The translations under genes and the position numbers were made by a program. A stretch of 64,000 bases of DNA from Desulfofarcimen acetoxidans DSM 771 (GTDB lineage: Bacteria; Bacillota; Desulfotomaculia; Desulfotomaculales; Desulfofarciminaceae): assembly GCF_000024205.1 (NCBI RefSeq), contig NC_013216.1:1488001-1552000 (forward strand), in the 5' to 3' direction. Shown in pieces: positions 1-64,000 of the stretch. Numbering within the stretch: position 1 is the stretch's first letter; each line of letters begins with the position of its first letter. Under the pieces are notes generated by a model. That model did not search any database. It had not been told where the DNA came from and saw nothing but the letters and a program-made list of their open reading frames with translations.

Positions 1-377
1 AATTTCTCAGTCACAGGGTTTTTTAATTGGGGAATACGGCTTAGCTCAAGAGCGATGGATTGCAGGGTCACATCTTTGTCTGCTGCAAACCATAGATAGG
101 ATTTGAGCGCCGCCAGGCGTTGGTTACGTGTGCCGGGCTTATTCCCTTGAGCTGCCAAATATTCAAGGAACCCGAAAATGCAGTTCCGCGTACACTGTGC
201 AAATGTAAATTTAGTTATGGATATATTGAGCTCGTTCAGCACGTATCTGCGAAAAATAGTCAGAGCATCCCTGTAAGACTCTATCGTGTCAGGACTCCGT
301 CCCACTTGCTTTACCATATATATGTCAAGAAACTCATAGGTCATTGAGAAAAACAGATTACTGTTGCTATTCTTCAT
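1..377 (-). CDS. third tyrosine recombinase of the RIT trio (N-terminal part)
   Basis: This is a partial gene that runs off the left edge. Translation from the ATG at 377 gives about 125 residues with the helical core-binding (SAM-like) domain of phage-type integrases; a typical stretch reads GRSPDTIESYRDAL. The catalytic domain would lie outside the window. The start overlaps the end of the upstream recombinase by 11 bases (ATGAAGAATAG contains both start and stop), so the two are translationally coupled. Position in the trio and the fold support recombinase function, but the catalytic residues cannot be checked. Confidence 0.75.
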   Translation of the reverse strand, partial: MKNSNSNLFFSMTYEFLDIYMVKQVGRSPDTIESYRDALTIFRRYVLNELNISITKFTFAQCTRNCIFGFLEYLAAQGNKPGTRNQRLAALKSYLWFAADKDVTLQSIALELSRIPQLKNPVTEK

Positions 378-1338
378 GGGGGACCACCTCGGGGATAACC
401 CTTTTAGCAACACTGTCGTGCTTTCTGACTATTTCAAATGCGAATACAACCAGATGATAATAATACTGTGTTTCATCAATTGAGGCATGTCCAAGATATC
501 GGCTCAAATAAGGCATCATGGCTTCGAAATCCTTGCCTTCTTTCATCCAGTCATTCATTTTTGTTACCACATATGTATGCCGGAGGGAATGAACTGTAGG
601 TTTTTTATCAACCTTTCCCGCATAAGGAGTCATATTCCACAATTCGCTAAACTTTTTATCAATGCTTGTTTTCGAAAATGGTTTAAATTCATCCCGCCCC
701 GGGAAGAACCAATCCCTGTCAGGCAACAATTTCTGCATGAGCCTGTCATAGTTCCTACACATTTGCAGCATGTCTCCAGACATGAAAACCACACGGTCCT
801 TATGCCCCTTTGACTGGTAGATGGAAAGACAGCCATTTTCGAGGTTGACTGTGGATCTTTTTAGATAACAGCCTTCGGACAATCGTAACCCACAGCAGTA
901 GAACAGCCTGAACAACACACTGTATGATAATGAGAAACGCCGAAAATTTGGCTGGCAAGGTAGGAAGTTGTCAACAGCTTTGTAAAACTCATGTACTTCA
1001 TCGAATGATAGAATATGCGGGACTGAAATTTCGTTTGACTCGAAAGCGCGGGGAATGTAGGCCTCCATATTTAAAGAAATCACATACAGAGCTAATTGCC
1101 TGACGAAAGAAACCCTCTGATTGCGATAATTTTTACTTTCCGATGGCCTTTGCTCAGCCCAGGCCATCACCAGCTCTCTTGTCAGGCTGCCATTATCATA
1201 TCCGTTTTCGATACAGAATCGATCAAAGCGTTCCAGCATATACGCTTCAAATTCGTAGCTATAGCCATCAGCCCGTTTTTGCCGGATCAAGCCCGAAATA
1301 TATGGGGCCAATTGGCTTTGATACTCATAGTTTTTCAT
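367..1338 (-). CDS. tyrosine recombinase (second gene of RIT trio)
   Basis: This encodes a site-specific tyrosine recombinase of about 323 residues. The N-terminal helical core-binding domain is followed by a catalytic domain with GLRLSE (first catalytic Arg), HSLRHT (His-x-x-Arg), LGH and a C-terminal QYYYHL tyrosine cluster. I chose the start at 1338 rather than the upstream ATG because AGGAGGG lies just before it and ATGA overlaps the stop of the preceding gene. The gene is coupled at both ends to neighbouring recombinases, so the three proteins are probably made in fixed ratio and act together. Confidence 0.88.
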   Translation of the reverse strand: MKNYEYQSQLAPYISGLIRQKRADGYSYEFEAYMLERFDRFCIENGYDNGSLTRELVMAWAEQRPSESKNYRNQRVSFVRQLALYVISLNMEAYIPRAFESNEISVPHILSFDEVHEFYKAVDNFLPCQPNFRRFSLSYSVLFRLFYCCGLRLSEGCYLKRSTVNLENGCLSIYQSKGHKDRVVFMSGDMLQMCRNYDRLMQKLLPDRDWFFPGRDEFKPFSKTSIDKKFSELWNMTPYAGKVDKKPTVHSLRHTYVVTKMNDWMKEGKDFEAMMPYLSRYLGHASIDETQYYYHLVVFAFEIVRKHDSVAKRVIPEVVPHEE

Positions 1339-3260
1339 AGACTGAACCCTCCTGAATATTCGATACCCTTTAACCCAATGGCACATAAACGCATTTGGTC
1401 TTCATTGGTAGCAAGATACTCATCAACTGTATCGACGCCAACATGTCCCAGTGCTGCAGCGATTGTTGTAGCAGGATTGCCAGTTGCCAGAAGCTTTGAA
1501 GCAAATGTTTTTCTGGTCACGTGGAAACCGTGTATTGCCTCATCTTCACACTGAGCTGTTACCGCTGCTTTCAATAACCTTCCAAAGGTAGCACTACTAA
1601 ATCTACAATAGGGAGCCCGGTGATGAATAAAGATATGGTGGGAATTGCTTTGGGGTCTACCTTCACATATATAACGGTACAGGCTGTTACCTACATCAAC
1701 AGGTAATGGTAGTTTTAAATGCACACCTGTTTTTTGCTGAATAAAAGAAATTGAACTATCTTTCCATGAGATGTCGGTCAGTTTAAGGTTTGCAATGTCG
1801 GATGCTCTTAAACCCATTCTGAGCCCCAACATAATAATTGCAGCATTTCTCATCTCAATCGGGCGGTCAGCGTTTTGCCGAAAGGCATAGATAGCGTCGA
1901 TTTGGTTATCTGATAAAATATTTACAATAGATATGTGCGGTGCCATTTCTGTAGACACCGCAAGTTCGAGTGTCTCAGGTACCAGACCTCTTCTGGCAAG
2001 AAACCTTAGAAAACCACGGATCTTAATAGCATAGGCGTTCTTTCCTTCAACTGTACTGTGGTTATCCTGAGCCTGAAAATGCTTAATAACTTCAGGCGTA
2101 ATCCCCTTTTCACTGATAATACCGTGATTATCTAAAAAAACAATGAAACGGGAACAGGAATGGAGTATCATACCCAGGGTGGAACTGGCGCAACCTTCGC
2201 GTTTTCTCTCCAGGAGATACTGGGATAACAAGTTGTTGCCCCAACCGGGAAGTGAGTATTTGGGTTTATGAGTTGAAAAGCAACTGGTTGACAGAGTCCC
2301 CGTTATTAAAATCTCATTAATGCTTAGAAGAACTCTTCTAAAGACCAGGTACTTTGTTCGGGACCATTTTGCTCTTTGAAACTCAAGCCATTCCAAAGCC
2401 AAATCATTGGAATATGCGAATAAGTTTGCATCCATAAAAACTTTAAAATCTCTTGTAGCCTGAATAAACGACTTTCGAATAGAGAACGAATATTTCCAAA
2501 TTTTATGTATTTCAGCTAGTTGAGTAGTAGCCGCGTCATATTCCATCTTCGACCGGGAGATTTCTTTCTCAATATTATTAAAAAACCTTGAGAATCTATT
2601 GCGCTCTGATTCCGGTAATTCCGAAACAATAATAAGATCGGGAATGACAAATTTGTTGAGTGCAAGTCCTACGGTTTTAGGAATTAGTCCCTGGTCAGCC
2701 ATATACATAAGACAATGGCGAATTTCATTGTTACATCGATCCTTAGACTCTGATGAAATATGGCTATCTTTGATAAAAAATGATTTCACAATGTCATGGG
2801 TAATCTCAGAGGGCTGACTTATATCTGCATACTCCAAAAATAAAAAGAAACGCGAGCAAGCGTTTCTTATCTGATTCAGGTATAAAGTTCCATAGACGCA
2901 AGTTATCCTTGTAAGATAGTTGTCCAACAATGTTCTGCTCCAATTTGGAAGCTGAGTGTAGGGTGGCATACGTTCAATTTTAGTTTGCAGACTCTTGGTT
3001 ACACAACCGTTTTCCATAATGTCTGCCAGTACGCTCATCGCTTTTCTTGAACTTTTGAGTTTGGAGTTATTCCAGTGTTCTTTACTGTCATTAATCCACT
3101 GTTGGGCAAGTTCGGGGGAATGTTGAAGACCGGTTGCTTCCAGATATACTTTGAACTCCCTAGAGGCAACCCGGAATGCAGAACGGCAACTTTCTGCATA
3201 TTCAAGCGTGCGATATGCGCTGAGACCGGCTTGAACTGCTTCATCATAACATAGATCCAT
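1335..3260 (-). CDS. large tyrosine recombinase with duplicated core-binding domain (first gene of RIT trio)
   Basis: The protein has 641 residues, roughly twice the usual length. Residues about 15-215 and 245-440 are recognisably repeats of each other. Each begins with a segment of the form SxR..F..A.R(E/D)FKVxxxA and later has LPxW.xxLLxxYLxxR and CSRFxxFL, so two core-binding-like modules precede one catalytic domain. The catalytic domain has GLRASD, GFHVTRKT (His-x-x-Arg), ALGH and a late tyrosine (DEYLA). AGGAGGG precedes the ATG at 3260. It is the first gene of the trio and nearest the inferred right end. The duplication is the odd feature and may let it bridge two DNA sites; that role is inference. 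Confidence 0.87.
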   Translation of the reverse strand: MDLCYDEAVQAGLSAYRTLEYAESCRSAFRVASREFKVYLEATGLQHSPELAQQWINDSKEHWNNSKLKSSRKAMSVLADIMENGCVTKSLQTKIERMPPYTQLPNWSRTLLDNYLTRITCVYGTLYLNQIRNACSRFFLFLEYADISQPSEITHDIVKSFFIKDSHISSESKDRCNNEIRHCLMYMADQGLIPKTVGLALNKFVIPDLIIVSELPESERNRFSRFFNNIEKEISRSKMEYDAATTQLAEIHKIWKYSFSIRKSFIQATRDFKVFMDANLFAYSNDLALEWLEFQRAKWSRTKYLVFRRVLLSINEILITGTLSTSCFSTHKPKYSLPGWGNNLLSQYLLERKREGCASSTLGMILHSCSRFIVFLDNHGIISEKGITPEVIKHFQAQDNHSTVEGKNAYAIKIRGFLRFLARRGLVPETLELAVSTEMAPHISIVNILSDNQIDAIYAFRQNADRPIEMRNAAIIMLGLRMGLRASDIANLKLTDISWKDSSISFIQQKTGVHLKLPLPVDVGNSLYRYICEGRPQSNSHHIFIHHRAPYCRFSSATFGRLLKAAVTAQCEDEAIHGFHVTRKTFASKLLATGNPATTIAAALGHVGVDTVDEYLATNEDQMRLCAIGLKGIEYSGGFSL

Positions 3261-3321
3261 GATAACCCTCCTCGTAGTTTTACCACTAGTATCCTATGCC
3301 GTTGATGAATTGTAAACATAA

Positions 3322-3379
3322 TCCTCAGGATTCAGGCAGAAACTCCGCTAATAACAAGGGTTTTCTGCAAATCCTGAGA
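3322..3379. repeat. inverted repeat at inferred RIT right end
   Basis: Imperfect inverted repeat arms at 3322-3340 (TCCTCAGGATTCAGGCAGAA-like) and 3362-3379 (TTCTGCAAATCCTGAGAA-like) surround a 21-base loop. It sits between the first recombinase start and the point where IS66 homology stops. It could be the recombinase binding site at the element terminus or a terminator; no T-run supports the latter strongly. Confidence 0.5.
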
Positions 3380-4741
3380 ATTATATATTCCTGTGGATAA
3401 AGCGCGATTATTGGATAATTCAATGCATCCATCTTCTAGAAACGTATTCAGCGATGTTTTTTGGTTAACTGAATAGGTTATAGCCTCGGCAAGTCGGGAG
3501 CCTTTTAGAGGGTTTACTGTTTCAAGCCATGACCAATAAGCCTCAAGAACTGGTTTGGATCGTTCCTGACGCTGTAATTTTCGTTTTTCCGGAGAGAGTT
3601 GTGCCAAATCCCTCTCAATGGCGAACAGCTGGTTACAGTATTCAAAACCCACCGCCGCAACAGAGCCTTCAACATCTCCACTCTTGGGTATTGCCTCCTG
3701 ATATTTCCGGCGCAGGTGGCTCCAACAACCACATCGGGTTACCTCCGGAACTTTGCCATATCCGCTGTAACCATCAGTTTGTAAGAAACCGTTAAAACCG
3801 TCTAAAAACCGCCTCGCATGCTCGCCTGACCGAGTGGGTTGGTATTCAAACAGCACTACTGGCGAATCTCCGGTATTACCCGAGCAGTAGACCCACATCC
3901 GAGACTCTGAGGATGGCTTCTTTCCTTCCTCTTTCAGCACCTGGATTACAGTTTCATCAGCATGAATTACTGCCTGCTTCAGGAGATGACACTTCATGGT
4001 CTCCCAAAGAGGTACCAACCAGTCGATTGCAGCTCGGATGATCCAGTTAGCTAAAGTTGCTCGAGAGAGTATTACACCCTGATTGGCCCAGTCTTTTTCC
4101 TGCCGGTACAGTGGCATGCCGTTAACATATTTCTTATACATGACATGGGCCACCGTAGATGCTGAAGCCAGACTGCGTTTGATGACAGGTGCGGGAGTGG
4201 GCGCCTTCACAATGGTTGCTTCACCCGTTTCTTTCTCACAGCTTTCGCAGACATAGTTTTGCCGAATATAGCGAAGAACTCTAACTTGTGCCGGAATGAT
4301 TTCTAATTCTTCCCGAACTGTTTCCTTGCCGAGAACCCGCAGGTCTCCGCCGCATTCTTCACAAAGAAGCTTATCTTCCTCCAGTTCGCAGAGGATTTCC
4401 ACTACGGGAAGATTTGCCGCCAGTTCTTCCTTGGTCCGCTTGGCTTTCCGTGTGTGCCCGGCAACAGCTACTTTGTTGGGCTCTGGAGCATGTCGGTTTG
4501 ACTCGACCTCCGCTTCGTTGAACAGGGACAGCTGATTATTATCCTCCCCAAGCACATACTTGCTTTTTTCGCTGGATTGGCCATACATAGACTTCTGGAA
4601 TTTGACTAATATATCAGTTAGCCGATCAATACGTACCTTTTGTAATTCAACTGTTTTAAACTGTTCCTGAAGTTGAGTTTCAAGCTTTGAAATATATTCA
4701 GTTACCTCGGGTGTAAGACCCGTCAAATTTATCTTTTCCAT
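3332..4741 (-). pseudogene. tnpC: IS66-family transposase TnpC, C-terminally truncated
   Basis: The family's zinc-binding region (CELEEDKLLCEECGGDL) and DDE core (VIHADETVIQVL, LQTDGYSGYGKV) are present, and the protein follows IS66 TnpC up to ELSNNRA near base 3401. The expected ERAI-KPF continuation is then replaced by 22 unrelated residues and a stop. The final glutamate region is therefore missing and the product should be inactive. The break coincides with the inferred end of the RIT element. TnpB and TnpA lie just upstream in the normal IS66 order. Confidence 0.88.
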
Positions 4742-4861
4742 AGTTGTAATTATACCACAAAAATGCCTATTTTTCTAGCAATATCAGGGGATTAAGGCAC
4801 TTTTATAAAAATATTCGTGCTTTTATGTCAGATAATTTTTGTGCATTTACAGTTAATTTTC

Positions 4862-5224
4862 TCAGTAAAAATTCCTGGCAGTTATCTCACCAAAACCCCT
4901 TGGTGGATCTATGGACATGCCTTCCATGAGTAGTTGTAGTTGCTTAACTGTTATGTTTCTCACATCGGTCGGCTTTTTAGGCCATTTAAATCGGGCTCCT
5001 GCACCATCTAGCCTCTTGTAGTATAATACAAAGCCGTTTTTGTCCCAGCTTAGGCCTTTTAAACGATTGCGGCTTCGGTTACAGAACAGGAAAAGATGGT
5101 TTTTAAATGGATCCATATTAAACTGCTGTTTTACCATAATAGCCAGGCCGTCTACCGAGCGCCTTAAATCTGTAACTCCACAAGCCAAAAAGATCCCGTC
5201 ATAGCTGGTGATGTCTTTCAGCAT
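4862..5224 (-). CDS. tnpB: IS66-family accessory protein TnpB
   Basis: This is a 120-residue protein with the typical IS66 TnpB (IS66 Orf2-like) sequence: CGVTDLRRSVDGLA, then FLFCNRSRNRLKGLSWDKNG and KRLDGAGARFKWP. The length is normal for the family. It overlaps the end of tnpA by 7 bases and is followed after about 120 bases by the truncated tnpC. TnpB is needed for IS66 transposition but its biochemical role is not settled. With tnpC broken, the element is probably immobile unless rescued in trans. Confidence 0.92.
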   Translation of the reverse strand: MLKDITSYDGIFLACGVTDLRRSVDGLAIMVKQQFNMDPFKNHLFLFCNRSRNRLKGLSWDKNGFVLYYKRLDGAGARFKWPKKPTDVRNITVKQLQLLMEGMSIDPPRGFGEITARNFY

Positions 5225-5514
5225 ACGCCATCAACGACTCTAAGCACGTCTGCAAGCAGGGCAGGACTGAATCCAGATTCAACGCAAATTGTCCATTTAC
5301 CGCAGCTAAGCCGGATTTCACCTTGGATACATTTTTCCTTTTCTATCGTTACATTTGCCCACTGCTGCAGCGCATGTTGCTTTTCTCGATTTACTCTCCT
5401 TGCCCAGTTAAGATACTGACTATATTCGATATCCTTTGCTTGGCACCACGCCTTTGCGGTCATTCCGCTAGCCCTACATTCAACTACAAGTGCATGCTGT
5501 TCTTGCTTATCCAA
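5218..5514 (-). CDS. tnpA: IS66-family accessory protein TnpA
   Basis: This encodes a 98-residue protein with the N-terminal helix-turn-helix-like segment common to IS66 TnpA (SGMTAKAWCQAKDIEYSQYL) and a C-terminal half with FSPALLADVLRVV. It is the first gene of the element, reading away from the terminal repeat at 5600, and its stop overlaps the tnpB start. It is probably a DNA-binding accessory protein. It looks intact. Confidence 0.88.
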   Translation of the reverse strand: MDKQEQHALVVECRASGMTAKAWCQAKDIEYSQYLNWARRVNREKQHALQQWANVTIEKEKCIQGEIRLSCGKWTICVESGFSPALLADVLRVVDGVC

Positions 5515-5600
5515 TTTTATACCTCCATCCCGTGGCTTAATAGAGATATTTTCTCACAGATAAAGTATGTTGACCATGCGCCTTTAAATTAAGCGCTTAC

Positions 5601-5876
5601 ATTCCATTCAAAGAATCCGTCAGTTGGTATAAGGCAGTGCCGTTGATGAAAAGAATCTCTAAAGGCTGGTTTTTGTTCTACTGTCTCTGATCTGGCATTT
5701 ATCAACTTATAACCGATAGATTGTTCCTTTGCCCAGCGAGGTATTAATCCCCATCGCATCAGGGAAATAACCCTTTGATTTAGAGATCTTGGATTATATT
5801 TAAATTCTTTTGCATTAAGATGAAAATGATTTTTAATTTTTGCTACATCAGTTGTTAAAGTAAATCGACCGCACAT
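5601..5876 (-). pseudogene. SRAP domain (SOS response-associated peptidase, YedK/HMCES-type), broken
   Basis: The start at 5876 gives MCGRFTLT, so Cys2, the nucleophile that crosslinks to abasic sites in this family, would be exposed. MRWGLIPRWAKE, GYKLINARSETV and LIPTDGFFEWN are all family motifs. Two lesions are visible. The region that should hold the YNIAP-type motif between residues 25 and 35 is deleted (YNPRSLNQRVISLMRWG). The C-terminal half, including the catalytic His, is cut off by the IS66 end. A normal member has about 200-230 residues; here fewer than 95 survive. Confidence 0.85.
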
Positions 5877-5904
5877 GTAAAACAATTTGTTTATTCTTTA
5901 TGCT

Positions 5905-6147
5905 CATAAACAACTTAGTCCCAATAGAAAAAAATAAATTATTAGTGCATATCTCAAAACAATTATATTTAAGTTCTATTGGATATGATTCGACATAAAA
6001 AGAACTTATCCTACCAGTTTATGGATCAATTTTTCTAATGGTTGTAATTGATTTTACTTATGCTTTTGTGCTAATGTTAAAACATGGGTTCCGTAATATT
6101 TAGTTGAGTTAGTTAATTATTTAGGAAAGGATTTACGGAACAGTCTA
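5905..6147. repeat. relic of an IS630-family terminal region
   Basis: About 240 bases match, with drift, the terminal non-coding end at 31912-32162 of the IS630 pseudo-element. Shared blocks include GATTCGACATAAAA, TTATGGATC, TTTTACTTATGCTT and the terminal TTTACGG(A/G)ACAGTCTAC. At both places the block abuts a TAG of the target: 23S rRNA here and an integrase gene at 32163. This is a leftover element end with no transposase gene attached. Confidence 0.7.
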
Positions 6148-6302
<155 letters not shown>

Positions 6303-7083
6303 TCTTATCATCCGTCAGGGTGTAGCTAAAGATAGAATCATATCAATAGAAGACCCGGAGATGCGTCATGGACGCAAAACTACCAGCAGCAAAACAGATG
6401 GATATAAGGGCCATATAAAGTCCGGTGGTAAAGATAACAAAATAATTACAGCTGTAGAAGTAACTGCAGCCAATGTCCCGGATAGTGAACCGATACCAGA
6501 CTAGATTGAGCAACGCAAGGAAAATACAGGTAAAAATCCTGATACTCTTAGTGGCGATACCGCCTACGGTGGCGCAGAAACAAGAAAATATATGGAAGAA
6601 GAGGAAATCGAACTAATTGCAAAAGTACCGCCAGCAATAAATAAAAATGGTTGTTTTAACAAAGACAAATTTGTCATTGATCTAGATAACAAATATATAG
6701 AATTCGCCGGAGTTCGGTTGGAAATAAATAAGGAACTTGGAGAAAAAGAAGTATGCTGTAAGTTTCCCAAAGAACAGTGTCAAAACTGTCCATTAAAAGA
6801 TCAATGCACCAAAAGCAAAGATGGTAGAACGGTAAGAATACACCCACATGAAGTAATATTACAAAAAGCACGCAAACAACAACAAACTGAAGAGTTTAAA
6901 GAGACATACCGTTTTCGTAGTCGCGTTGAAAGAATAATTTATTGTGTTACAAAAAACGGGGGTCGGAAGGGTAGATATAAGGGGCATGAAAAAAATAGAT
7001 TCAAGTCGCAGCTTCATGCAGCCATAAATAATATAAAAGTTATTCACACTGTAGCTGAAAAAAATCCTGTTTCAGTTGTATAG
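6303..7083 (+). pseudogene. IS1182-family transposase, 5'-truncated relic
   Basis: Translated continuously this matches the C-terminal half of the intact transposase at 7475-9049, from IRQGVAKDRIISIEDPEMRHG to the end. Two in-frame stops replace sense codons: TAA after DGYKGHI and TAG after SEPIPD. The N-terminal half is missing at the junction with the 23S fragment. The readable part has SGDTAYGG, the cysteine cluster CQNCPLKDQC and the late glutamate region (RFRSRVERIIY). Its 3' end runs to a terminal repeat at about 7274, tail-to-tail with the intact copy. Confidence 0.88.
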
Positions 7084-7247
7084 GGAGAAGTGCGCCCATT
7101 TATAAGAAAATTGAGATATATCCCTATGTTAGTTATTTATATAGTTAAATTACCATATTAGTACTAAGATTTTACTAAATTATCTTCAGTAGTTGAACAT
7201 ATTTGCCTAATATTGGCACATAATAAACTTAGCTTGAAGAGGGTAAT

Positions 7248-7307
7248 AAAAAAAGAGTATTTTTGAAACACTCTCCTAGGAGACCGTTTCAAAAATACTC
7301 TTTTTTT
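7248..7307. repeat. 60-bp palindrome where two IS1182 ends meet
   Basis: The arms 7248-7269 and 7286-7307 are perfect 22-bp inverted repeats containing GAGTATTTTTGAAAC and its complement. They surround a near-palindromic centre with CCTAGG at 7275-7280. The left arm is the end of the relic copy and the right arm the end of the intact copy. A-rich and T-rich flanks would make it a bidirectional terminator. Confidence 0.85.
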
Positions 7308-9188
7308 GATTTACCTTAATAATTTCAACTACACAACTGGAATTAATAGATAAAACCACAGTATTTGGTGATTGTTTCTATCAAAAGAGCATCAAACAAT
7401 TTAATTAAACAGCATAATGAAGCATACACAACACCATTTTCCATATAATTCCTAACGAATAGACACACTTATCCCTATACAACTATCGCAGGATTTTTTT
7501 TAGCTAAAGAAAGTATTGTTTTGATATTATGTAAAGCCGTATGGAGTTGCAACTTAAATCTATTTTTTTCAAGTCCATTATATTTACCCTTTCGGGCTCC
7601 ATTTTTAGTAACACAATAAATTATTCTCTCAATCCGACTACGGAAACGATACTCCTCTTTAAACTCTGCTGTTTGTTGTTGTTTACGTGCCTTTTGCAAT
7701 AATGCTTCATGCGGATGTATTCTTACTGTTCTGCCATCTTTACTTTTGGTGCATTGATTTCTTAGATCGCAATTTTGACACTGTTCTTTTGGGAATTTAC
7801 AGCATATTTCCTTTTCTCCCAGTTCCTTATCTATTTCAAGTCGAACTCCGGCAGGGCATTCTATAAATTTGTTATCCAGATCAATGATGAATTTGTCTTT
7901 ATTAAAACATCCATTTACATTGGTTGACGGAGGTACTTTGGCGATTAGTTTGATTTTTTCTTTTTTAATGTGTTTTCTGGTTTCAGCACCACCATATGCG
8001 GTATCACCGCTAAGGGAATCAGGTTTACTTCCTGTATTTTCTTGACGCTGCTTGATTAAGTCAGGTACAGGTTCACTGTCCGGAACGTTAGCAGCAGTTA
8101 TTTCTGCAGCTGTTATTATCTTGTTTTCTATACCGCCGGACATGATGTGTCCCTTGTAACCATCTGTTTTACTGCTCGTTGTTTTGCGTCCATGACGCAT
8201 TTGCGGATCTTCTACTGATATGATTCTGTCTTTAGCTACACCCTGACGGATGGCTATATTTCCATCTTTTTCTTCAATGTCCTGCTCTGCTACTATTTGC
8301 AAAAGTTCTATGCATTGGTTTAGTTCTTCACTGATTTTGGCTTTGTTCTCTTTTGCCCATAAGGCTATTGTTCTGGCGTCAAGGACCATTTCTGTGAGTA
8401 ATTTATTGCGAGCTTCTATGTTATCCCAGTCTATAGTGGGTTTTTTATTGTTAAGGTAATCATCACGATTGAGTTTTTGTCTTATATCTTCAATAAAGCC
8501 CTCAACGTCAGCCTGGCGTAATACCCGGGCTGTGGCTTTCCGGATCATGGTAAAGGTACTTTGACGGGCTGCCGCTCCATGAATCATAAATGAGTCGACA
8601 GCATCTTTATTAGCTTCTTCGAATAGCCCTGCTTCTGCTGCATTTTCTATTGTTTTCTTTAATATTTTCTTTCCCTGCTCGTCTTCTAAGAATATTTTGC
8701 GATATCTGCATAATGTGGCATGGTCAAGTTTTATCTGGGGGGTACGGCTAAGGCAAAGTGCATATTTTACGCGGTCATCGAACATTGCTGATTCTTCCAT
8801 AACACGATCGGAGTATTGTTTTTCAAGCTGTATCAGTATGGATTTCAGCATAAACACCGGGGGTAATGACGGGCGTCCCCTATTACTGGAATATAGATGG
8901 GCAAAGTCATCATCTGACAGATTTTCTTCTGCCCATTGACGCACTTTATGCCAAAATGAATTTTGGGGTATTCGTTTATACCATTCATCTGTATCAGAAA
9001 AGTTAATTTGATTTGTTAGTTTACCCATCATGGCTAAATACCCCCGCATATGGTTATTTATTTTAATTATACCATATTTACTCGTATTTTTGGGGACTTT
9101 CTTTGGATCTTATTAATTAGGTTAAAGCCTGCTTTGCAATATCTATACATTATATTAGGGAGATTGATTTTTGAAACAGTCTCCTAGG
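7275..9188 (-). mobile_element. IS1182-family insertion sequence (intact copy)
   Basis: The ends CCTAGGAGACCGTTTCAAAA (7275) and the complement of TTTTGAAACAGTCTCCTAGG (to 9188) form about 22-bp inverted repeats with one mismatch. They enclose one full-length transposase gene on the minus strand. CCTAGG at the very edges may be a palindromic target sequence rather than part of the element. Confidence 0.82.
7475..9049 (-). CDS. IS1182-family DDE transposase
   Basis: This is a full-length transposase of about 518-524 residues. The N-terminal domain has NRGRPSLPPVFMLKSILIQL and LDHATLCRYRKIF. The catalytic core has VDSFMIHGAAARQ, DPQMRHGRKTTSSKTDGYKGH, SGDTAYGG and RFRSRIERIIYCVTKNGARKG. A zinc-knuckle-like CQNCDLRNQC lies near residue 430. 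The best start is probably the ATG near 9031-9028, behind GCGGGGG, rather than 9049. No internal stops were seen, so this copy may be active. It is the parent type of the relic at 6303-7083. Confidence 0.92.
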   Translation of the reverse strand: MRGYLAMMGKLTNQINFSDTDEWYKRIPQNSFWHKVRQWAEENLSDDDFAHLYSSNRGRPSLPPVFMLKSILIQLEKQYSDRVMEESAMFDDRVKYALCLSRTPQIKLDHATLCRYRKIFLEDEQGKKILKKTIENAAEAGLFEEANKDAVDSFMIHGAAARQSTFTMIRKATARVLRQADVEGFIEDIRQKLNRDDYLNNKKPTIDWDNIEARNKLLTEMVLDARTIALWAKENKAKISEELNQCIELLQIVAEQDIEEKDGNIAIRQGVAKDRIISVEDPQMRHGRKTTSSKTDGYKGHIMSGGIENKIITAAEITAANVPDSEPVPDLIKQRQENTGSKPDSLSGDTAYGGAETRKHIKKEKIKLIAKVPPSTNVNGCFNKDKFIIDLDNKFIECPAGVRLEIDKELGEKEICCKFPKEQCQNCDLRNQCTKSKDGRTVRIHPHEALLQKARKQQQTAEFKEEYRFRSRIERIIYCVTKNGARKGKYNGLEKNRFKLQLHTALHNIKTILSLAKKNPAIVV

Positions 9189-9319
9189 TGAGGCAAATAT
9201 TAAAGGGAATTATTGTTTCTGATGATCTTCAATGTAAAAATTATTGCACTAATTTATAGACATTTGTATGTGCCGAAAGTGCGAAATAAAGCCTTAAAGG
9301 ACTTTATATATTAATATTA

Positions 9320-9347
9320 TTGACTTTTATGTAGTTAGTGGTATAAT
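9320..9347 (+). promoter_or_regulatory. strong sigma-A-type promoter for the RiPP operon
   Basis: TTGACT at 9320-9325 and TATAAT at 9342-9347 are separated by 16 bases, about 38 bases upstream of the precursor start. It is the closest match to consensus in this part of the window. Confidence 0.72.
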
Positions 9348-9384
9348 GTTCCTAAAAAATATTAATATAAGGAAGGTTGATAAA

Positions 9385-9486
9385 ATGAAGAAAATTACTT
9401 TAAAATGGAAAGTTGCTAAAATCAAAGACAGTGCTCGAGTAAGCGCGATGTATTGCTTTAAAAGCTGTGAAAAGAACCAAAATTAG
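9385..9486 (+). CDS. putative RiPP precursor peptide (33 aa)
   Basis: A 33-residue ORF starts at ATG 9385 behind AAGGAAGG. It begins MKKITLKWKVAKIKDSARVS and continues AMYCFKSCEKNQN. The first two thirds are Lys-rich and leader-like; the last third carries the only two cysteines (CFKSC), the likely modified core. It sits between a strong promoter and a terminator-like hairpin, directly upstream of a radical SAM/SPASM protein whose N-terminus looks like a RiPP recognition element. A thioether or other Cys-based crosslink (sactipeptide/ranthipeptide type) is the most likely modification, but that is inference. I do not recognise the precursor family. It is too short for routine ORF callers. Confidence 0.72.
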   Translation: MKKITLKWKVAKIKDSARVSAMYCFKSCEKNQN

Positions 9487-9528
9487 TTCTACATAGTATT
9501 GATCGATATGAGATATATTATATAGATA

Positions 9529-9575
9529 CGATTTATTTGTCGCTTGGTAAATAGGATGAATAAATCGTTTTTTTT
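9529..9575 (+). terminator. hairpin with T-tract between precursor and maturase
   Basis: CGATTTATT (9529-9537) pairs with AATAAATCG (9559-9567), followed by eight T residues. A leaky terminator here would give much more precursor than enzyme mRNA, as is common in RiPP operons. Confidence 0.65.
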
Positions 9576-9600
9576 ATAGATTATTTTCTTTTGAGGGAGT

Positions 9601-10929
9601 ATGTACGTGACTATGGATGAACGTGAGATGCAATTAGACATTACAAAACAATACAACATGCCGAATAACTTATCTCGTAAATATTTGCCGGATGGTATTT
9701 TAATAATTTCTGTTGATACGGCCAATTGGGTTTTGTTGCATAATCATGAGCAGGAAAAGATATTTGACTTGTTAATTGCCTATTCTATTGAAGATGTCCT
9801 AAACCAGCTTGAAAGTTCTGACCTGAGTCTGGACGACCTCTTGTATGTGCTGACTGAATTGGAAGCAAAGCAATTTGAATCCGACAAGCAGAAAGAGCAG
9901 GGATTGAAAAGCCTAAATCTATATATGACGAACAAGTGCAATCTTTGCTGTAGACACTGCTATATGTTTGCGGGCACGCCGCTGGAGAATGAGTTGCAAT
10001 CAAACGAAATACTTGTTTTGCTGAAAGAATTTCAACGGTACGGTGGATGTAATCTCATTTTATCCGGCGGAGAGATTACAAATCGTGAGGATCTGAGAGA
10101 AATTGTCTCAGCAGCAAACGAACTTCATCTAAAAACCACTTTGCTTACCAACGGAACCGATTGGCCCGATGATTTAGTCGAATATATTTCCGATAAAGTT
10201 GCCGAAGTGCAAGTGAGTATTGATGGTTATGATGAGGAGAGTAACTCGAAAATAAGAGGTATCGGACAATTTCAACGAGCTCTTGATACTGTTAAACGTT
10301 TATTTGACAAAGGAGTTCGTGTAACAGTTGCAGTAACCCCTATGTACCCCATTGATAAGGTGAAATACATTAATTTTGGTAAACTGTTGATGGATACATT
10401 TTGTAGCGAAAATTTCAACATAAAATTCTCGTATGAGCTTATGGGGGGGCGGGATTATTCATCAACTCATATTGATAATGAGGCATATCGTAAAACTGTC
10501 GAGGACATTGTGGAATTCATTTATCCGGGTAACAAACTTGAAAAATTTGCCCTTAATCACAAAAATAAAATGTTATTCAGCAACTGCGGATACGGAGCAC
10601 TGACGGTAGCTGCAGACGGTGGTGTGTTTTTTTGCAATAGGGTGTCTGATTTAAAATGTTACGGAAACATAAGAGATATGACTTTTGAAAAAATTGCTCA
10701 GCTTGCGGATAAAATCTGCGTGCTGTCGGATGTTGATAATTTAATGCCCTGCAAAGACTGTAACCTTAAATATATTTGTGGAGGTGGCTGCAGGATTGCT
10801 TATGTCCCGTCAATTTTACAGGCTGATCCGTATTCGGAGCTTGTTTTTCAAAGGGAGGGTTGCTCTGAGTCCGACAGGATAAAATTGTATAATAAAATGA
10901 TAGCGGCAAACCACTTATTCTATTGGTAG
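9601..10929 (+). CDS. radical SAM/SPASM peptide maturase with N-terminal RRE-like domain
   Basis: The protein has about 440 residues. Residues 1-90 resemble a PqqD/RRE winged helix (LPDGILIISVDTANWVLLHN), which in RiPP enzymes binds the leader peptide. The radical SAM core has C113-xxx-C117-xx-C120 (NKCNLCCRHC) for the [4Fe-4S]-SAM cluster, then LSGGEITN and VQVSIDGYD. The C-terminal SPASM region has cysteines near 329, 345, 384, 387, 393, 397 and 421 (CKDCNLKYICGGGC) for auxiliary clusters. The start may be GTG 9607 or ATG 9613, which fit the GAGGG spacing better. It lies 114 bases after the precursor and 18 bases before the SNF2 gene. The peptide-modifying role is strongly supported; the exact bond formed is unknown. 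Confidence 0.9.
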   Translation: MYVTMDEREMQLDITKQYNMPNNLSRKYLPDGILIISVDTANWVLLHNHEQEKIFDLLIAYSIEDVLNQLESSDLSLDDLLYVLTELEAKQFESDKQKEQGLKSLNLYMTNKCNLCCRHCYMFAGTPLENELQSNEILVLLKEFQRYGGCNLILSGGEITNREDLREIVSAANELHLKTTLLTNGTDWPDDLVEYISDKVAEVQVSIDGYDEESNSKIRGIGQFQRALDTVKRLFDKGVRVTVAVTPMYPIDKVKYINFGKLLMDTFCSENFNIKFSYELMGGRDYSSTHIDNEAYRKTVEDIVEFIYPGNKLEKFALNHKNKMLFSNCGYGALTVAADGGVFFCNRVSDLKCYGNIRDMTFEKIAQLADKICVLSDVDNLMPCKDCNLKYICGGGCRIAYVPSILQADPYSELVFQREGCSESDRIKLYNKMIAANHLFYW

Positions 10930-10947
10930 GACTTAGGGGATGTTACA

Positions 10948-13623
10948 GTGAACGATTTAATTATTAAGATAAATTTAAAAGAGTCCACAGAGCAATACTG
11001 CCTTGTTGAGACATATCTTGGCCAGTTAAAGGTCCTGAAAAAGCGGACATTTTCAGGACCTCTTAAGGCAGTTGATGTCTTGTTGGTTGATTGTGTAAAG
11101 AATCTATCTGATGATTTGTTGGAAGAAATAAAGGATTTCCTCCGTGATGAGTCGCGACAAATTAAAAAGAATAAATACCTGCTTTCATTTTCGCATTTTA
11201 TAAAATTTCTTTCATTATTGGACAATGTCAGAGGGATCTTTTGCACGTCTTACGATAGATCTCTATATGAATTGGACGGTCTGAATAAGGCCGAATTCAA
11301 AATAGCTGCCGGCGATACTTCAAATTTTCGGGGGCGGCTCTATCTCGAAATTTCTGGTGGAGAACACATCTATCTTAACAAAAAAAGCTATTGTTTTAAT
11401 GTTTTCGGGGAAACATTCATTTTTACACGTAATCATCTTTTTATTATTAACCAAAGTGTGAACGTTCCTATATTGAAAGAGCTTCTCACGTCAAAGCGAA
11501 GCATACTATCAGAATCCGATCTAAACCGGCTCCATAATACGAAAGAATCAGGAAACACGGAAAAAGTAATCGCGGATCTGCATCCAGTTCCAGTTTTGTA
11601 TGTTATGTTTGCTGGTGCAAAGGTTTCCGGAAAACTTTTCTTTTCCTATAATGGATATGAGGTGCCATGGAATTCATCTGAGGAACATCTTAACGATGAA
11701 CGAAACGGTACCGTTTATCTGCGCAGTTTAATAGACGAGAGGCGTGCTTTGTCGCAGATAAGAACTGCTGGATGGAAACAAACAGCGGGCAATAGCTTTA
11801 TTTTGGGAAATGGTGTGTCTGCAGAGAGAAGCTTGTCGACACTATTAGAAAGCCATTTTGAAATCATGACATTTGAGCATAAAAAAATTTGTTCCTCCAA
11901 AAGCGCCAGCTTTAACATATCATATGGATTGGATTGGTTTGAATTAACAGCAACTGCTGCGGGGAAGGAAGACAAGCGCGACCTGACACATCTAATTGAT
12001 CTGAAATCTCGCAAACGTTATATTGAACTGGATAATGAAATGATCCTTTTACCAGATGCAATTTGGGAAAATAGGAAAATATTTAATGAAATTGGTAGCA
12101 AATTAAAAGTCGCTAAAAATCATATCGGTCAGATTTTTGAAATTTTGGAGCAGCCGGGTGTCACTTCAACATTTTCTCCGGATGAAATTATTGATTTTGA
12201 AAACATCCATCTGCTGCTACCATCCAAGCTGGATGAAATTTTGCGGCCATATCAGAAAGACGGTGTCCGATGGTTATTATACATGTACCGGAATAACTTT
12301 GGCGGATGTTTAGCCGATGATATGGGGTTGGGGAAAACAATTCAGGCCATTGCTTTTGTTATGTCCCGATATTGGGAAGGGAAGCAGCCAATGCGTGTAT
12401 TAGTTGTTGTCCCCAAGACTTTGATTGAGAACTGGAGAGCGGAATTTAAAAAATTCGGAGGGACTATATGCGTTTGTATCTATCATGGCACAAACAGAGA
12501 GAAGGCTTTCAAGAAATTTGAACAAATCGGTGGGGTATTGCTAACCACCTATAACACACTTTTGAACGATATCGGGATTTTGAATATGATATCCTTTCAT
12601 TGTATGTTCATAGATGAGGCGCAGTATATAAAAAACTATAAGGCAAAAACATATGTGGCGGCTCAAAAAATTAAAGCACGGTCAAAATTCATCTTGTCAG
12701 GGACACCTTTTGAAAATAACATTGGTGAACTATGGGCCTTGATAGATTTAATAAATCCGGGGTATTTAGGCAATCGCACCGCATTTATAAAGAGATATAT
12801 TAACCTATCATCAGACAAATTAATTGCAAAACGTCTAAATGCCAGAATTAAGCCATTTGTTTTGCGGCGGCTGAAAAAAGACGTCCTGAAAGAGCTACCG
12901 GAAAAAACAGAGCTTAAAGTGATATGCGATATGGCTGATACGCAGCGAGAACTATATGAAAGCATTCTCATATCCGTAAAGAATGAAATAGCGCGTATGC
13001 CGAACCGTTTTGAAATCAAAGATGCATCTACTGTTTTAGAGGGGTTGCTGTACCTGAGGCAAGTATGTTGCCATCCTGCGCTATTGAAAAGAACGCTCAA
13101 CTGGAATCATTGTGATGAATCAGGTAAGTTTGATTTGTTTAAGTTAAAAATAGATGAATTGCAGGCCAACCATGAAAAGGTTGTTGTATTTAGCCAGTTT
13201 ACATCCATGCTTAGCATTATGAAAAAATGGGCGGAAGAGCAAGGATATGCTACATTTTATTTAGACGGAGCCACAATGAAACGACAGGAGGTTGTTGACA
13301 GCTTTGAGCGTTCGGATGAGGGAGTTTTCTTTATCAGCTTGAAGGCGGGTGGCGTTGGGCTTAATATTGTATCATGCCAATACGCGATTATTTATGACCC
13401 CTGGTGGAATCCGGCTGTTGAAAATCAGGCATCTGATAGAATTTATCGCATCGGACAGAAAAAAAACGTATTTGTTTACCATCTGGTCACGGCAAACTCT
13501 ATCGAGGAAAAAATCGAGAAACTGAAAACCGAGAAGAGAGAAATTGCCGACAATCTCCTGCTCGACACTAGTATATCAGGCATACTATCAATTAAGGAAT
13601 TAAAAAGGCTGATTGTGGAATAG
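10948..13623 (+). CDS. SNF2-family DNA-dependent ATPase/helicase
   Basis: The protein has 891 residues and starts at GTG. The N-terminal 420 residues include a part resembling the bacterial SNF2-associated domain (YGLDWFELTATAAG ... RKRYIELDNEMILLP). The SF2 motor follows: Walker A ADDMGLGKT near residue 455, DEAQ near 556 (MFIDEAQYIKN), LSGTPFENN, and motif VI QASDRIYRIGQ near 830. No nuclease or methyltransferase domain is attached. It follows the maturase by 18 bases and precedes the TPR gene by 6, so it belongs to the operon. A helicase in a RiPP operon is unexpected. It could be target, immunity, regulator or an unrelated passenger; nothing in the sequence decides this. Confidence 0.88.
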   Translation: MNDLIIKINLKESTEQYCLVETYLGQLKVLKKRTFSGPLKAVDVLLVDCVKNLSDDLLEEIKDFLRDESRQIKKNKYLLSFSHFIKFLSLLDNVRGIFCTSYDRSLYELDGLNKAEFKIAAGDTSNFRGRLYLEISGGEHIYLNKKSYCFNVFGETFIFTRNHLFIINQSVNVPILKELLTSKRSILSESDLNRLHNTKESGNTEKVIADLHPVPVLYVMFAGAKVSGKLFFSYNGYEVPWNSSEEHLNDERNGTVYLRSLIDERRALSQIRTAGWKQTAGNSFILGNGVSAERSLSTLLESHFEIMTFEHKKICSSKSASFNISYGLDWFELTATAAGKEDKRDLTHLIDLKSRKRYIELDNEMILLPDAIWENRKIFNEIGSKLKVAKNHIGQIFEILEQPGVTSTFSPDEIIDFENIHLLLPSKLDEILRPYQKDGVRWLLYMYRNNFGGCLADDMGLGKTIQAIAFVMSRYWEGKQPMRVLVVVPKTLIENWRAEFKKFGGTICVCIYHGTNREKAFKKFEQIGGVLLTTYNTLLNDIGILNMISFHCMFIDEAQYIKNYKAKTYVAAQKIKARSKFILSGTPFENNIGELWALIDLINPGYLGNRTAFIKRYINLSSDKLIAKRLNARIKPFVLRRLKKDVLKELPEKTELKVICDMADTQRELYESILISVKNEIARMPNRFEIKDASTVLEGLLYLRQVCCHPALLKRTLNWNHCDESGKFDLFKLKIDELQANHEKVVVFSQFTSMLSIMKKWAEEQGYATFYLDGATMKRQEVVDSFERSDEGVFFISLKAGGVGLNIVSCQYAIIYDPWWNPAVENQASDRIYRIGQKKNVFVYHLVTANSIEEKIEKLKTEKREIADNLLLDTSISGILSIKELKRLIVE

Positions 13624-13629
13624 AAAGAA

Positions 13630-14634
13630 GTGAGTGGAATGCAGAAAGATGGTTTGGCCAAGAATCTGATCAGGTACACTGCCTTTGCTGCTATGGTTGC
13701 ATATATAGTAATAATGTTCATGATAGTGACCGCTGCTATTTTTAATATGAATAATAATCCGATAAACGCCGTTATCAACAACTTAAGCCAATCTAAACAT
13801 ATTACAACCGCCAGCATATCGGCAATTGAAGCTGCTACCTCGAATGCCATTTCATCTACTACTTTAATTGTCACGGTTGCAGGCGTTTTTATGACAGTAC
13901 TATCTATTTTTGCAGCCATGCTTGTTTATATTACTAATGCAAAACTTGATGATGTGGGTAAAAAAATAGCTGAATTTGACACACGAATTAACGTTGAAAC
14001 TTATATGAGACATGTGTTCTCTGGAATACGTTATTGGAGTAAGGGGCTTTACAGTTACGCATTAGAAGAATTTAAACCGGGATTAATGAGTAAAGACAAT
14101 GCTTGCTGTTTAAGTGCAAACTATTATATGGGACTACTTTACATCGAACGGTTTAATGAAAATAAGAACCTTAGCGATTTCACGGAAGCAGAGTATCATT
14201 TGCAGAGAGCAATAAAATTTGCACCAGATATAGACCCAATTATTGTTAACGATTCATATGCCTCTTTTGGTTGCCTTTATGGACTTCGGGCAGAAAAAGA
14301 TTTCGATAGCCCATTCCGTGACGATTATTTAAACAAATCAGAGGAATTTATAAAAAAGTCTATTGATTCATTCGGGCTAGCAGTACATTATAAGAATTTA
14401 GCCATCACTTATGCGCTTAAGAATAACATTGGGAAATCGATTGAATGCTTGGAAAAAGGAATTGAACGGGATGCGGAAGAGAAGGGAGTAATCGATCAAG
14501 AAATGCGAAAAGAAAAAGCCAGAGAGTTTATAGGAATAGGAAAAGAAAAAGTTCTATTTAGCGAGAAAGAAAAAGAATTAATTCCAGACATATGTGAAGA
14601 AATCATAGATTATTTCGTCAGGAAATATTGTTAG
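13630..14634 (+). CDS. membrane-anchored TPR-like protein
   Basis: This is a protein of about 331-334 residues (start GTG 13630 or ATG 13639). Two hydrophobic helices at about 15-40 and 75-105 (AAMVAYIVIMFMIVTAAIF; TLIVTVAGVFMTVLSIFAAM) form a hairpin. The C-terminal 200 residues are helical, with TPR-like repeats (ANYYMGLLYIERF, HYKNLAITYALKNNIGKSIE). The topology predicts a cytoplasmic TPR domain at the membrane. It is the last gene of the RiPP operon, 6 bases after the SNF2 gene. It could be an immunity or export-assisting factor. No transporter or protease gene is visible in the operon. Confidence 0.7.
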   Translation: MSGMQKDGLAKNLIRYTAFAAMVAYIVIMFMIVTAAIFNMNNNPINAVINNLSQSKHITTASISAIEAATSNAISSTTLIVTVAGVFMTVLSIFAAMLVYITNAKLDDVGKKIAEFDTRINVETYMRHVFSGIRYWSKGLYSYALEEFKPGLMSKDNACCLSANYYMGLLYIERFNENKNLSDFTEAEYHLQRAIKFAPDIDPIIVNDSYASFGCLYGLRAEKDFDSPFRDDYLNKSEEFIKKSIDSFGLAVHYKNLAITYALKNNIGKSIECLEKGIERDAEEKGVIDQEMRKEKAREFIGIGKEKVLFSEKEKELIPDICEEIIDYFVRKYC

Positions 14635-15061
14635 TAAAGACCATCCCGACAATGTAAATGCATAACTGTTTGGAAAGATGGCAAGGGGACACCCTCAATT
14701 GACATGATGACACAAGAAAGACATAAAATAATTCGGGTTATGGTAATGCCATGTGGAGAAAAAGGAGCACAAGGATATATTTATATTAGATACAAAATTA
14801 CATGATAAAGGATTGGTTAAGTTTTCGATGGTTTACGAAGCCTAATTGTACAATTCAATAACTAGTTATTGGTGTAAAGTAACAGTGTTGGCGTGTCTGA
14901 CCGACTCTATAGGACAAGGATTTCATGAGAGATACCAGAACGACATCGCTGAACAGCCAATGGAGGACTTCCTTGCCAAAGCGTATGGTAATTTAAAAGA
15001 CTTAGCCCGACTTTCGATTTAGCAGGTTGTAAAGCCTTGAAATAGCTCAATTCCTTAATTT
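14635..15061 (+). other. degenerate stretch without a clear gene
   Basis: Short protein-like fragments in different frames (around 14704-14800 and 14880-15005, the latter reading GFHERYQNDIAEQPMED) suggest the decayed tail of a mobile-element gene. No intact ORF, no clear promoter and no hairpin with a T-tract was seen. Confidence 0.4.
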
Positions 15062-15079
15062 TTTTAGGTCACTACTTTC
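15062..15079. repeat. 18-bp direct repeat, left copy, flanking the IS1634-type element
   Basis: TTTTAGGTCACTACTTTC occurs here, overlapping the last codons of the transposase. It recurs in the same orientation at 16992-17009 beyond the transposase start. The orientation is direct, not inverted, so it is not a normal terminal inverted repeat. Confidence 0.8.
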
Positions 15080-16933
15080 TTGAACCAACTAAGTTATGTT
15101 TTCTTCTTAATTTGTCTCTTGTTCCTAATAATTTGTAAATTTCCTTATGTGCCACTTCGGGTGTTCCAGATACTCGTATGTGATGAATATGTTGCTCACT
15201 GTCAGTAAAAATGATAGTATTCCGCTGGTGCGTAGAAAGTTCTTTTTTTATAGTAGACCATTCGCGGTGATCACCTTTTTCACGCAATTGGTGCTCAATA
15301 CTAATTAATAAATGGTAAGCTAAAACTGAGATAAATAAATGTGCTTTAGTACGTTCTGATAGTTGATGATATACTGGCCGCATACCCAGTTCAGTTTTAA
15401 GATCTCTAAATGCACTTTCTACTCTTGTTAACGTCATATACTGATGCCATATTTCTTGGGCAGTCATGTTTTCATGACTGGTCTCAATTACATAGCAACC
15501 TGTCAAGATAGAACGTTTCTCCATGATGATTTTTTTGTCCCATGTTACTGACCTTACTTGCTTTTGGTCATCCGATAGTTCCATTTTGATTTCGTAATAA
15601 CGATTTATTGTTGGATATCTACCCTTAATTCTACCAATTCGTTCTGCCACTTTATCAATTAGAATAACATTTTTCTTTGCCACTGAATTTTGTAGTTTGG
15701 TAATATCCTCAATAAATCTTTTTTCCTTTAATGCATTCATTGCTTGTTCTTTTCTTTCACGACCTACACTCAAACATAATACACGACTTCCTTGTTGCCG
15801 CTTTGCTTTGTTGCTAATGGGATTAGCGGTTTAATTCCTTCGTTTTTATCAATGCGTTCAAATGTACTGCGGGCATTTCTAAAATCTTCTTCATAGTCTT
15901 TTTCTACCGAACGGCGTTCGATGATAGTATAAGGGTATTTCTTGGATTTAATTAACTCAATGTTTTCTTTGGTTGCTATACCACGATCCATTACTATTGT
16001 AGGAAGTATGTCGTGAAAAACTAATCCACCGTCAGTATAGACCTGGTTTAATATTTCCTCCAATGTTTGTGGCTCAGATTGATTACCGCTGTATATTTGG
16101 CTAAATACCGGAAAGCCATACTGGTCTACCACCAGCGCCAGTGTAACTAAAGGACAATCAGTCCGCTTTTCTTTGGATTTACCCCGGGCTGCCAGTTCAT
16201 TATTTTGGCAACTACCTTCAAAATATGTATTAGTTAAATCATATAAAAACAAGGTTGTATTTAGAGAAAATAAACTAATCTCATTGCTTCGCAAGCCCTG
16301 CTCTATCTGGCTTTTATGAGCATAAAGCACATCAGCAATCTCGTAAAAAGCATCCTTGCCCCGTGCTGTCACATCAACCGGAGTCATTTCTGCCAATGCT
16401 GTACGATTACAAAACCATTTCCAAGTACCCAAATCGCTTGAAGGCGCAACTAACCTGCCAATAATAACGGCTTTAGACAAAGATATTTCGCTTTCATCTA
16501 AACCACAGGATTTTAAAAAAGTGTCAAATTCTAAACGTTCCCACATTGAATTGGCGACCAATTCTGGACCCAGGGAGCGAGAATCTCCAGTTGTTGCGCT
16601 GTTCAAATCTACAGAATACATGTCCTCTTGTGACTTGCGCTCCAATTTCTCCTGCTGTCTGGTTTGGGTAAAGAGATAGTGTTCCATAGCCTGATCAGCA
16701 ATCTTGGCAACATCAGGATCTAAATCTTCAAATAGCGACACTTGCCCTGCCAGCCTGGCCTCTAAAAAGGATGCAAGTTTTCGCCACTCTGTTTTGGGCA
16801 GTGTAAGAGTACCCAAATGCATTCTTATCCGTTGGCGAGGGCCTTTCTCAGTCTTAACTGATTCAACCAGGCGGTGAGTAATATATTTAGTTTGTGTTTT
16901 TTTGTTTGTAGTAACATATTCATGAATAAACAT
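15072..16933 (-). pseudogene. IS1634-type DDE transposase split by a frameshift
   Basis: Two adjacent minus-strand ORFs together give one transposase of about 620 residues. The upstream part (16933-15770) has MHLGTLTLPK, LFLYDLTNTYFEG and LALVVDQYGFPVFSQIYSGN. The downstream part (15773-15072) has LTRVESAFRDLKTELGMRP with the last acidic residue and AHLFISVLAYHL. The join reads VVYYV then a stop; one extra base before GTTTGAG would restore YYCLSVGRER. The single-base lesion near 15775 probably inactivates it, although a sequencing error cannot be excluded. Confidence 0.85.
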
Positions 16934-16991
16934 ACTACTATTCTATCAAATCGATTCAAAAAGGCAATAGGTTTCGCTCAGTGCAAGTAGA

Positions 16992-17009
16992 TTTTAGGTC
17001 ACTACTTTC
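16992..17009. repeat. 18-bp direct repeat, right copy
   Basis: This is an exact second copy of the 18-mer at 15062-15079, 59 bases upstream of the transposase start. It may be a long target duplication or a recombination footprint. Confidence 0.8.
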
Positions 17010-17147
17010 AAAAATCAGGCACCCCGACCCAGTAAAATCAAGGGTTCCGGGGCCGGAAAAACACTATTTTGGCCCATTTTTGCTACTTGGAATCGAAACT
17101 CCGGTTAGTACTCCGTGGCTGTATCGACCACAGTCGCATCAAGACGG

Positions 17148-17378
17148 TAGGTAGGGCCGGGATGGACGGATCACCTGTGTACTGGTTGTCGCGCCAGCGG
17201 CAATGCCGGGTAGTTAAGGAAGGGATTAGCGCTGAAAGCATTAAGCGCGAAGCCCACCTTAAGATTAGGTTTCCCTTTGCAAGAATAAGACCCCTGGAAG
17301 ACCACCAGGTAGATAGGCCGGGTGTGTAAGCACATATGTGTTTAGCTGGCCGGAACTAATAGGTCGAATAATTGACCT
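17148..17378 (+). rRNA. 23S rRNA 3'-end fragment (pseudo)
   Basis: The segment reads GGGCCGGGATGGACGGATCA, CAATGCCGGGTAGTTAAGG, AGCGCTGAAAGCATTAAGCG and CGAAGCCCACCTTAAGATTA. It then passes through a terminal helix-like CTGGCCGGAACTAATAGGTCG to TTGACC, the true 3' end of 23S rRNA. Several one- to four-base deletions against consensus (for example in AAGCATTAAGCG) show it is decayed. It overlaps the 6148 fragment in content, so it is a separate copy and not the other half of one split gene. Confidence 0.88.
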
Positions 17379-17536
17379 AATAATTCACGCTGTGCAGTTT
17401 TGAATGAATTGTAAAAGAATATAATATATTAAACACCTGGAACTATATACTAGAGGTATTGATGTAAGATTGTTAAATTAATAGTTTCCAAAATACTTAA
17501 ATTATACTAAATGGAGTATCGATTCGGGGGGTTATA

Positions 17537-18262
17537 TTACTTAACAACCGTTAAAGGAAATTCGTAAGTAAATTCATAGCAGTCTGCCCGATCCACAAGT
17601 AGACAGTATTCAAGTAAACAACCTTTCGAGTCGTAAACGAGCCTTGTTATCCTTACCGTCGGTAAGAAAGTAAGACGCGGCAATCGCAATAATTCTTGTT
17701 CTTCCAGATTAGGAGAAGAAACCACCAGCGATTCCCTGCAGGTTGTAGGATTAAAACCATACTTTTTCATAAGACTGTAAAGTTCAACAGCCGGATCCAT
17801 GAGTTCCTCTTTAAATTTTTCCAGAGGAATATTGTTAGATAAATATGCTTCCGAGATAGCAACCGGAATATTGTCTCTATATTGCCTGGTTTTATATTTA
17901 AGAATCGGAAAGCTAAAATGCTTACTCACATCTTCGGGTGCCTCATCTGCAGTATCAATTATTTTGAGCTCTAAGATTTCCTGGGTACCTCGGCTACCGA
18001 CCTCTGTAAGAAATCCGGCACTTCGGACAGAACGTTCCGGAGGTTTATATACTGTACGACGGTTGCTGCTGCTGCCGCTTGATATAACCAGTCCTTCTGT
18101 AATTAGTGCATTTACGGCCTGTTGAATAGTAGCCGCGTGAACTTCAAATGTTTTCATGAGTTCAAGATTAGTGGGAAAGTCCTGGCCTGGTTTGAATTTC
18201 CCTGAGATAATCTGCTCACGCATTGTATCCGCAATCTCTTCCCATTTTCTTTTTCTACTCAT
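17537..18262 (-). CDS. GntR-family transcriptional regulator with UTRA-type sensor domain
   Basis: The protein has about 241 residues. The N-terminal winged HTH is typical of GntR (WEEIADTMREQIISGKFKPG, TFEVHAATIQQAVNALITEG). The C-terminal domain resembles the UTRA ligand-binding fold (VAISEAYLSNNIPLEKF, RITRLVYDSKGCLLEYCLLV). I chose the ATG at 18262 because ATGAGTAG overlaps the stop of the creatininase gene, which places it second in a two-gene operon. It probably represses the operon through the repeated sites at 18980-19053 and responds to a small molecule linked to the creatininase-family enzyme. Confidence 0.9.
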   Translation of the reverse strand: MSRKRKWEEIADTMREQIISGKFKPGQDFPTNLELMKTFEVHAATIQQAVNALITEGLVISSGSSSNRRTVYKPPERSVRSAGFLTEVGSRGTQEILELKIIDTADEAPEDVSKHFSFPILKYKTRQYRDNIPVAISEAYLSNNIPLEKFKEELMDPAVELYSLMKKYGFNPTTCRESLVVSSPNLEEQELLRLPRLTFLPTVRITRLVYDSKGCLLEYCLLVDRADCYEFTYEFPLTVVK

Positions 18263-18959
18263 TTTCAACAAACTCCATAATAACTTTTTCGCATTCTTTG
18301 ACAAGGATATTAAGTAAAGCAACTCCTTTTTCCTCAGTTGCCCGGGACGGAAAACCTATAGCACCGGTATCCGTATATCTTTTCATTCCGAGAACTTCAA
18401 ACAGTGGTCTGGATGGAGAATCTACATCTTTAACACCCGAAGGATTAATTGTCTCCGGGTTTAAATGCATTATCAAGGAAGTTTCCCCTTCTCCAGCGTG
18501 CATATCTTTACTGATAGTTGTGGATATTCCTGCTTCTTGATAGGCAATATCCCAGGCCGATTTCGAAGGTGTCAGGAGTACCCTGGGACCAAAACGGTTG
18601 AGTTCTTGGACAACATTTCTCAGGAAATGATTGCCTTGGTGGCCGTTAACAATCACACATTTTTTAATATTAGAGAATTCAAGTGAATCCAGAATATCTT
18701 CAATAACTGCAGCTATTGTGCTGACTTTTAGTGAAACAGAGCCGGGAAACCCCGAATGCTCAAAAGAAGAAGTAAACGGGAATAAGGGTAATAAGTAAGA
18801 TTTATTAAATTTACCGGCCAGCTTTGTTGCTAACCCGTTGGCTATAAGACTGTCAGTGGATAGAGGCAGATGCCATCCGTGTTGTTCTATTGAACCTACA
18901 GGGAGAATAGCAAACTCAACATCAGTTAATTCAGGCCACTTGGAATTTGTAGTTAACAT
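18255..18959 (-). CDS. creatininase-family amidohydrolase
   Basis: This is a 234-residue metal-dependent amidohydrolase. The family's metal ligands are visible in GSIEQHGWHLPLSTD (Glu, His, Asp), NGHQGN (His) and DMHAGEGETS (His and Glu). The family includes creatinine amidohydrolase, riboflavin-pathway formamide hydrolases and the MftE peptidase; the substrate here cannot be told. AGGTGAT lies before the ATG. It overlaps the downstream GntR gene by 8 bases, so enzyme and regulator are co-expressed. No creatine or urea pathway genes are nearby. Confidence 0.9.
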   Translation of the reverse strand: MLTTNSKWPELTDVEFAILPVGSIEQHGWHLPLSTDSLIANGLATKLAGKFNKSYLLPLFPFTSSFEHSGFPGSVSLKVSTIAAVIEDILDSLEFSNIKKCVIVNGHQGNHFLRNVVQELNRFGPRVLLTPSKSAWDIAYQEAGISTTISKDMHAGEGETSLIMHLNPETINPSGVKDVDSPSRPLFEVLGMKRYTDTGAIGFPSRATEEKGVALLNILVKECEKVIMEFVENE

Positions 18960-18979
18960 TTTATCACCTCAAGAAACTT

Positions 18980-19053
18980 AATCTAAGTTTAGACTAATAA
19001 AAAGCTAAAAAAATATTGACAATATCTCAATCTAGATTTAGACTATTAAAAAG
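18980..19053 (-). promoter_or_regulatory. two operator-like direct repeats upstream of the creatininase-GntR operon
   Basis: Copies at 18980-19004 and 19029-19053 share AATCTA, TTTAGACTA and TAAAAAG with three mismatches over 25 bases. Their starts are 49 bases apart, placing them on about the same face of the helix. Each contains the partial dyad TCTA(A/G)(G/A)TTTAGA. They flank the stretch where the minus-strand promoter should lie, so they are good candidates for GntR binding. Confidence 0.65.
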
Positions 19054-19056
19054 TAT

Positions 19057-19600
19057 ATTTTCTCGGTTTTTAAAAAACCAAAATAAGCCTTCGTTGTTTT
19101 AACTAATTATACCATGTTTTATTCAAAAGTTAAAATCACAAAATTGAAATCATTATATTGGCATATTTTAAATTGAACACTATGGGAACTTTCTAAATTC
19201 TTAGCGGGTTATATTTTTAATGGTAGTTTAGGGGAGATGTGGCCGGGATTATTTTAACGGTAGGCCACTGGTTAGGTTCCTTAACCGGTGGCGTGCCGCT
19301 AAATCAGTTATTAAAACTGAGGCAAATAACACGTTTAAATCTGGTATAGCGGTTTTATAAATACTGCTCTTTGACAACTGAATTCTAATAACCGGTGCTA
19401 TCTTTGTTTAATAGAATTAGAGATTAGTACCGGGGTGACTGATGGAAATTATGTAGCAGGTAACGGCCATGAACTGGCTAAGAGTGCTACGCGCTCCCCG
19501 AAAGGGTCAGAAGTTACCGCTCTTATTACCTGATGTCGCAAAATAATAATATCAATAATAACCTTGATAATTATAAATTTATAACTATATCTGGTAAGTC
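19057..19600. other. gene-free stretch with hairpins and a peptide relic
   Basis: No intact gene. A strong hairpin lies around 19266-19292 (CCACTGGTTAGG / CCTTAACCGGTGG). A short open stretch at 19453-19534 reads VAGNGHELAKSATRSPKG, which looks like a gene fragment. The IS630 element begins just after. Confidence 0.4.
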
Positions 19601-20772
19601 TATATAGAAACGATTAATAAAGTAATGGTAATTTTTACTCCTATCCTGTAAAATAGAATCAAGTGTGGGGAGGGGTATTATTACCATGAGGAAATTGCAT
19701 TTAAACAATCCACAAAATTTAACCATTGAGGATTTGAATAAGATAAAAAGAGAAACACCATATAAACTAAGATGCAGAGTTCAAGCTGTCATTCTTGTCA
19801 TGAAAGGGAGACAAGCAAAGCAGATTGCCGAATATCTTGATATAAGTGAACAAACCATAAGAAAATACGTTGCTTACTTTAATGAAGGTGGAGTTGAAAA
19901 ACTGCTTCATGTATCAAAAAAACCGGGAAGACCGCCAAGGCTAACCAATGAACAAAAAGAAGAGGTCAAAGAGGTACTGAAAAAATCACCATCAGAGGTT
20001 GGTTTTAGTACCCATACTACTTGGAATTGTAAAACCCTCGCTGCTTACATTCATGATACATACGGCATTAAATATACATCAGATGGTGTTTGGCGCATGC
20101 TTCTTAAGATGGATTTTCGTTATAATCGTCCCACTTATGTATTAGCCAAAGCTGATCCGGAAAAGCAAAAAGCTTTTCAAGATGAGCTGGAAGAGTTAAA
20201 AAAATCTCACTGAATGTGAAATACTCCTATATGTGGATGCATCTCACATTAGGGACTATCAAGGTTTACAACGAGCATGGTTCCCAAAAGGTGAGCAAAA
20301 AAAGATTAAGACCTATGGACACCATGCAAAAGTTACATTATACGGTGCTTTAAACTACTATACGGGTAAAGTTTTTTGTGTAAATTATGACAAAATCAAT
20401 GCAGAAAAATTCAAAGATTTTCTTAAAAAATTGGTATCACATTTTTTAAAAGATGACATTTCTAAAATTTACATTGTTCTTGATAATGCAAGAGTTCATC
20501 ATGCAAAATTACTTAAAGACTTTTTAGACGAGCATAAGGATCATCTGTTTTTGAAATTTCTTCCACCCTACTCACCCAATCTGAATTGCATAGAAGAGTT
20601 ATGGAAATGGTTAAAAAATACAGCTATTTATAATCGCTTTCATAAAAATGCTTCAGAAATTCAAAAATCTGTTGACTCGTTTTTAGAGGAAATCAAATGC
20701 TGTTCGGAAGATGTGAAAAAGAGACTTTGCGTTTAATTTATAACGATATTTATTATTTCGGTTCTATATAAT
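19601..20772 (+). mobile_element. IS630-family insertion sequence
   Basis: Imperfect terminal repeats (TATATAGAAACGATTAATAAA near 19605 and its relative TTTATTATTTCGGTTCTATATA near 20748) enclose one transposase gene encoded in two overlapping frames. The exact ends are estimated from these repeats. Confidence 0.7.
19686..20736 (+). CDS. IS630-family transposase made by -1 frameshifting
   Basis: The first frame (19686-20213) gives an N-terminal HTH region (QIAEYLDISEQTIRKYV, KPGRPPRL). The second continues LYVDASHIRDYQG, IVLDNARVHHAK and SPNLNCIEELWKWLKN, which provide the DDE triad. At 20198-20204 there are seven A residues in the context TTA AAA AAA T, a canonical slippery heptamer. A -1 slip there joins the two frames exactly at the expected place. 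Such programmed frameshifting is known in IS elements. Both halves look undamaged, so this is probably a working element. The start at 19686 is supported by GGGGAGGGG. Confidence 0.87.
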
Positions 20773-20797
20773 ATTTTGGTTAGCTGGAGGTTTAATA

Positions 20798-21175
20798 ATG
20801 CTATTAGACTGTATTGGTAGCAGGCATCAAATATTGATGGAGTGGAATTCTAATCCGCAATTACATTCCTACATAATACGCAAAGTAATGCGTAAAAAAG
20901 GACAAATAGGTATAGAGGCACTTGCCCGGCTTGTTGGTATGTCTGTTAAAAGTCTGGAGGAAATCGGTGGTCTAGAGGGATGGTTAAGACATCGAAACTG
21001 CCAGCGTCGTCAGAGATATAGACGTCAAAGGGAAAAGTTAAAAAGCTTTAGTCTTACTATTGAATATTCTAAATCAGACAATTTAACCGTTGGGGGTGGG
21101 GGGAAGCGAGGGAAGAGTGGTGGTCTTCAGGATATAGGCTTAAGAACCGCCTACCATTCAATTATCGGTAAATAA
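20798..21175 (+). CDS. hypothetical protein
   Basis: This is a 125-residue ORF I do not recognise. The central part is basic and may bind nucleic acid (GIEALARLVGMSVKSLEEIGG resembles a helix-turn-helix, followed by QRRQRYRRQREKLK). The tail is low-complexity (VGGGGKRGKSGG). It is preceded by CTGGAGG at good spacing. It lies between the IS630 element and the Xis/integrase pair and may be a residual gene of the integrative element. Confidence 0.5.
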   Translation: MLLDCIGSRHQILMEWNSNPQLHSYIIRKVMRKKGQIGIEALARLVGMSVKSLEEIGGLEGWLRHRNCQRRQRYRRQREKLKSFSLTIEYSKSDNLTVGGGGKRGKSGGLQDIGLRTAYHSIIGK

Positions 21176-21309
21176 ATATTGATGCATAAATTTAAGAAGC
21201 TTTCTATAAGTATATATTTTTTATCTAATACCTCGGTGTGTACCGGGGTTTTTATATTTTAAGGGTGTTCAATATTAATTCATTAATTCATACAAGGGGG
21301 TTAATTGGG

Positions 21310-21504
21310 ATGCAATTTTATACTGTATCTGAAGTAGCTAAAATTCTTCGTGTAAGAAAAACATTAGTCTATGAAATGGTATATTCAGGCCGCATTAAAG
21401 CAATTCAGTTATCTAAGAGGCGTATTAGGATAGCAGAAAGTTCAATTTCTGAATTTATAGAAAAAGAATCGTGTAGGAATTCAGGGGATTCTATTTCTGC
21501 CTAA
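21310..21504 (+). CDS. xis: excisionase/MerR-like helix-turn-helix protein (Xis)
   Basis: This encodes about 64 residues starting MQFYTVSEVAKILRV, the excisionase/DNA-binding fold that bends DNA for excision (SEVAKILRVRKTLVYEMVYSGRIKAIQL, then RRIRIAESSISEFI). I chose the ATG at 21310 because of its position behind a GGGGG run and because family homology begins there. It lies 22 bases before the integrase and is almost certainly its partner in controlling excision. Confidence 0.85.
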   Translation: MQFYTVSEVAKILRVRKTLVYEMVYSGRIKAIQLSKRRIRIAESSISEFIEKESCRNSGDSISA

Positions 21505-21526
21505 GTGTTAAAGGAGGCTAATCGAC

Positions 21527-22622
21527 ATGGCACAGGTAAGAAGGAGGGGACCCAGTAAATACATCATTTCCATTTATTTGGGGCGTGATCAGGAAGGGAA
21601 AAGAATTTATCATAACGAAACCTTCTACGGCACTCCAACTAATGCAAAGCTAAGAGCAGCGGAATTGGAGGTTGAACTAAAGAAACGAAATGGACCTAAA
21701 GTGTTAGCTAATATAAATGTTGATAAGTATTTAGACCAGTGGCTTGAAGGTATAAATGAAAGCATTTCTGAGCGAACCTTTGAAAAGTACTCCTGGCATG
21801 TTCGCAGGCTTAAAATGATAGTTGGCCATTTACAACTATATAATTTAAATGTCTTAGAACTTCAGCAATGCCTTCAAAACCTGAATGATATAGCACCACG
21901 TACCAAAAGAGATATTTATGCTACATTAAAAACTGCTATGCGTCAAGCTTTAGTCTGGGGTATTATATCATCAGATCCAACTGTAGGATTGCGCACCCCG
22001 AAGAATCAACGAAAAGAAAGACAGGTTCTTAATCAAGAAGAACTTAAACTATTACTTAAAGCTGCTAAAGGTTATAGGTATTACCCCGTTATTAGGCTAT
22101 TAGCAGTAACATTTCATAAGGCTTGGTGAAGTTCTGGGATTGCAATGGCAGGATGTAAATTTTGAAAATGGAACTATCACAATTAAACGTGCAGTTGATT
22201 GCCGGCATAGGCGTATTAAAGAAACAAAAACAATTGGAAGTGTTCGCACGTTAATACTGGATTCAGAGACATTGGGTTTGTTAAAAGAATATAAAAAAGA
22301 AGAAGATAGTAAGCATGAGAGTTTACAGAAAGATGATACGTTGATATTCCATTCTTCCGATGGTAGACCTTTACGTGAAGGGGCAATTCGTAATACAATG
22401 AACAGGGTACTGAAAAAAGCCGGACTAGATCATATTCGAGTCCATGATCTGAGACATACGGCAGGTTCTATTCTATTAGATGAAGGAGTTCCGCTTACAA
22501 CAGTATCTGCTTTTTTAGGTCACAGTACCCCGGCTACTACTGCTTCTGTATATGCTCATGCTCTTAGAAAAGGAGAAAGTATAGCCAAATTTTTAGATGC
22601 AGACAAAACGGCAGACAAGTAA
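21527..22622 (+). pseudogene. int: tyrosine integrase of an integrative element, frameshifted
   Basis: The N-terminal part (21527-22129) has the AP2-like arm-binding and core-binding domains (GRDQEGKRIYHNETFYGT; SERTFEKYSWHVRRLK). The catalytic part continues in another frame (22140-22622) with HDLRHTAGSILLDEGVPL, FLGHSTPATTASVYAH and the tyrosine. The break falls at about 22110-22130: AAGGCTTGG should read in frame as (R)LGEVLGLQWQDV. One base is extra or missing. The 3' end, including the following att-like module, is duplicated at 32163-32475. The integrase is probably inactive unless the frameshift is a sequencing error. Confidence 0.88.
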
Positions 22623-22667
22623 AATAGAACCCTTGAAATATAAGGGTTTCAGGTACAAGCTTATACG

Positions 22668-22737
22668 TTCAAGTCGTGTCGCTCCGACCAGTAAAAAACC
22701 CGCTAAAGCCGTTAAAATAAAGGCTCAGCGGGTTTTT
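22668..22737. other. attachment-like module copy 1 (tRNA-Pro-like 3' end plus terminator)
   Basis: A 23-base segment at 22668-22690 begins TTCAAGTC and ends CGCTCCGACCA, like the T-arm and acceptor 3' end of a tRNA-Pro gene with CCA. It is followed by a hairpin terminator (AACCCGCT ... AGCGGGTT, 22696-22737). It lies just after the integrase gene, where an att site is expected. Relatives occur at 24660, 32405 and 38913. Confidence 0.65.
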
Positions 22738-22880
22738 GACTTGCAAAATTATGAAATAATGAACATAAACATGCAGACAAGATGCAGACAAATATTAACG
22801 AAGAATGAGGTGCCGAAGGTTAATCTTAATACCCTGGTTCTTACCTCGTATCGATTCGATTTTGGTCTCCGACACCAGTA

Positions 22881-22906
22881 AAATCAAGCCCTAGGGGGCT
22901 TTTTTG
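22881..22906 (+). terminator. intrinsic terminator
   Basis: AAGCCCTAGGGGGCTTTTTT forms a short hairpin with a T-run. The preceding CGACACCAGTAAAATCAAG resembles CGACCCAGTAAAATCAAG at 17026, a second, weaker att-like sequence. Confidence 0.6.
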
Positions 22907-23090
22907 CTTTATAGAGTTTTTTTATTGGCCCAGTAGCTGAAGCCCTGCCGACCCTAGAAATACATAAAGAAAATCGGTATAAAAAGTATAAAGATTTACC
23001 CCGTGTTATAATATTGCAACAAAATTATGTTTATCCCAGTGTTTTTTGTGAAATAATATCTATTGATGTTACGAAAGCATAACATTATTC

Positions 23091-23120
23091 TTGACTTTTT
23101 CATAGAATGAAATATATACT
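23091..23120 (+). promoter_or_regulatory. promoter upstream of the XRE gene
   Basis: TTGACT at 23091-23096 and TATACT at 23115-23120 are separated by 18 bases and lie just before the regulator gene. Confidence 0.55.
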
Positions 23121-23142
23121 TTATCTGAAAGGGAGTGGTGTC

Positions 23143-23493
23143 ATGAACGCGGTTTTAGGAGCAAGAATTAGAGCCTTGCGGGAATCCAAGGGATTTACAC
23201 AAGAGCAGGTTGCTGAAAAAATGAGTTGTACAAGACAGAAGTATGCTAGGATTGAGAAAGGTTTAATAGATACCTCATATGCTAGTATTACAGCTATTGC
23301 TCAGATTCTAGGGATTAAAACAGAAGAGATAACTTCTTCGGTAGACAATACTGATCAAAAACAACCGATGTTCAGAGAAAATGGCGCTACTATTCAAGAA
23401 GATAAATTCATATTCATTAATGATATGATTGACACATTTTACGCCCATCGAAAGCTATATAAGAGTGTAAGGCAGGTCAATGTGGATGAATAA
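23143..23493 (+). CDS. XRE-family transcriptional regulator
   Basis: The protein has about 116 residues. Residues 1-60 form a Cro/C1-type helix-turn-helix (LGARIRALRESKGFTQEQVAEKM, CTRQKYARIEKGLIDTSYAS). The C-terminal tail is unremarkable. The start at 23143 follows GGGAGTGG. The next gene encodes an ImmA/IrrE metallopeptidase and overlaps it by 14 bases. This is the classical pairing in which the protease cleaves the repressor to induce an integrative element, as ImmR/ImmA do in ICEBs1. Confidence 0.9.
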   Translation: MNAVLGARIRALRESKGFTQEQVAEKMSCTRQKYARIEKGLIDTSYASITAIAQILGIKTEEITSSVDNTDQKQPMFRENGATIQEDKFIFINDMIDTFYAHRKLYKSVRQVNVDE

Positions 23494-24295
23494 AAATAGA
23501 CAGCTTGCTATTGAAAAAATTGCTAATAATGTCAGAGCTGAATGTAAGGCTGCAGATTATGGTTTTTATAACATATTTGAGGCGACTGAAAAAATAGGGT
23601 ACCGGGTTGTCAGGTATCCTATTGGCAGTGATGCCTTTTTAGGGTTTGCTTTGATAAAGGATGCCGAAAGGATTATTTTTTCAAATTCTTCACTAATATT
23701 GTCAAGAGAAATTTTTACTGTTGCTCACGAACTTGGGCATCAGAAATTACATCTATCAGAACAGGGGTTAACCATAATCAAGGATAATGATTTTGATGAT
23801 AGAGATGAATATGAGGTTGAGGCGAATTATTTTGCGGCATGTTTGTTAATGCCTAGGGAGCAAGTGGATAAATTTATTAGACATGAATTAAAGGATAAGA
23901 GTATAGCCAAGCTGAGTGGAATGGACATTGCAAGAATACAAACAGCTTTTTATGTTAGTTATGATATGGCACTTATTAGGTTAAAAGCGTTAGGAAAACT
24001 AGATAACACCCATTTGGATTGGTTAAAATTAGAAAAGCTTGAGAATACCGCAACAAGACTATTAAGTGCTATTAATGCGAACATTGACCTGTGTAGGTCA
24101 ACAGAGGCAAAGAAGGTACCGGCTGAGTATTTGGAATGGGTCATTTCAAATTACAATGAAAAACTAATACCGATTAAGAGTCTTGAAACAGCTTTAAAAT
24201 ATGTAGATTTAGAAGTAGCCGATATAGAATTTTTAACAGAAGTGGAAGGAGCGGAAGATGAAAGCTTCGATGATTTGCTTAGGAGGATGGATTAA
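23480..24295 (+). CDS. ImmA/IrrE-family metallopeptidase
   Basis: The protein has about 270 residues. The zinc protease motif is VAHELGHQKLH at about residue 85, with the downstream glutamate supplied by EYEVEANYFAACLLMPRE, as in ImmA/IrrE. The C-terminal 110 residues are helical and not assigned. It overlaps the XRE gene upstream and the PIN-domain fragment downstream (TAATG). It likely acts as the activating protease for the XRE regulator; a toxin-antitoxin role with the PIN protein is also possible. The start may be at 23486. Confidence 0.9.
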   Translation: MWMNKNRQLAIEKIANNVRAECKAADYGFYNIFEATEKIGYRVVRYPIGSDAFLGFALIKDAERIIFSNSSLILSREIFTVAHELGHQKLHLSEQGLTIIKDNDFDDRDEYEVEANYFAACLLMPREQVDKFIRHELKDKSIAKLSGMDIARIQTAFYVSYDMALIRLKALGKLDNTHLDWLKLEKLENTATRLLSAINANIDLCRSTEAKKVPAEYLEWVISNYNEKLIPIKSLETALKYVDLEVADIEFLTEVEGAEDESFDDLLRRMD

Positions 24296-24450
24296 TGGAG
24301 GTATCTCTAGATACAAACGTTATAATCCATCTATATAAAGCTAATTTACAAAACATCTTATTTAATAGGTTTGAAAAACTGAAGGTCTATGAATTTATTC
24401 GTTATCATGAGATGGTAAACCATGCTACTCCTGGACAAACAGATCCTTAG
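24295..24450 (+). pseudogene. PIN-domain protein, truncated
   Basis: The start ATG at 24295 overlaps the ImmA stop. The first residues, MEVSLDTNVIIHLYKANLQN, match the N-terminus of PIN ribonuclease domains (first catalytic Asp in DTN). After about 51 residues the frame ends (ATPGQTDP then stop), losing the other acidic residues. Full-length PIN proteins have 120-180 residues. It looks like the stump of a third gene in the XRE-ImmA operon, cut by deletion. Confidence 0.65.
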
Positions 24451-24659
24451 ATCTTGTATGGTGTCAAAAATATGTTACGCAAGGTATAATAATCAGCACA
24501 GACCGGGCCACCGTAGGAATCGCTAGATCGGGATCTTTAGTAACCGGCAAATCCTGCAGGAAAGTGGTAGAATATAAAAAATAAACTAATCAATTGAAAA
24601 ATGGCAACGCTGCTGGCTGTGATGTCGGTAAAAACCTCTTGCTGCAGGAATTTAATCTG

Positions 24660-24728
24660 TTCAAGGTTGTTGCCCCGACCAATAATGAAACCCGCAAAGC
24701 CGAATAAATTAAAGCTTAGCGGGTCTTT
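24660..24728. other. attachment-like module copy 2 (degenerate)
   Basis: TTCAAGGTTGTTGCCCCGACCA at 24660-24681 resembles the att-like core at 22668. The following hairpin AACCCGCAAAGC ... GCTTAGCGGGT (24687-24723) has the same layout as copy 1 with different stem bases. Confidence 0.5.
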
Positions 24729-24811
24729 ATATGCAATTTTATGGAAATATTGAATATAAACGCTGACGAAAATCTACATAATACAAAAATGATGACTATG
24801 TCTAGGTAAGG

Positions 24812-24841
24812 TTGAAGTTAATTTCCTGTTCAAGTTATAAT
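24812..24841 (+). promoter_or_regulatory. promoter upstream of the primase-helicase gene
   Basis: TTGAAG at 24812-24817 and TATAAT at 24836-24841 are separated by 18 bases, 39 bases before the start codon. Confidence 0.55.
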
Positions 24842-24879
24842 AATGTGGAAACATTATAAATAATGCAAAGGGTGCCATT

Positions 24880-27795
24880 ATGAATTTTGAAGAGTTGCTT
24901 AAAAAGTATCAAGCAGTACTTGTTGAAAACAATAATTTGAAGATAGAAATAAATAATTTAAAGGCACAACTAGGCATTGTAGAACAGCACTATGTTACAG
25001 ATAAAGTTTATAAACAAAAATCAATAGCAAAAGTATTAAAACAGGAACCTGTAAATAAAGTTTTACTCTCGGGTATGAACATCTATGCTACCCCTATTGA
25101 AAAAATTAAACTATTTATGTCATTATTTAAAGGCCGAGAGGATGTTTATGCAAAAAGATGGGAGAGTAAAAAGAAGGTTAAGAACGGGTACTCACCTGTA
25201 TGTCTAAACGAATGGAAATCTGGAGTATGCAGTAAACCAAAGATAAAATGCGATCATTGTATCAAAAAGGCTTATGCTGCTTTAGATGAAAAGGTTATTG
25301 AAGAACATTTAAAAGGGAATATTGTTGTTGGAATATACCCCCTATGCCTTGATGAAACATGTTACTTCTTAGCTATTGATTTTGATGATGAAGGCTGGCA
25401 AAAGGATATTTCTGTGCTTAGAGAAGTATGTATGGAATATAATATTCCTGTTGCCGTTGAGCGTTCATGTTCCGGCAATGGAGCCCATGCCTGGTTTTTC
25501 TTTGAAAATAAGATATCAGCGGTTTTAGCCAGAAAATTGGGGACAGCTTTACTTACCTATTCAATGAGTAAAAGACACGAAATAACTTTTGAATCTTATG
25601 ACAGGTTTTTTCCTAGTCAGGACACCTTGCCAAAAGGCGGCTTAGGAAATTTAATTGCACTACCGCTTCAAAAGGCAGCAAGGAAGTATAATAATAGTGT
25701 TTTTATTGATGAAAATCTTGAACCCTATGCTGACCAATGGGGATTTTTAGCTGCAATTAAAAAACTTTCTGAATATGATATTGAAATGCTTATTTCAAAA
25801 CTTTATCATGGGAACGAATTAGGAGTATTGAAGAAAGATGATGAGGACGATCAAAAGCCATGGGAAACAGCTGAAATTAAGTTAACAAAAAATGATTTTC
25901 CTGCAGATCTAAAAGTTGTAAAAGCTAATATGCTTTTCATTGAGAAATCGGGCATTTCTCAAAGGGCTTTAAATTATATAAAACGTTTGGCTGCTTTCAA
26001 AAATCCAGAGTTCTACAAAGCCCAGGCTATGCGCATGTCGACTTTTAAAAAGCCTAGGATTATCTCATGCGCTGATGAAGTTGGGAAATACTTATGCTTG
26101 CCTAGAGGATGTGAAGTTGACTTAATAGCAGTGCTTAAAGAGCTTGAGATAGCTGCCAGTTGGATAGACAATACCAATTGCGGGAGAAATATTGATGTGG
26201 AATTCAATGGTAGCCTCAGGGATGAACAGCTCTTAGCTATCAATGAATTGCTGAAATATGATAACGGAGTACTCTCCGGGACAACAGCCTTTGGAAAAAC
26301 TGTTGTGTCTATAAAGCTAATTGCCGAAAGAAAAGTTAATACACTTATTTTGGTAGATAGAGTTAGTTTAGTTTCACAATGGAAAAATAAATTAGCCGAG
26401 TTTTTGAGTATTAATGAATTATTGCCGGAAATGAATCAGACGAAAAAACGGGGAAGAAAAAAGGCTGAAAGTTTTATCGGGCAAATTGGAGCAGGAAAGG
26501 ACAGTTTAGGTGGAATTATTGACATAGCTGTAATGCAATCTTTAAATAGAATGGGTGAAGTAAAGGATTGCGTTAAAAATTATGGCATGGTCATTGTTGA
26601 TGAATGTCATCATATTTCGGCATTTAGCTTTGAGAAGATACTAAAAAATACGAATGCAAAATATGTTTATGGGTTGACTGCAACGCCTACAAGGAAGGAT
26701 GGGCACCATCCGATTATATTTATGCAATGCGGTCCTATACGGTACAGGGATAATGCAAAGAAGCAAGCAGAAAAAAGACCATTTGAGCATTTTATCATAC
26801 CAAGATTCACGCCTTTAAGAGTGCCATTAGATAAAAATGAACGGGACGTATCGATTCAAGAGCTATATTCCGAAATTGTAGTTAATGAAATGAGGAATCA
26901 GCTAATTGTAGATGATGTAGTCAGAAGTTTTGAAAACAATAGAAACTGTATTGTCTTAACTCAAAGAACTGCTCATGTCGAATTGCTGGCGAAGAAACTA
27001 AGCGAGAGAATTCCTAACGTGATATCTTTAACGGGCGGCATGGGTAGAAAGCATACAAGAGAGATATTAACAAAAATAGCTGAAACTCCTACAGATAAGC
27101 AGTTAATATTGATTGCCACTGGAAAATACATTGGGGAGGGTTTTGACGAGCCCCGTCTTGATACCTTATTTTTAGCTATGCCAATATCATGGAAAGGCAC
27201 TTTACAGCAATACGCAGGGAGGTTGCATAGATTATATGAAAACAAAAATGAGGTTCAAATATATGATTATGTGGATATCCATGTGAGGATGCTGGAGAAA
27301 ATGTACCATAAAAGGCTTACGGGATATGCATCAATTGGGTATAAAGCAAAAGGGGAAAGTATTGCAGCGGATTCGATTGATATTATTTTTGATAAGAGCG
27401 ACTTTTTGCCGGTATTTAGTAATGATCTAGTAAATGCGGGAAGAGAGATTTTGATAGTTAGCCCATTTGTTACGAAGAGGCGCACTTTACAAATGCTACA
27501 ATACCTAGATGCTGCATTGCGAAAAAAGATCAGAGTAATCGTTGTGACTAGACCGGTTGAAGATTCTAGAAATAAGGATAAGAGTGCTTTGAAAAACGTC
27601 TTGGATTCAATGAAAAGCGCCGGTATCAGTTTAATTTTAAAATCGGACATACATCAAAAATTTGCAGTTGTGGACCAAAGAATTGTATGGTATGGAAGCA
27701 TCAACCTTTTGAGCTTTGGTAGTGCTGAAGAAAGTATTATGCGGCTTGACAGTCCCAATATTTCCCATGGACTTTTAAGGAGACTAGAAATTTAA
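24880..27795 (+). CDS. TOTE-type primase-polymerase / SF2 helicase / PLD nuclease fusion
   Basis: The protein has 971 residues. An N-terminal coiled coil (about 1-45) precedes a CxxC-type cysteine cluster (CSKPKIKCDHC). The archaeo-eukaryotic primase domain as found in TOTE conflict systems has AIDFDDEGW near 167, ERSCSGNGAHAWFFF, and RFFPSQDTLPKGGLGNLIAL. An SF2 helicase follows with Walker A GTTAFGKT near 470, DECH near 575, TATPTRKDG and QYAGRLHR near 777. The C-terminus is a phospholipase-D-like nuclease (SPFVTKRRT; HQKFAVVD near 925). This single-protein architecture is associated with defence against invading DNA. It has its own promoter and lies inside a cargo region between att-like modules. 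All the catalytic motifs I could check are present. Confidence 0.9.
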   Translation: MNFEELLKKYQAVLVENNNLKIEINNLKAQLGIVEQHYVTDKVYKQKSIAKVLKQEPVNKVLLSGMNIYATPIEKIKLFMSLFKGREDVYAKRWESKKKVKNGYSPVCLNEWKSGVCSKPKIKCDHCIKKAYAALDEKVIEEHLKGNIVVGIYPLCLDETCYFLAIDFDDEGWQKDISVLREVCMEYNIPVAVERSCSGNGAHAWFFFENKISAVLARKLGTALLTYSMSKRHEITFESYDRFFPSQDTLPKGGLGNLIALPLQKAARKYNNSVFIDENLEPYADQWGFLAAIKKLSEYDIEMLISKLYHGNELGVLKKDDEDDQKPWETAEIKLTKNDFPADLKVVKANMLFIEKSGISQRALNYIKRLAAFKNPEFYKAQAMRMSTFKKPRIISCADEVGKYLCLPRGCEVDLIAVLKELEIAASWIDNTNCGRNIDVEFNGSLRDEQLLAINELLKYDNGVLSGTTAFGKTVVSIKLIAERKVNTLILVDRVSLVSQWKNKLAEFLSINELLPEMNQTKKRGRKKAESFIGQIGAGKDSLGGIIDIAVMQSLNRMGEVKDCVKNYGMVIVDECHHISAFSFEKILKNTNAKYVYGLTATPTRKDGHHPIIFMQCGPIRYRDNAKKQAEKRPFEHFIIPRFTPLRVPLDKNERDVSIQELYSEIVVNEMRNQLIVDDVVRSFENNRNCIVLTQRTAHVELLAKKLSERIPNVISLTGGMGRKHTREILTKIAETPTDKQLILIATGKYIGEGFDEPRLDTLFLAMPISWKGTLQQYAGRLHRLYENKNEVQIYDYVDIHVRMLEKMYHKRLTGYASIGYKAKGESIAADSIDIIFDKSDFLPVFSNDLVNAGREILIVSPFVTKRRTLQMLQYLDAALRKKIRVIVVTRPVEDSRNKDKSALKNVLDSMKSAGISLILKSDIHQKFAVVDQRIVWYGSINLLSFGSAEESIMRLDSPNISHGLLRRLEI

Positions 27796-28034
27796 AGTTA
27801 ATTGAGCAGTTTTGGAAAGTGGATGACCCCAACATAAGACAGTCTTGAGGATGTATAAATAGAATAAACGGCACCTATCAAGAATGGGTGCTTGTGTTGT
27901 TTTTAAATAACTATTTCTGAAGTTTAAAAATAAATGTATAATCGAGGTTGGCCGGAGGAACCGGGTTGAGTAATTGCATTTATGTCTTATACCATAGTTG
28001 AATTCTTTTAGACCGAAGGTGTGTTCTTTCTACT

Positions 28035-28217
28035 GTGCGCAGCATGGCCCGGGATTATTTAAGGAAGGTGAATGTTCTGCGATTGCTTAATCGGGGAAAA
28101 GATGAACAGGACTGGTATTACAGTAGGCTTGTAGAAGCTTTTGAGCCATGTAGCCAATACATTCCTCAGTTGTATGGTGAGTTAAAAAAGGAAGATGGAG
28201 ACCTTTTCGGGAGGTAG
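28035..28217 (+). CDS. small hypothetical protein
   Basis: This is a 57-60 residue ORF (ATG 28035 or 28044) of mixed charge, reading ARDYLRKVNVLRLLNRG. I do not recognise it. It has no clear ribosome binding site. It may be a fragment; the upstream 200 bases have no gene. Confidence 0.3.
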   Translation: MRSMARDYLRKVNVLRLLNRGKDEQDWYYSRLVEAFEPCSQYIPQLYGELKKEDGDLFGR

Positions 28218-28291
28218 GTACAAAACTCCATAAAGAATTTAAGGCGAGATCTGGTGAAAGTTTAATTGTACCGGTTGTGATGGGAAAATGA

Positions 28292-28813
28292 TTGTATAAT
28301 AGAATGTGGGAGGTAATGGTCATCCGAAAGATAATCGTTGGGGTGATGGGGGGAGGTATGGCTTCTCCTTCTGATTATAAAATAGCTTACAATTTAGGGG
28401 GGCTAATCGCCAAAGAAGGATGGGTTTTACTGAACGGAGGAAGACCTACCGGAATTATGGATGCATCAGCAAAGGGTGCTAAAGATAAGGGCGGTCTGAC
28501 GGTGGGAATACTGCCGGCTTACGATTCACATCAGGCTTCATGTTATATTGATATACCCATTGTTACTGGTATGGGGGACGGCAGGAACTATATTAATGTG
28601 CTTTCCAGTGATATTGTGGTGGCACTTCCCGGAAAGGCAGGAACAATTTCAGAAATTGCTCTGGCTCTAAAAAACCGTAAAAAAGTAATTCTAGTGAATT
28701 TTGATACAGGTGTGCTTTTTGAAGATTATAGCAAAGAGGGACTTTTAAAGGATGCCCGGGATGAAGATGAGGTAATCAACATTATAAAAGAGGAATTTGT
28801 ATTGAAACAATAA
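28292..28813 (+). CDS. TIGR00725/LOG-family nucleotide-binding protein
   Basis: The protein has about 165-173 residues with the SLOG Rossmann fold of the LOG/'lysine decarboxylase-like' group: VGVMGGG, KEGWVLLNGGRPTGIMDASAKGA and ALPGKAGTISEIALALKNRK, the last corresponding to the PGGxGTxxE motif. Family members hydrolyse nucleoside monophosphates (as in cytokinin activation) or sense nucleotide ligands; members occur in defence systems. The start is uncertain: GGAGGT lies too close to the ATG at 28316, so 28292 or 28304 may be used. Confidence 0.85.
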   Translation: MYNRMWEVMVIRKIIVGVMGGGMASPSDYKIAYNLGGLIAKEGWVLLNGGRPTGIMDASAKGAKDKGGLTVGILPAYDSHQASCYIDIPIVTGMGDGRNYINVLSSDIVVALPGKAGTISEIALALKNRKKVILVNFDTGVLFEDYSKEGLLKDARDEDEVINIIKEEFVLKQ

Positions 28814-29304
28814 TTTTTGTTGATATAATAACATAGACTTATGTTTGTTATTATGGGTTTGCCCGGGAGCGTGTAAAGGTATTTAATAGCAATGTGCCTT
28901 TGGAAAATTTATTTAACATGCCACGTTTAAAGCGATGCTGGAGGAACAAATCAACGTGGTTTGTAGTTGGATAAGCGCTAATATAGATATAGTAGAATGG
29001 TGTAAAATGCCCCTTTATTTGCCTTGTTAGATCAGTATATAGCTATCGGGAATAATTTTGCGATTAAGGTATCTGTCCACAAAAAATTTATTTGAAATAA
29101 ATTATAAAATAGGAGAGTTTAGTGAAACAGGGCTTAATTTTTTCATAGAATTATTACTGTAAATTATGTTGAGTTGCATTACTAAGATTAATGTTACTTG
29201 TCTTCAATGTTGTCATATCACAATAAGAGTATTTTAATAAGCACTAAAGCGAGGTATTTTAGTTAAAGGAAATGGCTTACTAATTAATAATGGGTGGTTT
29301 AGAG
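28814..29304. other. intergenic stretch
   Basis: No gene seen. A hairpin at about 28821-28854 (ATAATAACATA ... TATGTTTGTTATTAT) could end transcription of the LOG gene. The rest is AT-rich and carries no convincing promoter. Confidence 0.45.
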
Positions 29305-31020
29305 ATGTTAACGGAAGAATTAATGGAGCTAATTGAAGAATTAAAGTTAGGCAAGGTAGAAACACAGAAAGTGGAGTGTAAAGAAGCCCGAGTTGACATA
29401 CCTCGTAGTCTGGTGGAGTCACTTTCGGCATTTAGTAACGCAACCGGTGGAGGAATTGTCTTATTGGGTGTGGGTGATGCGCCAACCTTTCCTATCTTGG
29501 GAGTTAATAATATTGATCGGTTACAGTCAGCGGTTACAAATATGTGTGCCCAGGAGCTTGAGCCACCGATACGTCCACAATTTTCTCTTCATAATATTAG
29601 CGGTAGAATACTTTTGGTAATTGAAGTGCCGGAAGCAGGAACCCCTGAGAAACCTGTTTACATAAAAGCCCGTGGTATTTATCATGGTTCTTTCATGCGT
29701 CAGGCAGATGGTGATCATCAATTGACAGAGTATGAAGTGCTTAAGTTGATAGAAAACAGGGGGCAGCCAAGACATGATATGGAGTTTATTGATGAAACTA
29801 GCGAAGCGGATTTAGAGCAGGAGTCAATAGATGCATTTATTGCTCGTGTTAGAGAGCGGGCACAGGGGCCTATTGGTGATGCAGATAAAAATACTATATT
29901 AAGATCTACGCGCGTTCTCGCTGAAAGAGATGGAAGGCTAACGCCAACAGTTGCCGGTCTCCTAATGTTCGGTAAAATGCCACAATTCATTTTTCCAAAT
30001 TTACGTGTAGTTTTTTTAGTCTATCCTAATAGTGACCCTAATCAACCCGGTCCCAATGGAGAACGATATCTGGTTAATGAGCCGGTTGAGGGTAATATTA
30101 CGACAATATTGCAAAGGCTGATTCTCTTATTAGGCAGACACTTGCAAAAAAGGACCGTAATTACAGGATCTATAGAACGTGATGAACTATGGGAGTATCC
30201 CAGGGAGGCATTACGTGAGGCTCTGGCTAATGCACTTTTACACCGTGACTATTCTCCTCAAGCAAGGGGAAGCCAAATTCAAGTATCCCTCTTTCCAGAT
30301 CGACTTACTATCTCAAACCCAGGTGGTTTATTTGGAACGGTAACTTTAGATAATATTGACCAACCCGATGTTCAGCAGGCCCGTAACTCAGCTTTAATGC
30401 GTATCGCTGAAGATTCGGGGATTGTGGAGAACAGGGGCGGGGGGGTCGGGGCAATAATTGCAGCAATGCGCAAATATAACCTGTCTCCGCCGCTATTTAA
30501 AAATACATTGAGTCGGTTTAACTTAACTTTTAAAAACCATCATTTGCTCGGATCTGAGGCTTTGAAATGGCTTGATAGCATTAATATTAATAAATTAAAT
30601 AGTAACCAGAGATTAGCACTGGTGTATGCACATAAAGAAGGCCGTATTGCAAACAGGGATTATCAGCGGTTATGTGGTGTTGATACAGTTATTGCTACGC
30701 GTGAGCTTGGAGATATGGTTCAAGTTGGTGCTCTTAATATGTCGGGAACACGTCGTTGGGCGTATTATGAGCTGTCTCCGCAGTTGTCAGGCTTAGAGGA
30801 AGATATTAAATTTAAGGGTTTACCCGCAGATTCTAAAAAAATATGGAAATATGTAAGAGATAATCAACCGGTAGCGAGAAAAGAAATTATTAAAGCATTA
30901 AAAGGTATTTTTACAGAAAATCAAATTGATTATAGGTTAGAAAAATTGGTAGAGAATAATCTAATAGTTGCTACAAACCTTAAGGAAAAGGCCAGCAATA
31001 GAAAATACATAATTAAATAA
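29305..31020 (+). CDS. AlbA/Schlafen-type (AAA_4) ATP-binding transcriptional regulator-like protein
   Basis: The protein has 571 residues. The N-terminal AlbA_2/Schlafen domain (about 15-140) has VECKEARVDIPRSLVESLSAFSN and GGGIVLLGVGD. A middle part is followed by a GHKL-like ATPase domain near 290-400 (REALREALANALLHRDYS, ISNPGGLFG, VENRGGGVGAI) and winged-helix segments at the C-terminus. Such proteins are common, often in defence or mobile regions, with no firmly assigned function. The ATG at 29305 follows GGGTGG. It ends in a long perfect inverted repeat. Confidence 0.85.
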   Translation: MLTEELMELIEELKLGKVETQKVECKEARVDIPRSLVESLSAFSNATGGGIVLLGVGDAPTFPILGVNNIDRLQSAVTNMCAQELEPPIRPQFSLHNISGRILLVIEVPEAGTPEKPVYIKARGIYHGSFMRQADGDHQLTEYEVLKLIENRGQPRHDMEFIDETSEADLEQESIDAFIARVRERAQGPIGDADKNTILRSTRVLAERDGRLTPTVAGLLMFGKMPQFIFPNLRVVFLVYPNSDPNQPGPNGERYLVNEPVEGNITTILQRLILLLGRHLQKRTVITGSIERDELWEYPREALREALANALLHRDYSPQARGSQIQVSLFPDRLTISNPGGLFGTVTLDNIDQPDVQQARNSALMRIAEDSGIVENRGGGVGAIIAAMRKYNLSPPLFKNTLSRFNLTFKNHHLLGSEALKWLDSININKLNSNQRLALVYAHKEGRIANRDYQRLCGVDTVIATRELGDMVQVGALNMSGTRRWAYYELSPQLSGLEEDIKFKGLPADSKKIWKYVRDNQPVARKEIIKALKGIFTENQIDYRLEKLVENNLIVATNLKEKASNRKYIIK

Positions 31021-31040
31021 CGAAAATTTTAGGTTTGAAC

Positions 31041-31082
31041 TTCGGAAAGACTTCGGAAAAGATTTTCCGAAGTCTTTCCGAA
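31041..31082 (+). terminator. 42-bp perfect inverted repeat (terminator)
   Basis: TTCGGAAAGACTTCGGAAAA (31041-31060), a GA loop, and its exact complement (31063-31082). Each arm itself contains the repeated unit CTTCGGAAA. It lies 20 bases after the AlbA-type gene. It has no long T-run, so it may also be a protein-binding dyad. Confidence 0.65.
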
Positions 31083-31124
31083 GTCTTGAAAAGTAATCTG
31101 ACATAACTAATATTTGAATATTAT

Positions 31125-31905
31125 GTATAGGGGTACAGACAAATTCAAATTTATTATCGTGTCTTTTATTAAACTCCGTCCAACGTTCTGACGGGCCATC
31201 ATGATGAATATTAAGATTGTCCCAAATAATAACAGCCCTTGTAACACATATATTTATCTGCAATATTCTCTTAAAATGCTATCAAATCGTCAGCTTTTCG
31301 TGTAGATCCTCATTCCGCATAAACTTCACCTGTGTTAATGTCAAAGCAGGTTAGTAATGACTGTGTTCCATGCCGAATGTATTCGTATTCATATTTTCCG
31401 GGCTTTCCCGGCTTTGGTATCTGTGTTTCGTATTTTCGTTCAACTGCTTGGATTCCGGTTTTCTCATCAACACACAATACCACTGCATCTTCAGGTGGGT
31501 TATTATATATATCTACAATTATATTTGTTTTTTCTTTGAATGCAGGATCTTTGTTATGTAGCCACATTTCAAATTTGTGTGGTTTTAGGTTGATTTCGTT
31601 CAAAGTTTGCCATATATTTGAACGACTCATTTGGAAGTCTTCTATGTAATTATTAGCTGCTTCGGTTAAAAGATCATGAAGACCTTTAATTCCGGAACAT
31701 AGAAAGCGATTACGCTATTTCTTCACGGTTTTAGGGGTGGTATTTAACTTTTGAGCTACTTCTTTGGCGGTTAACCCTTATGCCAATATTAGAATGATTG
31801 TTGCGCGAAAAACTAATCTTACTTCACTTTTCTGGCCATTAGCTATTTTTACAAGATCTACTTCTTGTTTATCAGTTAAATTAAAGCGTTTGTTCTTTTT
31901 ACCCA
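31125..31905 (-). pseudogene. IS630-family transposase, multiply broken
   Basis: Read on the minus strand with frame changes it gives an N-terminus (KRFNLTDKQEVDLVKIANGQ), an HTH region (LTAKEVAQKLNTTPKTVKK), the middle (DAVVLCVDEKTGIQAVERKY) and the C-terminal DDE part (VIIWDNLNIHHDGPSERW, FEFVCTPIH). Several stops interrupt it, and homology stops after TPIH at about 31130, so the last Glu and the left terminus are gone. It differs in sequence from the active IS630 element at 19601. Confidence 0.85.
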
Positions 31906-32162
31906 TAACTCAATTTACCCCCGATAGAAAAAAAGGATCAACCGTTCGTCATCATAATAAAAGCATTCTTTTCTCATTTATAATGCTATTAATAGGATTC
32001 GACATAAAAGGAGATATCTCTCCTAATTTATGGATCGCTTTTCTTATGGTTGTAACTAATTTTACTTATGCTTCCTGCTAAGCTATCAAAAAGCAGTTTC
32101 GTACTCGTACTATTCTGTTAAGTTAGTTAATTAAAAGGGAAAGAATTTACGGGACAGTCTAC
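31125..32162 (-). mobile_element. IS630-family element relic
   Basis: The relic comprises the broken transposase plus a 250-bp terminal non-coding end finishing TTTACGGGACAGTCTAC next to TAG of an integrase gene. The same end occurs alone at 5905-6147. Insertion at a CTAG-type site with TA duplication fits the IS630 family. Confidence 0.72.
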
Positions 32163-32359
32163 TAGATCATATTCGAGTCCATGATCTGAGATATACGGCA
32201 GGTTCAATTCTATTTGATGAAGGAGTTCCGCTTACAACAGTATCTGCTTTTTTAGGTCACAGTACCCCGGCAACTACTGCTTCTGTATATGCTCATGCTC
32301 TTAGAAAAGGCGAGAGTATAGCTGAATTTTTAGATGCAGACAAAACGGCAGACAAGTAA
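32163..32359 (+). pseudogene. 3' fragment of a tyrosine integrase
   Basis: This nearly exact copy of the last 65 codons of the integrase at 21527-22622 includes HDLR, FLGHSTPATTASVYAH and the ending DADKTADK. Differences are few (for example DLRYTAGSILFDEG for DLRHTAGSILLDEG). It was cut by the IS630 relic. The downstream att-like module is also duplicated. Confidence 0.9.
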
Positions 32360-32404
32360 AATAAAGCCCTTGAATTATAAGGGTTTCAGGTTCAAGCTTA
32401 TACG

Positions 32405-32475
32405 TTCAAGTCGTGTCGCTCCGACCAATGAAAAAACCTGTTAAGCCTTATGAATAAGGCTTAACAGGTTTTTTA
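32405..32475. other. attachment-like module copy 3
   Basis: The 23-base tRNA-Pro-like core at 32405-32427 is identical to copy 1. It is followed by a perfect hairpin AACCTGTTAAGCCTTAT / ATAAGGCTTAACAGGTT with T-run at 32436-32475. The stem differs from copy 1 but stays paired. Confidence 0.65.
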
Positions 32476-32805
32476 TTTTCGATTTTTTGAAATAATGAAC
32501 ATAAACATGCAGAAAAAATGCAGACAAGAATTATTTATATATACCTATATTAGTAAGTAAAATCTTTATAGTTAAGTTATCTATAATAAATCCTCAAAGA
32601 TTAAATATGAAAAAAAGTTATTTGTATTATAATAATTAGTTATGTTATAATATGTTTATGGGCAAAGAAAAGTTCCACTAGGCTATAGCTCGTTGGCTTC
32701 TTGGATATAAGTGGGGGTCTAGTTGAGTCCGAACTTATTTCTCCGTAATTAATTTAATATTTTAGGCAAAATTTTTTACCAATAAACACAATAATAAATT
32801 TACAT
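32476..32805. other. leader region before the tRNA genes
   Basis: No protein gene. ATGCAGAAAAAATGCAGACAAG just after the att module recurs at the other att modules. TTATAATATG at about 32644 may be the -10 of the tRNA promoter. Confidence 0.45.
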
Positions 32806-32881
32806 TGGGGCGTCGCCAAGCGGTAAGGCACCGGACTCTGACTCCGGCATTTCGTTAGTTCGAATCCAGCTGCCCCAGCCA
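32806..32881 (+). tRNA. tRNA-Gln (CUG)
   Basis: This is a 76-base cloverleaf with encoded CCA. The acceptor TGGGGCG pairs with TGCCCCA, the anticodon stem CCGGA with TCCGG around loop CTCTGAC (anticodon CTG), and the T-loop contains TTCGAAT. Confidence 0.92.
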
Positions 32882-32922
32882 ACTTTATAATATTACACAT
32901 TTTTATTTTATGTGTGTTTTTA

Positions 32923-32998
32923 GGGTCATTAGCTCAACTGGAAGAGCAGGCGACTCTTAATCGTCAGGTTGGGGGTTCGATTCCCTCATGGCCCACCA
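32923..32998 (+). tRNA. tRNA-Lys (CUU)
   Basis: This is a 76-base cloverleaf with encoded CCA. The acceptor GGGTCAT pairs with ATGGCCC, the anticodon stem GGCGA with TCGTC around loop CTCTTAA (anticodon CTT), and the T-loop contains TTCGATT. Confidence 0.92.
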
Positions 32999-33124
32999 GT
33001 GAAATTTTATGGTGTTTCTTTTTACAAATACATATTATATCTAATTAGCTATGCAATTCCAGATGTTAGCCACTATCTAAATCCACTTGATTAATTTGAG
33101 TGGATTTTATCTTGAGGTGATATT

Positions 33125-33310
33125 ATGGATAGTTACAGAATCGGTCTTTCTACAGCATCACTTTGTCTTTGGGGAATTGATCCTTTAAAAAAACTAAAAA
33201 TCTGTAAATCACTTAAATTTTCAAGAATTGAAATTGGGTTAAGTACTTTGAAAATGTTAAAAGAATTTGTTAATTTCAATCTTTTCGAAGAGTTAAAAAC
33301 ATTTAACTAA
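33125..33310 (+). pseudogene. N-terminal fragment of a TIM-barrel sugar isomerase-like protein
   Basis: The 61 residues resemble the start of xylose isomerase-like (AP endonuclease family 2) proteins (IGLSTASLCLWG, then LKFSRIEIGLSTL). The frame is cut about 10 bases into the left end of the TnpB transposon. A ribosome binding site (TTGAGGTGA) precedes the ATG. The rest of the gene is not seen on the other side of the transposon. Confidence 0.5.
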
Positions 33311-33446
33311 ACCCCGCCAGAATTCCCCCACCTCTAAGGTGGTGGGATGAATGGCGGCCTTGTTTTGTGTACTAATAAAATGTTTGCCAAAGCCTCTATG
33401 ATGTGGCAAAATATAATCAGACGCAATAACGAAAGGTTGATTATTA

Positions 33447-33764
33447 TTGAGCAAACTTGATACAAATAGCCACTCAGTCTTCTTACTCACATATCATCTG
33501 ATTTTGGTAGTAAAATACCGCAGAAAAGTTATAAACGACACAATAGCAAACCGTATCAAAGAAATTGGTGAGTATATTGTACCAAAATATAATATTAGTT
33601 TTCTTGAATACAACCATGACAAAGCACACACACATATTGTTCAAGGCTCACCCTAATTATGGAAAGAATATTTTTGGTCGTAAAGTTTTTGTCTTCTAAC
33701 TACAGGTGGTGCACCCATTGAAGTAATTAAGAAGTACATTGAAACCCAGGGTGAAAAGAGGTGA
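33447..33764 (+). pseudogene. tnpA: IS200-type Y1 transposase TnpA, internally deleted
   Basis: The N-terminal part from TTG 33447 matches TnpA (TYHLILVVKYRRKV, EYNHDKAHTHIV, with the HxH metal motif). After HTHIVQGSP a stop occurs, and only the C-terminal tail can be read further on (GGAPIEVIKKYIETQGEK, with the catalytic-type tyrosine in KKY). About 40 residues are missing between them, so it is inactive. Confidence 0.82.
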
Positions 33765-34861
33765 ATCATTTGCAAATTGTCTACCGGTTTGAAATGCGTC
33801 CGACCAAAGAGCAACAGAAAAAAATGTTTCACACACTAAAACTTTGCCGGAAACTCTATAACTGGTCTTTATCTGAGCGTCAGCGTGTGTATAAAGAAAC
33901 CGGCCAGGGGTTGACATATAATAAACAGCAGAATATGCTGCCGGGCTATACAAAAGAACATCTGGAATACAAGCAAGTTCATAGTCAGGTAATGCAGGAT
34001 ACTTTGCGCCGGGTAGACTTTGCCTATCAGCGGTTTTTTGCCAAAGAAGCTGGATACCCCCGGTTCAAAAACCGTGACCATTACACATCATTTACCTATC
34101 CCCAGGTGGATGCTGTAAAGAAAACTTTCTCTAAGCCAGGTAAAATCTATCTCTCTAAGATTGGTTTTGTAAAAATGACAACTCACCGGGAATTTGATGC
34201 CAGTCAAATATCCAGGGTTAACATAAAGTATCACGGTGGTAAGTGGTACGCTAATTTGACCGCCGAAGTGGAAGTACTCGAAAATCTTACCGACAGTACC
34301 AAATCCATTGGAATAGACGTGGGCCTTGAACATTTTGCGGTATTGTCTGATAGTACAGAAATAGAAACCCCAAAATACTATCGTAAATCAGAAAGGAAGT
34401 TAGCCAAACAACAGCGAAGACTTTCTCGCAAAAAGAAAGGTTCTAACAACCGAGGGAAAGCTAAAACTAAAGTGGCTAAACTTCATGCTAAGATAACTAA
34501 TCAACGGAAAGACTTTCTACACAAGACCAGTCTAGACGTGGTTCAGAGCCATGATATTGTCTTCATGGAAGACCTAAAGATCAAGAACATGGTCAAAAAT
34601 CACTACCTAGCTAAAAGCATTCATGATGCTTCATGGGGTACATTCAGAAACTTTGTGGAGTATAAATGTCACAGATATGGTAAAATATTTCTTCCTGTCC
34701 CTCCTCATGGCACTTCCCAGACATGTCTTTGTGGTGCCAATGTGCCAAAGGATTTGAGTGTCAGAGTGCACCGGTGTCCTGCTTGTGGAATGGTTATGCC
34801 TAGGGATTTGGTGTCAGCCATATTGATAGAACGTCGTGGCTTAGAAATGCTAGCGGCTTAG
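33761..34861 (+). CDS. tnpB: TnpB RNA-guided endonuclease
   Basis: The protein has 366 residues. N-terminal helical and WED-like parts (RFEMRPTKEQQKKMF) lead to a RuvC nuclease with D in GIDVGLEHF (near 186), E in VFMEDLKIKN (near 270) and D in PRDLVSA (near 348). A zinc ribbon CLCG ... CPACG lies between the last two. All three acidic residues are present, so it may be active although its TnpA is dead. The third motif is PRDL where DRD or similar is usual. Start GTG 33761 overlaps the end of the tnpA remnant. Confidence 0.92.
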   Translation: MNHLQIVYRFEMRPTKEQQKKMFHTLKLCRKLYNWSLSERQRVYKETGQGLTYNKQQNMLPGYTKEHLEYKQVHSQVMQDTLRRVDFAYQRFFAKEAGYPRFKNRDHYTSFTYPQVDAVKKTFSKPGKIYLSKIGFVKMTTHREFDASQISRVNIKYHGGKWYANLTAEVEVLENLTDSTKSIGIDVGLEHFAVLSDSTEIETPKYYRKSERKLAKQQRRLSRKKKGSNNRGKAKTKVAKLHAKITNQRKDFLHKTSLDVVQSHDIVFMEDLKIKNMVKNHYLAKSIHDASWGTFRNFVEYKCHRYGKIFLPVPPHGTSQTCLCGANVPKDLSVRVHRCPACGMVMPRDLVSAILIERRGLEMLAA

Positions 34862-35029
34862 ATATATAGTTATAGGGCGGGGACCGCCCGAAATCATGCC
34901 TGCTGGAGGCCGTGTAAGACCTATTGCTCTTTGTAACGGTAGGCCGTGGCTGATGAATCAGGAAACGCTCGTTGATGTTCCTTTGGAAGCCCCCGCTTCT
35001 TAGTGGAACGTAAGCGGGGGTAGTTCACT
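34862..35029 (+). ncRNA. predicted omega RNA / right-end region of the TnpB transposon
   Basis: The 3' end of tnpB and the following 168 bases up to the right end normally encode the guide RNA for TnpB. Several strong hairpins are visible (GGGCGGGGACCGCCC near 34875; CCCCCGCTTC ... AAGCGGGGG near 34990-35020). The guide would be read from sequence starting at about 35030, in the reductase gene. This is a family-based prediction. Confidence 0.6.
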
Positions 35030-35032
35030 GAT

Positions 35033-36142
35033 ATGCCGGATCAGAATATACTGGTTTTAGAGGATGCAGTAAGAAGTAATAGAAAAATTGTAGGAATGTA
35101 CTGTGCCTATTCCCCACAGGAATTAATTTTGGCTGCCGGGGCTCTGCCGGTCGGTCTTTGTGGAACCAGGCACGAGCCCATTGCGGAGGCGGAGAAGGTG
35201 TTGCCTCGAAACCTATGTCCTTTGATTAAGTCAAGTTTTGGCCTTGCAATAACCGATAGCTGCATTTATTTTCGCTTATCGGATTTCATTATTGCAGAAA
35301 CTACTTGTGATGGTAAGAAAAAAATGTATGAGTTGTTGCGCCAATATAAACCCATTCATGTTATGCACCTGCCCCAGGGAACTGACCGGGGCTGTGCACT
35401 ACGTTGGTGGGTAGATGAATTGTACTTATTAAAAGAAGCCCTGGAGTTTAACCTCGGGGTGGTAATAAGCCGGGAAAATTTACGGGCCGCCATAAAATTA
35501 TCAAACAGGGAGCGCTTGGCAATGAGGCACCTGCATGCTTTGAATAAGCATAACCCGGCCGCATTAACGGGGTTAGATATGCTTACCAGTATTCTTAGTA
35601 TAGATAAAGAAGATGGAATTGAACTATTTGAGCAACTAATTGAAAATATCAGGATGAATGCAGAGAAGGGAATGTCGCCATTTTCTCCAGGAACACCGCG
35701 CATACTCTTGACAGGTTGCCCGGTGGGACTCGGTTCGGAAAAGGTAGTAAAGTTGCTGGAGGAATGCGGTGGTAGTGTGGTTTGTTTTGAAAACTGCAGC
35801 GGTTACAAAACGTTGGATGATCTGGTAGATGAAAGTGAGGATAGAGACCCTATGGAAGCTATAGCCGAGAAATACCTAAAAATTACCTGTTCCTGCCTTT
35901 CACCCAATATGGGGCGTTATGATTTAATTAACAGACTGTCGAAGGAATATGAAGTAGACGGGGTGGTGGATCTTTCCTGGCATTCCTGCCATACCTATAA
36001 CGTGGAGGGTGAATCAATTCGTCGTTACGTCAGGGATGGTCTGGGATTGCCATACTTACAGTTGGAGACCGACTATTCTGTTAATGATTTGCAGCAATTG
36101 AAGATAAGAATTTCCGCCTTTATTGAGATGCTGAATAGGTAA
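35033..36142 (+). CDS. double-cubane-cluster reductase / 2-hydroxyacyl-CoA dehydratase-type protein, 5' end displaced
   Basis: The protein has 369 residues and resembles HgdB/HgdC and the double-cubane cluster protein (DCCP) group. It has VGMYCAYSPQELILAAGALPVGLCG, ETTCDGKKKMYELL, GTPRILLTGCPVG, ENCSGYKTLDDLVDE and LSWHSCHTYNVE, with the cysteines that hold Fe-S clusters. It is close to the gene at 36857-38015. Compared with that paralogue it lacks about 11 N-terminal residues (RPETMKIFDD), because the TnpB transposon ends right before the homologous GATATG. The ATG at 35033 has no proper ribosome binding site, so expression is doubtful. Confidence 0.85.
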   Translation: MPDQNILVLEDAVRSNRKIVGMYCAYSPQELILAAGALPVGLCGTRHEPIAEAEKVLPRNLCPLIKSSFGLAITDSCIYFRLSDFIIAETTCDGKKKMYELLRQYKPIHVMHLPQGTDRGCALRWWVDELYLLKEALEFNLGVVISRENLRAAIKLSNRERLAMRHLHALNKHNPAALTGLDMLTSILSIDKEDGIELFEQLIENIRMNAEKGMSPFSPGTPRILLTGCPVGLGSEKVVKLLEECGGSVVCFENCSGYKTLDDLVDESEDRDPMEAIAEKYLKITCSCLSPNMGRYDLINRLSKEYEVDGVVDLSWHSCHTYNVEGESIRRYVRDGLGLPYLQLETDYSVNDLQQLKIRISAFIEMLNR

Positions 36143-36173
36143 TGTGTAAAATTAGTATTATTATACAACAAAA

Positions 36174-36198
36174 AACCTCGCCCTATAAAGGGGAGGTT
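36174..36198 (-). terminator. terminator between convergent genes
   Basis: AACCTCGCC / GGGGAGGTT hairpin. On the minus strand it is followed by TTTTTTG, so it serves the NifU-domain gene. Confidence 0.65.
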
Positions 36199-36212
36199 GT
36201 CACTATGCTGTG

Positions 36213-36440
36213 CTATGCTTGTTCGACTCCCTTAACTTCAGGAATTTCTTGTTTGAGCACCCGCTCAATCCCTTGTTTAAGAGTGATTAAGGCCCCAGGG
36301 CAACCACTACAAGCACCTTTCAATTTAACTCTTACAATCCCGTCAGCAGTAATATCCACTAATTCAACATCTCCACCATCCCTTTGGAGATAAGGGCGTA
36401 CTTTTCCCAGAACTTCCTTAACTTTTTCGTGCAAAATCAA
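36213..36440 (-). CDS. NifU C-terminal-domain Fe-S scaffold protein
   Basis: This is a 75-residue single-domain protein. RPYLQRDGGDVELVDI and the cluster-binding KGACSGCPGALITLK (CxxC) are classic NifU-C/Nfu motifs. It assembles or carries [4Fe-4S] clusters. It lies between two reductase genes on the opposite strand; a link to loading their Fe-S clusters is plausible but only inferred from position. AGGAGTG precedes the ATG. Confidence 0.93.
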   Translation of the reverse strand: MILHEKVKEVLGKVRPYLQRDGGDVELVDITADGIVRVKLKGACSGCPGALITLKQGIERVLKQEIPEVKGVEQA

Positions 36441-36856
36441 AACACTCCTTTCTTTTTTTACAGCAATCTTCTTTAAAACATTCTAAATGAAAACAACTAA
36501 TTTTGAGTCATAGGGCGATTTAGCTTTATTTTAAAACATTTTAACATGATTATTTATTATAACACAAATAATTTTTTTTCATATTTAAATTAACCTCTTT
36601 GAGTTTCAACTTACATACATGACGCCAGTCAATAGACAGAAAATCGTGCTTGCGATAATTGGGTCGATTTGGAGTTGGCCCAAAAAGCAGCGGGCAGCCT
36701 GGTTATCATAAGTGGCAATGTCAATTCGGTAATAAAAATAGTTTTTTCTTTTTAGGTCTTCCTATAAATAAAATTCATATATAGTATGAAGGAAAGACAT
36801 ATGAAATATAGAAAGAATATTATGATAGCTTATTTTCAATGAGAGGTGGACTTCTA

Positions 36857-38015
36857 ATGCGACCCGAGACGATGAAAATATTTGATGATATGCGGGATCA
36901 AAATATTCTGTTCCTGGAACATGCCAGAAGGAATAATAAAAAAATTGTAGGCATGTATTGTGCATATTCTCCCCAGGAATTAGTTCTGGCTGCCGGAGCT
37001 CTGCCGGTTAGCCTGTGCGGGACCAGGAATGAACCCATTGCGGAGGCTGAAAAAGTATTGCCTAGGAATCTTTGTCCTTTAATCAAATCAAGCTTTGGCT
37101 TTGCGATAACTGATACCTGTCCGTATTTTCGCTTTTCGGATTTTGTCATCGCTGAAACTACTTGCGACGGAAAGAAAAAAATGTATGAACTGCTGTGTCA
37201 GTATAAACCCATGCATGTAATGCATTTGCCCCAGGGAACCGACCGTGCCGGTGCACTTCAATGGTGGATTGACGAATTATTCTTATTAAAAGAAGTACTG
37301 GAAAGAAACCTGGGGGTCAGTCATAATTAGCCGGAAAAATTTACGTACGGCCATAAAATTATCCAACAGAGAACGTCTGTTAATGAGGCACTTGCATGCT
37401 TTGAATAAGCTGAACCCGGCCCCGCTAACAGGATTAGATATGCTCACAGCCATTTGGATGAAAGGATTTAATGTAGAAAAAGAAGACGGTATTAAACTGC
37501 TTTATCAATTAGTTAAGGAAATCAAAGAAAACGCTGAGAAGGGAATATCACCCTTTGGAGTTGGAACCCCGCGTATACTCTTGACCGGTTGCCCGGTGGG
37601 ACTCGGTTCGGAAAAGGTAGTGAGGTTGGCAGAGGAATGTGGCGGTAGTGTTGTTTGCTTTGAAAACTGCAGTGGCTACAAAACATTGGATACCCTGGTG
37701 GACGAGAATGAGGAGAGGGACCCCCTGGAAGCAATTGCCGGGAGGTATTTAAAAGTCCCCTGCTCCTGCCTGTCCCCCAATGAGGGGCGTTTTGACTTGA
37801 TTGACAGGTTGGCCAAGGAATACGAAATAGACGGGGTGGTAGATCTTACCTGGCAGGCCTGTCATACCTATAGCGTGGAGGGTGAATTAATTCGGCGTCA
37901 TGTCAGGGACAGTCTGGGATTGCCATACCTACAATTGGAAACCGACTACTCTGTTTCTGATTTGCAGCAGTTGAGGACAAGAATTTCTGCTTTTATTGAA
38001 ATGCTGGGCAGGTGA
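36857..38015 (+). pseudogene. double-cubane-cluster reductase paralogue with a frameshift
   Basis: From ATG 36857 (behind AGAGGTGG) the protein starts MRPETMKIFDDMRDQNILF and follows the gene at 35033 closely. At about 37312-37330 the frame breaks: NLGVSHN then stop, where the paralogue has NLGVVISRENLRAAIK. Four extra bases relative to the paralogue explain it. The second half (37341-38015) continues AIKLSNRERLLMRHLHALNK through GTPRILLTGCPVG to the end without damage. If real, the lesion kills the gene; a sequencing error is possible because everything else is preserved and the activase follows 6 bases later. Confidence 0.85.
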
Positions 38016-38021
38016 GAGGTT

Positions 38022-38792
38022 ATGGTTACGGTGGGTATAGATGTGGGTTCGATGACCGCCAAAGCTGTGTTATTAACAGGTGAAATCCGGCAGAGTTTAA
38101 TTCGCCCTACCGGGTGCAGTCCTCGACAGGCCGGACGGGATATTTTTGAGGAACTTTTGAATATATCAGGTTTTTCACAAAGTGATATAAATTATGTTGT
38201 AGGTACCGGTTACGGCAGGGTGTCCCTGGACTTTATTGATAGGGCCATAACGGAAATAACCTGTCATGCTAAAGGCGCCAACTACTTGGTGTCAGGCGCA
38301 GATATGGTTATTGATATCGGCGGCCAGGACAGCAAGGTCATTATTACAGATGGGCGCGGCAATGTCAATGATTTTGCCATGAATGACAAATGTGCTGCCG
38401 GTACCGGAAGGTTCCTGCAGGTGATGGCCACGGCGCTGGAGTCTGATATTAGCGAATTGGCTGAATTGTCTAAGGGGGCTGATCCGGTGGAAATCAGCAA
38501 TATGTGTACGGTTTTTGCTGAGTCCGAGGTTGTTAGCCTGCTGGCTCAGGGGGTGGCTAAGGAGAGAATCATTGCCGGCATACACCTTTCTGTTGCCCGC
38601 CGGGTAGCAGCAATGACCGGTAGAGTGGGAAAAGGTAATCTGGTGGTTTTTACAGGAGGAGTAGCCCGGAATGAAGGGGTGAAGGGCTTTCTGTCCCGTG
38701 AACTGAGCAGGGAGATAATTGTCCTGCCGGAATCTCAACTGGCAGGGGCTCTGGGTGCCGCTCTTCTGGCACAGGAGCGACTAAGAGGTTAA
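38022..38792 (+). CDS. acyl-CoA dehydratase activase / double-cubane reductase activating ATPase
   Basis: The protein has 256 residues of the ASKHA (acetate kinase/Hsp70 actin-like) fold: VGIDVGSMTAKAVLL, VIDIGGQDSKVI, MNDKCAAGTGRFLQVMA and VVFTGGVARN. The cysteines in DKCAAGTG and NMCTVFAESEV bridge the [4Fe-4S] cluster between the two subunits of the homodimer. It uses ATP hydrolysis to push low-potential electrons into the partner reductase. It follows the frameshifted reductase by 6 bases in one operon and presumably serves both paralogues. Confidence 0.93.
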   Translation: MVTVGIDVGSMTAKAVLLTGEIRQSLIRPTGCSPRQAGRDIFEELLNISGFSQSDINYVVGTGYGRVSLDFIDRAITEITCHAKGANYLVSGADMVIDIGGQDSKVIITDGRGNVNDFAMNDKCAAGTGRFLQVMATALESDISELAELSKGADPVEISNMCTVFAESEVVSLLAQGVAKERIIAGIHLSVARRVAAMTGRVGKGNLVVFTGGVARNEGVKGFLSRELSREIIVLPESQLAGALGAALLAQERLRG

Positions 38793-38912
38793 TTTAATTA
38801 AGATGTTATCAAAAGTTGTCTATTAATAGAGTGATTTTTCATTGATTTTCTTAGCTACAATTTTTGAAGTTGTTTGAAGGTTATATAAGGGTTTTAGGTC
38901 CAGGTTCATACG

Positions 38913-38980
38913 TTCAAGTTGTTTTGCTCCGACCAGTTGAAACCCGTGAATCCTTAAAATACAAGGGCTCACGGGTTTCT
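38913..38980. other. attachment-like module copy 4 (degenerate)
   Basis: A core at 38913-38935 begins TTCAAGTTG and ends TTGCTCCGACCA, like copies 1 and 3. It is followed by the hairpin AACCCGTGAATCCTT / AAGGGCTCACGGGTTT. TGCAGACAAAAATGCAGAC follows at 39051-39069, as after the other copies. Confidence 0.6.
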
Positions 38981-39186
38981 TAATTTTTTGAGATAGTTTA
39001 TATAGCTCCCTACGTATCCCTTGATTTTCTCGGGTTCCATGTAGAAAGGGTGCAGACAAAAATGCAGACTAGAACTGTATGGCGCTTGAAAGTCAACATG
39101 AGGAATATTCGGAATGGTAGTCTGGGTGTCGGAGGGCATAAAAACCATCTTTAACCCGACAGGAGACTTATGCTGTCTACCGGTTT

Positions 39187-39375
39187 ATGCGCCGGGAAAT
39201 AGCATCAATAATTAGTGTATTGCTTATCGCAATTACAGCAGTCGGTGGAATCTTTTTCTTTGCTGCCAATGCTGAACCGCATCTTTGCTATGCCTTGTAC
39301 TTCAATGATTTCGGGGTTGCGAAAGTTCAGGGTAATAAGAATGATGGACTTAATGCTAATGCTTTGATAAGATAA
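39187..39375 (+). CDS. small membrane-anchored hypothetical protein (possibly a fragment)
   Basis: This 62-residue ORF has one hydrophobic N-terminal helix (ASIISVLLIAITAVGGIFFF) followed by about 35 polar residues. I do not recognise it. No clear ribosome binding site is present. It could be a signal-peptide-bearing remnant left by the integrative elements. Confidence 0.35.
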   Translation: MRREIASIISVLLIAITAVGGIFFFAANAEPHLCYALYFNDFGVAKVQGNKNDGLNANALIR

Positions 39376-39444
39376 CCTTATTATCTTGATGCTTTTTTAT
39401 ATGTCCGGGATTTTAGATTAAGACAGATTGGGAGGTAATTGATA

Positions 39445-40047
39445 ATGGGAAATATCGATATCTTTGAAATGATGGCTAATAGATACGACACTACTGATAG
39501 AATCCAAATTGCGAAGGTAACATCAGATGCCATTCGTGAATATTTAGCTGATACTAATGATAAAAATGCTATGGATTTTGGATGTGGAACTGGTCTCGTT
39601 GGAATGAACTTGTTAAATGATTTCAATTTTATGTTTTTTCTAGATACATCACAAAATATGATTAATCAAGTAAAACAAAAAATTGCTGAATTTAATATTC
39701 AGAATGCAGATACATTATGCTTTGATTTCGAAAAGGAAGGCCGAATGGATTTGCAGGCTGACTATATTTTTATGGCTCAAGTTCTCCTCCATATTAATGA
39801 TGTTGAGTTAGTTTTATCAAGATTATATGATGTTCTAAATGTAGGAGGGCATTTACTAATCGTAGATTTTAATAAAAATGACGAAATAGTCTCAGATATG
39901 GTTCATAATGGATTTGATCAAGAAAAGCTTATTGAACTTATGATTAAAATAGGGTATAGAGAAATTCAATCCAAAACTTTTTATACCGGAAGTAAAATAT
40001 TTATGAACCATGACGCATCTTTGTTTATACTTGATTCTCAAAAATAA
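39445..40047 (+). CDS. class I SAM-dependent methyltransferase
   Basis: The protein has 200 residues with the Rossmann methyltransferase motifs: MDFGCGTGLVGM (motif I), FLDTSQNMI (acidic end of strand 2), FMAQVLLHIND and LNVGGHLLIVDF. The ATG at 39445 follows GGGAGG. The substrate is unknown. It is AT-rich like the following AbiH-like gene and may be co-transferred with it. Confidence 0.9.
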   Translation: MGNIDIFEMMANRYDTTDRIQIAKVTSDAIREYLADTNDKNAMDFGCGTGLVGMNLLNDFNFMFFLDTSQNMINQVKQKIAEFNIQNADTLCFDFEKEGRMDLQADYIFMAQVLLHINDVELVLSRLYDVLNVGGHLLIVDFNKNDEIVSDMVHNGFDQEKLIELMIKIGYREIQSKTFYTGSKIFMNHDASLFILDSQK

Positions 40048-40280
40048 ACTTCAAGATGGAATTATAATCTTGTTGCTAGTCTTGAAATAATTTCAATAAA
40101 TGAAAAGTAAATCATAATAGATAGAGTTAGAATTGTAGTACAAGTATAATTTAATGAAAAATGACATATATCCGCTAAGATCCCACCATGCTCAAGCGGC
40201 ATCTTTTTTGTATCCTCGATGCACGTTGAGACAGTGGTTCTGATGACGAATAGTGGCTTTAAGGAGAAATGAGGCATGAT

Positions 40281-40300
40281 AACCACTATATATAGTGGTT
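40281..40300. promoter_or_regulatory. 20-bp perfect palindrome upstream of the AbiH-like gene
   Basis: AACCACTATATATAGTGGTT is a perfect dyad 105 bases upstream of the TTG start. It lies in a 350-base gene-free stretch. It is a candidate operator for the defence genes; no regulator gene is adjacent. Confidence 0.45.
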
Positions 40301-40404
40301 TTAGAGCGAAAAACGGGCCCAAAATGAGCCGAAAAACCACAATTTTTGACCCCGTTTTTTGAGGCGTTTCATAGATGACATTTTATTTGAGGGGGTGTAA
40401 TCGA

Positions 40405-41520
40405 TTGAAAACATTGCTTTTTGGTAATGGCATTAATATACAGTTTGGTGGGACTGATAACTTAAGTAAATCAATAATTTTGAGAGCAATTAAAAACACC
40501 AAAGAAGCTGATTTTCCAGCTCATATAATTGTTGACGCTCCTTCTCTGATCGTATCATTATTGGGACATCTATTTTTGCAGGTAAGAGAAATATTGAATG
40601 GTGGGTATGATTCATATGCTTACACCACTGATTTAAAAGTCTGCCTTGATGACTTTAAATGGAGATACTCAGCTAAAAAAAGTTTAAATGTCGCCACAAT
40701 AGGATTCGAAGATTATTATTTATTGTACGACCTTATGTGTTATAAATATAAAATCAAAAACCCTGATAAATATCATATTCGAGAGGCACTGAAATGCTTT
40801 TTCCTTTACTCAATATTTAATAAAGACAGAGTTAATCAAATATATAAAAATTATCCAGCAAAATTAAATGACTTCTTTAATGTCTTCGATGAACTATATA
40901 CAACTAATTATGATAATAATGTTGAAGTGTTTTCCGGAAAAAAGGTTAACTATTTGCACGGAGCATTTCACATAAAGGCAGATGTTTATAATCCGGATTC
41001 TATGCGTAATAAAATGTCAGATAGTCCCATTAAAGATTGTATAGTCGATGATAGGTATTATTACTTATACTCTAATGCGTTAACTACATATAGCGGATAT
41101 TCAAAAATGTTTTCGATTAAACAGCACGGCGATGCAAACTCCGCGATGGAAAAAATGGCAAAGGCATATCAAGAAAATGAAATGATAAAAGATGCTGTTA
41201 ATGCATGGGAAAAAGATGCAAACGAAATTGTACAGAAAATGGCTGAGGGGATTAAGTTAAAGCTTAGTGATAGTAGCTTGGAATTTAAAGAAACATATCC
41301 GATTAAAGAATTTGCTGCAATATCTGATGAGCTATGTATTATAGGCCTATCGCCTAATAATGATACTCACATTTTTAATATGATAAATGATAACGGACTC
41401 TTAAAATCGATTATTTATTATTTTTATGATTCTGATGAAATTGCTGTAGTATCCCAGTTGCTAAATAACCACAGGCCTGAATTTATTAATGTGACTGAGC
41501 TATGGAGTCAATATAGATAG
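40405..41520 (+). CDS. AbiH/SIR2-like fold defence protein
   Basis: The protein has 371 residues. The N-terminus, KTLLFGNGINIQFGG, resembles the nucleotide-binding GNG(F/I)D loop of AbiH and SIR2-like proteins. The later segments ELYTTNYDNNVE and VNYLHGAFH match the conserved (T/F)NY and HG positions, and LCIIGLSPNNDTHIF the last strand of that fold. AbiH proteins cause phage abortive infection, probably through nucleotide depletion. The TTG start follows GAGGGGGTG. A small gene follows after 12 bases. The family call rests on these short motifs, so it is moderately sure. Confidence 0.72.
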   Translation: MKTLLFGNGINIQFGGTDNLSKSIILRAIKNTKEADFPAHIIVDAPSLIVSLLGHLFLQVREILNGGYDSYAYTTDLKVCLDDFKWRYSAKKSLNVATIGFEDYYLLYDLMCYKYKIKNPDKYHIREALKCFFLYSIFNKDRVNQIYKNYPAKLNDFFNVFDELYTTNYDNNVEVFSGKKVNYLHGAFHIKADVYNPDSMRNKMSDSPIKDCIVDDRYYYLYSNALTTYSGYSKMFSIKQHGDANSAMEKMAKAYQENEMIKDAVNAWEKDANEIVQKMAEGIKLKLSDSSLEFKETYPIKEFAAISDELCIIGLSPNNDTHIFNMINDNGLLKSIIYYFYDSDEIAVVSQLLNNHRPEFINVTELWSQYR

Positions 41521-41532
41521 GTGTTGATCGAC

Positions 41533-41799
41533 ATGGATAAAAAAGTAGAGATTGTAAACGCATTAGGTATCATAATAGGCAGTATTATGGATGCATCAGA
41601 AGCAATAAATGAATATTCAGCGCTTACCCCTCCTAAGAGAAAATATCTTTACGGAGAAGTCCGTAAAGTTCTTAAGAGAAACAATAAACCATTTGATGAG
41701 GCTCAACCTATGATGGTGGTGGATATAAGTGTTTGTGCAGCCGAAAATGATGTTGATCCATTGACTATTATGTTAGCAAATCTGAATAAAGGTAAATAA
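41533..41799 (+). CDS. small partner of the AbiH-like protein
   Basis: This 88-residue protein starts MDKKVEIVNALGIIIG. I do not recognise it. It is mostly helical, with no membrane segment. It lies 12 bases after the AbiH-like gene with AGGTG in between, and a strong terminator follows, so the two form a closed two-gene unit. It could be a sensor, a regulator or an antitoxin. Confidence 0.6.
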   Translation: MDKKVEIVNALGIIIGSIMDASEAINEYSALTPPKRKYLYGEVRKVLKRNNKPFDEAQPMMVVDISVCAAENDVDPLTIMLANLNKGK

Positions 41800-41831
41800 G
41801 CCGAACCCAATTAACTTAGACTAAAAAATTA

Positions 41832-41868
41832 CGGGGGTATTTTCTAACGAAGATACCCCCGCTTTTTT
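41832..41868 (+). terminator. terminator at the junction to the ICE segment
   Basis: CGGGGGTAT / ATACCCCCG hairpin followed by CTTTTTTAT. Base composition changes from AT-rich to GC-rich directly downstream. Confidence 0.8.
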
Positions 41869-41916
41869 ATGCCCTTTTTTAGGGACTCAAACAAAAAAAG
41901 ATTGGAGGAAAGCAAA

Positions 41917-42429
41917 ATGGCAAACGAAACAATGCGTATCTTTTTCCCTTTGAAGATTTTCACTTATCCTCAGTATGACTGCTCCGAGGATGAGCGAGAG
42001 GACATCTCACCAAGAGAAGCCGTGGCGTATGAGGATCAAATCCTCGCCGCCATCGCCAAGGAGAACCGGCACTTTGAAAATGACCGTGGCCTTGTCGAGT
42101 ATATTCACGACGAAGATCTCAAGGAAAAGGTGCATAGCCTCTACCCGTCAGTTGAGATTGTCGACGGCGAACTGTGGGGAGTCATGACCGCAGGGCTTAA
42201 GGAGCCTCTCTCCGGAGAAGAAACCTCTGCGCTCATGGATTATGTATGCGGTCAGAACTCTGACGGGTATGGCGAAGGGCTGGAGCAGCGTCCAATCAAA
42301 ACTCCTGACGGCGAAATTTATGTCAGCTTTTGGGACAGCGGAAATTATACCATGAAACTGGAGAAAGACATGAAAAACAACGCTCTCGATTCCGGATACA
42401 GCGGTCCCGCGATGGGAGGAATGTCATGA
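41917..42429 (+). CDS. ICE-encoded hypothetical protein
   Basis: This 170-residue acidic protein starts MANETMRIFFPLKIFTYPQ behind TTGGAGG. It has no membrane segment. I recognise it only as a type of small protein carried by clostridial ICEs. Its tail GPAMGGMS belongs to a C-terminal pattern shared with several neighbours. ATGA overlap couples it to the next gene. Confidence 0.65.
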   Translation: MANETMRIFFPLKIFTYPQYDCSEDEREDISPREAVAYEDQILAAIAKENRHFENDRGLVEYIHDEDLKEKVHSLYPSVEIVDGELWGVMTAGLKEPLSGEETSALMDYVCGQNSDGYGEGLEQRPIKTPDGEIYVSFWDSGNYTMKLEKDMKNNALDSGYSGPAMGGMS

Positions 42430-42752
42430 GCAAGGTATTCTCCATCATCGGTCTTGAAACCAACACCGGCATCCGCGACATCGGACTCATGAGCGGCATC
42501 CCCGAAGTGGAGGACATTCAGAAGTCCCAGCTGTACAAGGAGCTGGTTGAGGACTGCGGCGAATCCGAGTTCATTACTGTGGCGGTTAAGTCTTTCAGCT
42601 ACGGTGAAGGAGAACCGGAGGACGCCATGGCAGAGGATCTCGACTGGCTCAAGTCCCATCCCGAATTTCTGAAAAGCGAGGCGGTCACTCATCTGAAGAC
42701 CAACAACTTCGCCATCCTCTATCCCGACCAAGGAATGCAGATGAATATGTAG
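42426..42752 (+). CDS. ICE-encoded hypothetical protein
   Basis: This 108-residue acidic, soluble protein starts MSKVFSIIGLETNTGIRD. It is coupled to the preceding gene by ATGA. It ends DQGMQMNM, one of the Met-rich tails described in the findings. A terminator follows at once. Function unknown. Confidence 0.65.
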   Translation: MSKVFSIIGLETNTGIRDIGLMSGIPEVEDIQKSQLYKELVEDCGESEFITVAVKSFSYGEGEPEDAMAEDLDWLKSHPEFLKSEAVTHLKTNNFAILYPDQGMQMNM

Positions 42753-42788
42753 CGCTCTTCGGTTTTTATGAAACTGAGGGGCGCTTTT
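42752..42788 (+). terminator. intrinsic terminator
   Basis: AGCGCTCTTCGGTTT pairs imperfectly with GAAACTGAGGGGCGCT, followed by TTTT. Confidence 0.6.
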
Positions 42789-42840
42789 CATATTTCACCA
42801 ACCCGCTGTAAAAACAAAACTAAATATATGAAAGAACGAT

Positions 42841-42880
42841 AAGGCGCTGTCTTTACAAAAAAGGCGGCGCTTTTTTTGTT
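42841..42880 (+). terminator. intrinsic terminator
   Basis: AAGGCGCTGTCTTT pairs with AAAAGGCGGCGCTTT (G-U pairs allowed) around ACAA, followed by a T-run. Confidence 0.6.
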
Positions 42881-42901
42881 TTCCGAGAAAGGAGCTGAAC
42901 C

Positions 42902-43105
42902 ATGAACAATGATTTAAGCACAGAAGAAAAAATATGTGCGGGAGATACCGGACCGCCGAAAAGATATGCCCTGCCGCTACCCGACAACCTCGACCGCTGC
43001 GCCGGCTGCCCGTATCCCGGCGTCGGCTTCATCTGCTGGAGTCAGGATGGCTCCTGCCTGAAAACCTACGCTGACAATTTAAGCTGCCGGAGCGGCGGGA
43101 GGTGA
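42902..43105 (+). CDS. small cysteine-rich ICE protein
   Basis: This 67-residue protein has five cysteines in its C-terminal half (RCAGCPYPG, FICWSQDGSCLKT, LSCRSGG), suggesting a metal-binding knuckle. GAGAAAGGAGC precedes the ATG. It is followed after 4 bases by the Dam-type gene and may be translated with it. I do not recognise the family. Confidence 0.65.
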   Translation: MNNDLSTEEKICAGDTGPPKRYALPLPDNLDRCAGCPYPGVGFICWSQDGSCLKTYADNLSCRSGGR

Positions 43106-43109
43106 CGCC

Positions 43110-44042
43110 ATGAACAGTCCCGTTAGTTGGATAGGCGGTAAAAAGGCTCTGAGGGAATTGATTTATCAGCGGCTGCCAAAGGTATTCGGGCGATACATTG
43201 AAGTCTTCGGCGGCGGAGGCTGGGTTCTGTTCGGGCGGAAGCCCAACACCGACATGGAGGTCTACAATGATTTTAATTCCGACCTGACAAACCTATTCCA
43301 TTGCTTCCGTGACCGGACGCTGGCTTTGATTAAAGAGCTTGGCTTCCTTCCCCTGACCGGACGGGATGAATTCAATGTCCTCAGAAAATATCTGGAGAAG
43401 GAGGAATTCACAGACGAGTACCTGCAGGAAGAAATGGAGCTGGCTCAAGTACACCTCCCCGAACCGCAGTTTGAAGATATACGGCAAATCCTCACAGAGA
43501 AAGCGCGGCTCAAGGACGTCAAACGCGCCGCCACCTTCTTTAAAGTCATTCGGATGAGCTACGGCAGCGGCTGTACCAGCTTTGGCTGCCAGCCCTTCGA
43601 TATCAGAAAGGTTTTTCATCTTATCTGGGAAGCAAGCCGAAGGCTAAAGGACACGGTCATTGAAAACAAGGACTTCGAGGCACTGATCAAGCAGTACGAC
43701 CGTGAAAACGCCTTCTTTTATTGCGACCCCCCATATTACCAGACGGAGGGACACTACGAGGTGGTATTCACAAAAGAGGACCATTACCGCCTGCGGGATA
43801 CGCTGGCGGCCTGCCAGGGCAAATGGCTGGTCAGCTATAACGACTGCGAATTTATCCGCGAGCTGTACAAGGACTTCCACATCGAATCCGTCAGCCGCAT
43901 CAACAACCTCGCACAGCGCTATGAAAACGGCTGCGAATACGCCGAGGTGCTGATTTCTAATTACGATACCAGCGAGCGCATGAGGGACATGCCCATTCAG
44001 ATGGGCTTGTTCGATGTGGACGGTCTCTTCGGCGTGCAATAA
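43110..44042 (+). CDS. DNA adenine (N6) methyltransferase, D12/Dam class
   Basis: The protein has 310 residues. SWIGGKKALRELI and EVFGGGGWVLFG form the SAM-binding motif, and FYCDPPYY near residue 206 is the catalytic DPPY motif. The order (motif I before IV, with a target recognition part between) is that of Dam-like enzymes. No cognate restriction enzyme is nearby, so it likely protects the ICE from host restriction or acts epigenetically. It ends with a Gly/Phe-rich tail (MQMGLFDVDGLFG). Confidence 0.92.
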   Translation: MNSPVSWIGGKKALRELIYQRLPKVFGRYIEVFGGGGWVLFGRKPNTDMEVYNDFNSDLTNLFHCFRDRTLALIKELGFLPLTGRDEFNVLRKYLEKEEFTDEYLQEEMELAQVHLPEPQFEDIRQILTEKARLKDVKRAATFFKVIRMSYGSGCTSFGCQPFDIRKVFHLIWEASRRLKDTVIENKDFEALIKQYDRENAFFYCDPPYYQTEGHYEVVFTKEDHYRLRDTLAACQGKWLVSYNDCEFIRELYKDFHIESVSRINNLAQRYENGCEYAEVLISNYDTSERMRDMPIQMGLFDVDGLFGVQ

Positions 44043-44076
44043 CAATCTATTAAATCAAAATATCAGGAGGTTACTT

Positions 44077-44322
44077 ATGAAACAGTTTAATACCGAAGCG
44101 GTTCTGGACAAGCGCGGACGCATTACGCTCTCTGCGGATTTGCTGAACGCCGCGAAATTAGAGCCCGGCGATGTGCTGAGCGTCACGGTTACCGTGGGCC
44201 AGCTTGAAAACGAGGATATCCTGGGCAACCTGCCGGAGGATCTCCGTGAGCTTTTCGACAATCTCGGCATCAACCCCGATACGGTCCGGGAGGTCATGAG
44301 AAAGGAGGGTTACTTCGTATGA
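44077..44322 (+). CDS. AbrB/SpoVT-type DNA-binding protein (1)
   Basis: This 81-residue protein has a swapped-hairpin AbrB motif (VLDKRGRITLSADLLNAAKLEPGD) and a C-terminal helical tail (NLPEDLRELFDNLGINPDT). The ATG at 44077 is set by CAGGAGG. It overlaps the next AbrB-type gene, and the pair may form heterodimers that control ICE genes. Confidence 0.85.
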   Translation: MKQFNTEAVLDKRGRITLSADLLNAAKLEPGDVLSVTVTVGQLENEDILGNLPEDLRELFDNLGINPDTVREVMRKEGYFV

Positions 44323-44612
44323 AAGCAAAGCCCATATATAAAATCCTTGACGAAAAAGGCCGTGTCCTGATTCCCAAGGCGCTCCGAACCGCCGCTGAAA
44401 TGGAGCATGGCGATATCGTGCGCCTCGGTATTCAGAAGGGCATCGTTACAGCTAAAAAGGTCGACCTCATTGAGATCGGCGACCAGTCGCCGGAAGCCGT
44501 GGAAACCTTTGTCCGCGCCGCCATCCGTGACATGCCGGAGGAAACGCAGATCGGCATTGCCGCGAGGCTGCTGGAGCTGGTCGAGAAGAGAAAGGGGCAG
44601 CGCCATGAGTGA
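44319..44612 (+). CDS. AbrB/SpoVT-type DNA-binding protein (2)
   Basis: This 97-residue protein has the motif ILDEKGRVLIPKALRTAAEMEHGD, close to that of the preceding gene but with a different tail (AARLLELVEKRKGQ). Two adjacent AbrB-like genes joined by an ATGA overlap are unusual and suggest duplication. It overlaps the next gene by 8 bases. Confidence 0.87.
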   Translation: MKAKPIYKILDEKGRVLIPKALRTAAEMEHGDIVRLGIQKGIVTAKKVDLIEIGDQSPEAVETFVRAAIRDMPEETQIGIAARLLELVEKRKGQRHE

Positions 44613-45192
44613 AAAAGCATTGTTTACTCAGGAGGACTGCCTACAGACCGGATACGATATGTCCATTAACGGCAGGGTGGTAATCCTCAAAGCCTCCACG
44701 CTGTCAGAGGAATTCCGTGAATCCAAACATCAGCTGTACTTCTGCACCGGGGGGTTCGGCAGCAATTCCAACCCTAGCGGCCGGTCCGTCTTCGCTGTTT
44801 CCCTTGCGGACGGCGAGCAGGTCCGCTGGAACCGAAGCGACATCCTCGGTATCGCCAAGCCGGAAATCCTGTCTGACCATGCCCGGCTTCAGCTCTCGCA
44901 GATTCGTCCGTCCGGAGCCTTGGATCTCAAAAGCCATGAGCCGCAGTATAGCGGCTATTGTTTTTTGCCGGACGGTCGGTACACCTCCGGCGTGTGGCTG
45001 TGCAGCCCCAAGGAGGCGCAGGACTACATCGATATGCAGAAGGACTACCAGCACAGGATGATGATCTGCGACAGGGATGACTTTTGTGTCTTCGAGATGG
45101 TCGACGGCAAGCTCATCCATCCGTCGCCGGAGGTTCTGGAAGCCCTGAAAAAGGATCAGCAGGAGCCGGGCGGCATGGAGCTGAAGCTATGA
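44605..45192 (+). CDS. ICE-encoded hypothetical protein
   Basis: This 195-residue soluble protein has a central part that reads LYFCTGGFGSNSNPSGRSVFAVSL and DILGIAKPEILSDHARLQL. Similar segments occur in proteins of clostridial ICEs and phages that I cannot name with certainty. It ends GGMELKL, a member of the shared C-terminal pattern. It is translationally coupled to the AbrB genes. Confidence 0.65.
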   Translation: MSEKALFTQEDCLQTGYDMSINGRVVILKASTLSEEFRESKHQLYFCTGGFGSNSNPSGRSVFAVSLADGEQVRWNRSDILGIAKPEILSDHARLQLSQIRPSGALDLKSHEPQYSGYCFLPDGRYTSGVWLCSPKEAQDYIDMQKDYQHRMMICDRDDFCVFEMVDGKLIHPSPEVLEALKKDQQEPGGMELKL

Positions 45193-45210
45193 AACCTATA
45201 AGGACTTGAG

Positions 45211-45240
45211 GCCGGAATCAAAAAATGGTTCCGGCTTTTT
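45211..45240 (+). terminator. intrinsic terminator
   Basis: GCCGGAATCA / TGGTTCCGGC hairpin followed by TTTTT. Confidence 0.7.
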
Positions 45241-45275
45241 CATTGTCAAAATATATGAAAGGAATGAGAGAACCC

Positions 45276-48200
45276 ATGAAACAGAAAGGAAAACGCATCG
45301 TCCTCATTGCCCTCGCACTCCTTCTCCTCATATGCGGCGGAATCTATACGGCATACCGCCTGCATCCGGAGAGTTTTGTCGGGCAGGATGACATCATCAC
45401 ACGCGGCGAGTACGCCGCAATGCTGGCGCAGGATCTTTCCCTTGACACATCAAACGTGGAAAAAGACTCGCCCAGCTTCCCCGACATCGACGGCCATTGG
45501 TCGGAGAAGTACATTGAGGCACTCATTGACGCAGGGATCATCGACCCCGCCGATTGCCCTGACGGTTTCCGTCCCGACGAGCCCATAACCCGCGCCGAGA
45601 TACTGAAGATGCTCGTGCGGGCGGAGGGCAAGGATGATGAAGCGAAAAACACCCAGGGGCATAGCGGCTATGACGATCAGTCAGACATTAAGGATGAGGA
45701 CAAAGGATATGTCATCATTGGCCGTGAGGACGGAATCATCGGGGACACAGATGACGGTAAGATCCACCCCAACGATCCGGTTACCAAGGGCGACGCCGAG
45801 GATCTGAATGACAATGTCACATCGAACCCGGCGGAGCCGACGCCGGACGACCCCGCAGAAACTCCGGAGCCAACAACGCCGACTCCAACTCCTGATCCGA
45901 CGAATCCGGATCAAAACCAGCCGACGCCGACTCCTACACCCACGCCGGGCAATCCGGGCGGTGGTGGCGGCGGGGCATATTATCCTCCCGCACAGGTAAA
46001 ATTTGAACTTCCCGAAGCGGCTCACACAGACAGCGAAGTTAAAGTCATGCCGGTATGGAAATACATGAAAAGCTATACCTGGACGCTGACCAAAACCGCC
46101 GTGGACGGCTCCCAGCAGCCTGTCGAGCTGACAGACGCTGTCACCGGTTCCCTCGGCTTGGAGGGCGGCACAATCCAGTTCAGGGAGGACGGACAGTATA
46201 CACTGACCGCCACAGCCAAGAACGTCAGAGGAAAAGAAACCGTGCTGTCCAGGCAGATTACGGTGTACCCGGTCATCGACCTGAGCTTTGACCTGCCGAA
46301 AACCACCCATACGGACAAATCGGTCACGCTCACTTTCCTGCCTGAAAAGCTCTACGGCCACGATATCGTCTGGTCGGCAACAAAGGACGGCGAAGCTGGC
46401 GAGCTTACCGACATTCTGGATGGAACGCTTGGCAATGACGGCGGCACCTTTGTGTTTGGGAACAAGGGTGAATATACGCTCACAGCGTCCATTACCGATG
46501 AAACCGGACGAGTGTTCACGCACAGTGAAAGCAGCATTGTCTACCCTATGGCGGGAATCTCCTTTGATCTTCCGGCGGTCTCGCATATTGATACAGCCTT
46601 CGACGTCACAACCGCGCTGACGGAGGCGGACGGCCTGACGGTCATCTGGAGCCTCACCAAGAACGGAGAGGCTGCCGCTCTTGCCGACGCGGCCGAAGGT
46701 ACGCTGACCAACGACGGCGGAAATATCCGCTTTAAGGACAAGGGCGTGTATACGCTCACCGGGACGCTTACCGATGAAACCGGCAGAACCTTTGAAGCAT
46801 CCGACACAATAACGGTCTATCCCGTGGGCTCCATCGGCTTCTACGCGCCGGAGATTGCCCATACCGATGAAACAATCCACGTTGAAACCCGCTTTGAAAA
46901 CCTCGGCGACGCCACGATCCAGTGGTCGCTGACCAGGGATGAAGAAGTTGTCGATCTTGTCGGCGCGGTCCATGGCGAGCTGACCAACGACGGCGGCAAC
47001 ATCCGCTTCACAGATAAAGGCGATTATGTTCTGAAAGCCTCCTTCACCGACCCGGCAGGCAGAAGCTACCGCTACACCGCGCCGGTCAAGGTGTACCCCA
47101 TCCCCGCCATTTCATATATACTGCCGGAAACCGCGCACACCGATACAGTCGTCAATGTGGTTCCGGAAACCTCGGAGCTCGGCAGCCTTAAGGTCGAGTG
47201 GCTCTTGGAGAACGGCTTCGGATTCCAGGATTTTGAAACTTATGTGGACGGAACGCTTGACAATAACGGCGGCGCCATACGCTTCAAGCATGCTGGAACA
47301 TATGAGCTGATTGCCCGGATTACCGATGAAACAGGGCGTGTGTTCCTTTTTGAGAATGGCGGCAAAATCGAAGTCCTGCCGGTGCTGAACATTTCCTTCG
47401 AGCTTCCCGAATCGACCCACACCGACCGCACCATCGACCTGAGAACCCGCGGCAACAACAATGTGTTGCCTGTGGAATGGTCTATCACCAAGGACGGCGT
47501 ACAGGTTGAGGCTTCGGACGTTATGGAGGGTAGCCTCAACGCTTACGGAGGCAAAATACGCTTTCCGCAGGTTGGGGATTACACCCTTACCGCTTCCATG
47601 ACAGATGCTTTGGACAGAGTGTTCTCCTACAGCGCGTCCACATCGGTCTATCCCATCCCGTCTATTGCACTCAGCGCGCCGCAGATATGGTATGCCGGTG
47701 AAGCCGGAACAGTCAGCGTCAGCGGTACGGACATAGAAAACCTTTCCGCGGACTGGATGGTTGTAAAGGATGACGGCGGCGCTGAGCCGTATTCAAACTA
47801 CGCATCAGGCACGCTGTCAAAAACGGGCGGCACAATTGCATTCCCCGTAAAGGGACAGTATACGTTGACCCTCACGATGACCGACCCCACCGACCGCACC
47901 TTCATCCGAAGCCAGAGCTTTACCGTCTATCCAATTCCGTCGATGTCGCTGAGCCTCCCGCAGACTTGGCACGCCGGAGAAGCCGGAACGATTGGCGTCA
48001 GCGGTACGGACTTGGAAAACCTCACCGCAAGCTGGACAGTTAAGAAGGACGCTGGCGACGCAAAGCCATACTACACCTACGCTTCCGGCGACCTTACCAA
48101 AGCTGGCGGCACGGTTGCCTTCTCGTCAAAGGGACAGTATGAACTGACCCTCACGATGACGGATACCAACGGCCGTCTCTTCACAGAAAACCGCAGCTTC

Positions 48201-49862
48201 ACTGTCTATCCCATTCCCTCCGTCACGCTCAGCAGCACACAGCCGTGGTACGTTTGGGAAGCCGGAACGGTCAGTGTTCCGGGCACCGATTTGGATAACC
48301 TCACCACTGACTGGACAATCCGAAAGGACAGCGGCGACGCAAAACCGTATTCAACCTATGCCAATGGAACCTTGGCTAAATCTGGCGGAACCATTATCTT
48401 CCCCGCGAAAGGCCAGTACGAACTGATACTCACTCTGACGGACGCTACCGGTCGCACCTTTACCAAAAGCCAGAGCTTCACGGTGTATCCGGTTCCGCAG
48501 ATGACTCTCGGACTTTCGGCACTCAGCTACAGCGGTGATCCCATTGCGGTAACCGTATCCGGCTCGGAGCTTAACGGAACGAGCATCGCTTGGCTTATCT
48601 CTGTGGATGGCGGTCAGGCGAAACCCTACACCCAATACGCCACCGGGACTGTCGGCACAGGCGGCGGGAGCCTTGCCATAAGCACAGATAAAACCATCGC
48701 GGTTAAGCTGATTGCGGAGGCTACGGACGTGAACGGCAGAAAATTCACTTTCTCGTCCAATACCGCAATGGTCAAGCCGATAGCCAGCTTCCCGTTCACC
48801 GTTCCGTCCTCAGTCAACATCGGCGGCAATATAAACGTATCCCTGCCGTCCACATCCGGGCTGGAGGGCAGAATTCTCGTGTGGACACTGGCCAAGGACG
48901 GCGCTCCGGCCTCCTACTCCGGAACCCTGTCGAACAGCGGCGGTACCATTACCATCAGCGCGCCCGGCAGCTATGTCCTGACCGCAAGCACGACCGACAG
49001 CAACGGCAGGTTGTTCACTTATTCGCAGAGCATCACCATCACTAACACCGCGCCGAACAAGCCGACAGGCAGTGCCTCGGTCACCAGAACGGCAAAGGAC
49101 GGCAAACTGCTGGTAAATATCTCAGCCTCCGCTACTGACCCTGACGGCGACGCTGTGACGCTGGAATACTCAGGCAATACGGCGGACAGCTATTATCCCG
49201 TGGGCATAAACACAATCTATGTCAGGGCAAAGGATGTTTGGGGATTGTATTCCGACTGGACAGCCATCACCTTCACGGTGAACAACTCGGCGCCAACAAC
49301 GCCAATCATCACCCGTACTCCTGACGGCAACAGCGTGGCGCCCGGCGTGGCGATTACCATCACAGCTTCAAGCACCGATCCTGACGGCGACGCTATTACT
49401 TACGTCTGGGAAGGACGGCCCGCGCAGACCAGCACCGCTTATCCTCTCGGGAAGAACGTGATCCGCGTAAAGGCTGTGGACTCCACCGGAGCCGAATCGC
49501 CTTGGGCGGCAATCGTATTCTTTGTCGCCGACCCCAATCACGGCGGCGGTATGACGCTGACAGGACCGGAATCGGTCATTTTGGAACAAGGCATCGCGGG
49601 AGCGACCATCACCAACTATACGTTCACAGTTCCGCCTGTCAGCGGCCATAGCGGTCAGGACTTCGGACGTGTGCGCGGCTACAACATTTTGACCGGGCAA
49701 TGGGATCAGCTGGACTACGCCACGACCACCAACGGCATCACCTTCAGCCACAGCCTGCCGCCGGGTGTGTATTCACAATTGGAAATGTACTATTATACCA
49801 ATCACGATTGTATGTACAACAAAAGCAACATCACTTACTCCGTAGTCTTCTACTTTGAATAA
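45276..49862 (+). CDS. giant SLH/Ig-repeat surface protein
   Basis: The protein has 1528 residues. A signal anchor (IVLIALALLLLICGGIYTAY) is followed by S-layer homology segments (FPDIDGHWSEKYIEALIDAGII; FRPDEPITRAEILKMLVRA) and a Pro/Thr-rich linker with TPTPTP runs. About eleven Ig-like repeats of some 95 residues come next. Each starts like (I)SF(D/E)LPxxxHTD, has GGxI(R/A)F near the middle and ends YTLTASxTDxxGRxF...VYPI. Two PDGDA-type domains near the C-terminus (ATDPDGDAVTLEY, STDPDGDAITYVW) and a polar end follow. It is probably a wall-attached adhesin that brings mating cells together or blocks other pili. The start at 45276 is preferred to upstream ATGs. Confidence 0.88.
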   Translation: MKQKGKRIVLIALALLLLICGGIYTAYRLHPESFVGQDDIITRGEYAAMLAQDLSLDTSNVEKDSPSFPDIDGHWSEKYIEALIDAGIIDPADCPDGFRPDEPITRAEILKMLVRAEGKDDEAKNTQGHSGYDDQSDIKDEDKGYVIIGREDGIIGDTDDGKIHPNDPVTKGDAEDLNDNVTSNPAEPTPDDPAETPEPTTPTPTPDPTNPDQNQPTPTPTPTPGNPGGGGGGAYYPPAQVKFELPEAAHTDSEVKVMPVWKYMKSYTWTLTKTAVDGSQQPVELTDAVTGSLGLEGGTIQFREDGQYTLTATAKNVRGKETVLSRQITVYPVIDLSFDLPKTTHTDKSVTLTFLPEKLYGHDIVWSATKDGEAGELTDILDGTLGNDGGTFVFGNKGEYTLTASITDETGRVFTHSESSIVYPMAGISFDLPAVSHIDTAFDVTTALTEADGLTVIWSLTKNGEAAALADAAEGTLTNDGGNIRFKDKGVYTLTGTLTDETGRTFEASDTITVYPVGSIGFYAPEIAHTDETIHVETRFENLGDATIQWSLTRDEEVVDLVGAVHGELTNDGGNIRFTDKGDYVLKASFTDPAGRSYRYTAPVKVYPIPAISYILPETAHTDTVVNVVPETSELGSLKVEWLLENGFGFQDFETYVDGTLDNNGGAIRFKHAGTYELIARITDETGRVFLFENGGKIEVLPVLNISFELPESTHTDRTIDLRTRGNNNVLPVEWSITKDGVQVEASDVMEGSLNAYGGKIRFPQVGDYTLTASMTDALDRVFSYSASTSVYPIPSIALSAPQIWYAGEAGTVSVSGTDIENLSADWMVVKDDGGAEPYSNYASGTLSKTGGTIAFPVKGQYTLTLTMTDPTDRTFIRSQSFTVYPIPSMSLSLPQTWHAGEAGTIGVSGTDLENLTASWTVKKDAGDAKPYYTYASGDLTKAGGTVAFSSKGQYELTLTMTDTNGRLFTENRSFTVYPIPSVTLSSTQPWYVWEAGTVSVPGTDLDNLTTDWTIRKDSGDAKPYSTYANGTLAKSGGTIIFPAKGQYELILTLTDATGRTFTKSQSFTVYPVPQMTLGLSALSYSGDPIAVTVSGSELNGTSIAWLISVDGGQAKPYTQYATGTVGTGGGSLAISTDKTIAVKLIAEATDVNGRKFTFSSNTAMVKPIASFPFTVPSSVNIGGNINVSLPSTSGLEGRILVWTLAKDGAPASYSGTLSNSGGTITISAPGSYVLTASTTDSNGRLFTYSQSITITNTAPNKPTGSASVTRTAKDGKLLVNISASATDPDGDAVTLEYSGNTADSYYPVGINTIYVRAKDVWGLYSDWTAITFTVNNSAPTTPIITRTPDGNSVAPGVAITITASSTDPDGDAITYVWEGRPAQTSTAYPLGKNVIRVKAVDSTGAESPWAAIVFFVADPNHGGGMTLTGPESVILEQGIAGATITNYTFTVPPVSGHSGQDFGRVRGYNILTGQWDQLDYATTTNGITFSHSLPPGVYSQLEMYYYTNHDCMYNKSNITYSVVFYFE

Positions 49863-49959
49863 CTGAGCAGCAGACATCTGACGGGCAGGACGGTAGCCGC
49901 ATGACGGTCATGCGGCTGCCCCTCCCCGTTCATACGAATCAGGAAAGGAGAATTCGCCT

Positions 49960-50675
49960 ATGAGTAAATTCGTCCTGCGTCCAGCTTCTCCCGATGAGCT
50001 GGGACTGTTCTACTCCCAGGACGAAAGGGACACGGAGCTTGGCCGGTTGGTCATATGCGCGCGGACTTTGGCAGTAAGGGTAAAGAGTTCTGGTCGACCT
50101 GGTGGCCGCACAACGGCGATGAGCTTAATACACCAGAATTCAAGGCTGAGCTTCAGAACTTCGTGAATGAGCTTCGCGAAAACGGTCCGCTAAAAAGTCT
50201 CTCCGCCATGCATGAGTATTGCGGCAACCACACCACGGGCAGATTGAGTGACGGTTCAAGGGGCAGCTACGGGTATATCGCGGAAAGCGGGAGCTACCGT
50301 TACTGCCTGCGCTGCACACCGATCCAGGGAGATTACAACGCCTATTTGTACATTTACGACAGGCGTGTGTGGGAGATGACGCAGCTTGAAGATCTCCTTG
50401 AGGCGGAACGTGCTCTGCCGGAAATGTGCTTCTCCGTTCTGCCAAGCGACGGTTCCCTTATCTGCATCAAGCATGGTGAAACCGGCTATTACAAATCGGA
50501 TTGGGACACCGGTGACCTTGTGAAAAACAGGGAGCTTGCCGACTTCAACAACAAGAAGCTGGGCGTATCCAAGGCGCAGGAGGAAGCTATGGTCATCAAA
50601 TCCATGACCGGATGGGCGTCTCAGGAGCCGGCCCCGCAGGAATCTGGAATGGAGCAGAAAATGGGAGGATTGTAA
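49960..50675 (+). pseudogene. ICE-encoded hypothetical protein with a frameshift near the 5' end
   Basis: From ATG 49960 (behind AAAGGAG) the first 28 residues read MSKFVLRPASPDELGLFYSQ...ELG. The natural continuation, HMRADFGSKGKEFWSTWWPHN, is in another frame from about 50052. The rest (to 50675) is open, soluble and has CGNHTTGRL, YRYCLRCTPIQGDYNAYLYIYDRRVWE. A one-base lesion between 50040 and 50055 explains the break. The gene may still be expressed from ATG 50055 as a shorter protein. It ends SGMEQKMGGL. Confidence 0.7.
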
Positions 50676-50690
50676 GACAAGGAGGCTTTC

Positions 50691-51251
50691 ATGAACGGTA
50701 TTCAGATCAAAAACAACCGCATTCTCTACTACGGCAACACAGCCGGATATATCGACAGAGACAAGGCCGTGGTAGACCCCATGTTTGAAAACGACGAGCT
50801 GAAGTCTTATCTTTCAAACACCAGGGGACTGGATATTGAGTGGACGCCCGGCACCTATGAACGGCTGACGGAGGGAAAGCTCGATCCGGAAGGAAACGCA
50901 CAGCCCCTAAAGAAATGCCGTGTCTGGCAGCTTCGACCCGACGTCGACCCCATGATGAAATTCATCGGATACGACGAGCTGCTGAAGCATTTCGGGGAGC
51001 CGGACTCGGACAATTACCAGATGGTCTATGACGGCAAAGTGGACACCAACAATCTGGAGGAACTCTTCGCCAAATTCAACCTCGACCACCCGTCCGGTTA
51101 CGAGGGGCACAGCCTCTCCATGTCGGACGTTGTCGAGATATATGACGGTTCAGGCAGTTCCTTTCACTATGTGGACCGTTTCGGCTTCAAGGAGGTATCA
51201 TTCCGGCCGCCGGAGCAGGAGCTATACCAGGGCCCGACAATGAATATGTAG
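50691..51251 (+). CDS. YodL-domain-containing ICE protein
   Basis: This 186-residue protein has a C-terminal part that matches the YodL-like domain (GYEGHSLSMSDVVEIYDGS, HYVDRFGFKEV), found in many clostridial ICE and phage proteins and thought to act in transfer or host take-over; function unproven. AAGGAGG precedes the ATG. It ends GPTMNM. Confidence 0.78.
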   Translation: MNGIQIKNNRILYYGNTAGYIDRDKAVVDPMFENDELKSYLSNTRGLDIEWTPGTYERLTEGKLDPEGNAQPLKKCRVWQLRPDVDPMMKFIGYDELLKHFGEPDSDNYQMVYDGKVDTNNLEELFAKFNLDHPSGYEGHSLSMSDVVEIYDGSGSSFHYVDRFGFKEVSFRPPEQELYQGPTMNM

Positions 51252-51263
51252 CCCTATCACCCC

Positions 51264-51286
51264 AACAGCCGGAGGCTGTTTTTTTA
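51264..51286 (+). terminator. intrinsic terminator
   Basis: AACAGCC-GGA-GGCTGTT followed by TTTTT. Confidence 0.72.
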
Positions 51287-51317
51287 TTCCCAAAAATCAA
51301 TGAAGGAGGAAACACAA

Positions 51318-51725
51318 ATGCCTAAAGCACAAAAAGCGGATAACACCGTTCAGGAAGCCGCGCAGACCGCCGCCGAGCAGCCCATGCCCATGAAGGTGGA
51401 CGTTAAAATTGGCTCCATCCGTCCGGAGGGCAGCGTCCGCGCCTTTGCGTCGGTCAACCTTAACGATTGCTTCGCAATCCGCAACGTGAAGGTCATGGAC
51501 AGCACCAAGGGATTGTTTGTCGCCATGCCCAGCTACAAATCGGGCAACGGCGAGTACAAGGACATCTGCTTCCCGGTCACCAAGGAATTCAGGGAGCAGC
51601 TGAACAACGCGGTCATCGACGCGTACAAGCAAGCCCTCACGCAGAGCCAGCAGCAGAGGGCGGCGGATTCGGCCCCTTTTGAGCAGCCGGAGCAGGGCTC
51701 CGGTATCCATATGGCGGGACTTTAA
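51318..51725 (+). CDS. SpoVG-family protein
   Basis: The protein has 135 residues. The SpoVG core is clear: GSVRAFASVNLNDCFAIRNV, KGLFVAMPSYKSGNGEYKD and ICFPVTKEFREQLNNAVIDA. SpoVG proteins bind nucleic acid and modulate gene expression. Here the gene is carried by the ICE, with an extra N-terminal Ala/Gln-rich part and a tail GIHMAGL that chromosomal SpoVG lacks. The ATG at 51318 is set by GAAGGAGG. Confidence 0.9.
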   Translation: MPKAQKADNTVQEAAQTAAEQPMPMKVDVKIGSIRPEGSVRAFASVNLNDCFAIRNVKVMDSTKGLFVAMPSYKSGNGEYKDICFPVTKEFREQLNNAVIDAYKQALTQSQQQRAADSAPFEQPEQGSGIHMAGL

Positions 51726-51791
51726 GCCCCGCCTTTTCTATTGGTGCCATATTCAATCAAAAATTAATAAAAATTCTGGAGGTAGATCACA

Positions 51792-52055
51792 ATGAAAAAG
51801 CTCTTTAATAGAATCGTCAACAAGGTAAACGACATGATCACAAAGATGACCGTCAAAGCCACGGGGATGTTCATGAGGTCGAGGGTTATCCTCAGCTCCC
51901 AGCGCGGGGAGGGTTTCGTGGACACCGCCATAAAAATACTGATGGCCGTCGTCATCGGCGCACTCATTCTTGGCGGCCTCTACGCCCTGTTCGGTGAAAC
52001 GATCCTGCCGACGCTCAAACAGCGCATCCAGGATATGTTTAACTATGGGGGCTAA
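51792..52055 (+). CDS. pilin-like small membrane protein (DUF6133 type)
   Basis: The protein has 87 residues. A basic N-terminal part (KKLFNRIVNKV) is followed by SSQRGEGFVDTAIKILMAVVIGALILGGLYALF, where the class III prepilin-like RGEGF precedes a hydrophobic helix. This fits a Flp/Tad-type major pilin processed by the peptidase encoded next. The gene overlaps the peptidase gene by 11 bases. Confidence 0.8.
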   Translation: MKKLFNRIVNKVNDMITKMTVKATGMFMRSRVILSSQRGEGFVDTAIKILMAVVIGALILGGLYALFGETILPTLKQRIQDMFNYGG

Positions 52056-52488
52056 CCTGGACGCTTTGTCCCATCTGGCGCCATATGTGCAGGGCGGCTT
52101 TTTTGTCGCCCTGCTCCTGGCGGCCTCAGTCTCCGATATCCGAATGAAAATCATACCCGACGGCGTCTGCCTTGGAGTCGCCCTGACCGGAATGCTCACC
52201 TTTGAACCGGTGAAGCTGGCCGGTATTCTCGCTGCCGCGCTTTTCCTGATTACCGCCCTTTTATTTGGCGGTATGGACGGCGGGGATATCAAGCTCATGG
52301 CGGCTTCAGGGCTGGTGCTGGGTTTTAGCAAAAGCATGGCCGCCACGGTCATCGGCTTAACCGCCCTGCTGGTATTCCACGGGGGCAACCATATAATCCA
52401 AAAGCTGCGCGGGAGGACTGCCGGGAAGGCATATCCTCTCGCGCCTTTTCTTTCCCTCGGCTGCATTGCGGCCTACTTCATATTTTAA
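52045..52488 (+). CDS. prepilin peptidase (A24, CpaA/TadV type)
   Basis: This 147-residue membrane protein has the two catalytic aspartates of A24 peptidases in AASVSDIRMKIIPD and GGMDGGDIKLMAASGL (GxGD-like). It has about five hydrophobic helices and no N-terminal methylase domain, as in TadV/CpaA. It should cut the leader of the pilin-like proteins in this cluster. The ATG lies inside the end of the upstream gene. Confidence 0.88.
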   Translation: MGANLDALSHLAPYVQGGFFVALLLAASVSDIRMKIIPDGVCLGVALTGMLTFEPVKLAGILAAALFLITALLFGGMDGGDIKLMAASGLVLGFSKSMAATVIGLTALLVFHGGNHIIQKLRGRTAGKAYPLAPFLSLGCIAAYFIF

Positions 52489-52501
52489 GGAGGAACACCC
52501 T

Positions 52502-53362
52502 ATGAGCTTTCTGAAAAACCGCACGGTGCTGGGAGTAATCTGCATTGTGCTGGCATTAATAATCTGTTTCGGGCTGACCCCGCTCTTTAACCAAAGTGTC
52601 TCGCAAAAGGCGCAGATCATCCGTGTTGTCAAGGACATCAAGGCCGGCGACGCCATCACCAAGGATATGGTTCAGACCGTGGAGGTCGGCGGATATAACC
52701 TGCCGGAGGATGTGATAAAGCAGCAGGAAGCCGCGCTCGGCAAGTACGCCGTTGCGGATCTTTCGCCCGGCGACTATATCCTCACAGCCAAGCTGTCGGA
52801 CACTCCGGCATCGGAGAATGCCTATCTATACAACCTGAACGGCGATAAGCAGGCCATATCCGTCAGCATTAAAAACTTTGCCGGAGGCTTGTCAGGCAAG
52901 CTGATCTCCGGCGACATTGTATCGGTAATCGCGCCGGACTATAAAAAGCAGGGCATGACCGTAATACCTCCGGAGCTGACATATGTTGAGGTCATCGGCG
53001 TAACCGCCAGCACAGGCTACGATACCGATCAGCAGGACACCGGCACAGACTCATCCGCAAAGGATGACAGTGAAAAGCAGCTCCCCGCTACCGTTACCCT
53101 GCTGGTCTCACCGGAACAGTCCAAAATCCTCGCGGAGTTGGAATCGGACGGTAAGCTCCATCTGTCTCTCGTTTACAGAGGCTCCAAGGAGAGCGCCGCC
53201 AAATTTACCGAGCTTCAGGACAAGGTGATTGAAGCCCTGTACCCGAAGCCCACGGCACAGGTGTCCTCACAAACAGGACAAGCACCCATTCAGGAAACGA
53301 CGGTCCCTTCGGCGACACTAGCTGTACCTGAAAATCCCGTACAGGAAGCCGGGGGTGAATAA
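52502..53362 (+). CDS. cpaB: CpaB/RcpC-type pilus assembly protein
   Basis: This 286-residue protein has an N-terminal anchor helix (VLGVICIVLALIICFGLTPL), then a SAF domain (VVKDIKAGDAITKDMVQTVEVG, YAVADLSPGDYILTAKLS) and a CpaB-type C-terminal part (LVSPEQSKILAELESDGKLHLSL). CpaB acts at the periphery of Tad pili. GGAGG at 52489 sets the start. It is followed directly by the ATPase genes. Confidence 0.88.
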   Translation: MSFLKNRTVLGVICIVLALIICFGLTPLFNQSVSQKAQIIRVVKDIKAGDAITKDMVQTVEVGGYNLPEDVIKQQEAALGKYAVADLSPGDYILTAKLSDTPASENAYLYNLNGDKQAISVSIKNFAGGLSGKLISGDIVSVIAPDYKKQGMTVIPPELTYVEVIGVTASTGYDTDQQDTGTDSSAKDDSEKQLPATVTLLVSPEQSKILAELESDGKLHLSLVYRGSKESAAKFTELQDKVIEALYPKPTAQVSSQTGQAPIQETTVPSATLAVPENPVQEAGGE

Positions 53363-53363
53363 G

Positions 53364-54176
53364 ATGCTCAATTTCATGAAGGGGAGCGTCTTCTCCCGCA
53401 AGCAGGCTGAGCCTGTGCCGGAGGAACCGGTGCAGGACGTGCAGGTGCTGGCGGTATGGGGTAGCTCCGGCAGCGGCAAGACCACTGTTAGTGTGCGTCT
53501 CGCCAAATATCTGGCGGATCAGAAGAAGAACGTGGCCCTGCTGCTGTGCGACATGACCACGCCCATGCTACCCTGTATCTGTCCGCCCGGCGACCTGGAA
53601 TGTGAGCGGTCCCTCGGCAGTATCCTTGCCGCCACCCATGTGACGGATCTGCTCATCAAGCAGAACTGCGTCACCAATAAGAAACTGGATTACCTGACTA
53701 TCATCGGCATGCTCAAGGGTGAAAATGTGTTCACCTATCCGCCGTATTCTCAGGAACTGGCAGCCGAGCTGATCGACCGTCTGCGGGATGTCGCGCCGTA
53801 CATCATCGTCGACTGCGGCAGCGCCATCGCTCATGACATCCTATCGGCGGTATCCCTGCTGGAGGCTGATTCTGTTCTCCGACTGGTTAACTGCGACCTG
53901 AAATCCGTCAGCTACCTGTCCAGCCAGCTCCCGCTCCTGAAGGATCAAAAATGGGACGCCGACAAGCAGTACAGGGTGGCCTCCAATATCAAGATAAATC
54001 AGGCCGGAGAGCATATAGAGTCGGTCTTGGGCAATGCCGCCTTCAAGCTTCCCCATTCGGATGAGCTGGAAAATCTGGCTCTTGCGGGGAACCTGCTGGG
54101 AGAGCTGACGCTCAAGGACAGCCGCGGCTTCCGCAAGGAAATCGCCCGGCTCGCAAAGGAGGTGTTCGGCGTATGA
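53364..54176 (+). CDS. TadZ/CpaE-like P-loop ATPase
   Basis: The protein has 270 residues. It has the ParA/MinD-like Walker A VWGSSGSGKTTVSVRL near residue 30, followed by strand LLLCDMTTPM and YIIVDCGSAIAH. In Tad systems TadZ localises the pilus apparatus to the membrane or pole. The receiver-like N-terminal domain of many TadZ proteins is missing here. It overlaps the TadA gene by 4 bases. Confidence 0.87.
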   Translation: MLNFMKGSVFSRKQAEPVPEEPVQDVQVLAVWGSSGSGKTTVSVRLAKYLADQKKNVALLLCDMTTPMLPCICPPGDLECERSLGSILAATHVTDLLIKQNCVTNKKLDYLTIIGMLKGENVFTYPPYSQELAAELIDRLRDVAPYIIVDCGSAIAHDILSAVSLLEADSVLRLVNCDLKSVSYLSSQLPLLKDQKWDADKQYRVASNIKINQAGEHIESVLGNAAFKLPHSDELENLALAGNLLGELTLKDSRGFRKEIARLAKEVFGV

Positions 54177-55597
54177 GCAGAAAGAATCACAGGAAGGCCG
54201 TAATTATACCACCCATGACAGCCGACAGACCGCACAGCGTCACCATGACAGGCAATCAGGGCCTGTTTTTTTCATCCGATGGTGCCGCCAGGGATTTCAA
54301 CTCTGTGTTACACGAGGTACAAGAGCATATCTCAAGCAAATATGCCGTGCTGATTACCGACGGCGGCACGGAGGAAGTCAAGGCGCAGATCAAGAGATAC
54401 ATCACTAAATATGTTCAGGATTACCGCATTACTGTTATGGGCATGACGCAGGAGCAACTGGTGGATGCCCTATACACCGAAATGGCAGAGTTTTCATTCC
54501 TGACAAAATACGTCTTCGGAGCTGGTATTGAAGAAATAGATGTCAATGCCTGGAACGACATCGAGGTGCAATATAGCAGCGGAGTCACCAAAAAGCTGGA
54601 CGAGCGTTTTGACAGCCCCGAACATGCCATCAACGTGGTACGGCGTATGCTTCATGTGTCCGGCATGGTACTTGATAATGCAAGCCCTGCCATCCTGGGG
54701 CATCTCTCCAAAAATATTCGTATTGCCGTACTTAAAACCCCGCTGGTGGACGAGGATGTAGGGGTATCCGCTTCCATCCGTATCGTGAATCCCCAATCCA
54801 TGCAAAAAGAGGACTTCATCCGCGGCGGAACCGCTACCGGAGCGATGCTGGACTTTCTGGCCGAGTGCCTCAGATACGGTATTTCCGTCTGTGTGGCGGG
54901 GGCCACCAGCTCCGGCAAGACCACTTTAGCGGGATGGCTTCTGACTACCATACCGGACAGCAAGAGAATATTCACCATCGAAAACGGAAGCCGCGAGCTG
55001 GCATTGGTGCGCCAGAAGGATGGTAAGGTGTGCAACAGCGTCATCCATACCCTGACCCGCATGAGTGAAAACGAGAAACAGAATATCGATCAGGACATCC
55101 TGCTGGATATGGCTCTGCGCTTTAACCCCGAAATCATCTGTGTGGGCGAGATGCGCGGACCGGAAGCCTATGCCGCGCAGGAGTCAGCCAGAACCGGCCA
55201 TACGGTGCTGACCACCATCCACTCCAACAGCTGCGAGGCTACATGGCGTCGAATGGTCACCCTTTGTAAAAGGAAATATGACATGGCGGACAACACGCTC
55301 ATGGATCTGGTGACAGAGGCGTTCCCCATTGTGGTCTTCTCCAAGCAGCTGGAGAACAAGCAGAGAAGGCTGATGGAAATCATGGAATGCGAGATCCTGC
55401 TGGACGGCACCAGAAACTATCGCAGCCTGTTCCAGTTCCAAATTACAGAGAACCGTGTGGAGGATGGAAAATTCATCATAAACGGCTGCCACAGCACGCT
55501 GCAGGGAATCTCGCCAAGCCTTCAAAAGAGATTCCTTGAAAACGGCATGCCCCAGGATACCCTGAAACAAATCCTTGCGGCGGGAGGTGCTGCCTGA
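54173..55597 (+). CDS. tadA: TadA/CpaF-type secretion ATPase
   Basis: This 474-residue hexameric ATPase has Walker A VAGATSSGKTTLAGW near 243, the Asp box (FTIENGSRELAL), the Walker B region EIICVGEMRGPEAYAA and the His box GHTVLTTIHSNS. The N-terminal domain has FGAGIEEIDVNAWNDIEV, typical of CpaF. It powers pilus assembly. It is coupled to its neighbours by 4- and 1-base overlaps. Confidence 0.94.
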   Translation: MSRKNHRKAVIIPPMTADRPHSVTMTGNQGLFFSSDGAARDFNSVLHEVQEHISSKYAVLITDGGTEEVKAQIKRYITKYVQDYRITVMGMTQEQLVDALYTEMAEFSFLTKYVFGAGIEEIDVNAWNDIEVQYSSGVTKKLDERFDSPEHAINVVRRMLHVSGMVLDNASPAILGHLSKNIRIAVLKTPLVDEDVGVSASIRIVNPQSMQKEDFIRGGTATGAMLDFLAECLRYGISVCVAGATSSGKTTLAGWLLTTIPDSKRIFTIENGSRELALVRQKDGKVCNSVIHTLTRMSENEKQNIDQDILLDMALRFNPEIICVGEMRGPEAYAAQESARTGHTVLTTIHSNSCEATWRRMVTLCKRKYDMADNTLMDLVTEAFPIVVFSKQLENKQRRLMEIMECEILLDGTRNYRSLFQFQITENRVEDGKFIINGCHSTLQGISPSLQKRFLENGMPQDTLKQILAAGGAA

Positions 55598-56526
55598 TGA
55601 TGACAATCCTGTTAATTGCCTGTGCCGGTTTCATTGTCGGCGCTTTTCTTTTGCTCGGACTCTCCCCGTTGGAGTTTACCAACGGGCTGTTCGGGTTTCT
55701 GACCCGTAAAAACAAAAGCATCAAGGCGGAAATCAATGAAATCGCCCGGCGCAAAAAGCCATCCTTCCTTCGCAGGGAAATCACCGAGGTGCAGGAGATA
55801 CTCGCCATCACCGGACGAAGCTCCCGCTTCTCCGTGATCTGCGCGGCATCGCTGGCGTTCCTCGCAATAGGAGCCAGCCTTGCCATCCTTATCGGCAACG
55901 TGTTTCTTGTACCCGTGACGGCGGTAGGCATGATGTTCATCCCTTTTTGGTATATCAGGCTGACAGCCACGCATTACAAGAAGAACATCGCGTCCGAGTT
56001 GGAAACGGCGCTCTCCATCATCACCACGGCTTACTTGAGAAGTGAGGATATTTTGACGGCTGTGGAGGAAAGCATCCAGTACCTGAACCCGCCCGTGCGA
56101 AGTGTGTTCGCCGGATTCCTGGCGCAGGTTAAGCTCATCGACCCCGATCTGGACAAGGCGCTCCATGACATGAAGCCGAAAATCGACAACGACGTGTTCC
56201 ATGAGTGGTGCGATGCCATCGCCGCCTGCCAGCATGACCGAAGCCTAAAAACCACGCTGACTCCCATTGTCAGCAAGCTCTCAGACATGCGCATCGTGAA
56301 CGCCGAGCTGGAATACCTGGTGTTTGAACCCCGCAAGGAATTCATCGTCATGGCTCTGCTGGTGGTTGGCAATGTGCCGATTATGTACATGCTCAACAAG
56401 GACTGGTACCATACTTTGATGCACACAGCGGTGGGGCAGATTATCCTCGCAGTCTGCGCTGCGGCGATATTTATCTCCACAGCCTTTGTCATCAGGCTGA
56501 CCAAGCCCATTGAGTACAGGAGGTGA
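55597..56526 (+). CDS. tadB: TadB-type inner membrane platform protein
   Basis: This 309-residue protein has hydrophobic helices at the N-terminus, near 85-125 and at the C-terminus (PIMYMLNKDWYHTL between them). The cytoplasmic GspF-type domain has ELETALSIITTAYLRSEDIL and DLDKALHDMKPKIDNDVFHEW. It forms the platform for pilus extension together with TadC. Confidence 0.88.
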   Translation: MMTILLIACAGFIVGAFLLLGLSPLEFTNGLFGFLTRKNKSIKAEINEIARRKKPSFLRREITEVQEILAITGRSSRFSVICAASLAFLAIGASLAILIGNVFLVPVTAVGMMFIPFWYIRLTATHYKKNIASELETALSIITTAYLRSEDILTAVEESIQYLNPPVRSVFAGFLAQVKLIDPDLDKALHDMKPKIDNDVFHEWCDAIAACQHDRSLKTTLTPIVSKLSDMRIVNAELEYLVFEPRKEFIVMALLVVGNVPIMYMLNKDWYHTLMHTAVGQIILAVCAAAIFISTAFVIRLTKPIEYRR

Positions 56527-56534
56527 CGGAAAGG

Positions 56535-57404
56535 ATGACACAGCTGTTTTTTACCGGGATACTCCTTGCCGCGGGTCTGTACTTCATGCTGGCGAGTCTC
56601 TTAAAGTTGCCCTCCATGGGCGCGGCCAAGGCTATGCTGAACGCCGGAAGGAAGAATAAAAAAGCCGCCAAAACGCTGGAGGTCTGGCTCATGTCGGGAG
56701 CGGTCAAGCTCTCGAAGCACATCCGGATGGACGAGTACAAGCGCAGCCGTATGGCGAATATTCTGAAAGCGTCCGGCATTGGCATGACGCCGGAGGTCTA
56801 TTCGGCCTATGCCATTACAAAGGCCGGAGCTATTCTGCTGGGCTTGATACCCTGCCTGCTCCTGCTTCCGCTGCTCTCGCCGGTGCTGGTCATTCTCGCC
56901 GTCCTGGCGTATTTCAAGGAAACCCGCAAGGCCGATGAGCGGCTCAAGGAAAAACGGGAGCAGATCGAGGGCGAGCTGCCAAGGTTTGTCTCCACCATAG
57001 AGCAGACCCTGAAGGCCAGCCGCGACGTGTTGGCAATGATGGAGAACTATAAGAAAAACGCCGGTCCCGCCTTTGCTGGTGAGCTGGATGTGCTGACGGC
57101 CGACATGCGCTCCTCCAGCTATGAGGCGGCGTTGACCCGGTTCGAGGCAAGGCTCAATTCGCCCATGCTCTCCGACGTGGTCAGAGGACTTATCGGCGTC
57201 CTGCGCGGCGACGACAGTGCCGTGTATTTTCAGATGCTGGCCCACGATTTCAAAGCGCTAGAGCTTCAGCGGCTCAAAGGACAGGCACAGAAGATCCCGC
57301 CGAAGATCAGGATTTTCTCGTTTATCATGCTGATGTGCTTCCTGCTCACCTACATGGCGATCATCGCCATGCAGATTCTAAGCTCGCTCGGCACAATGTT
57401 TTAG
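56535..57404 (+). CDS. tadC: TadC-type inner membrane platform protein
   Basis: This 289-residue paralogue of TadB has the GspF domain ELPRFVSTIEQTLKASRDVLAMM. Helices lie at the N-terminus, near 95-135 and at the C-terminus (IFSFIMLMCFLLTYMAIIAMQIL). AGGAGG at the end of tadB suits the ATG at 56535 better than the overlapping GTG at 56523. Confidence 0.88.
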   Translation: MTQLFFTGILLAAGLYFMLASLLKLPSMGAAKAMLNAGRKNKKAAKTLEVWLMSGAVKLSKHIRMDEYKRSRMANILKASGIGMTPEVYSAYAITKAGAILLGLIPCLLLLPLLSPVLVILAVLAYFKETRKADERLKEKREQIEGELPRFVSTIEQTLKASRDVLAMMENYKKNAGPAFAGELDVLTADMRSSSYEAALTRFEARLNSPMLSDVVRGLIGVLRGDDSAVYFQMLAHDFKALELQRLKGQAQKIPPKIRIFSFIMLMCFLLTYMAIIAMQILSSLGTMF

Positions 57405-57423
57405 AGGGAGGTGTGAACGCGAA

Positions 57424-57798
57424 ATGGAGAAAAAAGATATTAATATGGAGCTTTCGGAAAAGCTCGAAGCGAACTATATCTCCTTCATGAAGGAGTGGAT
57501 AAAGCTGGAGCCGCTTCAGCTCATCGAAAAAGCGGAGGAAATCGCCGCTACCAAGCTGGTGTATGAGGAACTGAAAAACGGCGGGTATGATGCGGAACAT
57601 CTGGAATACCTGCTCCGCTTCAAAAACCCGCTGGAGGTAGCGAGGGATAAATGGATCGAAGAAAACGGATCGAAGATGGTGCATGACGAGGATATGGATC
57701 ACGCGCTCTGGTCGATTGCCGACAAGCAGGACGCCGAGTTGGACTACGAGCTGGACGAAGCCTGCCTCCCGCCCGAACAGGGGGTGCGGATGTGCTGA
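57424..57798 (+). CDS. DUF3848-type ICE protein
   Basis: This 124-residue acidic helical protein (MKEWIKLEPLQLIEKAEEIAATKLVYEEL) resembles DUF3848-type proteins common in clostridial ICEs. It sits inside the pilus operon, between TadC and the pseudopilins, with GGGAGGTG before the ATG. Function unknown. Confidence 0.7.
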   Translation: MEKKDINMELSEKLEANYISFMKEWIKLEPLQLIEKAEEIAATKLVYEELKNGGYDAEHLEYLLRFKNPLEVARDKWIEENGSKMVHDEDMDHALWSIADKQDAELDYELDEACLPPEQGVRMC

Positions 57799-58187
57799 AG
57801 CTACTCAAAAGCAAGCGCGGCGAGGGATATATTGACGTGGCGGTGCTGGTTCTGTGCGTGATGCTGGTCATCGCCCTTGCCGTGAGCGTCCTTCCTGTGT
57901 TCGTTACAAAAAACAAGCTGGACACCTACGCCACAGAGCTTTGTCGTGAGGCGGAGATAGCCGGGCGCGTCGGCAGCGAAACCACCCTGCGGGCACAGGT
58001 TCTCACGGAAAAAACAGGGCTTTCACCGAATGTCTCATGGTCGAAAACCGGAAGGCTCCAGCTCAACGAGGAATTCACTGTGACCGTCATCGTCCAGACC
58101 GACCTCGGTATATTCGGCGGCTTCGGGAGCTTCCCTGTCACCCTGAAAGCCGAGGCCAGCGGCAAGAGCGAGGTGTATTGGAAATGA
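57792..58187 (+). CDS. TadE-like pseudopilin (DUF4320 type)
   Basis: The protein has 131 residues and starts at GTG. SKRGEGYIDVAVLVLCVMLVIALAVSVLPVF has the same RGEG(F/Y) processing-site-plus-helix layout as the pilin-like protein at 51792. The C-terminal 80 residues form a beta-rich periplasmic-type domain. This fits a minor pilin cut by the A24 peptidase. Confidence 0.83.
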   Translation: MLKLLKSKRGEGYIDVAVLVLCVMLVIALAVSVLPVFVTKNKLDTYATELCREAEIAGRVGSETTLRAQVLTEKTGLSPNVSWSKTGRLQLNEEFTVTVIVQTDLGIFGGFGSFPVTLKAEASGKSEVYWK

Positions 58188-58735
58188 TTTTTGGCAAAAT
58201 TTGTGATATACTGAAAAACAAAAGAGGCTCGTCCTTTCCGCTTGTGGTTGCCATTACCCTCGCGCTCGTGATTGTATTCTGCGGCGTCTCCGAGTCCATA
58301 CGGCTGATGATCATCGCCCAGGGCGTTCGGGACGCCGTGCAGTCCGCTGTTATTTCTACAATAAACGACAACTACGGCAACGTGTATCATGGTGTGCGGG
58401 AAGGCTACAGCGGTGCGTATCAGCCCAGCGCCGCGGACTTTCAAGAAAATCTGGATTATGGCGATATATATGGTAGATTGGACCAGCTGATGGGACTCCG
58501 GCAGGAAAACGGCTATCATGTGAAGTATTCCGGTGATGGCATTGAGTTTCGGGTGTCCGGACTCTCTGTCGACCTTGACAACATGCCCCTAGCCCCTGCA
58601 AATCCCGATAACTCAAAGGGCTTACTGGCCGACGCAGCCATAAAACTGGAGGTTCCGGTGTCCTTTGGAGGAAATAGCCTGCCGCCCATGACGATAAATC
58701 TCAGGGTGCAGGCCAAATATATGCCGATATTTTAG
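58184..58735 (+). CDS. TadE/TadG-like pseudopilin
   Basis: The protein has 183 residues. KNKRGSSFPLVVAITLALVIVFCGVSE shows a TadE/G-type N-terminus (RGSSF where the previous genes have RGEG), one hydrophobic helix and an extracellular domain. It overlaps the DUF4320-type gene by 4 bases. It is likely a minor pilin. It is the last gene of the Tad block. Confidence 0.8.
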   Translation: MIFGKICDILKNKRGSSFPLVVAITLALVIVFCGVSESIRLMIIAQGVRDAVQSAVISTINDNYGNVYHGVREGYSGAYQPSAADFQENLDYGDIYGRLDQLMGLRQENGYHVKYSGDGIEFRVSGLSVDLDNMPLAPANPDNSKGLLADAAIKLEVPVSFGGNSLPPMTINLRVQAKYMPIF

Positions 58736-58829
58736 CTGTTTGCGGATTGGCGATAGACTTCCGGAAATTTTTGTAGTATGGTGTGTCATTGAAAAGATAC
58801 ATCGACTTTTTTCAAAGGAGGTATTTTAA

Positions 58830-59369
58830 ATGAAACTGACAGACAAAGCAAAAAAACGCCTGACCATCGCCGGACTCGGCATGGTGTGTGTCGTTCTTGT
58901 CATAGCTGTAGCCTCGCGGTTTACGCCGGAGGCCCCCAAGGAAGTATCCGTCCAGCCTTCAGGCACGGTATCTGACGAAGTAAATCCCAATACCCCGGTC
59001 ACGGAGCCGACACCGGCTCCGGTGGTAAACCTGCCGCCCATCGATCAGGATAAGGCTTCCGCGCCGCCCGCGGACACCGGAGATTCTACCGGAACCGAGC
59101 AGAGCATACAGGCGGAAGTCGCCAGGCCCACCGAACCACCAAAAGAAGTTCTGACCGATTCGTCCAAAACACCGGACGGTCAGGAAGTGGGCGAAGATAA
59201 AAAGCCGGCGAATCCCGCATCAGCTGACGCGCCAAAATCCGGCGATAAGAAGGACGGGAAAATCTATGTCCCCGGCTTCGGCTGGATTGAAGATAACGGC
59301 GGCGGAGTACAGCAAAACGACGTTGGCTCTGACGGTGATATTAACAAGCAAGTCGGAAATATGGATTAA
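58830..59369 (+). CDS. membrane-anchored Pro-rich protein (DUF6550 type)
   Basis: This 179-residue protein has an N-terminal anchor (LTIAGLGMVCVVLVIAVASRF), a long Pro/Thr/Glu linker and a conserved end KIYVPGFGWIEDNGGG. This matches a family known from clostridial ICEs. It probably spans the cell wall as part of the transfer apparatus. AAAGGAGG precedes the ATG. Confidence 0.78.
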   Translation: MKLTDKAKKRLTIAGLGMVCVVLVIAVASRFTPEAPKEVSVQPSGTVSDEVNPNTPVTEPTPAPVVNLPPIDQDKASAPPADTGDSTGTEQSIQAEVARPTEPPKEVLTDSSKTPDGQEVGEDKKPANPASADAPKSGDKKDGKIYVPGFGWIEDNGGGVQQNDVGSDGDINKQVGNMD

Positions 59370-59390
59370 AAAACAACTCATATAGAGCAG

Positions 59391-59417
59391 AAAGCACCGA
59401 GCAATCGGTGCTTTTTT
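59391..59417 (+). terminator. intrinsic terminator
   Basis: AAAGCACCGA-GCAA-TCGGTGCTTTTTT hairpin with T-run. Confidence 0.8.
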
Positions 59418-59437
59418 GCTGTTCATGGAGGTATTGT

Positions 59438-61135
59438 ATGAAAAGACGTCTCAACATTATTCTTGTGTTTGTTCTGCTGATCTCCATGCTTTTGCCTGTT
59501 ACAGCCCTTGCCACCGATGGTGAGGGCAACATAGACAACGGCGGCGGCGGAATGGGCAGCGGGACCAATGAAAATTACTGGAATGGCGGTGATGAGGGCG
59601 TAAGAGTCACAGTGATTCGTGCCAGCGACAGATCACCTGTTACCGTACCTGTTGATTTCTCGAACAGGATGCCATCAATAGCCGTACATTTTGGAAAGGT
59701 ATCAAAAATATCATATACAGTGGGCAGAAGCTTGTCTCCTGTTACGACAACGTATGTTTGTGAAAAGCCGGATATTGCTATGCCGAGAATAATAAGTACA
59801 AGCAGCGGACAGGCCAGTATCGATCAGATAAAACAATACTTCTGCTCAGAGTATATGGTCATGACGGTTGCTCAGATTACAGGCATGAACTACGACATTT
59901 TAACCAACGGCGAATATAAGCTCCTGCTGGAACCAATCGCCTACATGACTTTTCAGGGTGTGAAAATGGCGATGACCGCGACCGAAGCCGCACTCTACGA
60001 CCAACAGCTGAACGGCGGCCTGCGGAGCAAGATGGTCTCACTCAGCCATAAGAATCTGCCCTTGGCAATGTTTCTTGAAACGCCTGATCTCGGCTACCCG
60101 GCATGGGGCGGCTCAACGACCACGGCCGCGTCGAACACAGACATTCTCTCATCCCTCGGCCTCGGTATTGTGCGTTTCAACGAAGCGGAGCCGGAGCCTC
60201 CGGAGGTAACGGCGGCTGACTACGAGTACAGGATTGATACGGAGGTTGTCACATCGGTAACTGTTCGCGGAGGCCAGGCAGATCCCGACCGTCCTGTCGC
60301 GGTCCGCTTCACAATTGGAGGCCAGACATATAATGTCGGCAGCATATACTACCCGGCAGGCGACAGCCAACTGGTATGGGTGCGCTGGAGGACACCGTCC
60401 ACCCCGCAGACCATGACCATTCATGTGTCAGTATCGGGCGGAGGCTCCGCAAGTCAGGGGACCATTACAGCGAGGATCGTGGATCTCTCCGGAAACGAAC
60501 CGCCCAATCCGGTGGCCGATGACCGGAATAATTCCTACACGTTGGCCCCGATACCCAACAAGGCACAGAAAACCTCTGCCTCCTGGGGCGTATGGCGTCC
60601 ATGGTGGCATGCCCATTGGGTATGGATTTCTACAGGTGAAGATAGCGGCTATTGGGAGGACGAGGGCTGGTGGGAGTTCGACTGGCTTTCATATAACGCC
60701 AGCCTTTCATCCTCCATGAATGTTGTACCGGACGCCAAAGCCCCGACCGCATCCGGAAACACTTTGAAAAGCGGATACGGCATCAATCAGTCTGTCACCG
60801 CCAATGTCAGCACCAACCAATCCTCGGCAGTTACCGATGCGCAGACAGCCGTCACATATTTCCCCGAATGGAGGTACGAAACGTATTGGCGGCAGCTGGA
60901 GCGCACGCAGTCCGGATACAGCTCCAAATTCGAGTTTAAGTCCAACAAATACTCAACCTACAAGCGCCGGACGCATTTCACCCCCATATGGTTCCCCGAT
61001 GGGAGCTATACACCGTATACCTGGCTCATCGACTGCTGGACTCCGGTCGGTATGCTTTCCATGAACCTCACCGACTCGGTGACCATCCGGGGCAGCCTTT
61101 GGGATGACTGGCACATTGCGCCAGTGAAACCGTAA
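59438..61135 (+). CDS. secreted ICE protein of unknown function
   Basis: This 565-residue protein starts MKRRLNIILVFVLLISMLLP and has a typical signal peptide with cleavage after ALA. Gly-rich segment NGGGGMGSG, then a mixed domain (YFCSEYMVMTVAQITGMNYD). A Pro-rich region with PEPPEVTAADYEY and Trp-rich WGVWRPWWHAHWVWIS follow. The C-terminal part is Ser/Thr/Tyr-rich. It is probably surface-exposed and part of the mating or adhesion apparatus. I cannot assign a family with confidence. Confidence 0.72.
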   Translation: MKRRLNIILVFVLLISMLLPVTALATDGEGNIDNGGGGMGSGTNENYWNGGDEGVRVTVIRASDRSPVTVPVDFSNRMPSIAVHFGKVSKISYTVGRSLSPVTTTYVCEKPDIAMPRIISTSSGQASIDQIKQYFCSEYMVMTVAQITGMNYDILTNGEYKLLLEPIAYMTFQGVKMAMTATEAALYDQQLNGGLRSKMVSLSHKNLPLAMFLETPDLGYPAWGGSTTTAASNTDILSSLGLGIVRFNEAEPEPPEVTAADYEYRIDTEVVTSVTVRGGQADPDRPVAVRFTIGGQTYNVGSIYYPAGDSQLVWVRWRTPSTPQTMTIHVSVSGGGSASQGTITARIVDLSGNEPPNPVADDRNNSYTLAPIPNKAQKTSASWGVWRPWWHAHWVWISTGEDSGYWEDEGWWEFDWLSYNASLSSSMNVVPDAKAPTASGNTLKSGYGINQSVTANVSTNQSSAVTDAQTAVTYFPEWRYETYWRQLERTQSGYSSKFEFKSNKYSTYKRRTHFTPIWFPDGSYTPYTWLIDCWTPVGMLSMNLTDSVTIRGSLWDDWHIAPVKP

Positions 61136-61154
61136 CCGGCAGAAAAAGAAATAC

Positions 61155-61187
61155 GACCGCAGGGCAAGAGCTTTGCGGTCTTTTTTT
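61155..61187 (+). terminator. intrinsic terminator
   Basis: GACCGCAGGGC / GCTTTGCGGTC hairpin followed by seven T. Confidence 0.8.
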
Positions 61188-61222
61188 ATGAAAAAATTAA
61201 GAAAAGAAAGGTGGTTATCCTC

Positions 61223-61561
61223 ATGAAACTGAAACGAATCCTGCCTGTTTTCCTCGTGGTGCTGCTGCTGGGCTTTGCGCTATGCACGACCGCCTATGCC
61301 GCGCCCTCGGGAGATGTGGCTGGAGCAATCGAAAACACCTGGAACGACGCCTCCGGCCAGATCAAGACCGTGGTCAACAATGTGGTATTCCCCGCAATCG
61401 ACCTGATTCTGGCGGTCTTTTTCTTCGCCAAGCTCGGAACGGCTTACTTCGACTACCGAAAGCACGGGCAGTTTGAGTGGGCGGCGCCGGCGATTCTGTT
61501 CGCTTGCCTGGTATTCACCCTGACCGCGCCGCTGTATATCTGGCAGATCCTTGGGATGTAG
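61223..61561 (+). CDS. DUF3852-type small membrane protein
   Basis: The protein has 112 residues: a signal peptide (ILPVFLVVLLLGFALCTTAYA), then two hydrophobic helices (VVFPAIDLILAVFFFAKLG and APAILFACLVFTLTAPLYIW). The layout is like VirB2/TrbC pilin-type subunits, and the family is linked to clostridial ICE transfer regions. It is followed within 20 bases by the next ICE gene. Confidence 0.75.
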   Translation: MKLKRILPVFLVVLLLGFALCTTAYAAPSGDVAGAIENTWNDASGQIKTVVNNVVFPAIDLILAVFFFAKLGTAYFDYRKHGQFEWAAPAILFACLVFTLTAPLYIWQILGM

Positions 61562-61573
61562 GAGGCGTGAAAG

Positions 61574-62011
61574 ATGAATTACTTTGAACAGGAGCTTCTC
61601 AAGTTGTTCGGAAAGGACCCGGCTATCTCTGATAAAAAGTTTGTCGGTAGGGCTTTCTTCGGGAAGCTCACCGACAGCCTTCGCGTGAGAGTCGAATTCG
61701 TCACGATGGGTACGGCGGATCATTACGAGGCGATCAAGGCAACCGTCATCAACCGGATCGACGGACCAGTGGACACCGTCACGCTGCGCTTTTCCGACCT
61801 GCTTGGCAGGAAAACGGTCAGCAACCCGAACTTCAGGGAAGGCGTCACCCCGTACATATGGAGGTATGGGGACAGAACCGAATGGTATGTTTATCAGCCG
61901 ACAAAAGCGGACTATAACCAGATATCCGCAGCGATCAACGATTACCTTGACGTTTACCGTGAGCCGAAGCTGGAGATGGAGCAGCCCGGACAAACGATGC
62001 GGGGCATGTGA
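61574..62011 (+). CDS. ICE-encoded hypothetical protein
   Basis: This 145-residue soluble protein starts MNYFEQELLKLFGKDPAIS. It has GRAFFGKLTDSLRVRVEFVT and YQPTKADYNQISAAINDYL. Similar proteins occur next to transfer genes in clostridial ICEs. It ends GQTMRGM, one of the shared tails. Confidence 0.68.
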   Translation: MNYFEQELLKLFGKDPAISDKKFVGRAFFGKLTDSLRVRVEFVTMGTADHYEAIKATVINRIDGPVDTVTLRFSDLLGRKTVSNPNFREGVTPYIWRYGDRTEWYVYQPTKADYNQISAAINDYLDVYREPKLEMEQPGQTMRGM

Positions 62012-62024
62012 GCAACATTTTTCA

Positions 62025-62059
62025 GGAGCTTGTGTAAAAGCAAGCTCCCTCTTTTTTTA
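62025..62059 (+). terminator. intrinsic terminator
   Basis: GGAGCTTG-TGTAAAAG-CAAGCTCC followed by CTCTTTTTTT. Confidence 0.8.
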
Positions 62060-62080
62060 TTCGAAAGGAGGTGACAGCCC

Positions 62081-62977
62081 GTGTTTATATGGGATTTTGT
62101 CGCCGACACCGTGCTGGGGCAGATTGTTGACTGGTTCTATGGTCAGGTGATCGGCTTCCTCGGCAATTTTTTCACTGAGATGAACAACATGGGAGCCGAC
62201 CTGTTCGATATGACCTGGGTACAGTCCATCGTCCTGTTTTTTGTTTATCTGGCTTGGGCGCTCTACGGCACAGGACTGGTAGTCTCGGCCTTCGAGTGCG
62301 GCATCGAGTACCAGAACGGCAGAGGCAGCATCAAGGACGCGGCCATGAATGCCATTAAAGGTTTTATGGCTGTCAGCCTGTTCTCCGTCGTGCCCGTGGA
62401 GCTGTATAAGCTGTCAATATCTCTGCAGAGCAGTCTCACGGCTGGAATCACTGGCTTCGGAAGCGGCATCGACACCATCGCAAGCAATATCATCAGTGAA
62501 CTGAGCGCGGCCGGAAATCTTGAAAGCGCGGGAAGCGTTTTCGGCTTTGGCTCCGTCACCAGCCCCATTATGATGCTTTTTATCGTCATCCTCATGGGCT
62601 ATGCCGTGATCAAGGTGTTCTTCGCCAACCTGAAAAGAGGCGGCATCCTGCTCATCCAGATCGCGGTCGGCAGCCTGTATATGTTCTCCGTCCCCCGCGG
62701 CTATCTTGACGGCTTTGCCAGCTGGAGCAAGCAGATTATCGGACTGTGTCTTACAGCCTTCCTGCAGTCCACCATCCTCATCGCGGGGCTAATGGTGGTC
62801 AAGGAACATGCCCTGCTTGGACTTGGGCTGATGCTGGCCGCCGGAGAGGTGCCGAGAATTGCCGGAGCCTTCGGGCTGGACACCAGCACCAAAGGCAATC
62901 TGATGAGCGCGGTTTATACGGCACAGACCGCCGTCAACATGACGAGAACTGTGGTGAAGGCGGTGGCCGCAAAATGA
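62081..62977 (+). CDS. VirB6/TrbL-like conjugation membrane protein
   Basis: This 298-residue polytopic protein starts at GTG behind AAAGGAGGTG. It has about five to six membrane helices (IVLFFVYLAWALYGTGLVVSAFE; MMLFIVILMGYAVIKVFF; IIGLCLTAFLQSTILIAGLMVV) and a Gly/Ser-rich loop. The pattern matches TrbL/VirB6-type proteins that form the inner membrane channel of type IV secretion systems. Its presence next to a Tad-type pilus set supports a conjugative element. Confidence 0.8.
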   Translation: MFIWDFVADTVLGQIVDWFYGQVIGFLGNFFTEMNNMGADLFDMTWVQSIVLFFVYLAWALYGTGLVVSAFECGIEYQNGRGSIKDAAMNAIKGFMAVSLFSVVPVELYKLSISLQSSLTAGITGFGSGIDTIASNIISELSAAGNLESAGSVFGFGSVTSPIMMLFIVILMGYAVIKVFFANLKRGGILLIQIAVGSLYMFSVPRGYLDGFASWSKQIIGLCLTAFLQSTILIAGLMVVKEHALLGLGLMLAAGEVPRIAGAFGLDTSTKGNLMSAVYTAQTAVNMTRTVVKAVAAK

Positions 62978-63378
62978 AGCTGGTATATATCTGTTCGCCA
63001 TACGCCGGGGATATCGAAAGCAACACCCGGTTCGCCAAAGCTGCCTGCCGATATGCCGCGGAGCAGGACTGCGCGCCTGTTGCCGTCCACCTGCTATACC
63101 CGCAAATACTGAATGATGCCGTACCCGCCCAGCGGGAGATCGGCATCTGGATGGGGCTACGGGTGCTGGCTTCCAGCGATGAGCTGTGGATATGCGGCTC
63201 GCGTATCAGCCACGGCATGAGCTGTGAAATCGCGGAAGCCGAGCGGCTCGGCATACCGATCAGACGCATAACAGAAGAACAAATACAAGGAAGCTGCCGC
63301 ATAAAACACAACGATCCCGAAGAAAGAACGGTCATGCCGGAGGATACGCCTTCCCCCTGCATGAAGCTCAATTTGTGA
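62974..63378 (+). CDS. nucleoside 2-deoxyribosyltransferase-like (DUF4406/DUF7768-type) protein
   Basis: The protein has 134 residues. VYICSPYAGDIESNTRFAKAACRYA and SSDELWICGSRISHGMSCEIAEAERLGIP match small SLOG-like proteins of the deoxyribosyltransferase group (DELW...GxSxGMxxEI). They are common on phages and ICEs and probably act on nucleotides. It is coupled to the VirB6-like gene by ATGA and to the C5 methyltransferase by overlapping stop and GTG. It ends SPCMKLNL. Confidence 0.82.
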   Translation: MKLVYICSPYAGDIESNTRFAKAACRYAAEQDCAPVAVHLLYPQILNDAVPAQREIGIWMGLRVLASSDELWICGSRISHGMSCEIAEAERLGIPIRRITEEQIQGSCRIKHNDPEERTVMPEDTPSPCMKLNL

Positions 63379-64000
63379 CCATATCGCTGTCCCTCGGAAG
63401 CCTGTTTGACGGGATTGGCGGATTTCCGCTGGCAGGCGTCCGGCAGGGCTTCGCCTCTGTATGGGCCAGCGAAATCGAGCCGTTCCCGATTGAAGTCACA
63501 AAAATACGGTTTCCGGAAATGCTCCATGTCGGCGACATTACAAAACTGAAAGGAGCTGAGCTTGCTCCCGTGGACGTGGTCTGTGGGGGTTCGCCATGTC
63601 AGGATTTATCGGTCGCGGGAAAACGCGCCGGACTTCAGGGCGAGCGTTCCGGCCTGTTCATGGAGCAGATTCGCGTCATAAAGGAGCTGAGAGAGCATGA
63701 CGCAAGAAGAAAACGGACAGCTGACCCTGTTCGACTTAGACCCAGATATATGGCCTGGGAAAATGTCCAAGGAGCTTTCAGTTCAGCGGACGGAGAGGAC
63801 TTCCGCGCGGTGCTTGAGGAAACCTGCCGAATTGCTGACAGTACCGTTTCTGTACCTCGACCTCCGGGAGGGGTATGGAAGTCTGCTGGGGCCATATTGG
63901 GAAATCAATTCTCACTTGCTTGGCGGGTATATGACGCTCAATACTGGTCCGTCCCACAAAGGCGCAAAAGAATCTACCTTGTCGCGGATTTTGGAGGCCA
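63375..64000 (+). CDS. DNA (cytosine-5) methyltransferase, C-terminus outside window
   Basis: From the GTG at 63375, 208 codons are open to the right edge. SLGSLFDGIGGFPLAGV is motif I, GGSPCQDLSVAGKRAGLQ the catalytic motif IV with PCQ, MAWENVQGAFSS motif VI with ENV, and VPQRRKRIYLVADFGG motif VIII. All are intact. The target recognition domain lies outside the window. The GTG overlaps the upstream stop. From 63697 on, the gene is overlapped by a second long reading frame. It probably shields the ICE from restriction. Confidence 0.9.
   Translation, partial: MTISLSLGSLFDGIGGFPLAGVRQGFASVWASEIEPFPIEVTKIRFPEMLHVGDITKLKGAELAPVDVVCGGSPCQDLSVAGKRAGLQGERSGLFMEQIRVIKELREHDARRKRTADPVRLRPRYMAWENVQGAFSSADGEDFRAVLEETCRIADSTVSVPRPPGGVWKSAGAILGNQFSLAWRVYDAQYWSVPQRRKRIYLVADFGG
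63697..64000 (+). CDS. overlapping ORF inside the C5 methyltransferase gene (partial)
   Basis: The ATG at 63697, 10 bases after AAGGAG, opens a +1 frame relative to the methyltransferase that stays open for at least 101 codons to the edge. The product starts MTQEENGQLTLFDLDPDIW and continues with PFLYLDLREGYGSLLGPYWE and STLSRILEA. These read like a structured protein and resemble, from memory, a short protein found next to methyltransferases in clostridial phages and ICEs. Both frames look protein-like over the same 304 bases. Without comparative data the second frame remains a strong candidate, not a proven gene. Confidence 0.6.
   Translation, partial: MTQEENGQLTLFDLDPDIWPGKMSKELSVQRTERTSARCLRKPAELLTVPFLYLDLREGYGSLLGPYWEINSHLLGGYMTLNTGPSHKGAKESTLSRILEA

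Follow-up and report, generated by a model that had tools for sequence, protein, structure and literature searches.

The closest described systems to the locus analysed here are RiPP pathways with SPASM-type radical SAM maturases, such as those of the ranthipeptides and sactipeptides (CteB, SkfB, TigE), as well as SuiB. An RRE-like N-terminus, a CxxxCxxC motif, SPASM cysteines and a small cysteine-containing precursor encoded upstream are common to these systems and the locus. PQQ (PqqA/PqqE) and mycofactocin (MftA/MftC) offer a second comparison, with which a conserved short precursor and a SPASM maturase with an RRE are shared; in many, but not all, of the related loci the cluster also has a peptidase, here an M42 aminopeptidase. 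A SNF2 motor is also found in ZorD (Zorya), DpdE and DrmD (DISARM), although the N-terminal domain of the protein described here differs from theirs. In addition, phages are known to carry counterfeit elements of host systems, such as pseudo-ToxI antitoxins and solitary CRISPR-repeat RNAs. In the literature, no description was found of a RiPP pairing of a radical SAM enzyme with a SNF2 protein or helicase, nor of the motif YCFKSC.

The window, a stretch of 64,000 nucleotides from Desulfofarcimen acetoxidans DSM 771, contains an operon consisting only of genes for a precursor peptide, a maturase, a SNF2 ATPase and a TPR protein (Table 1). A first-pass annotation had proposed these genes together with a promoter and a hairpin, and all of them were found where it had placed them; the promoter, which it had called strong, is close to consensus. 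The maturase and SNF2 genes are separated by 18 bases and the SNF2 and TPR genes by 6 bases, and an alternative ATG of the maturase gene at 9613 corresponds to the start position of the maturase in the closest relative. Together, precursor, RRE-radical-SAM-SPASM maturase and SNF2 ATPase make up a module that is conserved in Bacillota, Spirochaetota and Bacteroidota. In contrast to SPASM-type RiPPs, this module has a near-invariant core, a SNF2 partner, no exporter and orphan precursors in phages. Compared to PQQ and mycofactocin, it is set apart by the SNF2 partner, a patchy distribution and the phage-borne precursors, and no downstream redox enzymes were seen. We tentatively read it as an intracellular module of a modified peptide and a SNF2 protein that is engaged in a conflict with phages, whose counterfeit precursors serve as decoys, and give this reading slightly less than an even chance of being correct.

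Table 1. Features of the operon in D. acetoxidans DSM 771 (positions within the window).
Feature	Position	Strand	Description and basis
Sigma-70-type promoter-like site	9320..9347	+	TTGACT-N16-TATAAT with TG extension (extended -10); 11/12 consensus positions
Precursor peptide gene, 33 aa	9385..9486	+	MKKITLKWKVAKIKDSARVSAMYCFKSCEKNQN; leader 1-21; conserved in 12 bacterial loci and 10 phage contigs
Precursor core	9448-9483	+	MYCFKSCEKNQN; part of the 33-aa precursor gene
Intrinsic-terminator-like hairpin and T tract	9528..9577	+	AT-rich ACGATTTATT...AATAAATCGT, then T7; dG -14.5
RRE-radical SAM-SPASM maturase, 442 aa	9601..10929	+	Pfam, NCBIfam, AlphaFold2 model, PDB folds, invariant Cys
RRE-like N-terminal domain of maturase, residues 24-89	9670..9867	+	b3a3 unit in model; CteB/TigE alignments
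SNF2 ATPase, 891 aa	10948..13623	+	Pfam SNF2-rel_dom and Helicase_C; motor motifs invariant
SNF2 module-specific N-terminal region	10948-12237	+	N-domain specificity; motor from about residue 432
Membrane-anchored TPR protein gene	13630..14634	+	TPR matches weak, below cut-off

The first-pass annotation had made its reading depend on the conservation of the 33-codon ORF, and this ORF is conserved across the bacterial loci. Since the core is conserved at the protein level while synonymous sites change freely, with AGY as well as TCN codons used for Ser27, the ORF is not a chance occurrence. As in RiPP pathways, the small precursor combines a conserved leader, with the motif [IV]x[LIV]xW...R, and a cysteine-containing core, and adjoins its maturase. 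The core MYCFKSCxxNQN is near-invariant across loci whose maturases are mostly only 32-43 % identical, which points to one conserved product, unlike in diversifying bacteriocins. A DNA pattern for the peptide motif alone, applied regardless of neighbouring genes to the GTDB genomes of 85,000 species, yielded 11 genuine precursors. Ten of them are followed by the maturase and then SNF2, with the contig of one ending within the SNF2 gene, and the eleventh locus is decayed. Upstream of the precursors of several relatives, sites resembling TTGAC...TATAAT were recognized by eye, and a hairpin with a T-rich tail is retained between precursor and maturase in all 12 loci. The AT-rich hairpin of DSM 771 was not picked up by a terminator scan based on G+C content.

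The RRE-like N-terminus that had been suggested for the maturase is borne out by the AlphaFold2 model, in which it is predicted as a b3a3 unit (pLDDT about 83-94), and by structural alignments with CteB and TigE that begin at maturase residues 21 and 13. The enzyme appears to have the RRE of SPASM-type RiPP maturases, and leader binding by this domain is predicted. C113, C117 and C120 of the radical SAM motif CxxxCxxC and seven more cysteines are invariant among 11 homologues, in line with a radical SAM enzyme that has a Cys-rich SPASM domain. The best PDB fold matches are SkfB (Z 24.3), SuiB (23.3), CteB (20.2) and TigE (18.1). No NCBIfam model came near its cut-off, the best being StsB with 107.6 bits against 625. 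PADLOC matches to viperin were rejected, as they cover only the generic radical SAM core and the protein carries a SPASM region and an RRE. It had also been stated that homologous maturases beside unrelated genes and lacking any small Cys-bearing ORF would refute the proposal. Such homologues do exist at about 33-36 % identity (loci L017 and L085), yet every undecayed MYCFKSC locus has both maturase and SNF2.

The association of SNF2 with the precursor holds across phyla at all undecayed loci. The TPR protein, which had been proposed as part of the same system, was dismissed as a conserved component, as it is an accessory of the DSM 771 genome and has no homologue at any other module locus except for a marginal resemblance in Lachnospira. 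The assertion that no leader peptidase is present is correct for the DSM 771 locus and wrong for the system, since in eight related loci the gene immediately before the precursor encodes an M42 aminopeptidase, which in one of these genomes (G496) is the only M42 protein encoded. This sequence association makes the M42 aminopeptidase a candidate leader peptidase. It is not adjacent to the precursor in DSM 771 or at loci L014, L015, L016 and L054, and the remaining DSM 771 genome has no strong M42 match; trimming is thus not a step common to all loci. The observation that transporters are lacking was confirmed for the module loci, where none adjoins the genes and none lies between precursor and SNF2; a dedicated exporter, as expected for a bacteriocin or signal, was found in none of them. 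Such an ordinary secreted RiPP, for which SNF2 and the other neighbours would be incidental, was already disfavoured. Although a small cysteine peptide upstream of an RRE-SPASM maturase is the usual RiPP layout, the missing transporter, the presence of SNF2 at every undecayed locus in three phyla, the nearly invariant core and the phage orphans lacking a maturase make this explanation very improbable.

The SNF2 N-terminal domain is specific to the module: among 274 Bacillota genomes, strong matches (470-499 bits) occur only in the three module genomes, and the next-best match has 35.6 bits. The domain model had no match to PDB folds at E<=0.001. The PADLOC scores for DpdE (443 bits) and ZorD (405 bits) lie over the motor region. 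The SNF2 match remains far below the curated NCBIfam cut-offs, and the similarity to both proteins is of the kind general to the superfamily. No other Zorya, Dpd or DISARM signature genes are found beside SNF2 in the operon.

The earlier suggestion of a role in defence gains support from precursors encoded by phages. Ten IMG/VR phage contigs, comprising crAss-like, Bacillota-type, Nitratiruptor-like and large phages, encode the precursor and no maturase was found on them, although these metagenomic records may be incomplete. Eight of the contigs, including those of 99, 161 and 236 kb, were searched as whole records with a maturase profile, and none of them had a match. Maturase searches of phage and plasmid collections returned only distant radical SAM matches and Treponema saccharophilum. 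Phage structural or replication genes (PHROGs) are present on five of the orphan-bearing contigs. In 8 of 9 cases, none of 2000 shuffled sequences matched bacterial leaders as well as the orphan leader did, with crAss-like phages having a Bacteroidota-type leader and a Bacillota-type phage a Pelotomaculum-type leader; by sequence, they resemble the leaders of the likely host lineages. The peptide is absent from the matching gap of the two nearest annotated crAss relatives, indicating an accessory phage gene. A tblastn search of annotated phages with the peptides of 33-39 aa gave no match, possibly due to the low-complexity filter. A strict viral scan with CFK[S/T]CxxNQN gave only chance matches, which is consistent with altered phage cores. 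From relaxed scans, the matches L088, L098, L099, L101-L108 and L110-L116 were discarded because they have neither a leader nor the Arg four residues before MYC.

The phage orphans retain the leader and the core cysteines, and their cores usually differ from the bacterial ones at the position preceding the second Cys (Ser27) and at the Q of NQN (Gln32). Among the 9 bacteria whose ascertainment did not depend on this position, 8 have Ser there, against 1 of 9 lineages among the phages (Fisher p 0.003); these phage lineages are not fully independent, as L087 and L094 are kin of L092 and L086 is kin of L109. This retention would also suit a toxin-antitoxin or abortive infection system, in which an abundant, short-lived modified peptide restrains SNF2, the shut-off of host expression by a phage depletes the peptide, so that the motor is released and damages DNA, and the orphans are antitoxin mimics completed by the host maturase. 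The order of precursor, terminator and effector in 12 of 12 loci, which is also that of type III toxin-antitoxin loci, fits this explanation, as does a decayed Pelotomaculum locus where SNF2 is lost, the maturase broken and the precursor retained. However, the terminator layout is generally common in ordinary RiPP operons, and Ser27 and Gln32, which a faithful mimic should leave unchanged, are altered in most phage copies. We consider an antitoxin unlikely.

If the module is instead in conflict with phages that use decoys, a surplus of precursor over enzyme would be expected from the strong promoter together with the conserved terminator. The maturase RRE would bind the leader motif, and the radical SAM/SPASM centre would crosslink or otherwise rewire the core. 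Where encoded, the M42 aminopeptidase would trim the leader, and the modified peptide would remain in the cell to be used by, or on, the SNF2 motor. The SNF2 N-terminal domain probably senses or binds the peptide, after which the motor may act on invading DNA or nucleoprotein complexes. The host-type leader of a phage counterfeit would engage the maturase, and its altered core could keep the enzyme occupied or lead to a dead-end or inhibitory product. Like pseudo-ToxI and the solitary CRISPR-repeat RNAs, the orphan is one small component of a host system without the enzymes; unlike these, it is a peptide substrate with a leader and an altered core, for which the decoy role is proposed. The more specific claim of a new anti-phage system, in which a SNF2 DNA motor is under the control of a non-exported radical-SAM-modified peptide and against which phages evolved decoy substrates in the form of counterfeit RiPP precursors that combine a host-lineage leader with an altered core, is made with a little more reserve. 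The orphans could equally benefit the phage by another route.

One such route is a function outside defence, where a cofactor-like or regulatory peptide aids SNF2 in DNA repair or transcription, and the phage precursor is an auxiliary gene from which the host maturase makes more product, or a phage variant, for the benefit of the phage. The near-invariant core and the M42 peptidase recall PQQ- or mycofactocin-type pathways, and most module loci are not set among many defence genes. Type I RM, DarG, JetA/JetD and a type II MTase occur near some loci, which would suit a defence role, though by raw count they are few among 93 proteins. The module is, however, rare and patchy: within one order, 2 of 392 genomes have it, within the phylum a few of about 400, and mobile elements are found among its neighbours. 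Moreover, the phage cores are not faithful and deviate at the same two positions. A role outside defence also seems improbable.

The findings suggest that bacteria and phages are in an arms race over a modified peptide that has not been described before; if so, we know of no earlier example in which a RiPP precursor is mimicked in such a contest. If the proposed conflict is true, RiPP chemistry is used for immunity within the cell and not for secretion, with a modified peptide governing a SNF2 motor and phages answering with decoy substrates. Read at its minimum, the module is a new conserved class: in several phyla, a near-invariant 12-residue core is associated with a maturase and with a SNF2 protein that has an N-terminal domain of its own. 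Added to this is a family of phage genes for peptides of about 35 residues, which tend to escape ORF length cut-offs. An unexplained peptide of crAss-like and other phages thereby gains a testable role, and the small parts of the module are amenable to testing in a laboratory host.

Elsewhere in the window, a creatininase encoded at 18255-18959 is reminiscent of MftE. It was set aside as a part of the system, as its gene sits behind a transposase and is paired with a GntR regulator.

The 33-codon precursor ORF that opens the operon is conserved among bacteria. The same peptide lies upstream of each of four maturases (L014, L015, L016, L018) from maturase searches of related genomes, with an overall identity of 64-91% and with MYCFKSC and NQN identical. 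A core-only DNA-pattern scan of 84,980 species, blind to neighbouring genes, returned 24 stretches, of which 11 are genuine precursors, all ending exactly in MYCFKSCxxNQN-stop, and the remainder are chance matches. The hosts are Pelotomaculum, Heliophilum, Anaerosolibacter, Megasphaera, Lachnospira, Lachnospiraceae and Clostridia MAGs, two Spirochaetia MAGs and one Prevotellaceae MAG. The core codons differ synonymously, with both codon families used for Ser. Strict identity at the Ser before the second Cys and at the Q of NQN is partly ascertained because the pattern restricted the former position and fixed the latter. In the order of a Lachnospiraceae member, 392 genomes were scanned with a pattern that left the Ser and NQN positions free, and just two genuine hits came up, both CFKSCxxNQN. 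A further IMG/VR locus reached via its maturase, L061, carries the variant core MYCFRNCDVNKN. Each of 12 loci (12/12) has a terminator-like hairpin 3' of the precursor, with sequences that differ beyond the closest relatives.

All elements of the operon described in the first-pass annotation, from the promoter-like site through the TPR gene (9320-14634), are present. The proposed co-occurrence across species holds for precursor, maturase and SNF2, found in this order in 10 of the 11 core-scan loci (the L059 contig stops inside SNF2, and the L058 SNF2 frame is split), but not for the TPR protein, which is not conserved across module loci. In the eleventh locus, Pelotomaculum SL1 (L015/L030), the maturase is frameshifted and SNF2 is absent; this decayed copy retains an intact precursor and adjoins a macro-domain DarG-like gene, and JetA/JetD-type matches surfaced in a pooled scan of neighbours. 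In Lachnospira (L058), a 333-aa membrane-anchored protein starts about 6 bases after SNF2, matching the window TPR protein in length and place, with marginal sequence similarity (E 0.016).

Features of the operon, its surroundings and related loci
Locus	Feature	Position	Strand
Window	Tandem tyrosine integrases (339, 641 aa)	367-3260	-
Window	Transposase	7475-9049	-
Window	Promoter-like site	9320-9347	
Window	Precursor peptide (33 aa)	9385-9486	
Window	Hairpin and T tract	9528-9577	
Window	Maturase	9601-10929	
Window	SNF2	10948-13623	
Window	Membrane TPR protein	13630-14634	
Window	DDE transposase (387, 233 aa)	15072-16933	-
Window	Hydrolase and regulator genes	17537-18959	-
L006	Two small Cys-rich ORFs	12475-12755	
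L015	Decayed module	8931-10855	
L017	Maturase	9152-10492	
L058	333-aa protein	7110-8108	
L085	Maturase	8076-9398	
L090	DEAIxHC-type ORF	2304-2468	
L091	DEAIxHC-type ORF	6301-6426	
L092	DEAIxHC-type ORF	13014-13196	
L100	DEAIxHC-type ORF	4507-4716	

The operon is flanked by transposase genes, and its upstream side also holds an IS66 element adjoined by two tyrosine integrases. The DDE transposase just 3' of the operon consists of two adjacent ORFs and is probably a frameshifted IS element; beyond it, a creatininase-family hydrolase gene is overlapped by that of a GntR/UTRA regulator.

Besides its radical SAM motif, the maturase has seven further invariant Cys, which lie in the SPASM region. In its AlphaFold2 model (mean pLDDT 78.5), the N-terminus forms a b3a3 unit of the kind that RREs typically have, and the closest solved folds are SkfB, SuiB, CteB and TigE. 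Since the CteB and TigE alignments begin at residues 21 and 13, they take in this unit; model and alignments support the suggested RRE-like N-terminus. No NCBIfam maturase model came close to its cut-off. The SNF2 protein has the full set of motor motifs, and a solved-fold search with residues 1 to about 430 gave none. Among 274 Bacillota genomes, a profile of its N-terminal part scored 470-499 bits in the three module genomes only and 35.6 bits in a fourth genome. The reported lack of a leader peptidase is true beside the window module; however, eight relatives' loci (L018, L055 to L061) have a candidate M42 aminopeptidase gene directly 5' of the precursor, six of them confirmed by Pfam. In G496, a module-carrying genome, it is the sole M42 gene, and no strong M42 match was found in the window's genome or both Pelotomaculum genomes.

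Homologous maturases with other neighbours do exist, although at undecayed loci core-bearing precursors keep to maturase and SNF2. Cousin maturases (33-36% identity) can carry other partners and other small ORFs: at 35-36% identity, that of L085 is paired with a Cys-rich YcgN-like protein and that of L017 with a second radical SAM protein, and small Cys ORFs of other kinds lie near both. Treponema saccharophilum combines maturase and SNF2 with Cys-rich candidate precursors downstream. These two ORFs, 3' of a maturase-SNF2-methyltransferase operon on plasmid pTS1 (L006), share the leader motif LTLTWNV with the window precursor, and their cores (KCFGCFNCC..., CYYTFKNCNEC...) are unlike its core. 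The maturase tree neither supports nor contradicts one origin of the SNF2 association.

The first half of the module would work like a SPASM RiPP pathway, and its distribution resembles that of conflict systems. Judged by membership tests, it falls outside the exported RiPPs and outside Zorya, Dpd and DISARM. No kind of system is known to combine these parts; the biosynthetic half alone would belong with SPASM RiPPs, as a new variant. No description of this combination was found in the searched literature, which was chiefly open-access, and an earlier one may exist elsewhere.

Among 2.9 million viral contigs, scans with relaxed patterns picked up ten, not counting L061, that hold a precursor-like ORF (L086, L087, L089, L090, L091, L092, L094, L095, L100, L109). 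A maturase-profile search of eight whole records, including those of 99, 161 and 236 kb, gave no match; for L100 and L109, outside this search, the gene listing of the stretch that surrounds the peptide includes no maturase. According to PHROGs, the peptide has terminase, portal and major head protein genes nearby in L092, head and sheath genes in L095, primase and helicase in L086, DNA polymerase in L109, and primase and exonuclease V in L100. The phage status of L087, L089, L090, L091 and L094 is based on IMG/VR classification and on PHROGs families whose function is unknown or not diagnostic, with kinship to L092 as a further ground for L087 and L094. L109 is crAss-like, with a polymerase 70% identical to cr272_1, and L086 has the same gene order; in the nearest annotated crAss relatives, the peptide is absent from the equivalent gap before the primase. 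The nearest relatives are an Anoxybacillus phage for L095 and Nitratiruptor phages for L092.

All ten orphan peptides retain MYCF and the second Cys, and in each an Arg stands four residues ahead of the Met, although several of the scan patterns did not ask for this Arg. Scored against bacterial leaders, eight of the nine distinct orphan leaders exceed 2000/2000 shuffles and the ninth 1993/2000. The crAss-like peptides score highest with Bacteroidota leaders (L109 clearly, L086 narrowly), and that of L095 with Pelotomaculum leaders. Ser precedes the second Cys in 8/9 bacterial sequences not selected on this residue but in 1/9 phage lineages (p 0.003, uncorrected for phylogeny), and the Q of NQN is replaced in 8/9 phage lineages.

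The kept leader speaks for an encounter of the phage peptide with the host maturase, which the peptide would engage through this leader, and the kept MYCF and Cys speak for its entry into the active site. The loss of Ser and Gln speaks against a plain copy. For these reasons, we favour a decoy or dead-end substrate acting against a module whose modified peptide would serve the SNF2 motor, with each functional step inferred. In two less favoured variants, the phage peptide would be an antitoxin mimic or would serve a non-defence exploitation by the phage. Within about 300 bases of the putative decoy in L090, L091, L092 and L100 lies a short ORF of one similar pattern, DEAIxHC...C...HxQLxxWLxEL.
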